The notes beneath the pieces are model-generated. The model saw only the letters and a program-made list of their open reading frames with translations. It was not told where the DNA came from and searched no databases. A stretch of 64,000 nucleotides of DNA from Kineosporia succinea (lineage in GTDB: Bacteria > Actinomycetota > Actinomycetes > Actinomycetales > Kineosporiaceae): NCBI RefSeq assembly GCF_030811555.1, contig NZ_JAUSQZ010000001.1, positions 1,612,001 to 1,676,000 on the forward strand, given 5' to 3'. The position numbers and the translations under genes were made by a program. Positions 1-64,000 of this stretch are shown here, one piece after another (the first letter of the stretch is position 1; each line of letters opens with the position of its first letter).

Positions 1-342
1 GTCGGCATGCACTCGCACGGCTTCATCGCCGACACCGACGAGGAGGCCCGCGAGCTGTACTTCGGGCCGTTCAAGGAGACCCGCGACAAGATCGGCGCCG
101 ACCGCGGCTGGCCGCCGGTCTCCCGGGCGCAGTTCGAGTCCGAGGTGGAGACCGGTTCGCTGTACGTGGGGTCGCCGGAGACCGTCGCCCGCCGCATCGC
201 GAAGGCGGTCAAAGACGTGGGAGTGGGCCGGTTCGACCTGACCTACACCGGCGGCCCGCTGCCCGTCGCGGCCCGCGCCCGCACGGTCGAGCTCTACGGC
301 ACCAAAGTCATCCCGATGGTCCGCGACATGGTGGAAGGCTGA
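1..342 (+). CDS. LLM-class flavin-dependent oxidoreductase, C-terminal part (5' end outside window)
   Basis: The reading frame is open from the first base of the window, so only the last ~113 residues are present. The segment [18 protein letters not shown] is the typical C-terminal element of luciferase-like (LLM) flavin or F420-dependent monooxygenases, where a GSPE/GTPE turn precedes a helix near the barrel end. The substrate cannot be inferred. The stop lies 8 nt before the F420/NADP-reductase-like gene, so the two are probably co-transcribed and may form a flavin/deazaflavin redox pair. Family assignment is secure; function is open. Confidence 0.82.
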
Positions 343-350
343 CGAAGAAC

Positions 351-1022
351 ATGACGACTCTCGGCATCCTCGGCGCCGGCAAGGTGGGCACGGTTCTGGC
401 CCGCCTCGCCGTGAAGGCCGGTTACGACGTCCTCATCTCCGGTTCCGGTGACCCGTCGAAGATCTCGCTCATCGTCGGGGTGCTGGCGCCCGGTGCCGTC
501 GCGGTCACCACCGCCGAGGCTGCCGAGCGGGCCGACATCGTGGTGCTGGCGCTGCCCCTGGGCAAGTACCGGTCGATCCCGGTCGACGCACTGCGCGGCA
601 AGCTGGTCATCGACGCGATGAACTACTGGTGGGAGATCGACGGGGTGCGTGACGACCTCACCGACCCGCGCACGACCTCCAGCGAGATCGTGCAGGAGTA
701 CCTGGCCGGCTCCCGCCTCGTGAAGGCGTTCAACCACATGGGTTATCACGACCTCGAGGGCGGCTCCCGTCCTTCGGGCGATCCCGGGCGCAAGGCGATC
801 GCGGTGGCCGGTTCGACGGAGGACGACGTGCGCACCGTCGCTTCACTGGTGGACGACCTGGGTTTCGACGCGGTGGTGCTGGACTCGCTCGCCGAGGGCG
901 TGCGTCTCCAGCCCGGCACCCCGCTCTTCGGGGCCAACACCGACGCCGTGACCCTGCGGGAGATGCTCAGCGTGCCGTTCGAGCGGACGGCGCAACCGTC
1001 GGTCCCCGAAGACCTGCGGTAG
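351..1022 (+). CDS. NADPH-dependent F420 reductase-like / NAD(P)-binding protein
   Basis: A 223-residue single-domain Rossmann protein. The N-terminal dinucleotide-binding loop reads [10 protein letters not shown] (residues 5-14) after a short beta strand, followed by ISGSGDPSK, where an NADP phosphate would sit. [10 protein letters not shown] and [10 protein letters not shown] match the core strands of the F420-dependent NADP reductase / ketopantoate-reductase-like family. Its length is normal for that family. It follows an LLM oxidoreductase by 8 nt, so it may supply or recycle reduced cofactor for it (inference). A strong hairpin terminator follows the stop. Whether it uses F420 or another substrate cannot be told from sequence. 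Confidence 0.8.
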
Positions 1023-1032
1023 CGACGACCAG

Positions 1033-1072
1033 GGGACGACGTGCGCACCCCGTGCGCACGTCGTCCCTTTTT
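1033..1072. terminator. Strong intrinsic terminator (16-bp perfect stem)
   Basis: Arms GGGACGACGTGCGCAC (1033-1048) and its perfect complement (1052-1067) enclose a CCC loop and are followed by TTTTTGTG. It ends the LLM/F420-reductase unit. Its core GTGCGCACCC.GTGCGCAC recurs in the hairpin at 2276-2312. Confidence 0.88.
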
Positions 1073-1153
1073 GTGTGCCCACTTCCCACCCAGACCTCCG
1101 ATGAATGAGCGAAAGCCACTCCAGCATTCCGCCCTGATAGCGCCTTCTCGGTA

Positions 1154-1170
1154 CAGTCATCGGATGTATT
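1154..1170. promoter_or_regulatory. Predicted GntR operator upstream of mutarotase-gntR
   Basis: Palindromic core CATCGGATG at 1158-1166, 19 bp before the chosen start of the mutarotase gene. The same core, on the opposite strand, occurs twice in the leader of the fucose operon (11637-11645 and 11667-11675), with a degenerate third copy at 11812-11820. A -10-like TACAGT immediately precedes the core. The GntR protein encoded at 1548 is the natural candidate ligand (inference). Confidence 0.5.
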
Positions 1171-1184
1171 CTGGCGGAGCACCA

Positions 1185-1544
1185 ATGCGTCGATCCAGGA
1201 GCGTGAACAGCGTGGTTCAGAAGGCTTTGCACACCCGTCTCCACGAAGGCAGCGAAGAGGCGTACGACCGGCTGCACGCCACGGTCCCCGAGGATCTGGC
1301 GGCGGCGCTGGTCGAGGCGGGCGTGCGGGACTGGCGCATCTGGCGCGACGGCCGCGACGTCTTCCACGTGGTCGACGTCGACGACTACAACCGCATGCGT
1401 GACGTGCTGCGCGACCACCCGGCCAACATCGCCTGGCAGGCGCAGGTCACCCCGCTGCAGTCCACGCCCGACGACTACTCCGGCGACGACGACGGCCTGC
1501 CCTTCGTCTGGAGCCTGACGCAGCAACTCCAGAAGCCGGAGTAG
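1185..1544 (+). CDS. L-rhamnose/L-fucose mutarotase family protein (RhaM-like)
   Basis: The conserved part ALHTRLHEGSEEAYDRLHAT...DWRIWRDGRDVFHVVDVDDY is characteristic of the RhaM/YiiL mutarotase fold, which interconverts the anomers of 6-deoxy sugars. The usual catalytic-region histidine and the RIWRDG segment are present. Length is about 105-119 residues, as in the family. ATG 1185 is preferred because GGAG lies 5 nt upstream; GTG 1212 is an alternative that would start directly at VQKALH. It is followed 3 nt later by the GntR regulator. In this locus the likely substrate is L-fucose, since the divergent operon encodes a fucosidase and the fuconate pathway. It would feed the anomer used by the sugar dehydrogenase (inference). 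Confidence 0.8.
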   Translation: MRRSRSVNSVVQKALHTRLHEGSEEAYDRLHATVPEDLAAALVEAGVRDWRIWRDGRDVFHVVDVDDYNRMRDVLRDHPANIAWQAQVTPLQSTPDDYSGDDDGLPFVWSLTQQLQKPE

Positions 1545-1547
1545 CCG

Positions 1548-2264
1548 ATGGCCCTCACCGACGACGCCATCGACAAGATCAAGCAAATGATCATCTCCGG
1601 TCGTCTCGCCCCCGGCGACCGGCTCCCCCGGGAGGCCGATCTCGCCACCCAGCTGGGACTTTCGCGTAACTCGCTGCGCGAGGCGGTGCGCGCCCTGGCC
1701 CTGATCAACGTGCTCGACGTGCGTCAGGGCGACGGCACCTACGTCACCAGCCTGGCCCCGGGCATGCTCACCGAGGCGATCTCGTTCATCGTCGACCTGC
1801 AGCACGACGGGTCGGTGCTGGAGTTCCTCGAGGTGCGCCGGCTGCTCGAGCCGGCCGCGACCAGCATGGCCACCTACCGGATGACCGACGACGAGGTCGG
1901 TGAACTGGCCGAGCTTCTCGACAGTCTCGGCGACTCCCCCACGGTCGAGGCCCTGGTGGCCAACGACCAGGAGTTCCACCGCCGCATCGCCCGGGCGTCG
2001 GGCAACGACGTGCTCGCGTCACTCATCGAAAGCGTCTCGGGCCGAACGCATCGCGCCCGGGTCTGGCGGGGCCTCACGCAGGACTCGGCGGTGTCCCGCA
2101 CCCTCGACGAGCACCGGGCCATCCAGCTCGCTATCGCCCAGCGCCAGCCCGACGTGGCCTCGGCCTGGGCCAGCGTGCACGTGGCCGGGGTCGAACAGTG
2201 GCTGCGGCGAACGCTTTCCGAGGCGGCCGCGGCGGGCGATCTGGATCCACTGATCACCCCCTGA
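1548..2264 (+). CDS. GntR-family regulator (FadR/FCD subfamily), probable fucose locus repressor
   Basis: 238 residues. The N-terminal winged helix (1-70) contains the GntR signature GDRLPREADLATQLGLSRNSLREAVRAL and the wing RQGDGTYV. The C-terminal FCD ligand domain (about 85-220) carries the expected metal-ligand pattern: FHRRIARASGN with H in the first element, and later EHRAI and H in ASVHVAG. The gene starts 3 nt after the mutarotase stop, so the two form one unit. FCD regulators usually bind sugar acids; a fuconate-type intermediate would fit here (inference). Repeated CATCSGATG palindromes occur before its own operon and before the catabolic operon, which is what an autoregulated local repressor would show. 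Confidence 0.87.
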   Translation: MALTDDAIDKIKQMIISGRLAPGDRLPREADLATQLGLSRNSLREAVRALALINVLDVRQGDGTYVTSLAPGMLTEAISFIVDLQHDGSVLEFLEVRRLLEPAATSMATYRMTDDEVGELAELLDSLGDSPTVEALVANDQEFHRRIARASGNDVLASLIESVSGRTHRARVWRGLTQDSAVSRTLDEHRAIQLAIAQRQPDVASAWASVHVAGVEQWLRRTLSEAAAAGDLDPLITP

Positions 2265-2274
2265 AACACCGGAA

Positions 2275-2316
2275 GGGGGACGTTGCGCGCACCCGGTGCG
2301 CACAACGTCCCCTTTC
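2275..2316. terminator. Bidirectional hairpin terminator between gntR and fucosidase
   Basis: Arms GGGGACGTTG (2276-2285) and CAACGTCCCC (2303-2312) are extended by GCGCAC/GTGCGC around a CCG loop with one mismatch, then TTTCGCGTT. It sits between two convergent genes. It is closely related in sequence to the hairpin at 1033-1067. Confidence 0.8.
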
Positions 2317-2328
2317 GCGTTCGGAGAC

Positions 2329-3684
2329 TCAGGCGAGGTCGAAGACCACCGCAACCGGGCCCGCCACCTCGGAGGTCGGCACAGCCACCGAGATGCCCCC
2401 GTCGACGGCGGACGCCGTGACCGGCGTGCCGTCGGCCGTGCGGGCCGAGGCCAGGTTCAGCTTCGACGCGTCGGCCGTCAGGGTCACGTCACCGCTCGCC
2501 TGCACGAACGCGACGGCCTGAGAACCCTTGGCCACCCAGCGGATCCACGGCTCGTCCGAGGCCGAGGCCACAGCGGGGTCGAGAACCTCCGAGGCGTGCA
2601 CGAACTCGCGGTTGACCGCCATCCAGGCCGCGATGCCCTCGAGGCACCGCAGCTGCAGCTCCGGAATCCGGCCGGCCTCGTCCGGGCCGACGTTCAGCAG
2701 GAAGTTGCCGCCCCGCGAGACCACGTCGAGCAGGTGACGCACCGCGCCCGGCCCGTCGAAGTAGTGCGACGCGTCTTCGACCTGGTTGTAGCCGAACGAG
2801 AAACCGACGCCGCGGCAGTTCTCCCACATCGTGTCGTCGTTCTCGGTGTCGCGCCCCTGCTGGTACTCGCTGGTGCGGAAGTCCCAGTGGGTCAGGCCCC
2901 AGCGGTCGTTCACCACACCGTTCGGCACCGCGCTGTAGTACTGCTCCAGGATCCGCGCGAAAGAGAACGGGCCGTCGGGCTTTCCGGCGTCCGGCCACTC
3001 GATGTCACCCCAGAGCACCTCCGGGGAGTACTTCTCGATCAGGTCCTTGACGTGGGCGAAGGCGTACTCGTTGTAGGCCTCGTCGACCGGGCGGTTCCAG
3101 TCGATCGTGTCGTCGTCGGCGATCGGGCCGTCGTCGGTGTGGAAGTGCCAGTCCAGGCCACCGGAGTAGTAGACACCGAACTTGATGCCGGCTTCCCGCG
3201 CGGCCGCGGCGAACTCACCGACGATGTCGCGCTTCGGGCCGCGCGCCACGGTGTTCCGCTCACCCGTGCCCGGTGCGTCCCACAGCGTGATGCCGTCGTG
3301 GTGCTTGGTGGTCGGCACCACGTACTCGGCGCCGACGCGGCGGAACAGGTCGACCATGGCCTGCGGGTCCCACTCCGAGGCCGTCCACTGGTCGAGGAAG
3401 TCGTCGTACGCGGCGCCGCCGTAGACCGTCTTCTGGCGCTCTCCCGCCGGGGAGCCCTCGATCCGGATGGTGTTGAAATACCACTCGGCGTAAGGGTTGT
3501 GCTTGAACCAGGTCGGGCGGTCGATCGTGCCCAGCTCACCGATCGGCTCGGCCCAGGCGGGCACCGAGTAGGCGCCCCAGTGCACGAAGATGCCGAACTT
3601 GGCCTCGCGGTACCAGGCGGGGACCTCCCTCACGAACTTCTGGTACAGCTCCGGACGCTCGGGGGTGTCGTGGAACATCGCCAT
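2329..3684 (-). CDS. Alpha-L-fucosidase (GH29), cytoplasmic
   Basis: 451 residues with the GH29 catalytic barrel: KFGIFVHWGAYSVPAW near the N-terminus, EYVVPTTKHHDGITLWD (about 120-136) with the active-site His-His, and EVLWGDIEWPD with Asp227 as the expected nucleophile. A C-terminal beta domain follows (after ~360). No signal peptide is visible, so it should act in the cytoplasm on imported fucosylated oligosaccharides or glycosides, releasing L-fucose for the pathway genes upstream. It is the last gene of the leftward operon, 24 nt after the lactonase, with GAGGAG about 10 nt before the ATG. GH29 assignment is firm; linkage preference is unknown. Confidence 0.93.
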   Translation of the reverse strand: MAMFHDTPERPELYQKFVREVPAWYREAKFGIFVHWGAYSVPAWAEPIGELGTIDRPTWFKHNPYAEWYFNTIRIEGSPAGERQKTVYGGAAYDDFLDQWTASEWDPQAMVDLFRRVGAEYVVPTTKHHDGITLWDAPGTGERNTVARGPKRDIVGEFAAAAREAGIKFGVYYSGGLDWHFHTDDGPIADDDTIDWNRPVDEAYNEYAFAHVKDLIEKYSPEVLWGDIEWPDAGKPDGPFSFARILEQYYSAVPNGVVNDRWGLTHWDFRTSEYQQGRDTENDDTMWENCRGVGFSFGYNQVEDASHYFDGPGAVRHLLDVVSRGGNFLLNVGPDEAGRIPELQLRCLEGIAAWMAVNREFVHASEVLDPAVASASDEPWIRWVAKGSQAVAFVQASGDVTLTADASKLNLASARTADGTPVTASAVDGGISVAVPTSEVAGPVAVVFDLA

Positions 3685-3708
3685 CGGGATGAATCTCCTC
3701 GCTGAGTT

Positions 3709-4569
3709 TCAGTGCTGCTGGTCGGAAAGGACGGACATGCGGTAGGCGCGCTCGGCGTTCCCGGACAGGAAGCCGGCCCGCTCGGTCTCGGAGAACCCAC
3801 CGACGAGATCGACCGTGCGGGAAACGGTCTCGGCGTAGGTGGAGGCGATGACGCTCACCGGCCAGTCGGTGCCGAAGACCAGCCGCTCCGGGGTGAACAC
3901 GGCCAGCAGGTGATCGAGCGCCCGGCGGAGCTGGTCGTCGCTGCCGCCCAGGGTGAACAGGCCCGACAGCTTGCAGAGCACGTTCGGGGAGGCCGCCAGC
4001 CGCGCCACGTTGGCGGCCCAGGCGGCGAACGCCTTCTGGTCTCCGAGCGGGGGTTTGGCGGCGTGGTCGAGAACGAAGGACGCGTCGGGCAGTTCGGCGG
4101 TCAGGGCCGCCGCGGCGGGCAGCTGGTCGAAGCGGACGAGCAGGTCGTGCGTGAGCCCGGCCTCCGCCACGGCTCGCGCCCCGGCCCGGACGTCGTCGCG
4201 CCGCAGCCAATCCGGGTCGGGCTCGTCCTCCACCTGGTGCCGGACGCCGGCCAGGAGGTCTCCGCCCGGGCCCGCGCGGAGCAGGCCGATCACGTCGGTG
4301 ACGTCCGGCGCGGTCAGGTCGACCCAGCCGACCACGGCGGCGATCAGGCCGTCCGAGGCGGCGGCGGTGGCCAGGAAGTCCTGGGTCTCGGTCACCGACG
4401 AGACGGTCTGCACCAGAACGGTGTGCGACACCCCGGCCTCGTCGGTCACCTCCCGGAGGTCGGACGTGGTGAACGGGCGGCGCCAGGCCTGCGCCTGCTC
4501 CCCCGCCATCCACGGGTACTCCCGCTCGCTCGGGTCCCAGAGGTGGTGGTGCGCGTCCACCATTCTCAT
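3709..4569 (-). CDS. Amidohydrolase-family lactonase (probable L-fuconolactonase)
   Basis: 286 residues of the COG3618 amidohydrolase group. The metal-binding N-terminus reads MRMVDAHHHLWDP, with DHASK-type SFVLDHAAKPP (about 165-175), VLCKLSGLFT and FGTDWPVS near the C-terminus (the Asp of GTDWP is the usual catalytic base). Members hydrolyse sugar-acid lactones such as L-fucono-1,5-lactone and L-rhamnono-lactone. The ATG overlaps the stop of the aldo/keto reductase by 4 nt (ATGA). Its place between a sugar dehydrogenase and a fucosidase in an operon with fuconate dehydratase supports hydrolysis of L-fuconolactone to L-fuconate. Confidence 0.85.
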   Translation of the reverse strand: MRMVDAHHHLWDPSEREYPWMAGEQAQAWRRPFTTSDLREVTDEAGVSHTVLVQTVSSVTETQDFLATAAASDGLIAAVVGWVDLTAPDVTDVIGLLRAGPGGDLLAGVRHQVEDEPDPDWLRRDDVRAGARAVAEAGLTHDLLVRFDQLPAAAALTAELPDASFVLDHAAKPPLGDQKAFAAWAANVARLAASPNVLCKLSGLFTLGGSDDQLRRALDHLLAVFTPERLVFGTDWPVSVIASTYAETVSRTVDLVGGFSETERAGFLSGNAERAYRMSVLSDQQH

Positions 4570-5567
4570 GAGGTGACCACCCCCGGGAGCGGCGCGTCCT
4601 CGCGCACCAGGCCTTCGGCCCGCAGGGTGTCCCAGACCTCGCCCGGGATCACGGCGTCCATGAGCGCGGCGTTGGCCCGCACCTCGTCGGCGTGACGCAT
4701 GCCCAGCACGGCCGAGGCGACGGCCGGGTGCGCCAGGGCGAACTGGACGGCCAGCGCCGGGAGCGAGACGCCGTGCTCCCGGGCGATCGCCGCCAGCCGC
4801 TGCGCGCGGGCCAGCACCGGGGCGGTCACCGGCTCGTAGCGGTAGGTGGCATCCGGCGAGGGCTCGTCGGTGGCCAGCAGGCCGGAACCGTAGACCCCGC
4901 CGAGCACGATCGAGGTCCCCCGGCGCAGCGCGGCGGGCATCAGGTCGTCGAGCGAGTCCTGCTCGATCAGGTTGTAGCAGCCAGCCAGCAGCACCACGTC
5001 GAGGTCGAACTCGTCGACGAACCGAGCCAGCATGGCCGAGGCGTTCATGCCCGCCCCGACCGCCCGGACCACACCCTCGTCACGCAGTTTCAGCAGTTCC
5101 GGCAGCGCGCCGGAGCGGGCCTCGTGCTCGTGGTCGTCCGGGTCGTGCACCAGGGCCACGTCGATCCGGTCGAGGCCGAGGCGTTGCAGGCTCTCCTCGA
5201 TCGAGCGGCGCACCCCGGAGGCCGAGAAGTCCCAGACCCGTTCGTGGTTCTTCGGCACGTCGAACCCGAAGTCCAGGTCTCGCTCGGCGCCCCGGTCGCT
5301 GGGGGCCAGCAACCGCCCGACCTTGGTCTGCAGCACGAACTCCGAGCGAGGCCGGTCGCGAAGTGCCTCTCCCGTGCGCCGTTCCGAGAGCCCCAGGCCG
5401 TAGTGCGGTGCGGTGTCGAAGTAACGGACTCCCGCTTTCCAGGCCGCGTCCACCGCGGCCCGCGACTGGTCGTCCGACACCGCGGAGTACAGGTTCCCCA
5501 GGGGAGCAGCCCCGTAGCCGAGGGACGAGACCGACAGTCCCGAACGTCCCACCTTCTGTTTCCGCAT
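4566..5567 (-). CDS. Aldo/keto reductase, probable L-fucose 1-dehydrogenase
   Basis: 333 residues. The start MRKQKVGRSGLSVSSLGYGAAPLGNLY is typical of the D-threo-aldose/L-fucose dehydrogenase branch of the AKR superfamily. Catalytic residues are in place: Asp and Tyr in YFDTAPHYGLGLSE, Lys in VLQTKVGR, His in VALVHDPDD. The ATG shares one base with the stop of the upstream permease (TGATG), so it is translationally coupled. In the pathway it would oxidise the fucose pyranose to fuconolactone with NAD(P)+ (inference from context and family). Confidence 0.86.
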   Translation of the reverse strand: MRKQKVGRSGLSVSSLGYGAAPLGNLYSAVSDDQSRAAVDAAWKAGVRYFDTAPHYGLGLSERRTGEALRDRPRSEFVLQTKVGRLLAPSDRGAERDLDFGFDVPKNHERVWDFSASGVRRSIEESLQRLGLDRIDVALVHDPDDHEHEARSGALPELLKLRDEGVVRAVGAGMNASAMLARFVDEFDLDVVLLAGCYNLIEQDSLDDLMPAALRRGTSIVLGGVYGSGLLATDEPSPDATYRYEPVTAPVLARAQRLAAIAREHGVSLPALAVQFALAHPAVASAVLGMRHADEVRANAALMDAVIPGEVWDTLRAEGLVREDAPLPGVVTS

Positions 5568-6442
5568 CACCGACCGCCCATGCCCGTGGTGGCGATACCG
5601 CTGACCAGGTGCTTGCGCAGCAGCAGGAGCAACAGCACGGTGGGGATCATCGAGATCACCGACGCGGCCATCACCAGGTTCCACTGCGAACCCTGCTGGC
5701 TGAAGAAGAGGCTCAGGCCCAGCGGCACGGTGCCCTTGTCCTCCACGCTGTTCGTGATGATCAGCGGCCAGAGGAAGCTGTTCCAGTAGTTGATGAAGGT
5801 GAACACCGCCAGCACCGCGAGCGACGGGCGGGCCAGCGGGAGCATGATCGAGAAGAAGGTGCGGAACTTGCCGGCGCCGTCGATGTAGGCCGCGTCGGCC
5901 AGCTCCTGCGGGATGGTCAGGAAGAACTGCCGCATCAGGAAGACGCCGAAGGCGGTGAACGCCCAGGGCAGGATCAGGGCGCGGTAGCTGTCGACCCAGC
6001 CGAACTCCTGCATCAGCGAGAACATCGGCACGACCAGAACTTCCTGCGGGATCATCAGCGTCGCCAGGAAGGCCGCGAAGAGCACGTTGCGGCCGCGGAA
6101 CTTGAGCCGGGCGAAGGCGTAGGCCGACATGCTGGCCGCCGCGAGCGTGATGAGCGTGCCCGAGACCGCGACGATCAGGCCGTTCAGGATGAACTTCTGG
6201 AACGGCAGGTAGTCGAGGGCGTCGGCGTAGTTCTGCCAGCGGATCTCCTTGCCCACCAGGCTCGGCGGGACGCTGAACACGTCGCTGGCCGGCTTGAGCG
6301 AGGTGGCGACCGTGTAGATCAGCGGGGTCAGGAAGAGCAGGGCCACGAGCCACAGCAGGGTGGCGGAGAGGCCGTGCCGGATCTTCGCGGCGCTGGTGTT
6401 GCGTGAGCGGCCCGCGGGGCTCGGCGGTGCGAGCTCAGACAT
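5567..6442 (-). CDS. Sugar ABC transporter permease (MalG type)
   Basis: 291 residues with about six membrane segments starting near residue 30. The cytoplasmic EAA loop is clear: ELADAAYIDGAGKFRTFFSIMLPLARP at about 185-212. The family is CUT1 carbohydrate importers. The gene overlaps the 3' end of the MalF-type permease by 8 nt. No ATPase gene is in the operon, which is common in actinomycetes where one MsiK-like ATPase serves many CUT1 importers. The likely cargo is fucose or fucosyl-oligosaccharides, judged only from neighbours. Confidence 0.9.
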   Translation of the reverse strand: MSELAPPSPAGRSRNTSAAKIRHGLSATLLWLVALLFLTPLIYTVATSLKPASDVFSVPPSLVGKEIRWQNYADALDYLPFQKFILNGLIVAVSGTLITLAAASMSAYAFARLKFRGRNVLFAAFLATLMIPQEVLVVPMFSLMQEFGWVDSYRALILPWAFTAFGVFLMRQFFLTIPQELADAAYIDGAGKFRTFFSIMLPLARPSLAVLAVFTFINYWNSFLWPLIITNSVEDKGTVPLGLSLFFSQQGSQWNLVMAASVISMIPTVLLLLLLRKHLVSGIATTGMGGR

Positions 6443-7379
6443 CGTAGGTCACCCACTTCTTCTGGAAGAGGAACTGCAGCGCGGTGATGACCAGGATGAT
6501 CGCGAAGAGCACCCAGGCACCGGCCGCGGCCGTGCCGAGGGCGAAGTTGGAGAAGCCCTCGCGGTAGATGAACAGGACCAGGGTCTCGGTGGTGGCGCCC
6601 GGCCCACCCCCGGTGAGGAGGTAGGGCTGGGCGAACACCTGGAACGTGGTGATCAGGGTCATCGTGGTGGCGAAGAACATCGACGGCGAGATCATCGGCA
6701 GGGTGATGTGCCGGAACCGCTGCCAGGGGCCGACCCCGTCGAGACTGGCCGCCTCGTTGAGCGACTGCGGGATGGAGTCGATGGCCGCCGAGAAGACCAG
6801 CAGGTTGTAGCCGAAGCCCTGCCAGACGCTCATCAGCACCAGGGCGAGCATCGCCCAGTTGGGGTCGCCCAGGAAGTTCGGCATGTCCACGCCGAACTGC
6901 TGGCCGATCCCGTCGATCAGGCCGTTGGGCTGGTAGATCATCTTCCAGACCAGCACGTTGGCCACGATCGGGGTGACCACCGGAACGAAGAACAGCACCC
7001 GGAGGGTCTGCCTGCCCCTGCGCATCGTGGAGATCCACAGGGACAGGCCGAGCGAGACGAGCAGGTTCAGCGGCAGGTAGAGCACCGTGAAGACGACCGT
7101 GTTGAGCACGACCCGCCGAAATTCCGGGCTGCTCAGCAGATCCGAGAAGTTCGCGGTGCCCGCGACCGACTTGTCACCGAACGCCGGCCAGTTGTAGAAG
7201 CTCATCACCAGCGACATCACGATCGGGATGACCGTGAAGACGGTCAGGCCGATGGTGCTGGGTGCGGCGAACACCGTCGCCGCGGCCGTGTCGGAGTCCC
7301 GCCACGACTTCTTGCTCCTGGGTGGCCCGCTCGGCACCGGCCGTTCCGGGGCCGGCGAGATCGTGCTCTCCATGGTCAT
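6435..7379 (-). CDS. Sugar ABC transporter permease (MalF type)
   Basis: 314 residues. A basic, Pro-rich cytoplasmic N-terminus (1-30) precedes six predicted membrane helices. The EAA loop reads LNEAASLDGVGPWQRFRHITLPMISP (about 225-250). It pairs with the MalG-type permease that overlaps its end by 8 nt, and follows the binding-protein gene by 28 nt. Together they form a CUT1 importer lacking its own ATPase. Confidence 0.9.
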   Translation of the reverse strand: MTMESTISPAPERPVPSGPPRSKKSWRDSDTAAATVFAAPSTIGLTVFTVIPIVMSLVMSFYNWPAFGDKSVAGTANFSDLLSSPEFRRVVLNTVVFTVLYLPLNLLVSLGLSLWISTMRRGRQTLRVLFFVPVVTPIVANVLVWKMIYQPNGLIDGIGQQFGVDMPNFLGDPNWAMLALVLMSVWQGFGYNLLVFSAAIDSIPQSLNEAASLDGVGPWQRFRHITLPMISPSMFFATTMTLITTFQVFAQPYLLTGGGPGATTETLVLFIYREGFSNFALGTAAAGAWVLFAIILVITALQFLFQKKWVTYDV

Positions 7380-7407
7380 CGGTACTCCCTGCCGTCAGAC
7401 CCTTCGG

Positions 7408-8673
7408 TCAGTTCGCATCCTGCGACTGGATCTGGCTGAACGTGTCCTTGACGGTGCTGGTGCCGTTCATGGCGGGCACGCCGTACTGGATCAGGTCCGA
7501 ACCGACCTTGGTCCAGTTGCTGGTGGTGCGCATCGGCTCGGCGGTCGCGCCGGCCGCCTCCAGGGCCTCCTTGGCCCCGTCGAACGCGTTGTCGTACCAG
7601 GGCGCCTGGGCGCTCACCCGGGACGGGAAGGCCCGGCCGTCGGAGGCCAGCTTGGACAGCTGCTCGGTGCTGGTGATCGTCTGGATCGCCTCGAACGCCG
7701 CCTCGGGGTTCTTGCAGCTCTTCGAGATGCCGAAGCCGGAGCCCGCGCTCAGCGTCTTGCTGCCGCTCGGGCCGGCCGGGATCTCGACCGCGCCGAGCTG
7801 GAAGTCGCTCTGCGACTGGATGCTCAGCAGGTCCCAGGGGCCGTCGACGACCATCGCGGCGTTGCCCGCGATGAACTGGTTGTAGGCGTAGGTGCTGTCG
7901 TTGCCGGAGAGCTCGGGCGAGACCTTGTCCTTGCCCACCAGGTCGGCGTACTGCTGCCCGGCGGCCTGCAGGTCGGCGTTGTCGAGGGCGAGCTTGCCGT
8001 CCTCGCTCACCGGCTGCTGGCCGGACAGGCTGAGCAGCATCGGGAACATCTGCAGGTCGGCCGGGTAGGCGGCGAAGCCGTACTTGCCCCCGGTGGTGAG
8101 CTTCTTCGTGGCCGCGGAGAAGTCGTTCCAGGTCCAGCCGCTCTTCGGGGCGTCGACGCCGACCTCCTTGAAACGGTCGACGTTGTAGAGCATGAGCATG
8201 GGGCCGTTGTCGTAGGGGATGCCGTACTGCGTGCCGTCGGACGCCAGGCCCTCGAGCGAGGCCGGCACGAAGTCGTCGGTGTCGAGGCTCTTGCTCTTGA
8301 TCAGGTCGTCGAGCGGCAGCATGCCGTCCTTCAGCGCGCCCAGGCGCAGGCTCTGCACGCTGACGATGCAGGGGGCCGAGCCGCTGGCGATGCGGGTGCC
8401 CATCTTGGTGAAGTAGTCGTCGAACGAGGTGGTCTCGAGCTTGACGGTGATCTTGGGGTTGGCCGTGTGCACCGCGTCGGCGGCCGCCTGCCAGGCGTCC
8501 TTCTCGGCCGTGCCGCCCGACCACATCGACCAGTCGACGGTGACGTTGCCGTCGGCGTCGGTGCTGCCGCCGGCGTTGCCGCTGCCGTCGTTACTACCGC
8601 AGGCCGCCAGGGCGGAGATGCTCAGGCCGGCGGCGGCGAGGACCGCCAGGGACCGGGGGATGGAGTGCTTCAT
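7408..8673 (-). CDS. Sugar ABC transporter substrate-binding lipoprotein
   Basis: 421 residues. The signal peptide MKHSIPRSLAVLAAAGLSIS leads to a lipobox ALAAC with Cys24 as lipidation site, followed by a Gly/Ser/Asp-rich spacer. The rest is a cluster-B (CUT1) binding protein: VDWSMWSGG at the mature start, YGIPYDNGPMLMLYNVDRFKEVG and FIAGNAAMVVDGPWDL in the two lobes. It is anchored outside the membrane and passes sugar to the two permeases. Ligand is inferred from the operon (L-fucose or fucosides). Confidence 0.92.
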   Translation of the reverse strand: MKHSIPRSLAVLAAAGLSISALAACGSNDGSGNAGGSTDADGNVTVDWSMWSGGTAEKDAWQAAADAVHTANPKITVKLETTSFDDYFTKMGTRIASGSAPCIVSVQSLRLGALKDGMLPLDDLIKSKSLDTDDFVPASLEGLASDGTQYGIPYDNGPMLMLYNVDRFKEVGVDAPKSGWTWNDFSAATKKLTTGGKYGFAAYPADLQMFPMLLSLSGQQPVSEDGKLALDNADLQAAGQQYADLVGKDKVSPELSGNDSTYAYNQFIAGNAAMVVDGPWDLLSIQSQSDFQLGAVEIPAGPSGSKTLSAGSGFGISKSCKNPEAAFEAIQTITSTEQLSKLASDGRAFPSRVSAQAPWYDNAFDGAKEALEAAGATAEPMRTTSNWTKVGSDLIQYGVPAMNGTSTVKDTFSQIQSQDAN

Positions 8674-8719
8674 GGGGGTTCTCCTCGTTGAGAATGCTTA
8701 CTCGTTCGGGCAGTTCGAG

Positions 8720-9460
8720 TCAGGCCGGGGGACGTCGGAGGGTGTGCATGCCGCCGTCGACGGCGAGCACGGTGCCGGTGGTCGAGCCGGAGCGCGGGTC
8801 GGCGAGGTGGACGATGGCGTGGGCCACCTCGTCCGCGCTGACCAGGCGGCCGGTGGGCTGCCGGGCCGTCAGTCTCGCCCGCTCGTCGGCCGGGTCGTCG
8901 GCCGAGTCGAGAAGTCGCTGCACCCAGGGGGTGTCGGCGGTGCCCGGGTTCACGCAGTTGACGCGGATCCCCTCGGGCAGGTGGTCGGCGGCCATGGCCA
9001 GGGTGAGCGCCTGCACGGCGCCCTTGCTGGCGCTGTAGACCGCGCGGTTGACCAGGCCGGTCCAGGCGGCGATGGAGCAGGTGTTGACGATGGACGCCTG
9101 GTCGCTGTCGCGCAGGTGGGGCAGCGCGGCGCGGGAGGCGCGGACGATGCCGAGCACGTTGATGTCGAGCACGCGGTGCCACTCGGCGTCGTCGTTGGTC
9201 TCGATCGTGCCCTGGGCGCCGATGCCGGCGTTGTTGACCAGGACGTCGAGGCCGCCGAGGGCCTGCGCCGCGTCACTCACGGCCTTCTGCACGGTGGTGT
9301 CGTCGGACAGGTCGGCCACGAACGCCCTGACGTTTTCGGGTGCGTTCGTGACGTCGCGGTCGAGAATGGCCACCTGGGCACCCTCTTCGAGGAAACGGCG
9401 CGCCGTGGCGGCCCCGATTCCGGACGCCCCACCGGTGACGAGAACCTTCAGATCCTTCAC
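8720..9460 (-). CDS. SDR oxidoreductase, probable 2-keto-3-deoxy-L-fuconate dehydrogenase
   Basis: 246 residues; GTG start at 9460 overlaps the stop of the dehydratase by 4 nt (GTGA), which favours this start over any upstream one. The cofactor loop is TGGASGIG, Asp in AILDRD suggests NAD+ preference, NNAG follows, and the catalytic Ser-Tyr-Lys triad is [11 protein letters not shown]...YSASK. In the L-fucose pathway of Xanthomonas/Burkholderia type, an SDR oxidises 2-keto-3-deoxy-L-fuconate to the 2,4-diketo acid, which the neighbouring FAH-family hydrolase then cleaves. Confidence 0.88.
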
Positions 9461-10776
9461 GCCGACACCTCCAGCTGGGCGGGCGCCCACTCGGCGCCGT
9501 TCGGGAAAGCGAAGTGGGTCAGGGTGGCCGGCACCATCTGCGCCGAGAAGCCGGGCTGCGTCGGGGTGACGTAGGCGCCGCTCTCCACCCGGGCCGGGGC
9601 CAGGAAGTGCTCGTGCAGGTGCTCGACCCACTCGATCACCCGGTCCTGCGTGGTGCCGGAGACCGCGACGAAGTCGAACATGCTCAGGTGCTGCACCAGC
9701 TCGCAGAGCCCGACCCCGCCCGCGTGCGGGCACACCGGGACGCCGAACTTGGCCGCCAGCAACAGGATCGCGATGTTCTCGTTGACACCCGCCACCCGGG
9801 CCGCGTCGATCTGCAGCACGTCGAGCGCACCGGCCTGCAGCAGCTGCTTGAACACGATGCGGTTCTGCACGTGCTCACCGGTGGCCACCTTGACCGGGGC
9901 CACGGCCTTGCGGATCGCGGCGTGCCCGAGCACGTCGTCCGGGCTGGTCGGCTCCTCGATCCACCACGGGTCGAACGGGGTGAGGGCCTTGACCCAGGCG
10001 ATCGCGTCGGAGACGTCCCAGCGCTGGTTCGCGTCGGTGGCGATGCGGATGTCCGGGCCCACCGTCTCGCGGGCCAGACGCATGCGGCGCACGTCGTCGT
10101 CGACGTTGCCGCCGACCTTGAGCTTGATCTGGGTGTAGCCCTGCTCCACGGCCTCCCGGGCCAGACGCACCAGCTTCTCGTCGGAGTAGCCGAGCCAGCC
10201 GGGGGTGGTGGTGTAGGCCGGGAACCCCTTCTGCAGCAGCTCCTCGCGGCGGGCCGCGCGGCCCGGCTCGGCCTGGCGCAGGATCGCCAGGGCCTCTTCG
10301 CGGGTCAGCGCATCGGTGAGGTAGCGGAAGTCGACCAGTGCGACCAGTTCCTCGGGACTCATCCCGGCGAGCAGGTCCCACAGCGGCAGGCCGGCCCGCT
10401 TGGCCTTGAGGTCCCAGAGGGCGTTGACCACGGCCGAGATGGCCATGTTCATGACGCCCTTCTCCGGGCCCAGCCAGCGCAGCTGCGAGTCGTCGACGAA
10501 CAGCCTCCAGGTGGCGCCCATGTCGGCCAGCACCGTGTCGACGTCGAGACCGAGCACGTGCTCGGCCAGCGCCTGGATGGCGGCCACCTGCACGTCGTTG
10601 CCGCGGCCGATGGTGAACGCGAAGCCGTGACCCTCCAGGCCGTCGGCGGCGTCCGTGCCGATGATGAGGTAGGCGGCCGAGTAGTCCGGGTCGGGATTCA
10701 TCGCGTCCGAGCCGTCCAGGTCACGCGAGGTCGGGAACCGCACGTCGTGGGTCTCGAACCGGGTGAAGCTCGGCAT
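9457..10776 (-). CDS. L-fuconate dehydratase (enolase superfamily)
   Basis: 439 residues, the usual length of fuconate dehydratases. The N-terminal capping domain contains [25 protein letters not shown], a segment typical of this subgroup. The barrel has the KLKVGG lysine motif (about 219-224), metal ligands in [20 protein letters not shown] and ATGEH, and the catalytic His in [11 protein letters not shown]. It removes water from L-fuconate to give 2-keto-3-deoxy-L-fuconate. The ATG overlaps the stop of the hydrolase gene by one base (TGATG). This is the most specific marker that the locus is for fucose-type sugar acids. Confidence 0.92.
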
Positions 10777-11624
10777 CAGGCCGCTCCCATCTCGTGGCGC
10801 ATCCGTCCGAGGCCGTCGATCTCGACCTCCACGACGTCACCGGGCCGCAGGTACGGCTTCGGGTCGGGCATGCCGAGCGCGACACCCGCGGGAGTGCCGG
10901 TGTTGATCACGTCGCCGGCCTCGAGCACCAGGAACTGGCTGAGGTACCGCACGACCTCGCCGATGCCGAAGATCAGGTTGCTGGTGCTGCCGTTCTGCCG
11001 CAGCTCCCCGTTCACCCACAGGCGCAGCCCCAGCGAACCCGGGTCACCGACCTCGTCGGCCGTGACGAACCAGGGGCCGAGCGGGTTGAAGGTCTCGCAG
11101 TTCTTGCCCTTGTCCCAGGTCCCTCCGCGCTCGATCTGGAACTCGCGCTCGGAGACGTCGTGCGAGACGACGTAACCGGCGACCGCGGCCAGGCCCTCCT
11201 CCGCACTGTCCAGGTAGCGCACCTGGCGGCCCAGCACGACACCCAGTTCGACCTCGTAGTCGGTCTTCTGGCTGTTCCGGGGAACCAGCACGGTGTCGTT
11301 CGGGCCGACCACGGTGGAGGGCATCTTCATGAAGATGATGGGCTCGGCCGGGATAGCGGCGCCGGTCTCCTCCGCGTGGTCGCGGTAGTTCAGGCCGATA
11401 CAGATCACGGCGGCCGGACGCGGCACCGGCGAGCCGGTGCGCTCGTCACGGGTCTCGAGCTCGGGGAGGTCGCCGGTGGCGACGGCGGCGCGCGCCCGGT
11501 CGAGATCCGCGAAGCTCCAGGCCCGGTCGGCCTCCAGAACACCCGTCAGGTCGAGCACACGCCCGTCGTCCTGCAGGGCACCGACGCGTTCCGCGCCGGG
11601 ATCTCCTACACGCAGCAGCTTCAT
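10776..11624 (-). CDS. FAH-family hydrolase, probable 2,4-diketo-3-deoxy-L-fuconate hydrolase
   Basis: 282 residues of the fumarylacetoacetate hydrolase fold. Signatures are [14 protein letters not shown] (about 75-88), [13 protein letters not shown], the metal-binding [12 protein letters not shown], and [13 protein letters not shown]. In the non-phosphorylating L-fucose pathway this enzyme splits the diketo acid to pyruvate and L-lactate. The start at 11624 is chosen because CTGGAG lies 5 nt upstream; an in-frame ATG 15 nt further up lacks an SD. It is the first gene of the nine-gene leftward operon, directly after a TTGACA promoter that carries the palindromic operator. Confidence 0.88.
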
Positions 11625-11631
11625 CACTACT

Positions 11632-11684
11632 CCAGTCATCCGATCTCTGGCGTTGAGATTCACAAACATCCGATGTCTTGTCAA
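11632..11684 (-). promoter_or_regulatory. Fucose operon promoter with two CATCSGATG operator sites
   Basis: Reading leftward, TTGACA (11679-11684) is followed after 17 nt by GAATCT (11656-11661), a weak -10. The spacer holds the palindrome ACATCCGATGT (11666-11676). A second site, CATCCGATC inside CCAG...CTGG (11632-11650), lies in the leader just before the SD. Binding to either site would block transcription, as expected for a GntR repressor. Promoter and operator are predictions. Confidence 0.55.
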
Positions 11685-11805
11685 CGGCTCAGTACAGCCG
11701 GGTCGCGGGTGTCGTCGCAGTTCCAGGCTTTGCGGCTCACAGACTTCGCAAACCAGACGACCCGCAACCGGCGAACCCGGACAAGACGCCATCGCGCTTC
11801 GCAGA

Positions 11806-11824
11806 ACAAGACACCCGATGTTTA
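11806..11824 (+). promoter_or_regulatory. Distal copy of the fucose operator
   Basis: ACAAGACACCCGATGTTTA is an inverted repeat of the site at 11663-11681, differing at only two internal positions and the last base. It lies about 140 bp upstream of the promoter and could be a looping site or the operator of a rightward transcript. It is asymmetric (CACCCGATG), so binding would be weaker. Confidence 0.4.
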
Positions 11825-11829
11825 AGTGC

Positions 11830-12706
11830 AGCTTGTTGGCACGCTCCAAGACAACGGAACTGCACGGCGACTGCATCGCCGACGCGGTCGAACAGCACGA
11901 GGCCACACCGGTCACCGGCGCCCCTGGTTCTCGCTGCGGCGACCGTCTCGTCAAGGAGGCGCTCGGCACGCCCGCGCCCCGGACCCCCGGCACACTCGCA
12001 TCAGCCCCGTGTCCCCACATCACCGGTGCGCGGTACGGGAGCGGGCCCCCCGAGCGGGTCCGCATCCGGACGACACCAGCACGACATCCGCTACTCCCTG
12101 CTCGGATCCACCCTGAAATCAGTTCTCACGCGGGCCATTTACCGACCGCGCCGATCCACTCCCACCCCGGCTTCACCGCACCCGGCCACGCGACCACGAT
12201 GAGCCCGAGGCGGCTGAGCGAAAACGTCTCCCGGAAAACCGAACTCACACGACTCACAGCCCACCGCGCCCGGGCCGGCAAAGTCCGGTGCGGACGAACC
12301 ATGGCCCCGGCCAGGAACTTTCGAGGACAGGGACGGGGGCCGCTCGAATTCCTCGAAGCTGACCGACGTCCGCCGGAGAGCATCGGGCCGAGATACCGAA
12401 GCGATGTGAGGAGACCCGGGCGAACCGGCACCAGGCCGCCCGTCGACACCGGCCCCTCGCCGGGAGAGCGGTCACCACGGTGCTTCCAAGATCCACCGAG
12501 GCCCGGCAGACCCCCCACTAGCCCCGACCGGCCCAGAATCTCACCCAGGCCTCATTCATCACTCAGGGCGACGAACCGTGACCGTATCGCCTATGGTGGA
12601 CCTTGCTGGGCCAACAGCCACTCCGGACCGAGAACACCGTTCACCTCGTGCCTCGGGCGCATTCGCCGATGCCGGAGACTCTTGCGCTACCAGTTCCGGA
12701 GCAGAC
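11830..12706. other. Intergenic stretch without a convincing gene
   Basis: Frames on both strands are open over hundreds of bases, but the translations are Arg/Pro/Ser-rich with no domain, no good SD and codon positions unlike the neighbours. Base composition is less G/C-biased than in the genes. No tRNA, repeat or strong hairpin was seen beyond the operator copy at its left edge. Confidence 0.5.
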
Positions 12707-13168
12707 ATGTTCACCACGAACGATGCCCGCATCCCTCTCCCGCCCCGCAGCGAACTCGCGCTGCCCGGCGCCCGAGCACGCCGTCGGGACGACGTGTCGG
12801 GGCAGGAGCGGCCCGCTCCCGCCCGAGGAGCACTCCTCGTGATCAAGGTCGTCAGAACACCCGACGAGTCGCCGTTGCAACAGTCTCTCGTAGAACTCGT
12901 ACTGCCCCGATACGCGATACGCCTAGGCACTGCTGTGCGTCAGGAGGATAGGCTCGAGCACATTGGCGACACTTGTCTGGGTATGACCTGCCTGGGCGTC
13001 TCCGACTGGCAGCCACTGAGCCAGTTGCTCACCAGACTGCACCGGGCGGCAGGGCCACCGCTTGCTCTTTCGGGCGGTGAGGGATACGCAGCCGTTTCGA
13101 TCACCGCCGTTCTCGCCGACGATGCCGTCCGGCGTCTGCGGTTCCTCCAGCAGTCCGCCACTGAGTAG
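12707..13168 (+). CDS. Hypothetical protein upstream of the ANTAR cluster
   Basis: A 153-residue protein I do not recognise. ATG 12707 is chosen because GGAG sits 5 nt upstream; the frame extends further 5' to GTG 12578. The N-terminal ~45 residues are basic and low in structure. The C-terminal half (RLEHIGDTCLGMTCLGVSDWQPLSQLLTRLH...VSITAVLADDAVRRLRFLQQS) looks like a compact alpha/beta domain. Codon use is weaker in G/C third positions than in the neighbours, which may mean a young or acquired gene. It ends 14 nt before the first GAF-ANTAR gene, so co-transcription is likely. It could be a small sensory or partner protein; no function is assigned. Confidence 0.45.
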   Translation: MFTTNDARIPLPPRSELALPGARARRRDDVSGQERPAPARGALLVIKVVRTPDESPLQQSLVELVLPRYAIRLGTAVRQEDRLEHIGDTCLGMTCLGVSDWQPLSQLLTRLHRAAGPPLALSGGEGYAAVSITAVLADDAVRRLRFLQQSATE

Positions 13169-13182
13169 GGGGCACACTCACG

Positions 13183-13935
13183 ATGCCGGAAGATTCCGAT
13201 CGTGATCTCCGCGCAAGCCTTTCCGACCTGTCCGAGGCCCTGACCGGACGTCAGCCCCTGTCCGTGACCCTGGTGCGGGTGGCCAGCCTCGCGGTCGCGG
13301 CCGTGCCCGGGGCCGACGGCGCCGGGCTCACCCTGATCGAGGCGTACGGCCCCGACACCCTGGTCTCCAGTGCCCCGTTCGTCGACGAGGTCGACGCCGT
13401 GCAGTACGGCATCGGCGAGGGCCCGTGTCTTCTCGCCGTCGCGACGCGCATCACCCAGCGGTCGGGGTCTCTCGGCGCCGAGACCCGCTGGCCCCGCTTC
13501 GGGCCGCAGGCCGGGCAGATGGGCGTGCACAGCGCCCTGTCGGTGCCCATGCTGCTGTCCGGGCGGGTCGTGGGCGCCCTCAACATCTATGCCCACGACC
13601 GTGAAGCGTTCGACGAGCGCTCGGCCCGGGCCGGCGAGGAGTTCTCCCGGTCGGCCGCCGTCACCTCGGCGCACGCCCTCCTGCTGGAGGAGAGCCGACG
13701 GGAGACCGCTCACCTCGAGCGGGCGCTCACCACCCGGGCCACCATCGACCAGGCCATCGGCATCATCGTCAGCCGCACCGGCAAGCCGCCCGAGGAGGCC
13801 TTCGAGGTTCTTCGCCGTCAGAGTCAGCGGGAGCACGTTAAGCTGAACGAGGTCGCCGCCCTGGTGGTCGCGCAGGCCCGGGCCCGAGCCCGGGCCCGGC
13901 TGAGAATCCCGGGTCCGGCCGAGCGGGGCGACTGA
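13183..13935 (+). CDS. GAF-ANTAR transcription antitermination regulator
   Basis: 250 residues. A GAF domain (about 15-165) includes AVPGADGAGLTLIE, YGIGEGPCL and GVHSALSVPMLLSGRVVGALNIYA. The C-terminal ANTAR domain (about 175-235) contains TTRATIDQAIGIIVSRTGKPPEEAFEVLRRQSQREHVKLNEVA, including the conserved Ile-Gly and the Ala/Arg region that contacts RNA. ANTAR proteins bind twin hexaloop hairpins in nascent RNA and prevent termination. The GAF domain would sense a small molecule or redox state. The tail is unusually rich in Ala-Arg repeats (ARARARARLR). It is a paralogue of the next gene. Confidence 0.88.
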   Translation: MPEDSDRDLRASLSDLSEALTGRQPLSVTLVRVASLAVAAVPGADGAGLTLIEAYGPDTLVSSAPFVDEVDAVQYGIGEGPCLLAVATRITQRSGSLGAETRWPRFGPQAGQMGVHSALSVPMLLSGRVVGALNIYAHDREAFDERSARAGEEFSRSAAVTSAHALLLEESRRETAHLERALTTRATIDQAIGIIVSRTGKPPEEAFEVLRRQSQREHVKLNEVAALVVAQARARARARLRIPGPAERGD

Positions 13936-13941
13936 TGGGCC

Positions 13942-13988
13942 CCGGCTCGTGCCAGAGGTCCACGTCGGCCGTCGGCTGCACGAGCCGG
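13942..13988. other. Intercistronic stem-loop between two GAF-ANTAR genes
   Basis: CCGGCTCGTGC (13942-13952) pairs perfectly with GCACGAGCCGG (13978-13988) around a 25-nt loop. No U-tract follows, so it is not a standard terminator. Its place in the leader of an ANTAR gene suggests an RNA control element. Confidence 0.45.
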
Positions 13989-14019
13989 CGTCGACGCGAA
14001 CGTTAAGGGGCGGACGAAC

Positions 14020-14754
14020 ATGACAGCGGATCCCGAACGGGACCTGCGGGACAGCCTGACCGGCCTGGCCGAGATCCTGACCGCCACCCAGCCCCTGACC
14101 GAAACCCTGCTCCAGGTGGCCGCGTTCGCGGTCTCGGCGATCCCGGGCGCCGACGGCGCCGGCGTCACGGTGCTGGAGCGGCAGGGGCCCGACACGATGG
14201 TGGCCAGCGACGACCTGGTGCGGGCGGTCGACGCCGAGCAGTACGGCATCGGTGAGGGGCCGTGCCTGCTGGCCGTGGAGACCCGAGCGACCCAGCGGTC
14301 CGGCTCCCTGGCCCGCGAGTCCCGCTGGCCGCGGTTCGGGCCCCGCGCGGGCGGGCTGGGCGTTCATAGCGCCCTCTCCCTGCCGCTGCTCGTGGCCGGC
14401 CAGCCGGTCGGGGCCCTGAACGTCTACGGGCGGGCGCACGACGCCTTCGACGAGCAGTCCGCCTTCATCGGTGAGGAGTTCGCCAAGCCCGCCGCCGTCA
14501 CCGCCTCCCAGGCCCTCCTGCTCGAGGAGAGCCGCCGGCTGGCGGTCCAGCTCGAGCAGGCCCTGGCCGGCCGGGCCACCCTCGACCAGGCCATCGGCAT
14601 CATCATGAGCCGCACCGGCAAGACCGCCGAAGAGGCGCTGGCCACGCTTCGTGAGGGCAGTGAGCGCGACCACGTCGACATCGGTGAAGCAGCCACCCAG
14701 ATCGTGCTTCAGGCCCTCGCCCGAGCGCGGGCCCGGCGCGAGGCCACGGAATAG
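14020..14754 (+). CDS. GAF-ANTAR transcription antitermination regulator (paralogue)
   Basis: 244 residues with the same architecture as the gene before it: GAF domain with IPGADGAGVTVLE, YGIGEGPCLLAVETRATQRSGSLARESRWPRFGP and LGVHSALSLPLLVAGQPVGALNVYG, then an ANTAR domain with GRATLDQAIGIIMSRTGKTAEEALATLREGSERDHVDI. Long stretches match the first copy, so they arose by tandem duplication. The leader contains a perfect 11-bp stem-loop. ATG 14020 is preceded by AAGGGGCGG about 10 nt upstream. The ligand of the GAF domain is unknown. Confidence 0.88.
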   Translation: MTADPERDLRDSLTGLAEILTATQPLTETLLQVAAFAVSAIPGADGAGVTVLERQGPDTMVASDDLVRAVDAEQYGIGEGPCLLAVETRATQRSGSLARESRWPRFGPRAGGLGVHSALSLPLLVAGQPVGALNVYGRAHDAFDEQSAFIGEEFAKPAAVTASQALLLEESRRLAVQLEQALAGRATLDQAIGIIMSRTGKTAEEALATLREGSERDHVDIGEAATQIVLQALARARARREATE

Positions 14755-14877
14755 CCCGTCCGGCACAGCACGATCACGGGCACCTCTCCTGCCCGTCACC
14801 GAAATCAGACCGCGCTCTGCGCGCCCCAGGCGCAGGGCCGGTAACGGGCACCCCCGGTGCCGCGGGAAGAGCAATCT

Positions 14878-15471
14878 ATGGATCTGGCCGACGACACGGT
14901 GGCCCGGCTGAACGAACTCGCGGAGCTCAGCGGTGCTGACCTTCTCGTGTTGTTCCGTGATCTCGTGCGTTCGGCGGCGTCGTCCAGCTCGTCCTGCGTG
15001 GCCGTCATCATCACTCTCAACCAGGAGCCACCCTTCTACGCCCTTGACGACCGCCTGCGGTCCGGGGCCACCACCGCGCGCTCGTCACTGCGGGCCCAGA
15101 TCACCACCGCCGGCCCTGACCAGCACGTGCACAGCGTCATCTTTCTCGCCGACGCACCCGGTGAGTACAGCCACCTGGCCTCGCTGTTCCTCGACGGTTT
15201 CGCCGGGCCCACCGCGAAACTCGACCGGCTCGTGATCGACCAGGACCTCGATGCGGCGGCCCACCTGCCCGAGCCCGACGGCGCCGGGGACGCGATTCCG
15301 GCCACCGATCGGCTGCGCACCATCAATCAGGCCATCGGCTTTCTGCTGGAACGGGGCCTCACGCCGGAAGAGGGGTACCAGGAACTGGTGCGACGAGCCC
15401 GGGCCGACCACGGCAACATCTACGACCAGGCGGTCGCCGTGCTGAACCGGGCCGGGCACGAAGATCCCTGA
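14878..15471 (+). CDS. ANTAR-domain protein with an unrecognised N-terminal domain
   Basis: 197 residues. ATG 14878 is preferred to GTG 14857 because GGAAG lies 8 nt upstream. The C-terminus, TDRLRTINQAIGFLLERGLTPEEGYQELVRRARADHGNIYDQA, is an ANTAR-type RNA-binding domain. The N-terminal ~130 residues are not a clear GAF: they contain a Ser-rich stretch (AASSSSSCVAV), VIITLNQEPPFYALDDRL and IFLADAPGEYSHLASLFLDGF, perhaps a divergent sensory domain. It follows two GAF-ANTAR genes, so all three may control one another or the same targets. Confidence 0.75.
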   Translation: MDLADDTVARLNELAELSGADLLVLFRDLVRSAASSSSSCVAVIITLNQEPPFYALDDRLRSGATTARSSLRAQITTAGPDQHVHSVIFLADAPGEYSHLASLFLDGFAGPTAKLDRLVIDQDLDAAAHLPEPDGAGDAIPATDRLRTINQAIGFLLERGLTPEEGYQELVRRARADHGNIYDQAVAVLNRAGHEDP

Positions 15472-15583
15472 TCCGGTGCCTCACCGAGCACCCGCACCGG
15501 GCACTCGCACCACGCACCGGATCCGCGCCCCGGGATCTGCGAGTCGGCACTGAGCCTTCGCACCACGCGCCGGGCCTTGCGGA

Positions 15584-17980
<2,397 letters not shown>

Positions 17981-18121
17981 CGGGTCTCCAGAGGTCGGGG
18001 ACGGGGCGCCGGTCCCTGGCATGGTGCCATGACGAAGCGCACCGGTTCGATCACGCCACGACGCTAGCGGCCCCCGCCGTCCCGTACTTCTCGATTCCTG
18101 ATCAGCGCACGCCGGCCACCG

Positions 18122-18763
18122 TCACACGGTGGCGCGGACTGCCTCGACGACCTGCATCGCCTTCGGGTCGAGGTCGAGCCGCCCCTGACCGATACGGCGG
18201 GTCCAGACCACGTTGCTGCGCACCACCCGGGCGGGCACACCGGCCACCACGGACAGCGGCGGCACCTTGCCCGAGACGATCGCGCGGGCCCCGGCCACGC
18301 TGCCCGAACCGATCGAGGCGCCCTTCAGCACGATGGCCTGTTTGCCGAGCCAGACGTGGTCGCCGATCAGGATGGGCTTGTCGGGGTTGATGCGGTTGCC
18401 GCTGTCGATGTCGTAGATCGCGTGGGTGTCGGTGGTGCGGATCTCGACGGAGAACGAGAACATGCAGTCCTCACCGATGATCACGTCGGTGCCCTGGGCC
18501 ACGACCAGCGCGGTCTCACAGGTCGAACCGGCCCCGATCTTGACGGTGGCCCCGCCGGACACGTTGATGTTCCACGTGCCCTTCACCCCGTCGGCGATGT
18601 GCAGGGCGCACGGCCCGGCGTTGTCACGCACCTTGATCTGGCCCTTGAACCCGGGATTCTCCGGGATCCGCAGATCGTGCCCGTCACCTTTGACATCCAG
18701 TCGCAACTGCTCCACGAGGCGGAGTCTTTCACAGACGCGTCCTAAATCGGGTGACTCGTCCAC
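18122..18763 (-). CDS. Hexapeptide-repeat (left-handed beta-helix) acyltransferase
   Basis: 213 residues if GTG 18763 is used. The body is a beta-helix of hexapeptide turns (INVSGGATVKIGAGSTCETALVVAQGTDVIIGEDCMFS) with the acceptor-site-like TTDTHAIYDIDSGNRINPDKPILIGDHVWLGKQAIVLKGASIGSGSVAGARAIVSG typical of WcaF/GlmU-like O-acetyltransferases. No SD is visible for 18763 and the first 16 codons include a TTA, very rare here, so GTG 18715 is a serious alternative start. The gene is divergent from the kinase-like gene. The acceptor is unknown; a surface polysaccharide sugar is the usual one. Confidence 0.78.
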   Translation of the reverse strand: MDESPDLGRVCERLRLVEQLRLDVKGDGHDLRIPENPGFKGQIKVRDNAGPCALHIADGVKGTWNINVSGGATVKIGAGSTCETALVVAQGTDVIIGEDCMFSFSVEIRTTDTHAIYDIDSGNRINPDKPILIGDHVWLGKQAIVLKGASIGSGSVAGARAIVSGKVPPLSVVAGVPARVVRSNVVWTRRIGQGRLDLDPKAMQVVEAVRATV

Positions 18764-18777
18764 CCCGGAAGGGCACC

Positions 18778-19689
18778 ATGCAGGTCGTGCATGACGATCA
18801 GCTCGACGTATCGCCGGAGCTCGTCCGCGCTCTGGTGGCCGCGCAGTTCCCGCAGTGGAGCGGTGCGGACGTGCGGCGGGTGCAGGCCGAGGGCACCGTG
18901 AACGCCGTCTTCCGGATCGGTGACGACCTGACCGCCCGGCTGCCGCTGCGTCCCGGCGACCCGGCGGGGATCGCGCGCGACTTCGCCCGGGAACGGGACG
19001 GGGCCCTGAAGATCGCCCGTCACAGCCGTTTTCCGGTGCCCCAGGTGCTCGCCACGGGTACGCCCGGCCCCGGGTACCCGCTGCCCTGGGTGATCCAGAC
19101 CTGGCTCGACGGCACCACCGCGACCGACCTCGATCCGGCCGGATCCCCGGCTTTCGCCCGGGATCTCGCGGATTTCATCGAGGACGTGCGGGGCATCGAC
19201 ACCGGTGGGCGGACTTTTTCCGGGGGCGGGCGGGGCGGTGATCTGAAGGATCACGACGCCTGGATGGAGACCTGTTTCGCCGCCAGTTACGGAATTCTCG
19301 ACGTGCCCTATTGGCGGGGGCGCTGGAAAACCTGGCGGGAATTGCCGAGAGAAGCCGCCGACGTGATGAGTCACGGCGATCTGATCGGCGGGAATGTTCT
19401 GGTCTCACCGGACCTCGGACTCGCCGGGGTGCTCGACCTCGGAAGCTTCGGCCCGGCCGATCCCGCACTTGACCTGATCGGCGCCTGGTCGCTGCTCGAC
19501 CGCGAGACCCGGCCGGTGCTGCGCCGCCGGCTCGCCGCCGGCGACCTGGACTGGGAACGGGGCCGGGCCTGGGCGTTCGAGCAGGCCATGGGCCTGGTCT
19601 GGTACTACGAGCGCTCGAACCCGGTGATGAGCGCGCTCGGCCGCCGCATGCTCACCCACCTCCGGCAGGAGCTGGACACCTCACCTTGA
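18778..19689 (+). CDS. Aminoglycoside phosphotransferase (APH) family kinase
   Basis: 303 residues from ATG 18778, with GGAAGG 5 nt upstream. The protein-kinase-like fold is seen in VNAVFRIGDDLTARLP, the hinge PWVIQTWLDG, the catalytic loop VMSHGDLIGGNVLV (Brenner HGD motif) and the metal-binding GVLDLGSFGPADPALDL, where Asp of the usual D-F/W-G segment is kept. Such proteins phosphorylate aminoglycosides, macrolides, choline or other small alcohols. The divergent neighbour is an acyltransferase. The natural substrate is unknown and resistance should not be assumed. Confidence 0.85.
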   Translation: MQVVHDDQLDVSPELVRALVAAQFPQWSGADVRRVQAEGTVNAVFRIGDDLTARLPLRPGDPAGIARDFARERDGALKIARHSRFPVPQVLATGTPGPGYPLPWVIQTWLDGTTATDLDPAGSPAFARDLADFIEDVRGIDTGGRTFSGGGRGGDLKDHDAWMETCFAASYGILDVPYWRGRWKTWRELPREAADVMSHGDLIGGNVLVSPDLGLAGVLDLGSFGPADPALDLIGAWSLLDRETRPVLRRRLAAGDLDWERGRAWAFEQAMGLVWYYERSNPVMSALGRRMLTHLRQELDTSP

Positions 19690-20017
19690 GGACGCCGCCG
19701 GCGCGCGAAACATCCGACCTTTTCCGGGTTCTGGCGGGATTCGACGCGTGTCGTCGACCTACGCGGCGTCACCAGGTGTTTTCCCTCCGGCCACCTCCGA
19801 CCTGCTCGGGAACGGATGGTCACCGAGGCGGTGGAAAACCGCTCGTCACCGAGCGTCCGACCAATTCGACAGGTGACGAGAAATTCGGTCGGACCTGTAC
19901 CGGTGCACCGGATGTTCGATTGCCCGAAGGCCCGGAATCACCGTGGTAGCTTTCACGCGCTCATCCGCCGGGCCCTTCTTTCCGGCGTGATTCCTTCTTT
20001 CAACGCCGAGAGGACAC
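19690..20017. other. Intergenic region, no gene seen
   Basis: It holds a small hairpin CGCTCG-TCAC-CGAGCG near 19850 and the leader of the mini carbohydrate-binding protein with GAGAGGA shortly before its start. Open frames here have poor codon use and no domain. Confidence 0.45.
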
Positions 20018-20263
20018 GTGCGCCCGATGACCGCCAGAAAAGGCATTCTCGCCTCCGCCGTCACCGTGGTCGTGATCGCGGCCGGACTCGTCGTCTGGCA
20101 GCAGACCTCCTCCGGCTGCCCCGAGCCCTACAACGCCGCCACCACCTACCTGAACAACGACGAGGTCACGTTCAACGGCAAGGTGTGGCGGGCGACGAAG
20201 ACCACGGCCAGCGAGACCCCGAGCACCCGCGGGCAGACCTGGGCCGAGGCCGGCACCTGCTGA
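20018..20263 (+). CDS. Small secreted protein with CBM5/12-type chitin-binding module
   Basis: 81 residues. MRPMTARKGILASAVTVVVIAAGLVVW is a signal peptide or N-terminal membrane anchor. The remainder, PYNAATTYLNNDEVTFNGKVWRATKTTASETPSTRGQTWAEAGTC, matches the CBM5/12 pattern (Y..GD.V.Y.G..W.A...T.G..P.....W...G.C), with two cysteines that could pair. It has no catalytic domain. GTG 20018 or ATG 20027 could be the start; AGGA lies 3 nt before the first. The neighbouring LPMO ends in a similar module, so both probably target chitin. Free-standing secreted modules of this size are uncommon. Confidence 0.75.
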   Translation: MRPMTARKGILASAVTVVVIAAGLVVWQQTSSGCPEPYNAATTYLNNDEVTFNGKVWRATKTTASETPSTRGQTWAEAGTC

Positions 20264-20272
20264 GGATCAGAG

Positions 20273-20335
20273 CGGTTCGGCCGTGATCACGGCAGGGGGT
20301 ACCCCCACCGCCCCGCCGTGATCACGCCCGAACCG
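20273..20335. terminator. Bidirectional terminator hairpin
   Basis: A 21-bp stem with one mismatch (CGGTTCGGCCGTGATCACGG.. at 20273-20293 against 20315-20335) encloses a loop that itself has GGGGGTACCCCC. It separates the convergent mini-CBM and DUF305-like genes. Confidence 0.8.
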
Positions 20336-20356
20336 GCCCGACCCGGTGCCCGGCCC

Positions 20357-20381
20357 AGCTCAGCTCAGCTCAGCTCAGCTC
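20357..20381. repeat. Pentanucleotide microsatellite AGCTC x5
   Basis: Five perfect copies of AGCTC run into the stop codon of the DUF305-like gene (stop at 20380-20382). Simple repeats of this kind are rare in such genomes and may vary in copy number. Confidence 0.85.
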
Positions 20382-21048
20382 ACGAGGACAGGATGCCCAG
20401 CATCTGCTGCACCTGGGCCGACCTCGACTCCTTCTGCCGCTCGGCCAGCTCGATCACGTCGCTGTTCTCACCGTTCCTGATCACGTACTGCGCGATCTCG
20501 GCGCCGTTGCTCTGCTGCGCGATGAGCAGGTTCAGGAACGTGGTCTGGAAGTCGCTGCCCGCGGCCGACTTCAGGTTCGAGATGTCGCCCTTGGTCAGCG
20601 TGGTGACCCCGCCGTGTTCCTTGTGCAGATCGGCGTCGTCGTCGGCGTCGGTCTTCTCGCCCCACTTCTCCAGCCAGGCCGTCATCTGCTCGCTCTCCTC
20701 GACCTCGGTGCTGCCGATGGCCGCGACCAGCGCCTTAGCCTCCTTGGAGAGTGTGCCCCCGTCGGACAGGGCGTCGAGCTTCGCCGTCTCGGCCTGCCGC
20801 GCCAGCATCATCTGCAGGAACATGACATCGGCGGCGTTGTAGCCACTCTCGGCGGAGTCACCGTCGTCGGCCGTGGTGGTCGCCGACGCGTGCGTGCCGT
20901 GCCCCTCGTGGCCCGACTCCTCCGACGTCGAGATCGACGCCGACCCCTTGTCGGTGCTGATGGTCAGGCCGTCGATCGCGCCGCACCCGCCCAGCAGCAG
21001 CGCCGCGGCGGCGGCCAGCGGGACGATCCGGATTCCCTTCAGAGCCAT
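20380..21048 (-). CDS. DUF305-like lipoprotein lacking the histidine pairs
   Basis: 222 residues from ATG 21048. The signal peptide ends in a lipobox LLLGGC, so it is a membrane-anchored lipoprotein. After a linker with GHEGHGTH, the two repeats of the DUF305 fold are recognisable: YNAADVMFLQMMLARQAETAKLDAL and SDFQTTFLNLLIAQQSNGAEIAQYV. In ordinary DUF305 proteins each has an HH pair (M-I-P-H-H and M-x-x-H-H); here they read LARQ and IAQQ, so the usual metal site is gone. It starts 11 nt after the copper LPMO gene ends, so they are an operon. It could help LPMO function at the cell surface (inference). Confidence 0.75.
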   Translation of the reverse strand: MALKGIRIVPLAAAAALLLGGCGAIDGLTISTDKGSASISTSEESGHEGHGTHASATTTADDGDSAESGYNAADVMFLQMMLARQAETAKLDALSDGGTLSKEAKALVAAIGSTEVEESEQMTAWLEKWGEKTDADDDADLHKEHGGVTTLTKGDISNLKSAAGSDFQTTFLNLLIAQQSNGAEIAQYVIRNGENSDVIELAERQKESRSAQVQQMLGILSS

Positions 21049-21059
21049 TGCCCTTCCCC

Positions 21060-21914
21060 CTACTTCGGCAGCCACAGGGCCAGGACCTCGGACGGTTCCC
21101 AGCCGGGCAGCGTGGTGTGCGACTGCCGGCACTCGTAGGTGGTGCCGTCGTAGGTGACCGTGTCGCCGCGGTCGTACCAGGTCCAGTCCTTCCAGGCCTG
21201 GCCGTCGGCCGGGGCGGTGGTGCTGGTCTGCGTGGGCTCGGTGGTGCTCGGCGCGGCGCTGGCGGTCGGGGCGGCGGTGGTCGGCGCGGTGGTGGGCTCC
21301 TGGGTGGCCTCGTCGTCGGGCGTCTCGGTCGAGCCCCCCGAGTCGTTGCCGGAGCCGTTGCCCGAGCCCGACCCGTTGCCCGAACCCGAGCCGGTGCCAC
21401 CGATGTTCACGTCCACGCAGTTGTAGAACGCGTTGACCGTGTCGGCGATGTTCCAGACGGCCAGCACGGTGTGCTCGCCGGAGTAGGCCGACAGGTCGAC
21501 GTCGTGCGAGACGGTCGCGCCCGGGATCTTGCCCTTGTCGTCGAACGAGGCGACCTGCTTGCCGTCGACGTAGTAGACCCAGGTGCTGGTGGAGTGCCGC
21601 GCGGTGAGGGTCCAGTTGAAGGTGACCTCACCGTCGACCTTCGCGTGCGGCCAGTTACGCGACTCGTCGTCGAGCTCGCTGAAGCTGGTGTTGCCGCCAC
21701 TGCACTTCTTCGACCCCTTCGGGGCCTCGACGCTCTGCGGCTCGTACTGGATCTGGCCGCAACCGGTGACGCCGCCACTGGCGCACAGGGCCTGCCGGCT
21801 GGGCGGCGAGGAGATGTAGCCGTGGGCACCGGCCGGGCCCGCCAGGGCGACACCGGCGAACAGCGTGCCCATCGTCGCCAGCGGAAGCACGACCTTGCGA
21901 CGGTCTTTCAGCAT
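21060..21914 (-). CDS. Lytic polysaccharide monooxygenase (AA10) with C-terminal CBM5/12
   Basis: 284 residues. The signal peptide should be cut after AGPAGA, leaving His31 as residue 1 (HGYISSPPSR), the first arm of the copper histidine brace. The second is His107 in WTLTARHSTSTWVYYV, and Phe163 in ADTVNAFYNC fills the axial position. A Gly/Ser/Asn then Thr/Pro-rich linker (172-245) leads to a chitin-binding CBM5/12 (WTWYDRGDTVTYDGTTYECRQSHTTLPGWEPS). AA10 enzymes oxidatively cleave chitin or cellulose; the module suggests chitin. It is the first gene of a two-gene unit with the DUF305-like lipoprotein. Confidence 0.93.
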   Translation of the reverse strand: MLKDRRKVVLPLATMGTLFAGVALAGPAGAHGYISSPPSRQALCASGGVTGCGQIQYEPQSVEAPKGSKKCSGGNTSFSELDDESRNWPHAKVDGEVTFNWTLTARHSTSTWVYYVDGKQVASFDDKGKIPGATVSHDVDLSAYSGEHTVLAVWNIADTVNAFYNCVDVNIGGTGSGSGNGSGSGNGSGNDSGGSTETPDDEATQEPTTAPTTAAPTASAAPSTTEPTQTSTTAPADGQAWKDWTWYDRGDTVTYDGTTYECRQSHTTLPGWEPSEVLALWLPK

Positions 21915-22391
21915 GGAACAGCACTCCTGTCAGGGATGGAGTGCCCGGTAGATCGACCGGACGTGACCATAGTTCTCAGTCCGGAGCACCGATCTCAAGT
22001 TGGCAACGGTCATTTAAACGGGCCTTGACCGGGCTATGAGCATCCGCCACCGCTCGTAACAGTTCGTGGCCGGAAAACTGCAACATGTCGTAGGGGCACC
22101 GGCACCCGACGTGATGACCGCCGCCCGGCGCCCCGAATCTCGTTCTCGAGGCAGGTTCTGACACCGGGTAATCCGCCTGGTTACGCGAGAACGGCCGGAA
22201 AGGTTGCCCGGGTCTCCGTGAAATCTTGGTCGGCTCCTCGTCAAGATCCGGGCCGCAAACCAATTCTTGACGCTCTCCGCACCTACTCATGACCGAACTC
22301 CGGGCAACCTTTTCCTTGTTTGACAGCCCATTCCGAGTTCATCAGGATTCACGACGCCGAAACCCCCTGCACGCCGTCGAAAGAGGAATCC
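21915..22391. other. Divergent intergenic region (LPMO / rhamnogalacturonan lyase)
   Basis: 477 bp hold both promoters. A TTGACA (22319-22324) precedes the rightward lyase gene by about 70 nt with only a weak -10. No convincing ORF or palindromic operator was found. The sequence is less GC-rich than the genes, as is usual for promoters here. Confidence 0.4.
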
Positions 22392-24257
22392 GTGAGTCAA
22401 CGACGTCACACCAGCAGGCGCCGCACCGTCGCGGTCGCGGCCGGGATCGCCCTCACCGGCTCCCTCGCCGCGGCGGGAACCAGCTTCGCCGTCGGCCGCA
22501 GCAACGCGACCGGTACGGCCGCGGCGACCACGTCGTCCTCAAGCAGTGCCGTGAAGGCCGCGAAGGTGACCGTCGCCGGGCACCAGCTCGAGACGCTCGG
22601 CCGCGGAGCGGTCAGCGTGCACTCCAGCGCGGGCAACCTGGTGAGCTGGCGGCTGCTGGCCACCGACGCCCAGACCGCCTCGTTCGACGTCTACCGCGAC
22701 GGCACCAAGGTCAAGTCGGGCATCACCGGCTCCACGAACTTTCTCGACAAGGGCGCCGCGGCCACCGCGACGTACACCGTGAAAACCGGCTCGGAGAGCG
22801 CCACCGCGCGCAACCTGACCGACGGTTACCTGCGTGTGCCGCTGAAGAAGCCGGCCGCGGGCAGCGACTACACCTACGCGGCCAACGATGCCTCGGTCGC
22901 CGATCTGGACGGCGACGGCGAGTACGAGATCGTGCTCAAGTGGGACCCGTCCAACGCCAAGGACAACTCGCAGAGCGGCGTCACGGGCAACGTCTACGTC
23001 GACGCGTACGAGCTCGACGGCACCCAGCTGTGGCGCATCGACCTGGGCAAGAACATCCGGGCGGGTGCGCACTACACGCAGTTCCAGGCCTACGACTACG
23101 ACGGTGACGGCAAGGCCGAGGTCGCGATGAAGACGGCCGACGGCACGAAAGACGGCAAGGGCACGGTGATCGGCAGTTCGAGCGCCGACTACCGCAACTC
23201 CAGCGGCTACGTGCTGTCCGGTCCCGAGTACCTCACGATGTTCAACGGCCAGACCGGCGCCGCCGCGTCCACGGTGAACTACCTGCCCGCCCGCGGCACC
23301 GTCTCGAGCTGGGGCGACAGTTACGGCAACCGGGTCGATCGTTTCCTGGCCGGCACCGCGTACCTCAACGGCAGCACGCCCAGCCTGATCGAGGCCCGCG
23401 GCTACTACACCCGCTCGGTCGTGACGGCCTGGGACTACACGGGCGGAAAGCTGACCCAGCGCTGGCAGTTCGACTCCGCCAAGCAGACCACGCCGAGCGA
23501 CTGGGCCGGGCAGGGCAACCACCAGCTCTCGGTCGCCGACGTCGACAGCGACGGCAAGGACGAGATCGTCTACGGTTCGATGGCTCTCGACGACAACGGC
23601 AAGGGCCTGTGGACGACGAAGCTCGGCCACGGCGACGCCCTGCACGTCGGTGACCTGATCCCGTCACGCGCGGGCCTGGAGGTCTACAAGCCGCGCGAGG
23701 AGAAGAACAGCGGCCCGGCCGACTTCATCGCCGACGCGGCCACCGGCAAGATCATCAGCAAGTCGGCCAGCTGCGCCTGCGACACCGGCCGCGGCGTGGC
23801 CGGCGACATCTACGCGGGCAGCCCGGGCGCCGAGCAGTGGTCGTCGAGCGTCGACGGGCTGCGTGACTCCAGCGGCCAGAAGATCGGCAACAAGCCGAGT
23901 TCCACGAACTTCCTGGTCTGGTGGGACGGCGACGCCTCGCGGGAACTGCTCGACTCCAACAAGATCTCGAAGTGGGCGCCCACCGGTGAGACCCGCCTGC
24001 TGACCGCCAGTGGCGTGCACTCGAACAACAGCACGAAGTCCACGCCGTCGCTGTCCGGCGACATCCTGGGAGACTGGCGTGAAGAGGTGATCTGGCCGGA
24101 GTCCGACGACACCGCGCTGCGCATCTACAGCACGCCGATCGAGACCTCGCTGCGCTTCACCACCCTCGTGCACGACTCGCAGTACCGGGTGGCGGTCGCG
24201 TGGCAGAACACGGCGTACAACCAGCCGCCGCACCCGAGTTTCGCGCTGCAGAAGTAG
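22392..24257 (+). CDS. Secreted rhamnogalacturonan lyase (PL11)
   Basis: 621 residues from GTG 22392 (AGAGGA 4 nt upstream). A signal peptide begins with RRHTSRRRTVAVAAGIALTGSLAAAGTSFA, which has a twin-arginine-like start. The mature protein is an eight-bladed propeller of PL11 type: LGRGAVSVHSSAGNLVSWRLLATD, calcium-binding repeats DLDGDGEYEIVLKWDPSN and DVDSDGKDEIVYGS, GHGDALHVGDLIPSRAGLEVY, and the C-terminal GDILGDWREEVIWP...STPIETSLRFTTLVHDSQYRVAVAWQNTAYNQPPHPSF. It cleaves the rhamnose-galacturonate backbone of pectin. The sigma-fusion gene follows 18 nt later. Confidence 0.94.
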   Translation: MSQRRHTSRRRTVAVAAGIALTGSLAAAGTSFAVGRSNATGTAAATTSSSSSAVKAAKVTVAGHQLETLGRGAVSVHSSAGNLVSWRLLATDAQTASFDVYRDGTKVKSGITGSTNFLDKGAAATATYTVKTGSESATARNLTDGYLRVPLKKPAAGSDYTYAANDASVADLDGDGEYEIVLKWDPSNAKDNSQSGVTGNVYVDAYELDGTQLWRIDLGKNIRAGAHYTQFQAYDYDGDGKAEVAMKTADGTKDGKGTVIGSSSADYRNSSGYVLSGPEYLTMFNGQTGAAASTVNYLPARGTVSSWGDSYGNRVDRFLAGTAYLNGSTPSLIEARGYYTRSVVTAWDYTGGKLTQRWQFDSAKQTTPSDWAGQGNHQLSVADVDSDGKDEIVYGSMALDDNGKGLWTTKLGHGDALHVGDLIPSRAGLEVYKPREEKNSGPADFIADAATGKIISKSASCACDTGRGVAGDIYAGSPGAEQWSSSVDGLRDSSGQKIGNKPSSTNFLVWWDGDASRELLDSNKISKWAPTGETRLLTASGVHSNNSTKSTPSLSGDILGDWREEVIWPESDDTALRIYSTPIETSLRFTTLVHDSQYRVAVAWQNTAYNQPPHPSFALQK

Positions 24258-24275
24258 ACCTACGAAGGAAGCCTG

Positions 24276-25865
24276 ATGCAAGAGGACGAACCGGGCCTGG
24301 TGCGTGAAGCGCGGGCCGGCGATCACGACGCTCTGCGTGAGCTCCTGGCCCGGTACGTTCCCCTGGTCTACAACCTCGCCGGCCGGGCCGTGAGCCACCC
24401 GGCCGCCGTGGACGAGGTCACCCAGCGGGTTCTGCTCGAGGTCGCGCGGGACCTGCCCGGGCCCGGAGAGTTCCGGGCCCGGCTCGTCGAGATCACGGCG
24501 CAGCACATCGACGACCATTTCCGCCGCCCGGCCGGCGGGGCACCCCGGGACGACGAGAACGGCCTCGACTTCGAGGAACTCGCCGTGCTCTGGCTCGATC
24601 TCCGGGGGCAGCACCGCGACCTGGTGCGGGCCGGGCACTGGGTCGACCCGGAACACCGCGCGCTGCTGGCGCTCTGGTGGGAGGAGTGTGCCGGGCGCAT
24701 CACCCGCCGCGAGATCGCCACCGCGCTGGAGCTCGGCGAGGCCGGCACCGCGATGCGCCTGCAGCGCATGCGGGAGCAGCTCGAGCAGTGCCGGCTGGCG
24801 GTCGCCGCGCTCGACCGGCGTCCGCCGTGCGCCGGGCTCTCGGCCGTGGTGGGCGGGTCGGTCGGCTCGAACGGTCGGGACGGTTCGAGCGGCTGGGACG
24901 GCTCGAACGGCCGGGACGGCTCGAACGGCTGGGACGGTGAACCGACCCCGTTGTGGCGTCAGCGGATCACCGAGCACGTGCGCACCTGTGTGGTGTGCCT
25001 GCGGGAGTCCGGCGACCAGCTGCCGGCCCCGCGCCTGATCTCCGGGATGCAGCTGCTGCCGCTGCCCACGGCCCTCATCGCGGCGCTGTCGGCCCAGGGG
25101 CTACTCACGGCCGAGCAGTGGGAGGAGACCGAGCCCACCTCCCCCGAGTCCACCCCCACGACGGACGAGCCCGCCCGCAGCACCTGGCACACCGTGCGGT
25201 GGGCCGGGCGGGTGGCGACGGTGACCACGGCCGCCACGCTGATGCTGTTCGCGGGCGGTTTCGTCTACGACGTCAGTCAGACGCCCCAGATCCGGCACGA
25301 GCGCGACACCTCAGCCCTGAGCGCCTCCCTGGCCAGCCCCGCCCCCTCGGAATCCAGCCCCGGCACCTCGGAAACCGGCCCCGCCCCCTCGGAAACCAGC
25401 CCCGGCACCTCGGACATCAGCCCGGCCACCTCGACCACACCCCCTGAGGCGACCGGACCGGCCGCGTCGACCGACGCGTCCTCAAGCCCCGACTGCACCG
25501 GAAACCCGGGCTACGAAGCCCGCCCCGGCGGCATCGTGTTCGCCACCGCGAACTGCCTGGTCTGGCAGCGGGCCACCGCGGCCAACGCCTACAGCTTCGC
25601 GCACGCCCAGATCTACTGCGCCGGGCTGGATCTCGGCGACCGGACGTGGCGGGTGCCGACCAGGGAGGAAGCAGTCACCCTGATCGGCACCGGCGCGATC
25701 GACACCGCCGCGTTCCCCGACACCCCGGCCGGATCGTTCTGGACATCGACCGCCCACGGCTCGAAACAGGCCCATGCCGTGGACCTTTCCGCCGGTCGGG
25801 AGGAGTCCCCCGCCGACCGGAACAGCAGGTTCGCCGTGCGATGCGTGTCGGGCCGCGCTACTTGA
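24276..25865 (+). CDS. Membrane-tethered sigma factor / zinc anti-sigma / DUF1566 sensor fusion
   Basis: 529 residues in one frame. Residues 8-60 resemble sigma region 2 (AGDHDALRELLARYVPLVYNLAGRAV...VDEVTQRVLLEVARDL) and 125-170 region 4 (RALLALWWEECAGRITRREIATALELGEAGTAMRLQRMREQL). After a tandem linker (197-221) comes EHVRTCVVC, a His-X3-Cys-X2-Cys zinc anti-sigma signature (H234, C238, C241). A membrane helix (about 308-330) and a Ser/Pro/Thr repeat linker lead to an outside DUF1566/Lcl-type domain (411-526) with paired cysteines, NCLVWQR, TWRVPTREEAVTLI and FWTSTA. It is thus sigma, inhibitor and sensor in one chain, 18 nt after a pectin lyase. The sigma part is divergent; ECF group is uncertain. 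Confidence 0.75.
   Translation: MQEDEPGLVREARAGDHDALRELLARYVPLVYNLAGRAVSHPAAVDEVTQRVLLEVARDLPGPGEFRARLVEITAQHIDDHFRRPAGGAPRDDENGLDFEELAVLWLDLRGQHRDLVRAGHWVDPEHRALLALWWEECAGRITRREIATALELGEAGTAMRLQRMREQLEQCRLAVAALDRRPPCAGLSAVVGGSVGSNGRDGSSGWDGSNGRDGSNGWDGEPTPLWRQRITEHVRTCVVCLRESGDQLPAPRLISGMQLLPLPTALIAALSAQGLLTAEQWEETEPTSPESTPTTDEPARSTWHTVRWAGRVATVTTAATLMLFAGGFVYDVSQTPQIRHERDTSALSASLASPAPSESSPGTSETGPAPSETSPGTSDISPATSTTPPEATGPAASTDASSSPDCTGNPGYEARPGGIVFATANCLVWQRATAANAYSFAHAQIYCAGLDLGDRTWRVPTREEAVTLIGTGAIDTAAFPDTPAGSFWTSTAHGSKQAHAVDLSAGREESPADRNSRFAVRCVSGRAT
24864..24935 (+). repeat. 18-bp minisatellite, four copies, in the sigma-fusion gene
   Basis: Four tandem 18-mers encode GSNGRD, GSSGWD, GSNGRD, GSNGWD between the sigma part and the zinc motif. 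Arg and Trp alternate. A second set of imperfect 18-mer repeats (about 25336-25425) encodes the Ser/Pro/Thr linker outside the membrane. Confidence 0.85.
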
Positions 25866-27081
25866 GCCGGACCGGCAGGGTCGAGGAGCTGTTCGAGAAC
25901 AGCGACGGGATCGGCACCAGGTCGTCTTCGTCGACGGCCAGCTCGATGCCGGGGTAGCGGTCGAAAACGGCCGGGATGGCGATGTTTCCCTCCATCCGAC
26001 CCAGGGCCGCCCCCACGCAGATGTGCGGCCCGGCCCCGAAGGCCAGGTTCTTGCGCTGCGTGCGGGTGATGTCGAAGCTCTCGGCGTCGTCGCCGTGCTG
26101 CTTCTTCTCCCGGCCCACGGCACTGTACGGCGCCATGATCGCCTCGCCCTTGGGGATCGTGACCCCGGCGATCACCACGTCCTCCAGCGGGTAGCGGAAC
26201 GGGAAGTTGCCGATCGGGGCGTCCCAGCGAAGGGTCTCCTCGACCACGCCCGCCCAGGTCGAAGCGTCTCCGGTGACGGCGATCTCGCGCTGGTCGGGGT
26301 GGGTGCACAGGGCCCGCACGGCGTTGGTGATCAGGGCGACCGTGGTTTCCTGACCGGCGCCGAGCATGATCAGCAGGGTGCCGACCAGCTCTTCCTCGCT
26401 GACCGACTCCGGGTCTTCCTCGTGCGCCGCGATCAGGGCGCTGGTGAGGTCGGGGCCCGGGTTGTCGCGGCGGTACTGCACCTGGTTGGCCAGCAACTGG
26501 TAGAGGCCCATCTGGTTGGCCAGGACCTCCTCCGGGGTGAGGTCGGACCGGAAGACGTTGTCCATGAACGCCTTCAGATCGGCCCGGGACTCCTCGGGCA
26601 GGCCCAGCAGCTCGCTGATGACCAGCACCGGCACCACGTCGGAGTAGTACTTGCGGAAGTCGACCACCCCGTCGGAGTCGGCGTGGCCGGGCAACGCGTC
26701 GAGCAGTTCACCGACGATCTGCTCCACCCGGGGACGCAGCGCCTCGACCCGGCGCGGCGTCAGGGTGCCGGTGACGAGCCGGCGCAGGCGGCGGTGCTCC
26801 GAACCGTCGGCGGTGAGCATGTTCGTCACCTTGACCATGCCGATGAGCGGCCAGTCGTCACCCACGTGGCCCGACTTGATGTCGTTCCAGTTCTGCCAGT
26901 TCTTGCTCATGCGCGGGTCGTTGACCAGCTCGTTGAGCAGCGCGTGGTCGGTGATGCTCCAGGCGGTCACGTCACCGGGGAGCTTGACCCGGACCACCGG
27001 GCCGAGCTCGCGCAGCCGAGCGGCCTCGCCCTGGTGGTCACGTCCGGCCGGATCTAGTTCGACGAGAGGGGTTTCGGACAC
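25858..27081 (-). CDS. Cytochrome P450, CYP154-like, conservon-associated
   Basis: 407 residues, a soluble bacterial P450. The I-helix reads LIMLGAGQETTVALI, the K-helix ETLRWDAPIGNFPFRY (ExxR intact) and the haem loop FGAGPHICVGAALGRME with the Cys ligand. N-terminal LDPAGRDHQGEAARLRELGPVVRVKLPGDVTAWSITDH and C-terminal SLFSNSSSTLPVRL are typical of CYP154. It lies at the 3' end of the cvnABCD-P450 cluster, 114 nt after the CYP157-like gene. CYP154 and CYP157 are known as a pair in Streptomyces conservons. Substrate unknown. Its stop region overlaps the convergent sigma-fusion gene by 8 nt. Confidence 0.9.
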   Translation of the reverse strand: MSETPLVELDPAGRDHQGEAARLRELGPVVRVKLPGDVTAWSITDHALLNELVNDPRMSKNWQNWNDIKSGHVGDDWPLIGMVKVTNMLTADGSEHRRLRRLVTGTLTPRRVEALRPRVEQIVGELLDALPGHADSDGVVDFRKYYSDVVPVLVISELLGLPEESRADLKAFMDNVFRSDLTPEEVLANQMGLYQLLANQVQYRRDNPGPDLTSALIAAHEEDPESVSEEELVGTLLIMLGAGQETTVALITNAVRALCTHPDQREIAVTGDASTWAGVVEETLRWDAPIGNFPFRYPLEDVVIAGVTIPKGEAIMAPYSAVGREKKQHGDDAESFDITRTQRKNLAFGAGPHICVGAALGRMEGNIAIPAVFDRYPGIELAVDEDDLVPIPSLFSNSSSTLPVRLK

Positions 27082-27195
27082 AACGGCCTCCTGGCAGGGG
27101 GATCTTCTGTGAGGGTCAGGCTCTTCCGTGAGACTGATCAGGGGCTTCGGTTCTGACTTGTGGGGTTCCGGACGCGGGGACCGGCCTTCGGGGAG

Positions 27196-28461
27196 TCAGG
27201 CGCGGGTCTCGGGGGTGGCCGGCTCGACCGTGGAGAACTCGACCGGCAGCGCCGTCGGCACCCGGGTCCAGGGCGAGGGGAACCAGGTCAGGTCCTCGGC
27301 GGGCACGCTCAGGCGCAGGTCGGGCAGCAGGTTCAGCACGGTGCCGACCGCGGTGCGCACGATCACCCGGGCGGGCACCCGGGCCGGGCAGGAGTGCGGC
27401 CCGGCGGCGAAGGCCAGGTGCGCGCGGTTGCCCGGCTCGGCGATCGGCCCGTTGCCGGTCTGCATCATCGGGTCGTCGACCACGGCGCCCAGCCCCAGCA
27501 CCAGCACGTCGCCCTTGCGGATCTTCTGGCCGCCGAGCTCGGTGTCCTGCAACGCGTACCGGGCCGGCATGACGTTCATCGGGGGTTCGCGCCACAGCGC
27601 CTCGTCGAGGGCGTCGTCCACGCCGAGGCTGCCCCCGCGCAGCTGCCCGGAGAACCGCGGGTCGGTCATCAGGAGCCGCAGCGTGTGCGCGATCCACGAG
27701 GTCATCGTCTCGTTGCCGGCGCCGATCAACGGCACCAGCGTCTGCACCCGCTCCTCGAGGCTGTTCAGCGACTCGTGGCGCACGATCACACTGGTGACGT
27801 CCTTGCGGCCGCCGTCGTGCTCGCGGCTGAGCACCAGGTCGACCAGGATCTGGTCGAACGCGCGGTCACCGGCCTGCGAGTTCTCCTGGCTGCCGAACAG
27901 CGCGATCAGGGCGCGGCGCAGCTCCTGGCCGCCCTCGCGGTCCAGCCCGAACAGGCTGGCGAGGGCGAGAGTGGGGATCACCTGGGCGTACTCGGCGATC
28001 AGGTCGGCGCTCCCGCGCCCGGAGAAGGCGGCGATCAGGTCGGTGCAGATCTCCTCGATCTCGCGGCGCACGGCCCGCTGGTCGATGCCGGCGATCGCCT
28101 CGTCGACCGGGCGGCGCAGGCGGCGGTGCTCCTCGCCGTCGGCCTGGAAGACGTTGGGGCGCCAGCCCATCATCGGCAGCAGACCCGAGTCGGGCGCCAC
28201 CAGGCCGTCGTTCAGGTCACGCCAGTTGCGGGCGTCGTGGCCGAAGAGCCGCTCGTCACGCGTGACGCTCAGCAGCTCGCGGTAGCCCATCACCAGCCAG
28301 GCCTCCACGCCCGGCTCGAGCTCGACCTTGACCACGGGACCGTGGTTCTCGCGCAGCTCCCGGAAGACCACCCGGTGGTCGGGGGCGCCGGTGGCGTCGA
28401 TGAGGGGCATGCCCGCGTGGCTCTGGTGGGCCGGGCAGCCCGGGGGCGGGGTCTGGGTCAC
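27196..28461 (-). CDS. Cytochrome P450, CYP157-like, without canonical ExxR
   Basis: 421 residues. The I-helix VPLIGAGNETMTSWI and haem loop FAAGPHSCPARVPARVIVRT (Cys present) show a P450. The K-helix that should hold ExxR reads ALDEALWREPP: at residues 286-290 it is DEALW, so Leu/Trp stand where the Arg should be. CYP157C1 of Streptomyces has EQSLW at this place, so this is the same natural deviation. The ATG overlaps the stop of the GTPase gene by 4 nt, joining it to the conservon. It may be an atypical P450, or a regulatory partner of the CYP154-like protein (inference). Confidence 0.88.
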   Translation of the reverse strand: MTQTPPPGCPAHQSHAGMPLIDATGAPDHRVVFRELRENHGPVVKVELEPGVEAWLVMGYRELLSVTRDERLFGHDARNWRDLNDGLVAPDSGLLPMMGWRPNVFQADGEEHRRLRRPVDEAIAGIDQRAVRREIEEICTDLIAAFSGRGSADLIAEYAQVIPTLALASLFGLDREGGQELRRALIALFGSQENSQAGDRAFDQILVDLVLSREHDGGRKDVTSVIVRHESLNSLEERVQTLVPLIGAGNETMTSWIAHTLRLLMTDPRFSGQLRGGSLGVDDALDEALWREPPMNVMPARYALQDTELGGQKIRKGDVLVLGLGAVVDDPMMQTGNGPIAEPGNRAHLAFAAGPHSCPARVPARVIVRTAVGTVLNLLPDLRLSVPAEDLTWFPSPWTRVPTALPVEFSTVEPATPETRA

Positions 28462-29078
28462 GAGGCGAACTCCCGGTGCGAACGCGGGTCGTGGTGGGCG
28501 ACGTACTCGACCAGGGCGAGCAGGGCGTTGGCGGACGACTTCCGCTGCCGTGCGTCGAAGTCGACGATCGGGGTGTCGGGCAGCAGGTCGAGTGCGCCGC
28601 GCACCTCCTCGAGCCCGACGTCGGGGCTGTCGGGGAACCGGTTGACCGCCACCGCGAACGGCAGGTCGCGTTCCTCGAGCTGCTCCAGCACGTCGAAACT
28701 CTGCTCCAGGCGCCGCAGGTCGACCAGCACCAGCACGCCGATCGCGCCGACGGCCAGGTCGGTCCAGAGGTCCCAGAACCGGCGCTGGCCGGGCGCGCCG
28801 AACAGGTAGAGCACCAGCTCGGAGTTGATCGTGATCCGGCCGAAGTCCATCGCCACGGTGGTGGTGCGCTTGTCGCTGTTGCGGCTCAGTTCGTCCACAC
28901 CGACGCTGGCCTCGGTCATCACCTCCTCGGTGCGCAGCGGGGTGATCTCGCTGACCGAGCCGACGAGGGTGGTCTTGCCGACACCGAACGCGCCGACGAC
29001 CAGGATCTTGGCCGAGCGGGTGACCGTGTCGGGGAGGTAGACGGGAGTTGGACGGTCAGCGGATCCCGCGGAGTCCAT
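28458..29078 (-). CDS. cvnD: Conservon GTPase CvnD (MglA-like small GTPase)
   Basis: 206 residues. G1 P-loop is VGAFGVGKTTLVGSVSEI, the switch-II/G3 region YLFGAPGQRRFWDLW (Gln in place of the usual D-x-x-G), and G4 is AVNRFPD instead of NKxD, all typical of conservon GTPases. It overlaps cvnC upstream by 23 nt and the P450 gene downstream by 4 nt. CvnA-D are proposed to form a membrane-associated complex resembling eukaryotic G-protein coupling, which senses unknown signals in Streptomyces. Confidence 0.9.
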   Translation of the reverse strand: MDSAGSADRPTPVYLPDTVTRSAKILVVGAFGVGKTTLVGSVSEITPLRTEEVMTEASVGVDELSRNSDKRTTTVAMDFGRITINSELVLYLFGAPGQRRFWDLWTDLAVGAIGVLVLVDLRRLEQSFDVLEQLEERDLPFAVAVNRFPDSPDVGLEEVRGALDLLPDTPIVDFDARQRKSSANALLALVEYVAHHDPRSHREFAS

Positions 29079-29424
29079 GCAGCACCTCCTGCAGGAGCTG
29101 GGAGTCGGGGGCGGCCTGCTTGGGCGTACCCGAGCGGGCCGTGAGGTAGCCGGCGTCGATCAGGTCGGAGGCGAGCACTCCGACCAGGCTCACCGGCAGG
29201 TCGAGATGGGCCGAGGCCTCGGCCAGGGAGAGCAGGTGGGCGCACATGGCCACCAGCGCGCGTTCTTCCCGGGTGGCCGTGACCGGCAGTTCCCGGGTGG
29301 CGTCGGGAGCGATCAGCAGGGTCTCCACCCCGACCGTGTTACGGCTGGCCCGGGCCCGGCCGCGGGTGATGACGTAAGGGCGCAGGGCCCGCGCCGAGAA
29401 GTCTGGTTCCCCAGACCTCGTCAC
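29056..29424 (-). CDS. cvnC: Conservon protein CvnC (DUF742)
   Basis: 122 residues matching DUF742: LRPYVITRGRARASRNTVGVETLL, then a helical/winged part with CAHLLSLAEASAHLDLPVSLVGVLASDLIDAGYLTAR. Its start overlaps the stop of cvnB by 4 nt. The domain looks like a small winged helix and is thought to take part in the conservon complex. Confidence 0.9.
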   Translation of the reverse strand: MTRSGEPDFSARALRPYVITRGRARASRNTVGVETLLIAPDATRELPVTATREERALVAMCAHLLSLAEASAHLDLPVSLVGVLASDLIDAGYLTARSGTPKQAAPDSQLLQEVLHGLRGIR

Positions 29425-29837
29425 TGGACAGGGTCCTGCCGGGCCGGACTGCTGAGGTTGGCGGCGCCGATCTTCAGCACCTGGGCCTGCATCGCGCGCG
29501 CCACCTGACGGGGGTCGACCACGGGGTCGGCGACGACGGCCAGGTGGGCACCGTCGGCGCTGCGCAGGAACAGGAAACCGCCGTCGAACTCGATCATCTG
29601 GTGCCGCACGGCACCGTCGCCGGTGCCGAACTCCTGCCCCAGGGCGCGCCCCAGGGACTGCAGTCCGGAGCAGGTGGCGGCGAGCCGTTCGGCGCGGTCG
29701 CGGCCGAGGCCGGGCGAGCCGGCCAGGAGCAGTCCGTCAACACTGAAGACGACGACGTCGCGGACGCCGGGAACGACGCTCACCTCGGCGATCATCCAGC
29801 CCCGGTCGTGCTGGCCGTTGTTCTGCGAGTCGCTCAT
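29421..29837 (-). CDS. cvnB: Conservon roadblock/LC7 protein CvnB
   Basis: 138 residues of the roadblock/LC7 family: MIAEVSVVPGVRDVVVFSVDGLLLAGSPGLGRDRAERLAATCSGLQSLGRALGQEF, then GGFLFLRSADGAHLAVVADPVVDPRQVARAMQ. Such proteins act as GTPase regulators or activators (MglB type) for CvnD. It overlaps the neighbouring cvnA and cvnC by 4 nt at each end. Confidence 0.92.
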   Translation of the reverse strand: MSDSQNNGQHDRGWMIAEVSVVPGVRDVVVFSVDGLLLAGSPGLGRDRAERLAATCSGLQSLGRALGQEFGTGDGAVRHQMIEFDGGFLFLRSADGAHLAVVADPVVDPRQVARAMQAQVLKIGAANLSSPARQDPVQ

Positions 29838-31318
29838 CCCTGGGCGGCGTCCTTCCGGGAGGTCGAGGGAGGACCCTCGAGTTCGTTCGTGGTCGTGGTG
29901 TTCTCCGAATCAGGGTCTTCGGGCTGAGGGGTCACCGGGATCGGCTGGGAACCCTCGAAGAACCGCTCCATCCAGTCGCCGGCGGCATCCGGGGCGACGG
30001 CGGGAGCAGTGGGCACCACCGGCCGGGGTCGGCCGGCCGGGGTGCCTGAGTCAGTGGTGTCGTTGTCACGACGCCGGGCCGAACGCCGTTGCGGCAGACG
30101 GATCTCCGAGCCGTCGAGACCGGCCGGGGGCGTGAGGTCGGCGGGCGGCGCGACCCGGGTGTCGATGGTGCGGGCCACCGGTTCGGGCCGCGGTTCGGGC
30201 TTCTCGGGTTCCGTGCGGGGAACCGACGCCGGGGCCGGCAGGTCGACCGTCTCCACCAGAGCGTCGGGCACCAGCACCACGGCCCGCACCCCGCCGTAGG
30301 GCGAGAGCCCCAGGTCGACGGTGAGCCCGTGACGCCGGGCGAAGCGCCCGACCACGGCGAAGCCGGTCTGCGGGATCTCACCGACGTCACCCACGCCGAG
30401 CAGGCGGCGGCCGGAGACGATCTCGCGGGCCTCGGCCAGCCGGTACTCGTCGAGACCGAAACCGCTGTCGTCGATCTCGATCACGGCGCCGCGCTGCACG
30501 CCGCGCACCGACACGGCGACCGGGGTGGAGGGTGCCGAGTACTCGGTGGCGTTGGCCAGCAGCTCGGCCACCAGGTGGATCAGCGGCTCGACCACCGACG
30601 GCATCGCGGCCACGGTCTGGTCGCCGGTGACCTGCACCCGGCTGAAGGCGACGATCCGGCCGGAGGCCGCGCGCACCACGTCGACCAGGGCCAGCGCGGC
30701 GGGCCACTGCTGGCCGGGCCACTCGTCGCACAGCACCTTCACGCTCTGCGCGTGCCGGGCCTGCTGGGTGGCGGCGTGGTCGACGCGCATCGTGGTCTCG
30801 AGCAGGTCGGGATCACCCGGGTTGCGCTCGGCCAGGCCGCTCATCGCCTGCTGGATGCGGTGGGCCGAGGTCTGCACGCGACCGGCCAGCTCGACCAGGG
30901 CCAGGCGGCGCGACTCCTCGCGGTCGATCAGCGCGGTGGTGACCTGGGAGAGCAGCTCGTCGAGAGCGGCGGCCGACTCCGGGGGCAGGTCGGTGGGGTA
31001 CTGGGCGCCGGGCACCGGGCTCCCGGCCAGGGCAGCGGGCAGCCGGACCTTCACCAGATGCTCGAGCTCGAGCTGGATCTGGTCGCGCGCCGACTCCAGT
31101 TCGGCGAGGCGGGGGTCGGGAGCCAGGGCCGGCCGGGGGGTGTGATGCTCAGCCGGCCGGGGCGCGTGCTGTTCAGCCGGCCGAGGCGCGTGCTGCTGCC
31201 AGACCGGGGCCGCCGGTGCGGCCGAGCGGTGACGCGCCCAGGCCGCAGCCCCGGCGACCAGCGCCCCGACCAGCCAGGGAGACGGGGAACGGCGGGGAGG
31301 CCGGGCTGAGCTCGTCAA
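29834..31318 (-). CDS. cvnA: Conservon sensor histidine kinase-like protein CvnA (short form)
   Basis: 494 residues. One membrane helix (about 14-28) is followed directly by a repeat of QHAPRPAE-type octads (41-64) and a coiled segment; the large extracellular nitrate-sensor-like domain found in many CvnA proteins is absent. The dimer/phospho-acceptor-like part is DLLETTMRVDHAATQQARHAQSV. The ATPase domain has ELLANATEYS (N box), IDDSGFGL (G1) and TGFAVVGRFARRHGL (G2). A Pro-rich C-terminal tail (345-494) may bind partners. It heads the operon cvnABCD-P450-P450. Confidence 0.9.
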   Translation of the reverse strand: MTSSARPPRRSPSPWLVGALVAGAAAWARHRSAAPAAPVWQQHAPRPAEQHAPRPAEHHTPRPALAPDPRLAELESARDQIQLELEHLVKVRLPAALAGSPVPGAQYPTDLPPESAAALDELLSQVTTALIDREESRRLALVELAGRVQTSAHRIQQAMSGLAERNPGDPDLLETTMRVDHAATQQARHAQSVKVLCDEWPGQQWPAALALVDVVRAASGRIVAFSRVQVTGDQTVAAMPSVVEPLIHLVAELLANATEYSAPSTPVAVSVRGVQRGAVIEIDDSGFGLDEYRLAEAREIVSGRRLLGVGDVGEIPQTGFAVVGRFARRHGLTVDLGLSPYGGVRAVVLVPDALVETVDLPAPASVPRTEPEKPEPRPEPVARTIDTRVAPPADLTPPAGLDGSEIRLPQRRSARRRDNDTTDSGTPAGRPRPVVPTAPAVAPDAAGDWMERFFEGSQPIPVTPQPEDPDSENTTTTNELEGPPSTSRKDAAQG

Positions 31319-31540
31319 GGGACACCCTTCACGTCGCAGGCGGGTCGGTGCATGCGTTTCACTGATCCGAGACGAATGCGGCCCTTTTAAATGACCCTTA
31401 TGTTCCGTATCGGACTAATGCGCCGAAAACCTAGCACACGAGCCCTAGCGCATCCCAGGAAGCGTCGTGGGGTTTTTCATGAACTTCGTTCGCTTTTATC
31501 CCGGCGGCGACGGGAAGGACTTCCTGGTTAGGGTGGACGC

Positions 31541-31909
31541 ATGGACGACGTGGAGGTGCGGCTGGACGTCTGGGTTTCGTCCGTGCGGCTGTTCAAGACC
31601 CGCTCGGCGGCCTCCAGCGCCTGCCGCGGCGGCCACGTGAGCGTCAACGGCAACAAGGCCAAGCCCTCCACGATGGTGCGCGTGGGCGACAAGGTCGAGT
31701 CCCTCACCCCCGGCGGCGAACGAATCACCATCGTGCGCAAGCTGATTCACAAGCGGGTGGGCGCGGCCGTGGCCGTCACCTGCTACGAGGACCTGACGCC
31801 CGCTCCCCCGCCGAAGGAGGAGATCGTGCACGTGGCGGTTCGCGACCGGGGCGCCGGGCGGCCGACCAAACGCGAACGCCGTCAACTCGACCGTTTCCGG
31901 GTCCAATAG
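31541..31909 (+). CDS. S4-domain RNA-binding protein (Hsp15-like)
   Basis: 122 residues. The S4 fold covers VRLDVWVSSVRLFKTRSAASSACRGGHVSVNGNKAKPSTMVRVGDKVE, followed by a basic extension ending RPTKRERRQLDRFRVQ. Hsp15 binds 50S ribosomal subunits carrying nascent chains and helps recycle stalled ribosomes. It is a single gene, divergent from the conservon. Confidence 0.88.
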   Translation: MDDVEVRLDVWVSSVRLFKTRSAASSACRGGHVSVNGNKAKPSTMVRVGDKVESLTPGGERITIVRKLIHKRVGAAVAVTCYEDLTPAPPPKEEIVHVAVRDRGAGRPTKRERRQLDRFRVQ

Positions 31910-31936
31910 TTCATTCGTCACTCGCCGCCGCTCGGG

Positions 31937-32226
31937 CGGACTGCCGCCATCACCGGCTCCGTCGATCAGCGAATGGACGACGAGCGCACCTCCGCGGCGG
32001 GCACGGCTTACGCCGTGCGAATACTGGTGGTCGGCGTGCTGCCGCTCGCCGTCGTCCGGGCCGCCCTGCCGGCCCGGTCACCTCCGCCCCGATCAGCGAG
32101 ATCGCCTCCGACGTGGGGCTTGTCGTGCGGGCGACCGAGCAGACGCCGGCCGAGGCCGGGGCATCCTTCGCCCTCGACGCGTCGTCGCCGGAGCTCCGGG
32201 ACGTCGTGCGGCGGTTCATCATGTGA
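31937..32226 (+). pseudogene. Remnant of a methyl-accepting chemotaxis gene (internally deleted, frameshifted)
   Basis: Two fragments match the intact chemoreceptor downstream. In the first frame (31937 to about 32080), SVDQRMDDERTSAAG and VRILVVGVLPLAVV correspond to [15 protein letters not shown] and [14 protein letters not shown] around its second membrane helix. In another frame (32092-32226), EIASDVGLVVRATEQT and ALDASSPELRDVVRRF, then a stop, correspond to its last ~45 residues. The HAMP and most of the signalling domain between them (about 250 residues) are missing. It lies just before the intact gene, so it is a decayed tandem duplicate. No SD or full frame remains. Confidence 0.82.
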
Positions 32227-32322
32227 GGTTGCGGCCCAGCTCACGTTTCTGACCGGTAGGTAATTACTCAATCGGCCGCCCGGGTGAACCGAAGCAATGG
32301 TGTCGGCTCGTCTGGAGGATCG

Positions 32323-33930
32323 GTGCTCAAACAGCTTCGCAGGTTCCGCATCGGAACCCGTCTCGCAGTGGCGTTCGCTGTGGTCACACTCATGCTCGCG
32401 GCGGCCTCGACGGCTGCCCTGGTGGGGCTGTCCCAGCAACGCGCCTCGGCGCAGCGGGTCGAGACCCTCAGCGAGCTCGTCCACGCGGTGGACATGGTGA
32501 GCTTCTACAACGCGGACGTGACGGGCTGGCAGACCGCCTACGCCTGGGACATCCGCAAGCCGTCGGTGGCGAACCCGCTCGCCGACGACTCACCGAACCG
32601 CGCGGGCTTCCTGGCCGACAAGGCGAAGCTGCAGGCGTTCCTGGCCTCGTTCCCCATCGGGTCGATGACCGCGGACGAGAACACCACGTTCCAGGCCATC
32701 TCCCAGGGCTGGACCGACTTCTTCGCCTCCGACGACAAGGCTTTCGCCTACTACCGGGCGGGCCGGATCACCGTGGGCGACAACGAGATCGTCAACGTCG
32801 GTTACACCATCTACGGCGAGATGCTCACGCAGACAGACGCTCTCGTGAGTTCGGTGAACGCGCGGATGGACGCCGAGCAGGACGCCGCCTCGGCCAGCGC
32901 CTCCCGGGTGCGCACCCTGGTCACGGCCGTGCTCCTGATCGCCGTGGTGCTCGCCGGCCTGCTGGCCTGGGTGGTCACGCGCAGCATCACCGGGCCGCTC
33001 GCCCACCACGTGGCCTCGCTGCGGCGGGTGGCCTCGGGCGACCTGACCGTGCGGGTCGTGCCGGAGGGCAGCGACGAGGTCACCACCGCCGACGCGGCGA
33101 TGGCCGAGACCGTGGGCAACACCCGCGCCGCTGTGCAGGCCCTGACCCAGGGCTCGCACACGCTGACCTCGCTATCGGCCGACCTGGGCCGCACCGCATC
33201 GAAGCTCTCGGAGAGCAACAACGAGAGCGCGGAGCAGGCCGGGCGAGTGGCGCACGCGGCCGACGACATCTCCACCAACGTGCAGACGGTCGCGGCCGGC
33301 AGTCACGAGATGGGCCAGTCCATCCAGGAGATCGCCTCCAACGCCACCGAGGCCGCCCGCGTCGCCGCCCAGGCGGTGGGCAGCGCCGAGACGACGAGCA
33401 AGGTGGTCGGACGGCTGGGCGACGCCTCGGCCGAGATCGCGACGGTGGTGCAGGTGATCACCTCGATCGCCGAGCAGACCAACCTGCTGGCGCTCAACGC
33501 CACGATCGAGGCCGCCCGCGCCGGGGAGTCCGGCAAGGGCTTCGCGGTGGTGGCCAACGAGGTCAAGGAACTCGCCCAGGAGACGGCCAAGGCCACCGAG
33601 GACATCGTCACCAAGGTGAACGCAATCCAGTCGGACACCTCCGCCGCGGTCGCCGCGATCAGCGAGATCTCCGAGGTCATCGACCAGATCAGCACCTACC
33701 AGAACACCATCGCGGCGGCGGTCGAGGAACAGACCGCGGTGACGGCCGAGATGGCCCGCAACGTGGCCTACGCCGCCGACGGATCCGGCGAGATCGCGGC
33801 CAACGTGGGGCTCGTGGCCCGGGCGACCGAGCAGACGTCGGTCGAGCTGGCCGAGGTCGGGGCGGCCGCCGCCGCCCTCGACGCGTCGTCGCAGGGGCTG
33901 CAGGAAGTCGTGCGACGTTTCCGGGTGTGA
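32323..33930 (+). CDS. Methyl-accepting chemotaxis protein
   Basis: 535 residues from GTG 32323, preceded by GGAGGA; an ATG-less extension to 32284 is possible. TM1 is [22 protein letters not shown], the outer part is a four-helix bundle-like sensor (about 40-190) with [16 protein letters not shown], and TM2 is [27 protein letters not shown] (about 215-265) and a signalling coiled coil follow, with the conserved tip [37 protein letters not shown]. There is no C-terminal pentapeptide for CheR/CheB. No che genes are in the window. The ligand is unknown. Confidence 0.93.
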
Positions 33931-34125
33931 CGTCCGGAGGATGCCCGATCCGTCACGCTTTGATACGTCCATGAAGACAGGCTTGATGTCCACATAACGC
34001 TTATTGTCCGGTTCGGTCCGGTCGGGCTTACTGGAAGCGAGCCACTCGCCCCCGGCACCGTCCTCTCGGAACGGATGCCGGACGCCCCGCGGGTGGGTTG
34101 GGCGCCGAGGTGGGCAGCGGCGCAC

Positions 34126-34181
34126 GACGACGGTGCGCGGTCCCTGCTTGACGGGGGAGGGACCGCGCCCCGATCGTCGTC
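34126..34181. terminator. Long bidirectional terminator hairpin
   Basis: GACGACG-GTGCGCGGTCCCT (34126-34145) pairs with AGGGACCGCGCCCC and CGTCGTC (to 34181), separated by a 12-nt loop and a 3-nt bulge. It lies between the convergent chemoreceptor and LacI genes. Confidence 0.8.
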
Positions 34182-34189
34182 CGGGCGGT

Positions 34190-35266
34190 TCAGCGCGGTG
34201 AGGCGCTGCTCTCCCGGATCACCAGCTCGGGAGCGATCACGGTGCGGCCGGGCTCGCCCTCGCCGGTCTCGATCTGCGCGAGCAGGGTCTTGAGACTGCG
34301 CCGGCCGACCTCCTCGAAGGGCTGCCGCACGGTGGTGAGGGGCGGGCTGAAGAACCCGGCCTCGGGGATGTCGTCGAACCCGACCACGCTGATGTCGCCG
34401 GGCAGGTCGCGACCGTTCTCGCGCAGCGCCCGCAGCACGCCGACAGCCATCGAGTCGTTGGCCACGAACACCGCGGTGACGTCACTCATGCGACTCAGGA
34501 TCTGCCCCGCGTCGTAGCCGGTCGCGGCGCTCCAGTCGCCGTGCAGCAGCGGCGGCACCTCGGCCCCGACGTCTTCCAGCGCCGAGGTCCAGCCGGCCAC
34601 CCGGTCCTGGGCCTCGTAGAAGTGCCCCGGGCCGGCGACGTGCCAGACCGTGCGGTGCCCGAGCCCGAGCAGGTGCTCGGTGGCCATCCGGGCCCCGGCG
34701 ATCTGGTCGACCGAGATCACCGGCAGCGAGCTCTTGAGCGAGCTCTCCACCGCGACCAGGGGCAGGTGCCGCGCCATCGACGCGAGCGACTCCCCCACCG
34801 AGGTGAGCGGGGCCACCACCACGATGCCCTCGACCCCCTGACGTTCCAGGCGAGTCACCGCGCGTTCAACCGAACCACCCTCCCCACCGCCCACATTCGC
34901 GACGGTGAGGATGTAACCTTCTTCACGAGCGGCCGCTTCGACGCCGTACAGCATCGACATCGGCCCGTAGAGCGCGCCACCGATGGTGACGAGCCCGAGC
35001 ACCTTGGACCTTCCGGTCACCAGGGTGCGAGCAGCTGAGTTGGGGCGATAGCCCAGTTCTTCGATGGCGGCGAGAACCACCGCACGGGTGCGGGAGCTGA
35101 CGCCGTCACTGCCGTTGAGCACGCGCGAGACGGTCTGGTGAGACACCCCTGCGAGCCTGGCGACGTCATGCATCCCGGGACGTTTGCGCTGTCCCACACT
35201 TCCCGGATTGCCGGATTTCCCTGGATCGCCGCCGGCCTGGGCCGACGCCCGGGACGGAGGTGTCAT
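34190..35266 (-). CDS. LacI-family regulator, probable arabinose locus repressor
   Basis: 358 residues. After a ~30-residue tail comes the LacI HTH with hinge: MHDVARLAGVSHQTVSRVLNGSDGVSSRTRAVVLAAIEELGYRPNSAARTLVTGRS. The rest is the periplasmic-binding-like ligand domain (LGLVTIGG...VVGFDDIPEAGFFSPPLTTVRQPFEEVGRRS). AGGA lies 8 nt before the ATG. It is the last gene downstream of the araD-araA-transporter series, 130 nt after the permease. Two palindromes of LacI type (TGTGAACGTTCACA) are found upstream of araD and are the likely target (inference). Confidence 0.9.
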   Translation of the reverse strand: MTPPSRASAQAGGDPGKSGNPGSVGQRKRPGMHDVARLAGVSHQTVSRVLNGSDGVSSRTRAVVLAAIEELGYRPNSAARTLVTGRSKVLGLVTIGGALYGPMSMLYGVEAAAREEGYILTVANVGGGEGGSVERAVTRLERQGVEGIVVVAPLTSVGESLASMARHLPLVAVESSLKSSLPVISVDQIAGARMATEHLLGLGHRTVWHVAGPGHFYEAQDRVAGWTSALEDVGAEVPPLLHGDWSAATGYDAGQILSRMSDVTAVFVANDSMAVGVLRALRENGRDLPGDISVVGFDDIPEAGFFSPPLTTVRQPFEEVGRRSLKTLLAQIETGEGEPGRTVIAPELVIRESSASPR

Positions 35267-35396
35267 GAATCTGATCCTAACGTCGCGGAATTCACGGACG
35301 GGATCAGTCCGGGGTGTCCCCCCGGCCCGGGCGCTGCCGAACAGCGTTCCGAGCCGGGGGTTCTGGTCCCGCGATGGACCGATACCGGTGAAATGT

Positions 35397-36989
35397 CTAG
35401 CGCGAACTGGCTCCGGCCCGGCGCTTGGTCACGACGTCGAACGCGACGGCGGCCAGCAGGACCAGACCCTTGACGAGCATGACCTGCTCGCTACCGGCGC
35501 CCAGGAGCGACATGCCGTTGTCGATGACGGCCATGATCAGACCACCGGTGATGGCACCGATGACCTTGCCGACGCCACCCTGCACGGCCGCACCACCGAT
35601 GAACGCGGCGGCGATGGCGTCCAGCTCGAAGCTGTTACCGGCGGTCGGGCCGGCCAGGTTCAGGCGGCCGGAGAAGATGATGCCGGCCACGGCGGCCAGC
35701 ACACCCATGTTGACGAACAGCCAGAACGTGACCTGCTTGACCTTCACACCGGAAAGCGTGGCGGCGTTGATGTTTCCGCCGATCGCGTAGATGTGACGGC
35801 CGAACACGGCCCGGTTGGTGACCAGCGTGTAGACCACGACCAGCACACCGAGCAGCACGAGCACCCAGGGCAGGTTCTTGAACCGGGCCAGCTGCACGAT
35901 GACGAACATCAGCACGATCGACGGGGCGATGATCTTCGCCAGGAACAGACCGAACGGCTCCAGGCTCTGACCGAGCTTCTGGCGCGCCGCGCGGGCCCGC
36001 CACTGCGTCCAGACGATCGAGGCGACCAGGGCCACGCCGACGAGCAGCGTGATCACGTCGGCACCGCCGAGCGGGCCGAGCGCGATGTTGCCGAACCAGC
36101 CCGGGGTGAACCCGTTGGCCATGTTGCGCACGGTGTCGGGGAACGGGCCGATGCCCTGGTTGCCCAGGATGACCAGCGTGACCGCGCGGAACACGAGCAT
36201 GCCGGCCAGGGTGACGATGAAGGCCGGGATGCCGAAGTAGGCCACCCAGTAGCCCTGCCAGGCGCCGATCAGACCACCCATGATCAGGGTGAGCGGGATC
36301 GCGATGGCCCAGTGCACGTCGTGGTTGACCATGAGGACGGCCGAGAAGGCGCCGGTGGCAGCGAGAACCGAACCCACCGACAGGTCGATGTGACCCGCGA
36401 TGATGATCAGGATCATGCCGATCGCCAGAATGAGGATGTAGCTCTTCTGGACGATGATGTTCGACAGGTTCTGCGGCTGCAGCAGGTCGCCGCCGGTCAG
36501 CACCGCGAACAGCAGCACGATCGCCGCGAAGGCGAAGTAGATGCCGTTCTGGCGCAGGCTGCCGGCGTTGAAGGAGAAGGAGCTCTTCTTCTTCGCCGGG
36601 GCGGTCTTCGTGGCGGTCGCCGTGGCGGCCTTGGTCTCGGTGACGGTGGACGCGGTGGTCGCCGCCGCCGTCTCCGTCACGGTCTCCGTCGTCCCCGGCC
36701 CGTCGGCCTTGGCCGGCTCGTCGGCCTTGGCCGGCTCGTCCACCGCGGCGGGCTCGTCGGCCTTGGCCGGCTCGTCCACCGTGGTGACCTTGTCGGCCGG
36801 AGTGACCTTGTCGGCCGGGGTGACCTTGTCGGCCGGGGTGACCGCGGCGTCCTCGGTCTTGGGGGTCTGCGAGGTGCTGTCGGACGTCACCTCGGGGGTG
36901 GTGTCCGTGGACTCGGTGTCCTTGGGCTCCGTGTCCTTGGCATCCGTGCCGGGCGTCGAGGAGGAATCGGTCGTCGACATGTCGCTCAC
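35397..36989 (-). CDS. Sugar ABC transporter permease (MmsB/XylH type) with repeat-rich N-terminal extension
   Basis: 530 residues. The C-terminal ~390 residues are a CUT2 permease with about ten helices ([75 protein letters not shown]). The first ~135 residues are unusual: an acidic Thr/Ser/Pro/Ala-rich cytoplasmic tail with three TPADKV repeats and four [10 protein letters not shown]-like repeats, ending in a basic KKKSSF. Such a tail is absent from ordinary XylH/MmsB. It overlaps the ATPase gene by 4 nt. The importer likely carries L-arabinose. Confidence 0.9.
36706..36837 (-). repeat. 18-bp tandem repeats encoding the permease tail
   Basis: Three perfect or near-perfect 18-mers GTGACCTTGTCGGCCGGG occupy 36784-36837 (encoding TPADKV units), adjoining four looser copies of CTCGTCGGCCTTGGCCGG (encoding DEPAKA units) at about 36706-36778. 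All copies keep frame. Confidence 0.8.
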
Positions 36990-38521
36990 TCCTGCCCTCT
37001 GGTCATGTACTGCATGAGCAGCTCCTGGTTGGCTTCTTCACGAGGCACCTCACCGGTGATCCGACCCGAGGAGAGGGTGTAGATCCGGTCGCAGATGCCC
37101 AGCAGCTCAGGCAGCTCGGAGGAGATCACCAGGATCGCCTTTCCCTCCGCCGCGAGCTGGTTGATGATCTGGTAGATCTCGTACTTGGCGCCGACGTCGA
37201 TACCGCGCGTCGGCTCGTCGAGGATCAGCACGTCCGGGTTGGTGTAGATCCACTTCGCCAGCACGACCTTCTGCTGGTTACCGCCGCTGAGCTTCCCGGT
37301 GATCGAGGCCACGGTGGGCGCCTTGATCCGCAGGCTCTTGCGGTACCCCTCGGCGACAGACAGCTCCTGGTTGTCGTCCACCCAGCCGCCCTTGGCCAGT
37401 TTGCCCAGGGCCGCGGCGGAGACGTTCCGCGTGATGTTGTCAATGAGGTTGAGGCCGTAGCGCTTCCGGTCCTCGGTGGCGTACGCGAGGCCGTGCTTGA
37501 TGGCCTGACGAACGTTCTTCGCCTCGATCGGCTTGCCGTACTTGTACAGCTGGCCGCTGATGTTGGTGCCGTAGCTGCGGCCGAACACGCTCATCGCGAG
37601 CTCGGTGCGGCCGGCGCCCATCAGGCCCGCCAGACCGACGATCTCGCCGGCGCGCAGCGACAGGTTCGCCTCACGGATCAGGACCCGGCCGTGCTGGGTG
37701 GGGCTGTGCACGGTCCAGTTCTCGATCCGCAGCACCTCGTCACCGATGACGACGCCGGGATCCTTGTCCGGGTAGCGGTTCTCGAGAGAACGGCCGACCA
37801 TGAGCGCGATGATGCGGTCCTCGGTGACCTCGTCGCGCTTCATGTGCAGGGTGTCGATCGTCTGACCGTCACGGATGATCGTGACCTGGTCGGAGATCGC
37901 CTGGATCTCGTTCAGCTTGTGCGAGATGATCACACAGGTGATGCCCTCGTCACGCAGACCGCGCAGCAGATCGAGCAGATGTGCCGAGTCGTCGTCGTTG
38001 AGCGCCGCGGTGGGCTCGTCGAGAATCAGCATGCGCACCTTCTTCGACATCGCCTTGGCGATCTCGACGAGCTGCTGCTTACCCACACCGAGTTCGATGA
38101 TCTTGGTGGTGGGGTTCTCGTCCAGGCCCACGCGCTTCAGCAACTGCGCTGCGCGGTGGTTGGTCTCGTCCCAGTTGATCAGGCCACGGCTGACCGTCTC
38201 GTTGCCCAGGAAGATGTTCTCGGCGATCGAGAGCTCAGGCACCAGAGCGAGTTCCTGGTGGATGATGACGATCCCGCGCTCTTCGCTGTCGCGGATGCCG
38301 GAGAACTCGCAGGTCTTGCCGTCGAAGACGATGTCGCCCTCGTAGTCGCCGAACGGGTAGACCCCTGACAGAACCTTCATCAGGGTGGACTTCCCGGCGC
38401 CGTTCTCGCCGCAGATGGCGTGGATCTCGCCCTCGGCCACTGTGAAAGTGACGTTCTGCAGCGCCTTCACGCCCGGGAAGGTCTTGCTGATGTTACGCAT
38501 TTCCAGGATGTTGCCGGGCAT
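36986..38521 (-). CDS. Sugar ABC transporter ATP-binding protein (MmsA/XylG type)
   Basis: 511 residues with two ABC domains. The first has Walker [10 protein letters not shown], signature [15 protein letters not shown] and Walker [12 protein letters not shown]. The second is degenerate at Walker A ([10 protein letters not shown]) but has signature [15 protein letters not shown] and [15 protein letters not shown], the normal pattern of CUT2 sugar importers. It lies between the binding protein (98 nt gap) and the permease (4 nt overlap). Confidence 0.93.
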
Positions 38522-38619
38522 CGGTACTCCTCAGATGATCCCGCAAAGAGGATGCGCCGGACCGCCCACCGACCGGAGGGGATGGCTTGCGGGCGGCCCG
38601 GCAGCTAGGGGAACTCAGC

Positions 38620-39744
38620 TCAGCTGAGGTCCGACTCCTTGTAGTAGCCGGAGTCCACGAGAACTTCCTTGTAGTTGTCCTTGTAGACGATGACCGGCTC
38701 GAGGAGCTGGGACGGAACGACCTTCTTGCCGTTGTCGTAGTCCTCGGTGTTGTTCACCGTGACCTCTTCGCCCTTGAGCACCTTGTCGGCCATCGAGACG
38801 GCGACGTCGGCGAGCTGGCGCGTGTCCTTGTAGATCGTGGCGTACTGCTCACCCTTGATGATCGACTTGACCGACGCCTCTTCGGCGTCCTGGCCGGTCA
38901 CGACCGGGATGTCGTCGCCCTTGTAACCGGCGCTGCCCAGGGCGGACAGGATGCCGATGCTCATGCCGTCGTACGGGGAAAGCACACCGTCGACCTTGGT
39001 GTCACCCTTGTACGCCTTGGTGATGACGTTCTCCATGCGGGCCTGAGCGGTCTCGGGCTTCCACTGGAGGGTGGCAACGGTCTTGAAGTCCGTCTCGCCG
39101 CTCTGGACCACGAGGGTCTTGTTGTCGAGGTACGGCTTCAGGGTGTCCATCGCGCCGTTGTAGAAGAAGGTCGCGTTGTTGTCGTCGGGCGAACCGGCGA
39201 ACAGCTCGATGTTGAACGGGCCCTTGGCGTCGCCGTCGGAACCGTCCTCCTTCTTCAGGCCGAGACCGACCAGCAGCGAGGTGGCCTGCTGCACGCCGAC
39301 CTTGTAGTTGTCGAAGCTGGCGTAGTAGTCGACAGCGTCGGTGTTGCGGATCAGGCGGTCGTAGGAGATGACCTTGATCCCCGCCTCCTTCGCCGCTTCG
39401 AGCTGCGTCGTCAGCGCGGTGCCGTCGATCGCGGCGACGATGAGAACGCGGGCGCCCTGAGAGATCTGGTTCTCGATCTGCTCGACCTGGGTCGGGATCT
39501 TGTCCTCGGCGTACTCGAGGCTGACCTTGTAGCCCAGCTTCTCGAGAGCAGCCTTCACGTTGTCGCCGTCGGCGATCCAGCGCTCGGACGAACGGGTCGG
39601 CATGGTCACGCCGACCAGCGAACCGGCGACGTCCTCGCCCACCTTCGGGGTGTCGTCACCGGTCTTCTCGGCCGAACCACAGGCGGCCAGGGCCGCCACC
39701 ATGGTGAAGCCGGCGACGATCCGGGTAACTCTGCTGCGTTGCAT
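38620..39744 (-). CDS. ChvE-type sugar-binding lipoprotein
   Basis: 374 residues. The signal peptide ends in ALAAC with Cys22. The mature protein is a periplasmic-binding fold of the ChvE/GguA-associated group ([112 protein letters not shown]). ChvE-like proteins bind aldoses including arabinose, xylose and glucose. The neighbours araA and araD point to L-arabinose. The gap to araA (73 nt) holds a small hairpin that may set the expression ratio. Confidence 0.92.
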
Positions 39745-39766
39745 TAGTTCTCTCCGGTTTCTGAGA

Positions 39767-39782
39767 CGGCCATCCTTGGCCG
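39767..39782. other. Intercistronic hairpin between araA and the sugar-binding protein gene
   Basis: CGGCCA and TGGCCG arms form a 6-bp stem with a four-base loop. It may act as an mRNA processing or stability element ahead of the highly expressed binding-protein gene. This role is inferred only from position. Confidence 0.35.
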
Positions 39783-39817
39783 CCGGGCAGTGTGTCTTAC
39801 TGGGGAGGGGCAGTACG

Positions 39818-41323
39818 TCAGAACCCTTGAGCCAGGCGGTAGTACGCCTGGTTCCACCGCAGCTCGCGGGTGAACGACCGAAGGTCGGTCGAAGCGTCGA
39901 TCAGCGCGAGCTCGGTCTGGAGCATGTCCGCCAGGTCACCGAGGTGCTCACCGGTGAGGGCGGTGGACAGCACCGTGTGGTGCGGGCCACCCGCGGTGAG
40001 CCAGGCCTCGGCGGACGTCGCCAGGTCCGGCTGGGGTTTCCAGACAGCCCGGGCGACAGGGAGTTTCGGCAGAGCTTCCTGGGGCGCGACAACCTCGACC
40101 TGGTTGGCGACGAACCGGAACCGGTCGCCCATGTCGGCGATACCGATCGTGACCGCCTCGCCCGGTGCGGCGTCGAACACCATCCGCACCGGGTCCTCGC
40201 GGTCACCGATGCCCAGCGGGTGGATCTCGATCCTCGGCTTGCCGACGGCGATGCTCGGGCAGACCTCGAGCATGTGCGCACCGAGAATCACTTCCTGGCC
40301 AGGCACCAGGTGGTAGGTGTAGTCCTCCATGAACGACGTGCCGCCGGGCAGACCGGCCGCCGTCGCCTTCAGGGTGTGGAGGAGAACAGAGGTCTTCCAG
40401 TCACCCTCGCCGCCGAAGCCGTAGCCGTCGGCCATCAGGCGCTGCACGCCCAGGCCGGGCAGCTGGCGCAGGCCGCCGAGGTCCTCGAAGTTGGTGGTGA
40501 AGGCCCCGAAACCGCCCTCGGTGAGGAAGGTCCGCAGACCGAGCTCGATGCGGGCGCCGTAGCGCAGCGAGTCGTGGCGGTCGCCACCGGCCCGCAGCTC
40601 CTCGGCCACGTCGTAGAGGTCGGCGTACTCCGTGACCAGGTCGGTGATCGCCGCGTCGTCGATCGCGTCGACGACCTCGACCAGCTCGTTGACCCCGTAG
40701 GTGTTCACCGAGACGCCGAACTTCAGCTCGGCCTCGACCTTGTCGCCCTCGGTCACGGCGACGTTGCGCATGTTGTCGCCGAACCGGGCCAGGCGCAGGG
40801 TGCGCACGGCGTGACGGCCGGCCGCGGCGCGGGCCCAGACGCCGACCTTCTGCGTGGTGCGCGGGGAGCTGACGTGACCGGCGACGGTCTTGCGGGGGAC
40901 GCCGAGACGGGTCTGGATGTAACCGAACTCGCGGTCGCCGTGGGCGGCCTGGTTCAGGTTCATGAAGTCCATGTCGATCGACGCCCAGGGCAGGGCCTCG
41001 TTCGCCTGCGTGTGCAGGTGCAGCAGCGGCTTGTCCAGCGCGTCCAGGCCGGAGATCCACATCTTCGCCGGGGAGAACGTGTGCATCCAGGCGATCAGGC
41101 CGATCACGCTGTCGTCGGCGTTGGCCTCGAGCATGAGCCGGCGGATCGAGGCCGAGTCCTTGAGCACCGGCTTCCAGACGACCTCGAACGGGATCTCGTC
41201 GGAGGCGTCCAGGGCCCGGGCGATCGCCTGGGACTGGTCGGCCACCTGGGCGAGGACGTCGTCGCCGTACAGGTTCTGGCTGCCGGTGAGGAACCAGATG
41301 GTGCGGGTGGTGCTCTGCGTCAT
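39818..41323 (-). CDS. araA: L-arabinose isomerase
   Basis: 501 residues, the normal length. Conserved parts include [19 protein letters not shown] at the N-terminus, [26 protein letters not shown], the metal and substrate residues in [53 protein letters not shown] and [11 protein letters not shown]. It turns L-arabinose into L-ribulose. It lies 27 nt after araD in the same operon. Confidence 0.96.
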
Positions 41324-41350
41324 GTCGAAATCCTTAGCGGGGCCGGACGA

Positions 41351-42025
41351 TCAGCGGCCGTAGACGTTCTGGTAGCGGTCGAAAAGGCTGTCGATCTGAG
41401 CCTGGTCGATGCGCTCCACCGGGCCGAGGGTGCGCGCGATGTGCACGGTGCGCGCGACCTCCTCGAGCATCACGGCGGCCTTGACCGCGGCCTTGGCACT
41501 GCGGCCGATGGTGAACGGGCCGTGCTGGGCCATCAGCACCGCCGGCGAGTTGTGGCCGGTCAGCGTCTCGACGATGCCCTGGCCGATCGAGTCGTCGCCG
41601 ATCAGGGCGAACGGGCCGACCGGGATGTCACCGCCGAACTCGTCGGCCATCATCGTCAGCACGCACGGGATCGACTCGCGCCGGGCCGCCCAGGCGGTGG
41701 CGTAGGTGGAGTGCGTGTGCACCACACCGTTGACGTGCGCCATGTGCTTGTACACGTAGGCGTGCGCCGCGGTGTCGGACGACGGCGAGTGCTCGCCCTC
41801 CACCAGGTTCCCGTCGAGGTCGCACACCACCATGGACTCGGGGGTGAGCTCGTCGTAGCGCACACCGGACGGCTTGATCACCAGCAGGTCGGCGCCGGGC
41901 ACCCGGGCCGAGACGTTGCCGGCGGTCCAGACCACCAGGCCGTTGGCCGGCAGCTCGGCGTGGAGCCGGGCCACCTCCTCACGGACGGAGGTGATCGTGG
42001 AGCGGATGTCTTCGGTGATGGTCAC
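41351..42025 (-). CDS. araD: L-ribulose-5-phosphate 4-epimerase
   Basis: 224 residues of the class II aldolase/AraD family from GTG 42025 (GGGA 6 nt upstream; a frame continues upstream but is Arg-rich noise). Motifs are WTAGNVSARVPGADLLVIKPSGVRYDELTPESMVVCDLDG, the zinc ligands in VVHTHSTYATAWAA, and VLMAQHGPFTIGRSAKAAVKAAVMLEE. It converts L-ribulose 5-phosphate to D-xylulose 5-phosphate. It is the first gene of the operon. No ribulokinase (araB) is present between or beside these genes. Confidence 0.93.
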   Translation of the reverse strand: MTITEDIRSTITSVREEVARLHAELPANGLVVWTAGNVSARVPGADLLVIKPSGVRYDELTPESMVVCDLDGNLVEGEHSPSSDTAAHAYVYKHMAHVNGVVHTHSTYATAWAARRESIPCVLTMMADEFGGDIPVGPFALIGDDSIGQGIVETLTGHNSPAVLMAQHGPFTIGRSAKAAVKAAVMLEEVARTVHIARTLGPVERIDQAQIDSLFDRYQNVYGR

Positions 42026-42174
42026 TGTTTCCCAGCAATCTGCCCGGCGGGCACCCGGTGCCGCTGGGCGGTCGTTCCCGTCGGGGTGACGCTGCCGAGA
42101 GTGAGGCCGGCCGGCGAGTGCCGCAGTCGTTCCACCGCCATGCCCGTCTCCCTCGACGCAGTCCCACGCAAAAA

Positions 42175-42188
42175 TGTGAACGTTCACA
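42175..42188. promoter_or_regulatory. LacI-type operator, perfect palindrome
   Basis: TGTGAACGTTCACA is a 14-bp perfect palindrome with the central CG typical of LacI-family sites, 150 bp before araD. A TTGACA at 42230-42235 (leftward) lies upstream of it, so a bound repressor would sit at the start of transcription. The LacI gene at 34190-35266 is the probable binder. Confidence 0.6.
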
Positions 42189-42343
42189 ACGTTCGCCGAC
42201 GAGTGAGCTTCGAGCCTGTGGGACCAGGCTGTCAAGAGCCTTGTTCGGTTCTTGCGCCGAGAGTGTTTCGAGCACTGAACCCCAGTTCAGAGGGGCCAAA
42301 ACTGTCTGTGCCGTAACGGACACCGCACTCTGAGCTGCGCCTT

Positions 42344-42357
42344 TGTGAAGGTTCACG
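42344..42357. promoter_or_regulatory. Second, imperfect LacI-type operator
   Basis: TGTGAAGGTTCACG matches the site at 42175-42188 at 12 of 14 positions. The centres are 169 bp apart (about 16 helical turns), a spacing that would allow looping. Confidence 0.5.
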
Positions 42358-42646
42358 AGACACCCGTCAGTGACGGGTTTTGGCCCTCCTGAAACGGTGG
42401 CCGTTGAGAGTGAACCGACAACGATTTGGTCACCGCACGACGAACGGTCGTCCAGGCGCGACGAACGGGCGATTTGCCCGGATCAGCGGTACCAGCTCCG
42501 CCGACGCCCCCTCCGGTCGCTACCGGTGACGGCCTCTGGACCGTGAGCGATACGGCAGGTCACCGAAGCTCCCCGGCGTCCAGGAGAGGCCATGGGCCGC
42601 GACGTGACCCGCACCGCCCGCAGACCCGTGACCGGCTGCCCGGGGC
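42358..42646. other. Intergenic region, nothing further seen
   Basis: Between the distal operator and the 3' end of the SMR gene there is no supported ORF, repeat or strong terminator; short open frames are Arg/Pro-rich. Confidence 0.4.
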
Positions 42647-42961
42647 CTAGTGCGCGAGCTTCAGGCCCACGACGCCGCCCACGATCATGAGCAGCAGGGC
42701 GATCTTCAGCGCCGACACCGGCTCGTCACCGGTGATCATGGCGTAGGCGACCGTGAGCACCGCGCCGATGCCGACCCAGACCGCGTAGGACGTGCCCACC
42801 GGCAGGGTGCGCATGGCCCAGGCCAGGCCCGCCATGCTGGCCATCACGGCGACCGCGAACACGACGGTGGGAACGAGTTTCGAGAATCCCTCGGAGCGAC
42901 CGAGGGCAGTGGCCCAGACGGCCTCGAGAACACCGGAGACGACGAGGACGATCCAGGACAT
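42647..42961 (-). CDS. gdx: SMR-family guanidinium exporter (Gdx/SugE type)
   Basis: 104 residues with four membrane helices, the normal SMR size. The membrane Glu in GVLEAVWATALGRSEGF (E13) is the universally conserved binding residue. AWAMRTLPVGTSYAVWVGIGAVLTVAYAMI and the end EPVSALKIALLLMIVGGVVGLKL are of the SugE/Gdx branch, which exports guanidinium in exchange for protons. The ATG at 42961 has a strong SD (AGGAGG, 6 nt upstream). A guanidine-III riboswitch abuts that SD, which independently supports guanidinium as substrate. Confidence 0.9.
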   Translation of the reverse strand: MSWIVLVVSGVLEAVWATALGRSEGFSKLVPTVVFAVAVMASMAGLAWAMRTLPVGTSYAVWVGIGAVLTVAYAMITGDEPVSALKIALLLMIVGGVVGLKLAH

Positions 42962-42967
42962 GACGAG

Positions 42968-43019
42968 CCTCCTGGCGCCGTCTTGTCGCGTTCCGGGTAC
43001 GGCACCCCTCGTCCGGGGG
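42968..43019 (-). ncRNA. Guanidine-III (ykkC-III) riboswitch
   Basis: On the minus strand, 43016 to 42975 carries CCGGACGAGG, then GCCGTACCCGG, then GACAAGACGGCGCC, in the order and spacing of the ykkC-III class known from actinobacteria. GGUGCCGU and ACGGCGCC can form the 8-bp pseudoknot helix (one G-U). The 3' strand of this helix directly touches the AGGAGG SD of the SMR gene (42968-42973), so ligand binding could control translation. The match is from memory of the family. Confidence 0.85.
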
Positions 43020-43140
43020 CCGCGTCGCAGCGACCCTGCTCCGAGGGTGGCAAATCCGGGGCCGGTTGTCCAGCGCCCGTTCCGCCCGCCGCAGTGCGCT
43101 TTTCGTCCCGGAGACTCCCCGGCAGCGCTGCCCGGCAGCA

Positions 43141-44070
43141 CTACCCGGCCGGGTAGGCCTTCAGCACCTCGTCCCGGGCCGGGATCGCACTGGCCGCCCC
43201 CGGGCGCTGCACCGCGAGCGCGCTGACCGAGGTGGCGAAGCGCGCGGCCTCGACCAGGCGGGTGAGCAGGTCGCCCAGCGGCCCGGGGCCGGTGATGCCG
43301 TGCGGAGCGGTGCGGTCGAGCTCGGCCGCCAGGGCTCCGCAGAACGCGTCACCGGCGCCGGTGGTGTCGACGGCCTGCACCCGGTGGGCGGGCACCGCGA
43401 CGGGTTCGGCACCACGCACCGCGATCAGCGACCCCTCGGCCCCCAGGGTCAGCACCACGGCCGGAACCCGTTCCAGCAGGCCGGAAACCAGCTCGGCGGC
43501 GGGGGCGGGAGCGCCGTTCAGGTCGGCCGCCTCGTGTTCGTTCACGATCAGGACGTCGACCAGGGCGAGCAGGGCCGGGTGCACCTCGCGGGTGGGGGCG
43601 GCGTTCAGGAGAACCAGACCGCCCGAGGCGACCGCCGCGTCCACCATCGCGCTCTCGGGAATCTCCTGCTGCATGAGCAGCACCCGGGCGGAGCCGACGA
43701 TCTCGCGCTCGGATTCGGTGAGCTCGGTGATGCTCATGTTGGCGCCGGGCACCACGATGATGACGTTCTCGCCGTCGTCGCCGACCGTGATCCAGGCGGT
43801 GCCGGTGGGGACGTCGACCGTGCGGTGACGGGTCTCGACCCCCGCGCCCCGCAGCTCGGACAGCAGGCGGGCGGCCGCCGGGTCGTCACCCAGGGCCCCG
43901 ACGAAAACCGTCTCCGCCCCGCTGCGTCCCGCCCCGACGGCCTGGTTGGCCCCCTTGCCGCCCGGATGCTCCGCGACGTCGGTGCCCAGGATGGTCTCGC
44001 CCGGCCCGGGGATGCGGGGCGCGCGAACCACGTGGTCGAGGTTCACACTGCCGACGACGACAACGGACAT
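43141..44070 (-). CDS. rbsK: Ribokinase (PfkB family)
   Basis: 309 residues. SVVVVGSVNLDHVVRAPRIPGPGET and the first PfkB signature GGKGANQAVGAGRSGAETVFVGALGDD are ribokinase-like, as are NAAPTREV, VDVLIVNEHEAADL, VVLTLGAEGSL and the second signature VDTTGAGDAFCGALAAEL with the catalytic Asp. It phosphorylates ribose at O5. It is not a FGGY kinase and so cannot be assumed to fill the missing ribulokinase step. Single gene; no rbs transporter is adjacent. Confidence 0.87.
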   Translation of the reverse strand: MSVVVVGSVNLDHVVRAPRIPGPGETILGTDVAEHPGGKGANQAVGAGRSGAETVFVGALGDDPAAARLLSELRGAGVETRHRTVDVPTGTAWITVGDDGENVIIVVPGANMSITELTESEREIVGSARVLLMQQEIPESAMVDAAVASGGLVLLNAAPTREVHPALLALVDVLIVNEHEAADLNGAPAPAAELVSGLLERVPAVVLTLGAEGSLIAVRGAEPVAVPAHRVQAVDTTGAGDAFCGALAAELDRTAPHGITGPGPLGDLLTRLVEAARFATSVSALAVQRPGAASAIPARDEVLKAYPAG

Positions 44071-44141
44071 GGTCTTCCTGCCTCCTGGGTCGAAAGAAGA
44101 CAGCCTAGGGTCTGGCGCTCCCGGAACGTGGTGGGCGCTCC

Positions 44142-44170
44142 CGGTCCCCCGGGCCGGAACCGGGGGACCG
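44142..44170 (-). terminator. Hairpin downstream of the MFS gene
   Basis: CGGTCCCCCGG (44142-44152) and CCGGGGGACCG (44160-44170) form an 11-bp perfect stem with a 7-nt loop, 4 nt beyond the MFS stop. No U-tract follows. Confidence 0.65.
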
Positions 44171-44174
44171 TTCG

Positions 44175-45392
44175 TCAGGAGCGGCGGTTCAGCACCCCGA
44201 CGCCGGCCAGGAGGGCCAGGAGCACTCCGGCGAAACCGGTGAGCACGGTGGCGGTGTCGAAGCTGCGCACCGCCACCCCGATGCCCAGGGCGGGCACGAT
44301 CAGCCCGAGGTAGCCGATGAGGAACAGCCCGGCCAGGGCCTCACCGCGCCGGGCCGGGGCCGCCATCGCCACCACCCGGCCGATGGCGGCCTTGAAGATG
44401 ACGCCCGCCCCGATGCCGGCGAGCACCCCGCCGACCAGGAAGGCGGCCAGGGCCTCGGTGCGGACCCCCACGACCAGCACCACCAGGCCGAGCGCCTCGG
44501 CCAGCAGACCGGTCGTCATCTTCACCCGCGCAGGCAGTTTCGCGGTCAGGCTCTGCGCCGCGGCGGCCGCCCCGAAGACCGCGAACACGATCACGCCGGC
44601 CAGGGCCCGCGACGGGTGGTGCAGGGTGCCGGCCACGAATCCCGGGGCCACGCTGGTGAACAGGCCGAAGATCGAGAAGCCGGAGAACGCGGCGGCGGTG
44701 GCGGCGACGTAACCGGCCGGGTCGCCGTGGTCGGCGCTGATGCGCTGCGGGCGGTAGACCGGCTTCTCGGCGGGCGGGGTCACGGTCTCGGGGGCCGCGA
44801 GCACCGCCGCCACGGCGAGCACCAGGAGCCCGGCGAACACCAGGTACGGGGTGCGCAGCGGCGAATCCACCCACTGGGCCAGGAATCCCGCGACCAGCGG
44901 GCCGAAACCGAGGCCGCCGATGTTGGCGGCCGTGGAGACCATCTCGAACCGCTGGCCGGAGGCGCCGGGACGATGGGCGGCGTGCAGCTCGGCCAGGTGG
45001 GCGGTGGCCGTGGCGGTGATCAGGCCGACGCCCAGGCCGGTCACCAGGCGGGCGACGAGCAGCACGGTCAGGTCGGTGCTGACCAGGAAGAGCACGGCCG
45101 CGACGAGCTCGAGCCCGAGGGCGGGCACCAGCACCCGGCGGCGGCCGACCCAGTCGGAGACGTGCCCGGCGAGCAGCAGGCTGATCACCACCCCGACCGC
45201 GTAGGCGGCGAAGACCACGGTGACCATGAACGTGGAGAACCCGTCGCGGGCCATGTAGAGCGGGTAGAGCGGGGTCGGGACGGTGGAGAAGGCCATCGCG
45301 ACTCCGAAGGCGAAGGCGACGAGCCAGAAACCCCGGCCGTGACGGCTCGACGTCGCCGGGCGGGCCGGCCTCGACAAGATCGTCTGGGACAT
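44175..45392 (-). CDS. MFS transporter (DHA1-type efflux)
   Basis: 405 residues with about 12 membrane helices. The loop 2-3 motif is GHVSDWVGRRRVLVPALG, and helix 4 onward reads LLVARLVTGLGVGLITATATAHLAELH, characteristic of the major facilitator drug/H+ antiporter group; FSTVPTPLYPLYMARDGFS begins the transport part. The gene is divergent from a LysR regulator with a clear palindromic LysR site between, so it is probably that regulator's target. Substrate is unknown. Confidence 0.9.
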   Translation of the reverse strand: MSQTILSRPARPATSSRHGRGFWLVAFAFGVAMAFSTVPTPLYPLYMARDGFSTFMVTVVFAAYAVGVVISLLLAGHVSDWVGRRRVLVPALGLELVAAVLFLVSTDLTVLLVARLVTGLGVGLITATATAHLAELHAAHRPGASGQRFEMVSTAANIGGLGFGPLVAGFLAQWVDSPLRTPYLVFAGLLVLAVAAVLAAPETVTPPAEKPVYRPQRISADHGDPAGYVAATAAAFSGFSIFGLFTSVAPGFVAGTLHHPSRALAGVIVFAVFGAAAAAQSLTAKLPARVKMTTGLLAEALGLVVLVVGVRTEALAAFLVGGVLAGIGAGVIFKAAIGRVVAMAAPARRGEALAGLFLIGYLGLIVPALGIGVAVRSFDTATVLTGFAGVLLALLAGVGVLNRRS

Positions 45393-45478
45393 GACGTGCG
45401 CTCCTTGGCTGCGATTGGTTCGGCGTCCTCAGAGTGCTCGACGGTCGCCATCGCGTCCAACGAATGTTTCCGCTACTT

Positions 45479-45499
45479 GCTATCGCCGATCGCGATAGC
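45479..45499. promoter_or_regulatory. LysR-type operator (T-N11-A palindrome)
   Basis: GCTATCGC-N5-GCGATAGC is a perfect inverted repeat with an inner T-N11-A (45483-45495), ending 8 bp before the LysR start and within the MFS/LysR divergent region. It is likely the autoregulatory and activation site. Confidence 0.7.
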
Positions 45500-45507
45500 T
45501 TGGGATC

Positions 45508-46383
45508 GTGGAGCTTCGCCATCTGGAGTACTTCGTCGCGGTCGCCGAGGAGCAGAACTTCACCCGCGCCTCGCAGCGCCTGCACATCGTGCAGTCGGCG
45601 GTCTCGGCCGCGGTGAAGTCGCTGGAGCGTGAGCTCGGCACGCCATTGCTGGAACGCGGGGCTCGGCAGGTCACGCTGACCGACGCCGGGGCCGAGTTCC
45701 TTCCGCACGCCCGCACGACTCTGGACGCGGCGAGAGACGCCCGGGACGCCGTCGCCCGGGTGCGCGGCGGGCTGAGCGGGCCGCTGCGGATCGGGGTCCT
45801 GACCTCGATCCGCATCGTCGACGTGCCGGCGATCCTCGGCGAGTTCCATCGTCGTCATCCCGGCGTGCAGCTCTACACCCGGGCCTCGACCACCGGCACG
45901 CTCGGCCTGATCGAGATGCTCGCCGAACGCCGCCTCGACCTGGCCTTCGTCACCCCGTCGGGCCTGGCCACCCCCGGGGTGCGGCTGATCGAGCTGGCCC
46001 GGTCGGTGCTCGACCTGGCGCTGCCGGCCGGGCACCCGCTGGCCTCCCGCACCTCCGTGACCATGGCCGACCTGGCCGGGCTCGACTTCATCGACTCCCC
46101 GGCCGGTTACGGCAACCGGGCCGCCGCCGACCGGGCCTTCGCGGCGGCCGGTCTGCGGCGGCAGGTGACGATCGAGATCACCGAGCTGGCGTTCGGGCCC
46201 GACTACGTGCGCAACGGGCTGGGCGTGGCCCTGTTCCCCCGGTTCGCGGTGGAGGGGGCGCCGGGCATCGTGCGGGTGCCGGTGGAGGACGCCGACCTCG
46301 AGTTCCCGGTGTCACTGGCGGTTCCCGAGGGGCGGACGCCGAGTGCGGCGGCCCGCGCGCTGATCGCGCAGATCACCGGCTAG
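45508..46383 (+). CDS. LysR-family transcriptional regulator
   Basis: 291 residues from GTG 45508. The N-terminal HTH reads MELRHLEYFVAVAEEQNFTRASQRLHIVQSAVSAAVKSLERELGTPLLERGARQVTLTDAG; the rest is the type-2 periplasmic-binding inducer domain. It is divergent from the MFS gene, and a T-N11-A palindrome lies in the gap. Its stop codon shares a CTAG tetramer with the stop of the convergent LLM gene. Confidence 0.93.
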   Translation: MELRHLEYFVAVAEEQNFTRASQRLHIVQSAVSAAVKSLERELGTPLLERGARQVTLTDAGAEFLPHARTTLDAARDARDAVARVRGGLSGPLRIGVLTSIRIVDVPAILGEFHRRHPGVQLYTRASTTGTLGLIEMLAERRLDLAFVTPSGLATPGVRLIELARSVLDLALPAGHPLASRTSVTMADLAGLDFIDSPAGYGNRAAADRAFAAAGLRRQVTIEITELAFGPDYVRNGLGVALFPRFAVEGAPGIVRVPVEDADLEFPVSLAVPEGRTPSAAARALIAQITG

Positions 46384-47405
46384 AACTTCTTCTTCCAGCC
46401 GATGGCCGGGGCCACGTGGTCGGCGATCGTCTTCAGCAGCCGGGCGTTGTACTCGACGCCGAGCTGGTTGGGCACGGTGAAGAGCACGTAGTCGGCCTCG
46501 AGGACGGCCTCGTCCCGGGCCAGTTCCTGGGCCAGCTTGTCCGGCTCCCCCACGTAGCTGCGGCCGAACCGCGAGCGCGCGCCGTCGAGAATGCCGACCT
46601 GGTCGTCCTCACTGCGGTCGCCGAAGTACATCCGGTCGATGTCGGTGGTGATCGGGATGACGCTGCGGGAGACCGAGACCAGGGGCTCGCGCTCCCAGCC
46701 CTGCTCCTTCCAGGTGTCCTTGTACATCCGGATCTGCTCGGCCTGGAGCTGGTCGAAGGGCACGCCGGTGTCCTCGGTGAGCAGCGTGGAGCTCTGCAGG
46801 TTCATCCCCAGGCCGGCGGCCCAGGTGGCGGTGGCGCGGGTGCCGGCGCCCCACCAGATGCGCTCGGCCAGACCGGGCGACTGCGGCTGGATCGCCAGGC
46901 CCCCGCTGATCCCGCCGGTGCGCTCGGGGTCGGTGACGGCCATCGGCTCGCCCTGGATCGCCTTGAGGAAGATCTCGGTCTTGCTGCGGGCCAGGTCGGC
47001 GGCGCTCACACCCTCCGGCGGCACGTAGCCGAAGTTCTCGGCGCCGCGCAGGGCGGTCTCCGGCGATCCCCGGCTCACGCCCAGCTGCAGGCGCCCGCCG
47101 CTGATCAGGTCGGCGATCGCGGCCTCCTCGGCCATGTAGAGCGGGTTCTCGTAGCGCATGTCGATCACGCCGGTGCCCATCTCGATGTGCTTCGTGCGCG
47201 CACCGATGGCCGACAGCAGCGGGAACGGCGAGGCGAGCTGGCGCTCGAAGTGGTGCACCCGGACGAAGGCGCCGTCGATGCCGGCCTCCTCGGCCGCCTC
47301 GGCCAGCTCGATCGTCTGGATCAGCGCGTCCGCACCCGATCTGGTCTGCGACCCGGTGACGTCCCGCCAGTGGCCGAACGACAGGAACCCGATCTTCTTG
47401 TCCAT
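46380..47405 (-). CDS. LLM-class flavin-dependent oxidoreductase
   Basis: 341 residues from ATG 47405. It has the luciferase-like barrel: KKIGFLSFGHW, EEAGIDGAFVRVHHFERQLASPFPLLSAIGARTKHIEMGTGVIDMRYENPLYMAEEAAIADLISGGRLQLGVSRGSPE, and the C-terminal FGRSYVGEPDKLAQEL. The cofactor may be FMN or F420; LLM proteins next to F420-type enzymes in actinomycetes often use F420. Divergent from the DUF385-type gene with about 70 nt between starts. The substrate is unknown. Confidence 0.88.
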   Translation of the reverse strand: MDKKIGFLSFGHWRDVTGSQTRSGADALIQTIELAEAAEEAGIDGAFVRVHHFERQLASPFPLLSAIGARTKHIEMGTGVIDMRYENPLYMAEEAAIADLISGGRLQLGVSRGSPETALRGAENFGYVPPEGVSAADLARSKTEIFLKAIQGEPMAVTDPERTGGISGGLAIQPQSPGLAERIWWGAGTRATATWAAGLGMNLQSSTLLTEDTGVPFDQLQAEQIRMYKDTWKEQGWEREPLVSVSRSVIPITTDIDRMYFGDRSEDDQVGILDGARSRFGRSYVGEPDKLAQELARDEAVLEADYVLFTVPNQLGVEYNARLLKTIADHVAPAIGWKKKF

Positions 47406-47475
47406 GCCGCCATTCAACACTAGTTGTGCTCTCAATCATCCCGCCGGTCGAGTGGCCGAGGAGTTACCGTGGGCC

Positions 47476-47907
47476 ATGACCTCCGATGATGTGGAACTCA
47501 GCCCGACGCCGTGGGTCCGCGACCAGACCGAGCAGGTGCTCGCCACCGGCACCACCGCCTCGCTGACGGGCCCGGCCCCCGTCGTCCTGCTCACCGTGCG
47601 TGGGGCGAAGAGCGGCAAACTGCGCTATCAGCTGGTGATCCGGGTGGAGAAGGACGGCGTCTACGTCGTCGTCGCCTCGCTCGGCGGTTCCGACCGCAAC
47701 CCCGCCTGGTTCCACAACATCAAGGCCCATCCCGAGGTCCAGCTGCAGGACGGCACCGAGACGAAGACCTACCGGGCCCGTGAGGTGGTGGGCGAGGAGA
47801 AGACACCGTGGTGGGACCTGGCGGTGGCCACGTTCCCGAACTACGGCGAGTACCAGACCAAGACAGAACGGCAGATCCCGGTGTTCGTGCTGGAGCCGAT
47901 CGGCTGA
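47476..47907 (+). CDS. Nitroreductase/deazaflavin (F420)-dependent oxidoreductase (DUF385)
   Basis: 143 residues. LSPTPWVRDQTEQVLATG, VVLLTVRGAKSGKLRYQLVIRVEKDGVYVVVASLGGSDRNPAWFHNIKAHPEVQLQ, and YGEYQTKTERQIPVFVLEPI follow the Ddn/FGD-like split-barrel family that binds F420 at G-x-K-S/T and N-P-x-W-x-x-N. ATG 47476 follows the divergent region shared with an LLM gene. A role with that neighbour is possible. Confidence 0.88.
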   Translation: MTSDDVELSPTPWVRDQTEQVLATGTTASLTGPAPVVLLTVRGAKSGKLRYQLVIRVEKDGVYVVVASLGGSDRNPAWFHNIKAHPEVQLQDGTETKTYRAREVVGEEKTPWWDLAVATFPNYGEYQTKTERQIPVFVLEPIG

Positions 47908-47972
47908 ACCCGGGAACCGGCACCTGGACAGGCACGTTGTGCCGGGGAGATTGACCCCCACGACGGAGAGAG

Positions 47973-48053
47973 ATGGACGACCACGACTATCCATGCCCCC
48001 TGAACTGCGCCGGTGAGCAACTGGCAGACGCGGTGAAGGGGGGAACGAACTGA
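47973..48053 (+). CDS. Possible 26-residue leader peptide or microprotein upstream of CorC-type gene
   Basis: A small ORF with SD GGAGAGAG just before ATG 47973. It encodes MDDHDYPCPLNC and a short helix-like tail, then a stop that overlaps the start of the next gene (TGATG, 48051-48055). The CPLNC cysteine pair beside Asp/His residues resembles a tiny metal site. The next gene is a CNNM/CorC-type protein, a family linked to divalent cations, so this could be a coupled leader. Too short for statistics; conservation is needed. Confidence 0.4.
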   Translation: MDDHDYPCPLNCAGEQLADAVKGGTN

Positions 48054-49420
48054 TGTGGATCCTGTCCCTGCTCCTGGGTGTCCTGGTCGTGCTGGCGATC
48101 ACCGCCGTCACCGGGTACTTCGTGGCGCAGGAATTCGCGTTCATGGCGGTGGACCGGTCCGCCTTGAGCGCCCGGGCCGCGGCCGGTGACACGGCGGCCG
48201 AGAGGGCGCTCAAGGTCACCCGGCGCACCTCGTTCATGCTCTCCGGCGCCCAGCTGGGCATCACCGTCACCGGTCTGCTCGTCGGCTACGTCGCCGAGCC
48301 GCTGATCGGTGAGTCGCTCGGCGAGGCCCTGGGCGGCGTCGGAATCCCCACCGGGGTCGGCGTGGCGATCGGCACCGTGCTGGCACTGCTGTTCTCCACC
48401 CTGGTGCAGATGATCTTCGGCGAGCTCTTCCCGAAGAACCTGGCGATCGCCCGGCCCGACCAGGTCTCGCTCTGGCTGGCCACTTCGACCACCGGCTACC
48501 TGACCGTTTTCGGCTGGCTGATCCAGGTTTTCGACAAGGCCTCCAACGCCCTGCTGAAGGTGCTGGGCATCGAGCCGGCGCACGACGTGGAGCACTCCGC
48601 CACGGCTCGCGACCTGGAGCACATCGTGGCCGAGTCGGCCGAGAGCGGTGACCTGCCCAAGGAGCTGTCGCTGCTGCTCGACCGGATCCTCGACTTCCCG
48701 CAGCAGGACGTGCAGCACGCGATGATCCCGCGCACCGCCGTGGGTGTGGTGCACACCGACGACCCGGTCACCCGGGTGCGGGAGCTGATGAGCAAGGGGC
48801 ACAGCCGCTACCCGGTGCTGGGTGAGGACGACGCCGTGCTCGGGGTCGTGCACCTGCAGGACGTGCTGCGTCTCGACCGCGACCACGAGGGCACGGCGCG
48901 CGACATCATGCGCCCGGCCACCCTCGTGCCGACCACCATGCCGCTGACGGCGCTGCTGCAGCTGCTGGTGATCCGGCGGGCCCAGATGGCCTGCGTCCTC
49001 GACGAGTGGGGCGGTTTCGCCGGCCTGATCACCGCCGAGGACCTGGCCGAGGAGCTGGTCGGCGAGATCACCGACGAGCACGACCCGGCCCTGCGCCCGC
49101 GGGCGCCGCAGGCCGACGACGGCACCTGGGTGCTGTCCGGCTCCACGCCGCTCGACGAGGCGGAACGGGCCGTCGACCGTGAGCTCCCGCGCGGCGACTT
49201 CGAGACGCTGGCCGGTCTGGTCATCGCCCGGCACGGCTCCCTGCCCGGTGTGGGCACGGTGGTCGAGGTCGAGCTGCCGACCGACCCGGCGCTGCTGGCG
49301 ATGGACGGTGAGCCGCCCCTGTTCGTGATGACGGCGGAGGTGACGCGGGTGGAACGGCACGTACCCGCCGAACTGCGTCTGAGCATCAGTGAGAAGACCG
49401 TGGAAGAGGTGGAGTCATGA
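48053..49420 (+). CDS. Hemolysin-family / CNNM-CBS-CorC transporter-associated protein
   Basis: 455 residues. An N-terminal DUF21/CNNM membrane domain (1-190; FVAQEFAFMAVDRSAL, SGAQLGITVTGLLVGYVAEPLIG, GELFPKNLAIARPDQV) is followed by a CBS pair (about 205-345; MIPRTAVGVVHTDDPVTRVRELMSKGHSRYPVLGEDDAVLGVVHLQDVL) and a C-terminal CorC_HlyC domain (370-440). Such proteins are linked to Mg2+/Co2+ efflux. It is translationally overlapped at both ends: with the small ORF upstream and the paralogue downstream (ATGA). Confidence 0.92.
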   Translation: MWILSLLLGVLVVLAITAVTGYFVAQEFAFMAVDRSALSARAAAGDTAAERALKVTRRTSFMLSGAQLGITVTGLLVGYVAEPLIGESLGEALGGVGIPTGVGVAIGTVLALLFSTLVQMIFGELFPKNLAIARPDQVSLWLATSTTGYLTVFGWLIQVFDKASNALLKVLGIEPAHDVEHSATARDLEHIVAESAESGDLPKELSLLLDRILDFPQQDVQHAMIPRTAVGVVHTDDPVTRVRELMSKGHSRYPVLGEDDAVLGVVHLQDVLRLDRDHEGTARDIMRPATLVPTTMPLTALLQLLVIRRAQMACVLDEWGGFAGLITAEDLAEELVGEITDEHDPALRPRAPQADDGTWVLSGSTPLDEAERAVDRELPRGDFETLAGLVIARHGSLPGVGTVVEVELPTDPALLAMDGEPPLFVMTAEVTRVERHVPAELRLSISEKTVEEVES

Positions 49421-50433
49421 GCAACCCGATCGTGGTGATCGCGGTGACCGTGGCGCTGATCGCCCTGTCCGCGTTCTTCGTGGCCATCGAGTTCGCCCTG
49501 CTGGCGGCCCGGCGGCACCGGCTGGAAGACCTGGCCACCTCGAGCCGGTCCGCACGCGCGGCGCTGAAGAGCTCGAGCGAGCTGACCGTGCTGCTGGCCG
49601 GGTCGCAGCTCGGCATCACGGCCTGCACCCTGGCCCTCGGCGCGGTCACCAAACCGGCCGTGCACCACTGGCTCACGCCGATGTTCGAGAACTGGGGCCT
49701 GGGCGAGTGGCCGGCCGACGCCGCCGGTTTCGTGCTGGCCCTGATGATCGTCACCTTCCTGCACCTGGTGGTGGGCGAGATGGCGCCGAAATCGTGGGCC
49801 ATCGCGCACCCGGAGACCTCGGCCGTGCTGCTGGCACTGCCGATGCGGGCGTTCATGGCCGCCACCCGGCCGCTGCTGACCGCGCTCAACGAGATCGCCA
49901 ACTGGTGCCTGCGGCGGGTCGGCGTGGACCCGGCCGACCAGGTGGCCTCGGGCCGCGACCCGGCCGCGCTGCGCAGCCTGGTCGAGCACTCGGCCAGCGT
50001 CGGGGCGCTGGAGGAGGGCGACTCGAACCGCCTGAACAACGCCCTGCAGCTGGAGTCGCTGACCGTCGGCGACCTGGTCGACCGGGAACGGGGCACCACC
50101 AGCGTGCCCCCGGGCTCGGACGTGCGGGCGGTGCGCGAGGCCTCGCTGGCCTCGGGGCACCTGCGCATCCTCATCGGTGAGGGCGCCGCGATGGACTCCG
50201 TGGTGCACGTCCGGGACACGCTGATGGCCCCCGACGACGCCCCGGTGCAGACCCTGGCCCGCCCGGTGTACTCGATGCCGTCGCAGACCCGGGTGTTCCA
50301 GGCGATGAACCAGATGCGCGAGACCCGCAACCACCTGGCCACGGTGACGGACGACGCCGGGTTGTTCGTGGGCGTCATCACCCTGTCCGACCTGCTGGGA
50401 CGGCTGTTCCCGGAGTCGGAGAACGTGGCCTGA
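49417..50433 (+). CDS. Hemolysin-family / CNNM-CBS protein (second copy)
   Basis: 338 residues. It has the same DUF21 membrane domain (SAFFVAIEFALLAARRHRLED, LLAGSQLGITACTLALGAVTKPAVHHWL, VVGEMAPKSWAIAHPE) and a CBS pair with a degenerate sequence, but lacks the C-terminal CorC_HlyC domain. It overlaps the first gene by 4 nt. Paired long and short CNNM-type genes are a common arrangement in actinobacteria and probably form a heteromer (inference). Confidence 0.9.
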   Translation: MSNPIVVIAVTVALIALSAFFVAIEFALLAARRHRLEDLATSSRSARAALKSSSELTVLLAGSQLGITACTLALGAVTKPAVHHWLTPMFENWGLGEWPADAAGFVLALMIVTFLHLVVGEMAPKSWAIAHPETSAVLLALPMRAFMAATRPLLTALNEIANWCLRRVGVDPADQVASGRDPAALRSLVEHSASVGALEEGDSNRLNNALQLESLTVGDLVDRERGTTSVPPGSDVRAVREASLASGHLRILIGEGAAMDSVVHVRDTLMAPDDAPVQTLARPVYSMPSQTRVFQAMNQMRETRNHLATVTDDAGLFVGVITLSDLLGRLFPESENVA

Positions 50434-50434
50434 C

Positions 50435-50483
50435 CCGGTGCGGGCGCGATCGGGCTCACCGAACCCGATCGCGCCCGCACCGG
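50435..50483. terminator. Terminator hairpin, 20-bp perfect stem
   Basis: CCGGTGCGGGCGCGATCGGG (50435-50454) pairs exactly with 50464-50483 across a 9-nt loop, just after the stop of the second CNNM gene. It separates that unit from the phosphatase gene. Confidence 0.82.
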
Positions 50484-50569
50484 CCGGGACCGCGGAAGCG
50501 CACAGGGCAGCAACGGCGACACCGCGCCCGGCCGGGACGGCGAACCCACACCGGGCGGCAACTGCGAGA

Positions 50570-51085
50570 ATGAGCCGCATGTCGGCGTACCGCATCTGCT
50601 TTGTCTGCACCGGGAACATCTGCCGTTCCCCCTCGGCCGAGGTCATCCTGCGGGCCCGCGCGCACGACGCCGGGCTGGACGTGGTGGTCGACTCGGCCGG
50701 CACCGACGGCTACCACGTGGGTGACGGCGCCGACTACCGGGCGCTGCGCGCGATGAAGGCCGCCGGTTACGACGGCACCGCGCACGTGGCCCGCCAGTTC
50801 GACGAGGGCTGGTTCGCCGAACGCGACCTGGTCGTGGCCCTCGACCGCGGCCATTTCCGCCTGCTGCACGCGATGGCTCCCGACGAGGAGGCCGCGGCCA
50901 AGATCCGGCTGATGCGCTCGTTCGACATCGACGCCGAGGACCTCGACGAGAACGACCCGCACATCGACGTCGCCGACCCCTACTACGGCCCGGACAGCGC
51001 GTTCACCGAGATGGTCGAGCAGCTCGAGGCGGCGAGCGACGGGCTGGTCGAGTTCCTGGCCGAGCGCACGGAACACCCCGCCTGA
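50570..51085 (+). CDS. Low-molecular-weight protein tyrosine phosphatase
   Basis: About 171 residues (ATG 50570; ATG 50579 is equally possible). The P-loop FVCTGNICRSPSAE gives C-X5-R-S with the nucleophilic Cys, and DVADPYYG near residue 145 is the Asp-Pro acid loop. It removes phosphate from tyrosine in proteins, often in control of exopolysaccharide synthesis. The next gene begins 1 nt after its stop. Confidence 0.92.
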   Translation: MSRMSAYRICFVCTGNICRSPSAEVILRARAHDAGLDVVVDSAGTDGYHVGDGADYRALRAMKAAGYDGTAHVARQFDEGWFAERDLVVALDRGHFRLLHAMAPDEEAAAKIRLMRSFDIDAEDLDENDPHIDVADPYYGPDSAFTEMVEQLEAASDGLVEFLAERTEHPA

Positions 51086-51086
51086 C

Positions 51087-51848
51087 ATGGAGTTCACCAA
51101 GCGCGACCCGCACGCCGCCGAGGGGTTCTACCAGGCCGAGGCGGCTGGCCTGCGGTGGCTGGGAGAAGCCGGGGACGGACTCGAGGTGGCCGAGGTGCTC
51201 GAGGTGACCGACACGTCCATCAGCCTGAGACGCTACGAGACCGTGAGCCCGGACGCGGACCAGGCCCGTATCCTCGGCCGCGGGCTCGCCCGCACTCACC
51301 GAAAGGGCGCGCCCCACCACGGATCCCCTCCCCCCGGCGTCCGCCGTGGTTTCATCGCCACCCTTGCCCTGCCTCACCTCGACGAGCCCCCGCCGCACTG
51401 GGGCGATTTCTACGCACGGTGCCGCCTCGAGCCGTTCGCCCGGGCCGCCCACGACTCCGGGGCCCTGAGCGAAAAGGGTTTCCGGAGCGTGCAGAAGCTC
51501 TGCGATCGACTGACTGAGGGAGAGCACCCGGAAGTCCCCGCCGCGCGCCTGCACGGTGATCTGTGGAGCGGCAACGTCTTGTGGACGCGTCGGGGCCCGG
51601 TTCTCATCGACCCCGCCTCCCACGGCGGCCACCCCGAGACCGATCTGGCCATGCTCGCCCTGTTCGGACTGCCTCACCTGGAAACGGTTCTCGAGGCCTA
51701 CACCGCCGAGAACCCGCTGCCGGAGGGCTGGCGCGAGCGGATGCCCCTGCACCAGCTGCACCCGCTGCTGGTGCACGCCGTGCTCTTCGGCGCCTCGTAC
51801 GGGGAGCAGGCGGCCCGGGTGGCCGACTCCTGCGCGAACGCCTCATGA
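51087..51848 (+). CDS. Fructosamine kinase / ketosamine-3-kinase family protein
   Basis: 253 residues. EAAGLRWLGEAGDGLEVAEVLEV, ILGRGLARTHRKGAPHHG, HWGDFYARCRLEPFARAA, and the kinase-like loop RLHGDLWSGNVLWTRRGPVLIDPASHGGHPETDLAML with HGDLWSGN and Asp in LIDP are signatures of the family. It phosphorylates ketoamines on glycated proteins or amines. It directly follows a tyrosine phosphatase gene, an arrangement seen in other bacteria, suggesting a protein-deglycation unit. The N-terminus is short, so the start is not certain. Confidence 0.9.
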   Translation: MEFTKRDPHAAEGFYQAEAAGLRWLGEAGDGLEVAEVLEVTDTSISLRRYETVSPDADQARILGRGLARTHRKGAPHHGSPPPGVRRGFIATLALPHLDEPPPHWGDFYARCRLEPFARAAHDSGALSEKGFRSVQKLCDRLTEGEHPEVPAARLHGDLWSGNVLWTRRGPVLIDPASHGGHPETDLAMLALFGLPHLETVLEAYTAENPLPEGWRERMPLHQLHPLLVHAVLFGASYGEQAARVADSCANAS

Positions 51849-52435
51849 GCGGGCGCGGAGCCCCGATCACCCTGCCCCGGCGCCGGTGGATCGCCCGGCT
51901 GGCGGTCCTCGTCGTGGTCGCCGTGCTGGTGATCGCGCCCACCGGCGGGCGCCTGTACTCGTTCCCGCAGACCGACACGCTCGACGACGGCGAGACGGTC
52001 GACGCGATCCTCGCGCTCGGCGGGCGCACCGAGACCGCCTTCTACGGGCAGCAACTCGCCGAGCAGGGGCGCACGAAGGTGCTGATCGTCAGCAACCCCT
52101 ACCCCACCGACGACCCGGCGTTCCAGCCCGTGCACGACCTGTGCGCGTCGCAGCCCACCGACTACCGGCTGATCTGCTTCCGCCCCGACCCGATGACCAC
52201 CCGTGGCGAGGCCCGCGCGCTGGGGCGGCTGGCCGGGGAGAACGGCTGGGACCGGGTCGCCGTGCTGGCCGCGAAGTATCACATCAGCCGCACCCGCTCG
52301 ATCGTCGACCGCTGCTACGACGGCGACCTGCTGATGGTCGAGACCCCGCTGCGCATCTCCCCGTTCAACTGGACCTACCAGTACGTGCGGCAGACCCTGG
52401 GTTATGTGAAAGTCGCCGCGCAGCGCGGCTGTTAG
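51845..52435 (+). CDS. YdcF-like (DUF218) membrane protein
   Basis: 196 residues from ATG 51845 (4 nt overlap, ATGA). One membrane anchor (RLAVLVVVAVLVIAPT) precedes a DUF218 domain with AILALGGRTETAFYGQQLAEQGRTKVLIVSN, a catalytic-region FRPDPMTTRGEARALGRLAGENGWDRVAVLAAKYHISRTRSIVDRC. Such proteins may act on cell-wall or lipid-carrier sugars. It closes the phosphatase-kinase-DUF218 unit. Confidence 0.85.
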   Translation: MSGRGAPITLPRRRWIARLAVLVVVAVLVIAPTGGRLYSFPQTDTLDDGETVDAILALGGRTETAFYGQQLAEQGRTKVLIVSNPYPTDDPAFQPVHDLCASQPTDYRLICFRPDPMTTRGEARALGRLAGENGWDRVAVLAAKYHISRTRSIVDRCYDGDLLMVETPLRISPFNWTYQYVRQTLGYVKVAAQRGC

Positions 52436-53094
52436 AGCAGACCCGCCTTGAGCGCGTAGGCCACGGCGTGAGAACGGTTGCGCAGCCCCAGCCGGGCCAT
52501 CACGCCGGACAGGATGTTCTTCACCGTGCGCTCGGAATACTGCATGCGCTCGGCGATCTCGGCGGTGTCGAGGCCGTCGGCGATCAGGGCCAGCACCTCG
52601 ACCTCGCGGCGCTCCAGCCCGGACGGGGTGAGGCCGCGCGGGATCAGCACCGACCGCTGGAGCTCGGCCATGTCGCGCACCAGGCGGCTGGCCACCTCGC
52701 GGGGCAGGTCACTGTCACCGGCCGCGACCGTCTGGATCAGACCGGCGAACCGGCCGGCCGTGACCTGCGGTCGCCAGAGCACGCCCCGCAGGCCGACTTC
52801 CACGGCGGTGAGCAGGTCGACCTCGCCGAACCGCTCGAGGATGGTGGCGATCGGGAGGTTGCGCCCGGCCACCTGGTCGCGGATCTGGCGCAGCAGCTGA
52901 GCGGTCAGCGTGGACGAGACCACCACCAGCACATCGGCCTCGGCCAGCCGGTTCATCGGCTGCACGGTGAGCTCCGGACGGCGGCCGATCAGGTTGACCA
53001 CGCCGGCCTCGTCGAGCTGGTCGGCGGCCAGCACGCTGACCCGCAGCAGCGAGGTGACCGGGGACTCGGTGGTGTCGGCCGGGGTCGGGATCAC
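52432..53094 (-). CDS. LuxR/NarL-family regulator with degenerate receiver
   Basis: 220 residues from GTG 53094 (overlapping the upstream stop by 4 nt). The C-terminal HTH is LTPSGLERREVEVLALIADGLDTAEIAERMQYSERTVKNILSGVMARLGLRNRSHAVAYALKAGLL. The N-terminal ~120 residues resemble a receiver fold but lack the acidic pocket and phospho-Asp (VLVVVSS in the usual position). It is therefore unlikely to be phosphorylated. A close paralogue lies directly upstream. Confidence 0.85.
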   Translation of the reverse strand: MIPTPADTTESPVTSLLRVSVLAADQLDEAGVVNLIGRRPELTVQPMNRLAEADVLVVVSSTLTAQLLRQIRDQVAGRNLPIATILERFGEVDLLTAVEVGLRGVLWRPQVTAGRFAGLIQTVAAGDSDLPREVASRLVRDMAELQRSVLIPRGLTPSGLERREVEVLALIADGLDTAEIAERMQYSERTVKNILSGVMARLGLRNRSHAVAYALKAGLL

Positions 53095-53750
53095 AGCACG
53101 CCCTTTCGCCAGGCGTAGGCCATGGCCTGCGTGCGGTTGCGCAGGTGCAGGCGGGAGGTGACGGCGAAGAGGGTCTTCTGCACGGTGCGTTCGGAGAATT
53201 TCAGGGTCCTCGCGATCTCGGGAATGGCGAACCCGTCGGCCAGCAGGCGCAGGACGTCGGCCTCGCGGCCGCTGGGCGTGCTGTCGGCGGTGTCCGGGGC
53301 GTGGCGCCGGCGGTACTCGTCGAGGTCGTGACCGAGCCGGGAGTTCAGGCCCAGGTGCGAGACCTGGACGATCTCCTCGGCCAGGCGCTGGGGCGTGACG
53401 TCGGGCCGCCACAGGCAGGCCACCACCCCCAGCTGCGACAGGCGCGCCTCGGCCTCGTCGCCGTCACCGGGCGTACCCAGCACCGCGAGCACCGGCAGCC
53501 GGCGGTAGCGCGACGCCAGTCGCACCGCCTCGGCCGCCCGGGTGTCGGGCCGGGGCGCCACCAGCACCAGCAGGTGCGCGTCGACCGCCCGGGAGGCCGG
53601 GACCAGGCGCAGCCGGGGGTGATCGGCGAGCATGCCCTCCACCCCGGCCTGGCTCAACGGGTCGGCGGTGACGAGGACGAGGCGTACCTGGCTCACCCGG
53701 GGAACCACCGGGGCGATCGCCGGAACCGAAGCCGTGTGGGCCCGGCTCAC
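53091..53750 (-). CDS. LuxR/NarL-family regulator with degenerate receiver (paralogue)
   Basis: 219 residues from GTG 53750, chosen because GGAGGA is 6 nt upstream and the length matches its paralogue; the frame opens further to 53804. The HTH is STPSGREADVLRLLADGFAIPEIARTLKFSERTVQKTLFAVTSRLHLRNRTQAMAYAWRKGVL. The receiver-like part (VRLVLVTADPLSQAGVEGMLADHPRLR) keeps one Asp but has LVLVAP instead of the phospho-Asp and Trp-Arg instead of Lys. No histidine kinase is adjacent. Confidence 0.85.
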   Translation of the reverse strand: MSRAHTASVPAIAPVVPRVSQVRLVLVTADPLSQAGVEGMLADHPRLRLVPASRAVDAHLLVLVAPRPDTRAAEAVRLASRYRRLPVLAVLGTPGDGDEAEARLSQLGVVACLWRPDVTPQRLAEEIVQVSHLGLNSRLGHDLDEYRRRHAPDTADSTPSGREADVLRLLADGFAIPEIARTLKFSERTVQKTLFAVTSRLHLRNRTQAMAYAWRKGVL

Positions 53751-53861
53751 CGCGTGTCCTCCATCGAACATCCTCCGCGTCGTGGCGAAACCTTCCCCCA
53801 CCACACGAGACCGGAGGGAAAAGGGTTCAAAACGTCCGCAGAGGTGTAATCGGATCGTGAC

Positions 53862-54155
53862 TCAGGGCGAGAACACGATCTGCCCGGCGACCTCCCGCAC
53901 CCCGATCACCTCCAGGTCGGGCTGCCCGGAGCGCGAGCAACCGGTGGTCAGGTCCCAGGTGTTCAGGTGCAGCGGGCAGATCAGCACGTTCTCGTCGATC
54001 TGGGCGTCGGCCAGCGGGCCGCCGGAGTGCGGGCAGGCGGCCGGAAAGGCCTTCAGCGCCCCCGACCGCAGCCGGAAGACGGCCAGGGTGCGCCCCTGCA
54101 CCGTGTAGGCCCGGCCTTCGCCGGGCGGGATCTCGTCGACCGGACCGAGAATCAC
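53862..54155 (-). CDS. nirD: Nitrite reductase small subunit (Rieske type)
   Basis: 97 residues from GTG 54155, which overlaps the nirB stop (GTGA). A Rieske [2Fe-2S] site is present: CPHSGGPL and CPLHLNTWDLTTG (C-x-H...C-x-x-H). Enterobacterial NirD lacks these ligands, so this is the actinobacterial/plant-like version with an iron-sulphur cluster. It passes electrons in NADH-dependent nitrite reduction together with NirB. Confidence 0.92.
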   Translation of the reverse strand: MILGPVDEIPPGEGRAYTVQGRTLAVFRLRSGALKAFPAACPHSGGPLADAQIDENVLICPLHLNTWDLTTGCSRSGQPDLEVIGVREVAGQIVFSP

Positions 54156-56670
54156 GGCAACCGCCTCGGATCGGTCGCCACGGATCGCCCGGCCCGGCCC
54201 CCCAGAGCGGTGCTGCCGTCGCGCACCGGCACCTGCGGCAGCGAGATCAGGGGCAGCGCGGTGCGGAACTGGCCGGGCACGGCCGGTTCCCGGCCCTCCT
54301 TCCACGGATCGCGGTAGCCCTCGACGGTCTGCTGCATCCTCGCGTCGAGATCCGCCGCCATGCCGTCGGAATCGGCGACCACCACGTCCCTGATCCTCTC
54401 CAGACCGATGCGCGGCACGAAGGCGTAGGTGCGCTCCAGCCACTTCGCGTTCTCGCGGTAGTACTGCAGGAAGCGGCCGCTGATCGTCAGCACCTCCTCG
54501 GGGGTGTCGACGGTGACGAGCAGGTCACCCTTGCGGATGTGCGCCCCGGCCGCTCCGCCGATGTAGATCTCCCAGCGCCCGCCCTCGACCGCGACCACGC
54601 CGATGTCCTTCACCAGCGACTCGGCGCAGTTCCGGGGACAGCCGCTGACGGCCATCTTCACCTTGCCGGGCGACTCGATGCCCTGGAACCGGGTCTCGAT
54701 CGCCACGCCCAGCGCGGTGGAGTCACCCAGGCCGAAGCGGCAGAAGTCCGATCCCACACAGGTCTTCACGGTACGGAAGCTCTTGCCGTAGGCGTAGCCC
54801 GAGGGCATGTCCAGGTCGGCCCACATCTTCGGCAGGTCTTCCTTCGGCACCCCGAGCAGGTCGATGCGCTGGCCGCCGGTGAGTTTGATCATCGGCACCC
54901 GGTACTTCTCGGCCACGTCGGCGATGGTGCGCAGCTGCTCGACCGAGGTGACGCCGCCCTTCATCTGCGGCACCACCGAGAACGTGCCGTCGCGCTGGAT
55001 GTTCGCGTGCACCCGGTCGTTGATGAACCGGCCGTCGCGCTCGTCCACGAACTCCTGCGGCCACATCGTGCGCAGCAGCGAGGTCAGGCCCATCTTGCTC
55101 TTCGCGTCTTCGGTGCCGCCCGGGGCCAGGGCCGCGAACACCGCTGATACCGAGTACAGCCTCTGCTCGGTGATCGCGGTCATCAGCTCGGGTTTGGCCA
55201 GGGGGATGCCGGGGACGTAGTAGTGCTCGGCCGGATCCACGCGCATGTCGTCGCCGGCGGCCCACTCCACGATCTTCGTGACCAGCGACTTGCACGAGCC
55301 GCAGCCCTTGCCCGCACGGGTGCAGTCCATCACGGCCGGCACCGTTTTGCAGCCGTCCGCAACCGCTTTGACCAGAGCCCCCTTACTCACCCCGTTGCAG
55401 TTGCAGACCTGGGTGTCGTCGGGCAGCTCGTCCACCGAGGGTTCGGCCGCCGCGGTTCCCAGGTCGAACAGCAACCCCACTCTCTCCTCCGGCAGCGGAA
55501 GCCCGCGATCGAAGGCCTGCAGCAGGAAGGCCACCTTCTTCACGTCGCCCACGCAGGTCGCGCCGATCAGCCGGTCGTCACGGATGATCACGCTCTTGTA
55601 GACGCCCCGGCGCGGCTCGCTGAACACCACGAACTCGTCGTCGTCGCGTTCCGGGGCGGTGATGCCCATCGAGGCCACGTCGACCCCCGCGACCTTGAGC
55701 TTCGTGGTGACCCGCGAGCCGTGGTACTCCGCGTCCGAACCGGTGAGGCGAGAGGCCAGCACCCGCGCCTGCTCCCAGATCGGCGCCACCAGACCGTAGA
55801 CCTCGCCGCGGTGCTGGGCACACTCCCCCACCGCGAACACGTCCGGGTCGTCGACGGTGGCCATCGAGTCGTCCACCACGATCCCCCGCTCCACCGAGAA
55901 CCCGCTGGTGACGGCCAGATCGGTGTTGGCCCGGATGCCCGCGGCCACGACCACCAGGTCACAGGGGATCTCGGTGCCGTCTTTCAGGATCACGCCGGTG
56001 ACGTGGTCGTCGCCGGTGACGGCCGTGCTGCGGGCATTGAGCCGCACGTCGATGCCCAGCGCCTCCACCGACGTGAGCAAGCACGCGCCCCCCGCCGCGT
56101 CCAGCTGCTGGTTCATCAGATGCCCGGCCGCGTGCAGCACCTCCACGTGCACCCCGTGCGACTGCAACCCCCGGGCCGCCTCCAGCCCGAGCAGCCCGCC
56201 GCCGATCACCACGGCCTTCTCGTGGAGCCGGGCCAGACGCACGATCTCGCGGGTGTCGTCGATGGAGCGGAAGCCCAGCACCCCGTCGAGCAGCGAACCG
56301 TCGGGCCGGAACACGCCCTCCATCGGTGGGATGAACGAGCGGCTGCCGGTCGCGACGACGAGAACGTCGTAGGGGGTGGAACTTCCGTCGTCGCCGTCGA
56401 CCACCTTGGCGAACCGGTCGATGCGGGTGATCCGCACCGGCGCCCTCAGCGTGATCCCGTTCTCCTCGTACCACGACAGGTCGTTGAGGAAGATGCCCGA
56501 CTCGTCCTCCTCACCGGAGAGCACGTGCGACAGCATGATCCGGTTGTAGTTGCCGTAGGGCTCGTCCCCGAACATCGTGATGTCGAACTGGTCGGCGCCG
56601 CCGCGCTCGAGGATCTCCTCCACCGTGCGGCCGGCCGCCATCCCGTTGCCGACCACCACCAGCCGGCGCT

Positions 56671-56674
<4 letters not shown>
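54152..56674 (-). CDS. nirB: NAD(P)H nitrite reductase large subunit
   Basis: 840 residues, full length. An FAD/NAD(P)-binding region begins RRLVVVGNGMAAGRTVEEIL and includes VIGGGLLGLEAARGL. The BFD-like [2Fe-2S] domain (about 420-465) has CNCNGVSKGAL and CTRAGKGCGSC. The sirohaem/[4Fe-4S] half has CVGSDFCRFGLGDS (about 638) and VSGCPRNCAES (about 676). It reduces nitrite to ammonium in the cytoplasm. It overlaps nasA and nirD by 4 nt each. Confidence 0.96.
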
Positions 56675-59057
<2,383 letters not shown>

Positions 59058-59061
<4 letters not shown>

Positions 59062-60161
59062 GCCGGGACCGCCAGACGGTAGCCCCGTTTCACCACGGTC
59101 TGCACCAGCCCGGACACCCCCAGCGCCGCCCGCAACCGGGCCACCGCCACCTCCACCGCGTGCAGATCGGAGGCGCCGGGCAGGGCCGCGAGCAACGTGG
59201 CCCGGTCGGTCACGTGCCCCGGTCTGCGCGCCAGCTCGCGCAGGATCGCCCGGGGAGCCGGTGAGAGCACCACCGGCGAACCGCCCAGCAGAACGTCCTG
59301 CCCCCGCAGCTCCAGCGTCCCCGCCACCGTGGGCAGCACCCGCACCCGGGAGGTCGCCAGGTGATCGACCGTGGTGCGGATGAGCGCCCCGAGCCGGCTC
59401 CGGTCGGGAACCAGCGGCTCCACCCCCGCTTCCACCAGCGGACGGGCCGTCATCGCCCCGACGGCCGCCGCCACCACGTCGTCGCGCAGCGCGTAGACCA
59501 GCGGGTCGTACAGCCCGAGCCGCGCCGACGCGTCCAGAAACGCCTGGGCGCCGGGCGCACTCGTGAAGACCACCGCGTCCACCGTGCGGTTGCAGGTGGC
59601 CTCGATCGACCGCTCCACCGCCACCGGATCGGGCGCCGGGCCCCAGCGGTACACCGGCACCGGAATCACCTCGGCCCCCGCCTCACGCAACCGCGCGATG
59701 GCCACCTCGTCGGTGTTGCCGTGCAGCTGGATCGCCACCCGGCGCCCGGCGACCCCCTGCGCGATGAGCGCCTCGACCACCTCGGAGGTGGTCTCCGAGG
59801 CCGCCGACCAGTTCTCGATCAGCCCGGCCGCCCGGATCGCGCCGCGCGCCTTGGGACCCCGCGCCATGATCCGGCTCTCGGCCAGCACCTCGAGCAGGTG
59901 CGGCGCCAGACCCACCGCGTCGGCGGTCTCGACCCAGCCGCGGAAGCCGATGGCCGTGGTCACGATCACCGCGTCGGGCGGGGTGCGCACGACTTTCGTG
60001 GTGGCGTCGATCAATTCGTCATCCTCCTCGAGCGGCAGGAACCGCAGGGTGGGAGCCTGGAGCACACTGGCGCCGCGCCGGGTGAAGTTCGCGGCCAGTT
60101 CATCGGCCCGCCGGTCACAGGTGAGCAGGACGGAGAATCCGCGCAGGGCCTCGGTGGCCAT
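59058..60161 (-). CDS. nnaR: HemD-like / winged-helix regulator of nitrate assimilation (NnaR type)
   Basis: 367 residues from ATG 60161 (GGGAGG 9 nt upstream). Residues 1-260 form a uroporphyrinogen-III synthase-like domain (GFSVLLTCDRRADELAANFTRRGASVLQAPTLRFLPL, VIVTTAIGFRGWVE, RVAIQLHGN, VVFTSAPGAQAFLDAS). Residues 270-367 are an OmpR-type winged helix (VVLSPAPRAILRELARRPGHVTDRATLLAALPGASDLHAVEVAVARLRAALG...VVKRGYRLAVPA). This is the architecture of Streptomyces NnaR, which controls nitrate genes with GlnR. It sits between narK and nasA. It could also make sirohaem precursor for NirB, but regulation is more likely. Confidence 0.9.
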
Positions 60162-60196
60162 GGATCCGCACCTCCCGAGGTGGATGTGCTCGTATT

Positions 60197-61549
60197 CTAA
60201 ACTCCTTGTGCTGCAAGCGAACTGCCTCGCCGGACATAGCGCACCCAGGTAACGACCAGAAGAACCACGAAGAAGACGAGGTAAAATCTGAGCGCGGGCT
60301 GGATGGTGCCGGACTCCGATTTCGACCAGGCGTAGCAGATCGGAACGAGGAATCCGCCGAACGCCCCGACCGAGCTGATCACCCCGAGCGCCCCGGCCGC
60401 CTCCCGGCGCATCTGCAGCATGGTCTCCGGAGACCCGCCGTCCGCCTGGCCTTTCAGCTGGAAGATGCGCGAGATCATCCGGTAGGTCGAGCCGTTGCCG
60501 ATGCCGGTGGCGACGAACAGGAACATGAAGCTGACGAAGAAGACGCCCAGGTTCTGGTGCTGCACCGACCACAGCGCGGCGAACGCCCCCACGGCCAGAC
60601 CGGCGAAACTGACCATGGTGATCTTGGCCCCGCCGATCGAGTCGGAGAGCCGGCCTCCCAGCGGCCGGGCCAGCGAGCCGATGCCCGCCCCGAGGAAGGC
60701 CCAGGTCAGGGCGATGTCCTGACGGTCGAACACGGCCGTGAGCAGGGTCGGGAAGGCCGAGGAGTAACCGATGAACGAGCCGAACGTGCCGATGTAGAGC
60801 AGCGACATGACCCAGGTGTCGGGGTGGCGCAGCGAGCGCCAGACCGGCTTGGGGTCGGCCTTGGCCTCGCTCAGGTTGTCCATGAACAGGAAGGCGCAGA
60901 CGGCGGCGATCACGGCCAGCGGAATGTACATGAGACCGGCGTAGGCCAGCACCAGGCCACCGCCGAGCACGATCACCTGCGGCACGACCTTCTGCACCAC
61001 GGCCACGCCGAGGTTGCCGCCGGCCGCGTTCAGCCCGAGCGCGAAGCCCTTCTCCCTCTCCGGGTAGAAGAACGAGATGTTGGCCATGCTGGAGGCGAAG
61101 TTGCCGCCGCCCAGACCGGCCGTGGCCGCGACCAGAAGCAGCGTGCCGTAACCGATCTCGGGGCGCTCGACCGCCCAGGCCAGACCGGCGCAGGGAATGA
61201 TCAGGAGCAGCGCCGAGGCGATGGTCCAGTTGCGGCCGCCGAACTTCGGCACCGCGAACGTGTAGGGCAGGCGCAGCACGGCGCCCACGCCGCTGGGGAC
61301 CGCGGTGAGCCAGAGGGTCTGGCTGGTGGTGAGGTTCCAGCCGACGTCGTCGAGGCGCACCACGACGATGCTCCAGAGCAGCCACACCGAGAACCCGATG
61401 TGCTCGGCGAAGATCGACCAGATCAGGTTGCGGCGGGCGATCGGCCGGCCGGTCTCGCGCCAGAAGTCCGGGTCCTCCGGGTCCCAGTGGTCGATCCAGC
61501 GCCCTTTCGCGGTCTGGGTGGCGGGTGGCGTCAGGACGGTCTCGGCCAT
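60197..61549 (-). CDS. narK: NarK-type nitrate/nitrite transporter
   Basis: 450 residues with 12 membrane helices of the nitrate/nitrite porter family. The nitrate-signature-like segments are GLGGGNFASSMANISFFYPEREKGFALGLNAAGGNLGVA and GIGNGSTYRMISRIF. The N-terminal cytoplasmic stretch (GRWIDHWDPEDPDFWRETGRPIARRNL) is typical of actinobacterial NarK. It heads the nitrate gene cluster, 35 nt before nnaR, and imports nitrate for NasA. Confidence 0.94.
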   Translation of the reverse strand: MAETVLTPPATQTAKGRWIDHWDPEDPDFWRETGRPIARRNLIWSIFAEHIGFSVWLLWSIVVVRLDDVGWNLTTSQTLWLTAVPSGVGAVLRLPYTFAVPKFGGRNWTIASALLLIIPCAGLAWAVERPEIGYGTLLLVAATAGLGGGNFASSMANISFFYPEREKGFALGLNAAGGNLGVAVVQKVVPQVIVLGGGLVLAYAGLMYIPLAVIAAVCAFLFMDNLSEAKADPKPVWRSLRHPDTWVMSLLYIGTFGSFIGYSSAFPTLLTAVFDRQDIALTWAFLGAGIGSLARPLGGRLSDSIGGAKITMVSFAGLAVGAFAALWSVQHQNLGVFFVSFMFLFVATGIGNGSTYRMISRIFQLKGQADGGSPETMLQMRREAAGALGVISSVGAFGGFLVPICYAWSKSESGTIQPALRFYLVFFVVLLVVTWVRYVRRGSSLAAQGV

Positions 61550-61571
61550 CGGGATGCTCCTCGGCGTGGGT

Positions 61572-61647
61572 CCGGGTAACGCGCGGTCGACGTGTCGTCG
61601 ACGCTAAGGAACGCGTGTTACCCGGCCACACCGCCGTCATTACCCGG
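61572..61647. promoter_or_regulatory. Candidate nitrogen-control sites: three CCGGGTAA copies before narK
   Basis: CCGGGTAAC at 61572-61580 pairs as an inverted repeat with GTTACCCGG at 61617-61625, and a third copy ATTACCCGG lies at 61639-61647, all within 100 bp of the narK start. Canonical GlnR boxes (GTNAC-N6-GAAAC) are not seen. These may be NnaR or another nitrate regulator's sites. Confidence 0.4.
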
Positions 61648-61657
61648 CAGCTACGTT

Positions 61658-61690
61658 GTCCTCACAAGGGCGCGGGGACGTTGTGAGGAC
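61658..61690. terminator. Hairpin downstream of the beta-lactamase gene
   Basis: GTCCTCACAA (61658-61667) and TTGTGAGGAC (61681-61690) form a 10-bp perfect stem with a 13-nt loop, 4 nt beyond the stop of the leftward beta-lactamase gene. No U-tract follows in either direction. Confidence 0.6.
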
Positions 61691-61694
61691 GTGT

Positions 61695-62750
61695 TCACAG
61701 AGCCTTCAGAACCGCCCGGGTCGCCTCTTCGATCAGCTTCTCGTGCCGTTCCGCGTTCTTGCTGTCGCGGCCGGTCAGGATGCTCAGCACGATCGGAGCC
61801 CGGTTTCGGGTGGGGTAGATGAGCCCGACGTCGTTCATCGTGCCGTAGTTCGCGGTGCCGGTCTTGTCCGCGACCTTCCACCCCTTGGCCACGCCCGCCC
61901 GGATCCGGTTGTCGCCGGTGGTGCTGCCGAGCAGCCACTCCCGCAGCTGGTTACGCGACACCTCGTCGAGGTACTCGCCACCCAGCAGCGCGAGGTAGCT
62001 GTTGCCCAGATTGCGCGGCGTGCTGGTGTCACGCTTGTCGCCCGGGGTGACGCTGTTCAGGGCGGGTTCGGTGCGGTCGAGCCGGGTGACCTCGTCGCCC
62101 AGGGTGCGCACGAACCTCGTGACGCCCAGGGGCCCACCGACCTGCTGCAGGACGAGGTTCGACGCGGTGTTGTCGCTGTACCGCAGGGCCGCCGCGCAGA
62201 GGTCGCCGAGGCTCATCGAGGTGCGCGACTGGGTGATCGGCGAGTTGGGCACCAGGTCGGCGCGGCCGTACCGGATCACCTTCGACAGGCCGTCGGTGCC
62301 GTTCTTCTTCAGCAGCGCCCCCACGGCCAGCACCTTGAAGGTCGAGGCCATGGCGAAGCGGTCGTCGGCGTGGTGGGTCAGGCTCCTGCCCGAGCCGGTG
62401 TCGAGGGCGTAGAGGCCGAGGCGGGTGTCGTAGGTCTTCTCCAGGGCGGCGAAGGTGTCGGTGACGGAGGACGTGGTGGTGTCCTCGGCGGTCTCGTCCG
62501 GCGCGGACACGGCTTCCGAAGGGCCGGCGGTCGGGTCACCGCCGGGTTCCGGGCTCTCGGTCGCGTCGGCCTGAACGGTGGACGTCGTGGTCGCCGGAGA
62601 CGGTGAGGTCACCGGAGTCGGCGCCGCGGCGGTACCGGCACTCGACGACCCCCCGCAGGCACTGAGCCCGAGGCCCGCCAGCCCCAGGAGACCGACCAGG
62701 CTTCGGCGGGTCAGCGACGCACGGTGATCGTTCAACTCCGGATTCGACAC
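61695..62750 (-). CDS. Class A beta-lactamase-like lipoprotein
   Basis: 351 residues. The signal LTRRSLVGLLGLAGLGLSAC has a twin-arginine-like start and a lipobox with Cys32, so the protein may be a Tat-exported lipoprotein. A Pro/Thr/Ser linker (33-95) follows. The catalytic domain has STFK (Ser136/Lys139), SDN (192-194), the Glu of the omega loop in RTEPALN (Glu228) and KTGT (296-299): all class A motifs. It should hydrolyse penicillins or related beta-lactams outside the membrane. The gene starts 9 nt after the FAD-oxidase stop. Confidence 0.93.
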   Translation of the reverse strand: MSNPELNDHRASLTRRSLVGLLGLAGLGLSACGGSSSAGTAAAPTPVTSPSPATTTSTVQADATESPEPGGDPTAGPSEAVSAPDETAEDTTTSSVTDTFAALEKTYDTRLGLYALDTGSGRSLTHHADDRFAMASTFKVLAVGALLKKNGTDGLSKVIRYGRADLVPNSPITQSRTSMSLGDLCAAALRYSDNTASNLVLQQVGGPLGVTRFVRTLGDEVTRLDRTEPALNSVTPGDKRDTSTPRNLGNSYLALLGGEYLDEVSRNQLREWLLGSTTGDNRIRAGVAKGWKVADKTGTANYGTMNDVGLIYPTRNRAPIVLSILTGRDSKNAERHEKLIEEATRAVLKAL

Positions 62751-62759
62751 AGGGGCACC

Positions 62760-64000
62760 CTACGGTGTGCCCGCCCGCGGGAGGGGGATGCCCCGGAAGA
62801 CGTTGTGCGGGTCGTACTTTGCCTTGGCCTCGAGGAGGCGGGCGGCGTCCGGGCCCCAGGCCCGCTCGATCTGGTCGGTGTCGTCGGGACCCAGCACGTT
62901 CGGATAGCCCCCGGGCAGGGCGTGCCCGGCCAGGGCTTCCCCGAGGTCGCGCGACCAGCCGAGGTGGGACTCTGCGGGCTCCCGCCAGCTCGTGATCAGC
63001 TCGAGCATCAGGTGCGGCGCGCGCTGCCCGAAGGCCGAGGGCAGGACCGGCCGCGTGGCCCGGCCGTGGAAGTGGTGCATCCCGAACGCGGCACCCGGCG
63101 GGGCGGACGACCCCGCCTCCACCAGCAGCCCGATCACCTCCGGGGTCAGCGCGGGCAGGTTGCGGGTGCGCAGGTGCCAGGAGCGTCCGTCGGCGGGGAA
63201 GAGCTCGTCGGTCGCGCGCAGCGTCTCGGTCAGCGGCAGGCTCGCCACCTGCGAGACCAGCGGCGTGCCCCAGCCCTCGACGACGCGCACCCAGTGCCTT
63301 CCCTCCGGGGCCGGGCCCACCCAGGTCGGGTTGGCCGCGATCACCCGGGCGCCGTCGGGCCCGGTGAGCGAGCCGACCTGAACCGCCAGCTCGTCCGGGA
63401 CGTCCGCCAGCACCGACGCCCAGGCGTGCAGCACCTGGTGCGCCTGGGCCCAGGGAAACAGGATCGCCCCCGTCAGCGCCGTCGCGAACGGCCGCAGCCG
63501 CAGGTGCAGCTCCGTCACCACCCCGAAGTTGCCGCCACCCCCGCGCAGGGCCCGGAGCAGGTCGTCCGGCGCCGTCACGGTGCTCCCGTCGGCCAGCACC
63601 ACCTGCGCGCCCACGATCTGGTCGCAGGCCAGCCCGGCCGAACCGAGCTGCGGCCCGTAACCCCCACCCAGAGCCAGCCCGGCCATCCCCACCGACCCGG
63701 ACGTCCCCGTCACCACCGTCTGCCCGGCGGTGACCGCGGCCTCCATCACGTCGAGCGAGGTCGCTCCCCCACCGACGTGCGCCACGTCCCCGCTGACGGC
63801 GACCCGGTTCATCGGCGACAGGTCGATGACGACACCGCCCTCGCGCACCGCCCGCCCCGCCCAGTCGTGACCGCCGCCGCGCACCGAGAGCGGGAGACCC
63901 GCGTCCACCGTTCGTCTCACCACCGCCGCAACCTGCTCTTTCGTACCGCACCGGACAATCTCGGCGGGCACTGTGGTGATTCCCCCGTTCCACAGCTTCA
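62760..64000 (-). CDS. FAD-binding oxidoreductase, BBE-type (5' end outside window)
   Basis: The frame continues past the right edge: before GTG 63971 it reads KLWNGGITT, which fits the usual family start, so this is a truncated gene and not a start at 63971. Motifs are PLSVRGGGHDWAGRAV (His for 8-alpha FAD linkage), GHV-like VAHVGGGATSLDVMEAA, TGTSGSVGMAGLALGGGYG, LLRALRGGGGNFGVVTELHLRLRPF, and the BBE end KAKYDPHNVFRGIPL. The second FAD-linking Cys is absent from the GSVGMAG-type loop (it reads Gly-Met-Ala), so it is likely mono-covalent. Substrate unknown. Confidence 0.88.
   Translation of the reverse strand, partial: KLWNGGITTVPAEIVRCGTKEQVAAVVRRTVDAGLPLSVRGGGHDWAGRAVREGGVVIDLSPMNRVAVSGDVAHVGGGATSLDVMEAAVTAGQTVVTGTSGSVGMAGLALGGGYGPQLGSAGLACDQIVGAQVVLADGSTVTAPDDLLRALRGGGGNFGVVTELHLRLRPFATALTGAILFPWAQAHQVLHAWASVLADVPDELAVQVGSLTGPDGARVIAANPTWVGPAPEGRHWVRVVEGWGTPLVSQVASLPLTETLRATDELFPADGRSWHLRTRNLPALTPEVIGLLVEAGSSAPPGAAFGMHHFHGRATRPVLPSAFGQRAPHLMLELITSWREPAESHLGWSRDLGEALAGHALPGGYPNVLGPDDTDQIERAWGPDAARLLEAKAKYDPHNVFRGIPLPRAGTP

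Follow-up and report, generated by a model that had tools for sequence, protein, structure and literature searches.

The locus and its conservation in Kineosporia

The stretch of DNA that was analysed, hereafter the window, comprises 64,000 nt of the 8.07 Mb genome of Kineosporia succinea and contains the gene for a protein in which an ECF sigma domain, a zinc anti-sigma (ZAS) module, a likely membrane helix, a linker and an Lcl_C (DUF1566) domain lie on one chain (Table 1). The frame of this fusion opens with an ATG immediately preceded by AAGGA and is intact over all 529 codons. As the initial annotation had stated, the gene follows a rhamnogalacturonan lyase gene (RGL11) after 18 nt and has a chitin-type LPMO gene, with LPMO_10 and CBM_5_12 domains, nearby. 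For RGL11, the listed open reading frame begins at 22320, which falls within a promoter, and GTG at 22392 is the likelier start.

We compared six Kineosporia genomes, namely that of the window (G000) and five relatives (G001-G005). An orthologue of the fusion is present in all five relatives, and the check proposed in the initial annotation, on whether fusion and lyase stay together in related genomes, gave a clear result: the pair is kept in 6/6, with gaps of 9, 9, 18, 20, 20 and 21 nt when the first ATG is assumed. The conserved block consists in every genome of the divergent LPMO gene, RGL11, the fusion gene and then, on the opposite strand, two P450 genes and a GTPase gene. A scan of genome contigs with short exact patterns matched Kineosporia mesophila as the sole relative, which does not imply absence elsewhere. 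The fusions of the relatives have 647-667 residues and two Lcl_C stretches apiece (n=5). The minus strand at 25858-29837 of the window, which holds the two P450 genes, the GTPase gene and two small genes and is also kept in 6/6 genomes, resembles a conservon.

Table 1. Features of the fusion gene and its surroundings (window coordinates)
Feature	Coordinates	Strand	Basis and remarks
Secreted LPMO (LPMO_10 + CBM_5_12), divergent from RGL11	21060..21914	-	Pfam; kept in 6/6 genomes
Inverted pair AAAGGTTGCCC (22199-22209) and GGGCAACCTTT (22302-22312), LPMO-RGL11 intergenic	22199..22312	.	Both arms in 6/6 genomes
Housekeeping-type promoter TTGACA-N18-AGGATT before RGL11	22320..22349	+	Counterparts in 6/6 genomes
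RGL11 rhamnogalacturonan lyase, same operon as fusion	22392..24257	+	Pfam RGL11_C, E 1.4e-231; start from crude gene calls
ECF sigma–ZAS–membrane helix–linker–Lcl_C fusion, 529 aa (P0001)	24276..25865	+	Open frame; Pfam, NCBIfam TIGR02937
Sigma region 2, residues 8-84	24297..24527	+	Pfam Sigma70_r2, TIGR02937, confident AlphaFold helices
Codon 69, Arg (Trp in 20/20 other aligned members)	24480..24482	+	Alignment; 3-residue deletion just before
Sigma region 4-like segment, residues ~112-171	24609..24788	+	TIGR02937, AlphaFold helices
Zinc anti-sigma module (C185, H234, C238, C241)	24828..24998	+	Ligands invariant in 21/21
Gly-rich insert between C185 and H234 (24 residues, ~193-216)	24852..24923	+	Without counterpart in five orthologues
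Membrane helix, residues 305-331	25188..25268	+	Kyte-Doolittle, AlphaFold
Ser/Pro/Thr-rich linker	25269..25505	+	Sequence; AlphaFold confidence low
Lcl_C (DUF1566) domain, residues 423-524	25542..25847	+	Pfam; sole one in window genome

Domain architecture and topology

The sigma region 2- and 4-like segments claimed by the initial annotation were recovered by NCBIfam TIGR02937 (residues 18-171, E 1.2e-5) and, for region 2, by Pfam Sigma70_r2 (residues 23-84, E 3e-4). Both matches lie under the curated cut-offs in the window copy; the five orthologues exceed the Pfam cut-off, with E values from 7.7e-12 to 2.1e-14. A separate Pfam region 4 match was lacking in the window copy at the thresholds used, and AlphaFold predicts confident helices for sigma region 2, sigma region 4 and the ZAS module. 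Possession of sigma regions 2 and 4 only places the fusion among ECF factors. When the whole protein was searched by sequence against solved structures, weak matches alone were returned (E 0.05 or worse).

A ZAS module has four ligands, of which the last three take the form H-x3-C-x2-C. The HVRTCVVC motif named in the initial annotation does lie at residues 234-241, and C185, which was overlooked there, is the fourth ligand. As all four are unchanged across 21/21 aligned family members, the fusion is predicted to carry a complete ZAS module. Between the first Cys and the His there are 48 residues in the window copy versus 24 in one orthologue (L031; C200, H225).

A membrane helix had been placed at about residues 308-330, which agrees with an AlphaFold helix at 305-326, of low confidence, and with a Kyte-Doolittle peak of 1.58 at 313-331 (1.57-2.06 in the five orthologues). 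A second hydrophobic stretch at residues ~254-272 scores 1.56 in the window copy and 1.9-2.2 in the orthologues; with two membrane helices, Lcl_C would be cytoplasmic. We prefer a single helix with Lcl_C outside, because AlphaFold breaks this stretch into two short helices (251-258 and 265-273) and because outer domains across the family look like secreted domains. Domain matches, orthologues and AlphaFold agree on the plan first proposed, in which one chain joins a sigma factor, a zinc anti-sigma motif, a membrane tether and an outside domain, which we read as carbohydrate-binding in type.

The assignment of this outer part to DUF1566 was secure, with a Pfam PF07603 match at E 8.2e-17 and 62 bits against a cut-off of 34.9. 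The window copy gave no usable AlphaFold model of the domain (pLDDT <50 over nearly all of residues 372-529), and its fold was for that reason taken from orthologue L031, one Lcl_C domain of which was modelled with a mean pLDDT of 82.2 from 11 sequences. The best solved match of this model in Foldseek was the C-terminal domain of Legionella Lcl (PDB 8Q4E; E 4.3e-3, TM 0.60, 23% identity), followed by C-type lectins; at a threshold of 0.001 the search returned no match. Sequence comparison gave weak matches: the tandem Lcl_C region found solved structures at E 0.22 or worse, Lcl not among them, and the Lcl_C profile matched 8q4e weakly (E 0.75). Legionella Lcl, which shares the Pfam domain, differs in being a secreted adhesin that forms trimers and is carried on a collagen stalk; its domain trimer binds sulphated glycosaminoglycans, and the account of this structure suggests that DUF1566 domains may act in carbohydrate recognition (PMC11162425). 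By analogy, Lcl_C of the fusion would be of carbohydrate-binding type.

Among the matches listed, Lcl_C occurs in 4/149 genomes of the order, all of them Kineosporia (G002 and G004 are unlisted, yet carry the domain), and in 13/396 genomes of the phylum. The sigma profile of the fusion family found its own locus at E 7.2e-84, as a positive control, and had no match at 24 Lcl_C loci of 12 other genomes, although other kinds of sigma factor would escape it. In this survey the Lcl_C version of a one-chain ECF was thus found only in Kineosporia, in 6/6 genomes, and it appears to be new.

Outer domains and neighbouring enzymes across the family

A profile of the sigma, ZAS and membrane parts detected 20 full-length fusions in the six Kineosporia genomes (E 1.3e-105 or better), two of them, with an outer beta-helix and an outer AbfB domain, being further members in the window genome. 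A partial copy at a contig edge (G003:C16:116-379, E 2e-16) and a weaker fifth match in a genome of another genus (G083) were kept outside this set. By BLAST, the C-terminal parts of the 20 fall into four classes of six, six, four and four members, and a polysaccharide-degrading enzyme adjoins every one (20/20), its kind being predicted by the class of the outside domain. This is a raw count, taken with no background of enzyme density, and it corresponds to about four ancestral pairings (four to six when the other genus is included) and not to independent events.

Members of the Lcl_C class lie downstream of RGL11 in 6/6 cases. In the beta-helix class, whose G000 member is Pel9A-like by Pfam, 6/6 fusions are transcribed divergently from a pectinesterase/pectate lyase (PL1) gene; these enzymes were identified by Pfam in G000 and G001 and by BLAST at 75-82% identity elsewhere. 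All four fusions of the AbfB class, named from Pfam on the G000 member, are divergent from GH10/GH62 genes (Pfam). In the fourth class, a PF05426 lyase, identified by Pfam in G003 and G004 and by BLAST at the remaining loci, adjoins 4/4 fusions; three pairs are tail to tail and one is divergent. The one member scanned (L018) had no Pfam match in its outer domain. At loci L252, L255, L257 and L039 this unnamed domain, with its PF05426 lyase in 4/4, is a candidate new glycan-binding domain. The pairing of an outside domain with a neighbouring polysaccharide enzyme, in four sensor classes, is new.

Similar arrangements are found in G083, which belongs to another genus of the family, where enzymes adjoin 3/4 strong fusions. 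A beta-helix fusion of this genome adjoins two GDSL/CBM2 esterases; the fourth fusion (L246) lies on a short contig piece, and the single neighbour scanned there had no Pfam enzyme match. At L248:5949-13869 an RGL11+CBM2 gene is flanked by two one-chain ECF genes, one of which encodes an outer AbfB domain with a weak GH32 match and the other an outer domain of the beta-helix class. Other families of the class have CAP, AbfB, glycosyl hydrolase core and beta-helix among their outer domains. Streptomyces-like genomes (e.g. L100, L126) have the same ECF family with an outer CAP domain and different neighbourhoods; an inspection of gene starts alone showed no enzyme next to these CAP-type fusions, two of which were assigned by Pfam and the others by eye.

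ZAS modules can serve as redox switches, a capacity that would suit a protein whose Lcl_C is a surface adhesin or oligomerisation module and not a sensor, and whose sigma domain responds to some other signal, for instance stress in the envelope or the redox state of the zinc site. The trimeric adhesive domain of Legionella Lcl (PMC11162425) is a precedent on the same side. An envelope or redox signal would not, however, require the class of the outer domain to track the enzyme, as it does in four classes, and we regard this explanation as very unlikely.

Promoters and DNA elements

All promoter patterns reported here were picked after inspection of alignments. A spacing of 16 nt is that of ECF promoters, and it recurs at two of the enzyme classes. 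In the beta-helix class, GTTAT-N16-CGACTAC is directed towards the enzyme in 6/6 loci; the six whole genomes contain seven copies versus two in a reversed control, six being those at beta-helix loci and the seventh lying in G002, 74 nt before another pectinesterase. In the AbfB class, GTTAT-N16-[TG]GGTCG points towards the enzyme in 4/4 loci and towards the ECF gene in 3/4, and the longer form TTGTTAT-N16-KGGTCG occurs six times genus-wide (control 0), always at AbfB loci; the genomes with a copy are precisely the four that possess such a locus. Both classes seem to have near-private ECF-type promoters before their enzymes. The PF05426 lyases are preceded, by eye, by GTCAT with GTCG 16-18 nt on in 3/4 loci, and by GTAAT in G004. 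On the LPMO side of the intergenic region, GT[TC]AC-N16-TCA is visible by eye in 6/6 genomes, a pattern to which we give no weight.

Evidence at RGL11 is less complete. TTTACGTTAT stands upstream of the gene in 5/5 relatives (G001-G005) and is lacking in the window genome; genus-wide it occurs seven times versus two in the control, five copies being those upstream of RGL11 and two being without a recognised gene. It is a candidate ECF-type -35 element, for which no conserved -10 partner was found at RGL11. All six genomes have TTTGACA or GTTGACA with AGGATT before RGL11, and the window operon is probably run by this housekeeping-type promoter.

The arms of the inverted pair in the LPMO-RGL11 intergenic region are 92-104 nt apart across the six genomes. 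The related pattern GGCAACCTTT has 80 sites in these genomes versus 12 in the reversed control, 69 of them outside crudely called genes, and by eye many have GAC[CT] 17 nt after AACC. Copies of GGGCAACCTTT in G000 precede PL3, PL9-like and GH5-CBM2 genes, and another neighbours an M6 peptidase gene. At RGL11, GGGCAACCTTT lacks its GAC[CT] partner. We rejected GGGCAACCTTT as a target of the fusion, given that genus-wide copies with GAC[CT] precede, in one case, the gene of a soluble ECF sigma factor; we read it as the -35 element of such another, soluble sigma factor or as a binding site. The GGCAACCTTT/GGGCAACCTTT sites possibly mark a second, wider regulon of secreted enzymes. A riboswitch reading of the GGGCAACCTTT motif was also discarded, as an Rfam gathering search of the window and nine loci had no match there; its sole riboswitch match was a guanidine-III riboswitch at 42972-43036 on the minus strand (63.1 bits against a cut-off of 36).

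These elements have to be weighed against the possibility that the neighbours are linked by synteny only, with RGL11 and the LPMO gene under the housekeeping-type promoter and a factor at GGGCAACCTTT, while the fusion acts on distant genes. The whole block is syntenic within the genus, the TTGACA/AGGATT promoter and the inverted GGGCAACCTTT pair are kept in 6/6 genomes, and GGGCAACCTTT also precedes the PL3, PL9-like and GH5 genes of G000, all of which such an account would accommodate. It would leave unexplained the matched sensors and enzymes at three other loci, the RGL11 gene that two fusions flank in another genus and the near-private promoters, and we therefore judge it improbable. Pairing and promoters instead support polysaccharide sensing with local control, as far as can be read from sequence.

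Relation to known systems and proposed mechanism

The claim that some actinobacterial ECF groups fuse the sigma factor to a zinc anti-sigma motif and membrane domains was correct: such proteins are published as ECF52 and ECF53, one-chain ECFs with a zinc finger, a membrane helix and a carbohydrate-type outer domain (PMC8999054, PMC5826349, PMC10766802). By these descriptions, the fusion follows the same plan, in which an actinobacterial sigma factor is extended at its C-terminus by a zinc finger, one or two membrane helices and a carbohydrate-type outer domain. The suggestion that the pairing with DUF1566 may be undescribed holds in part, in that we found no paper describing this fusion, but its general one-chain plan had already been published in ECF52/53. 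A search for ECF sigma factors with DUF1566 gave one unrelated Leptospira paper alone, subscription surveys that define the groups being outside its reach; sigma factors fused to DUF1566 gave none, and Kineosporia sigma factors none on topic by title or abstract.

The closest described relatives differ in their outer domains. In ECF52, SCO4117 of Streptomyces coelicolor is likewise actinobacterial and has the ECF domain, zinc-finger anti-sigma, membrane helix, proline-rich stretch and outer carbohydrate-type domain; that domain is, unlike Lcl_C, of NPCBM type, and the protein is reported to act on development and antibiotics, the passages on it mentioning no neighbouring enzyme (PMC5826349). 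ECF53, with WP_030276194.1 as reference member (PMC8999054), combines a fused anti-sigma part with one or two membrane helices and, in some members, glycosyl hydrolase or carbohydrate-binding domains, but the passages that describe it name no DUF1566 member (PMC8999054, PMC10766802). Both likenesses are by description only. The signals of such one-chain sigma factors are presented in these sources as computational predictions without experimental validation (PMC8999054, PMC10766802).

Two further systems share the logic. In Sigma-I/RsgI of Clostridium thermocellum, an outside polysaccharide-binding domain and a membrane helix are described as controlling matching plant-wall enzymes (PMC10766802, PMC12203970), whereas that system comprises two proteins, with another sigma class and anti-sigma fold, in Firmicutes. 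IutY of Pseudomonas putida (ECF243) is, as described, a one-chain sigma factor with a fused membrane anti-sigma part that is activated by proteolysis (PMC8999054); it differs in responding to an iron-siderophore signal through an outer-membrane receptor and in having no outer lectin-type domain.

We propose that the outside domain binds a plant polysaccharide or fragments of it and that the one membrane helix would carry the signal inward. The grip of the ZAS module on the sigma domain would thereby be loosened, most likely by proteolysis, by analogy with IutY and with proposals for SCO4117, and the released sigma domain would transcribe the adjoining enzyme gene and often its own gene too. 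Release by proteolysis and a pectin-derived ligand, both named in the initial annotation, have the standing of hypotheses in this scheme. For the family as a whole, this course from glycan sensing through sigma release to transcription of the linked enzyme is likely, given the pairing rule and the private promoters. In the Lcl_C class, the rhamnogalacturonan locus would be served, meaning RGL11 and probably the LPMO gene; here the promoter is incomplete, and the mechanism has only slightly the better of the argument. If correct, the proposal would make these proteins one-protein counterparts of the clostridial sigma-I/RsgI sensors, and the tandem Lcl_C a candidate rhamnogalacturonan receptor. 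Since outer domain, neighbouring enzyme and near-private promoter coincide in several classes, ligand, promoter and target become testable.

More tentatively, and on balance just short of what we would call probable, Kineosporia may have a set of private lines, in which a swappable outer domain (Lcl_C pair, pectate-lyase-like beta-helix, AbfB or the unnamed domain) is joined to a promoter of its own and each switch drives little besides itself and the enzyme for the polymer that its outer domain binds. The promoters would share a -35 core, GTTAT or GTCAT, at a spacing of 16 from class-specific -10 elements (CGACTAC, GGTCG). The line of the window would, on the same tentative footing, be in the course of dismantling, with sensor, sigma domain and promoter element lost together and the lyase staying under its housekeeping-type promoter.

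The derived state of the window copy

The window copy departs from its relatives in several respects. It has one Lcl_C only, versus two in each of the five relatives, and in its FRSWL motif Trp is replaced by Arg, with three residues missing upstream of the motif. This position, 69, we take to be the conserved Trp of sigma region 2.3, so that the window copy lacks a residue expected of an ECF factor. The single Lcl_C, the Arg and the Gly-rich insert had all escaped the initial annotation.

Rates of substitution point in the same direction. Pairwise dN/dS of the fusion is 0.43-0.58 for the window copy (five pairs) versus 0.25-0.37 among relatives (nine pairs), with 0.14 for the close pair G003-G005. 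Neighbouring genes of the window genome have no such rise; RGL11, for instance, gives 0.20-0.29 in window pairs and 0.19-0.33 in other pairs, the close pair excluded. When window pairs were compared with relatives part by part, the largest change was in Lcl_C (identity 0.46 vs 0.73, dN/dS 0.68 vs 0.30) and a moderate one in sigma region 2 (identity 0.66 vs 0.76, dN/dS 0.37 vs 0.31); region 4 gave a dN/dS of 0.30 vs 0.19, and the ZAS and membrane parts are no faster in the window copy than in the relatives.

A plain pseudogene is argued against by dN/dS below 1, the open frame and the retained ZAS ligands. The same retention, with the membrane helix added, dN/dS below 1 in every domain measured and ZAS and membrane parts that evolve no faster than those of relatives could be expected of a working, specialised variant, in which loss of Trp69, a single Lcl_C and the loop insert retune promoter and ligand. 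Such a variant is unlikely, though somewhat less so than linkage by synteny alone: it has Arg at a site that is Trp in 20/20 others, its Lcl_C part has the greatest rise in dN/dS, and the whole window genome has no TTTACGTTAT and no recognised substitute element.

We favour, with some reserve, the reading that the window copy is a derived, weakened or uncoupled switch. In the window species, a single Lcl_C, the replaced Trp, an enlarged ZAS loop and the disappearance of TTTACGTTAT would have left the operon to its housekeeping-type promoter. The combined account, namely that the family consists of membrane-tethered one-chain ECF glycan switches, that the Lcl_C class serves the RGL11 locus and that the window copy is weakened or uncoupled, is one to which we give the same qualified preference. 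The window copy, having lost features kept by its relatives, represents the working system poorly, and it may illustrate how switches of this kind disappear in nature.

The Gly-rich insert of the window copy has a weak Pfam Collagen match, under the cut-off. We ruled it out as a counterpart of the Lcl stalk, since it is flanked by ZAS ligands, sits on the same side of the membrane helix as the sigma domain and is missing from the five orthologues. Among the six orthologues, the window copy alone has this Gly-rich repeat in the ZAS loop, apparently expanded from a conserved WDG stretch.
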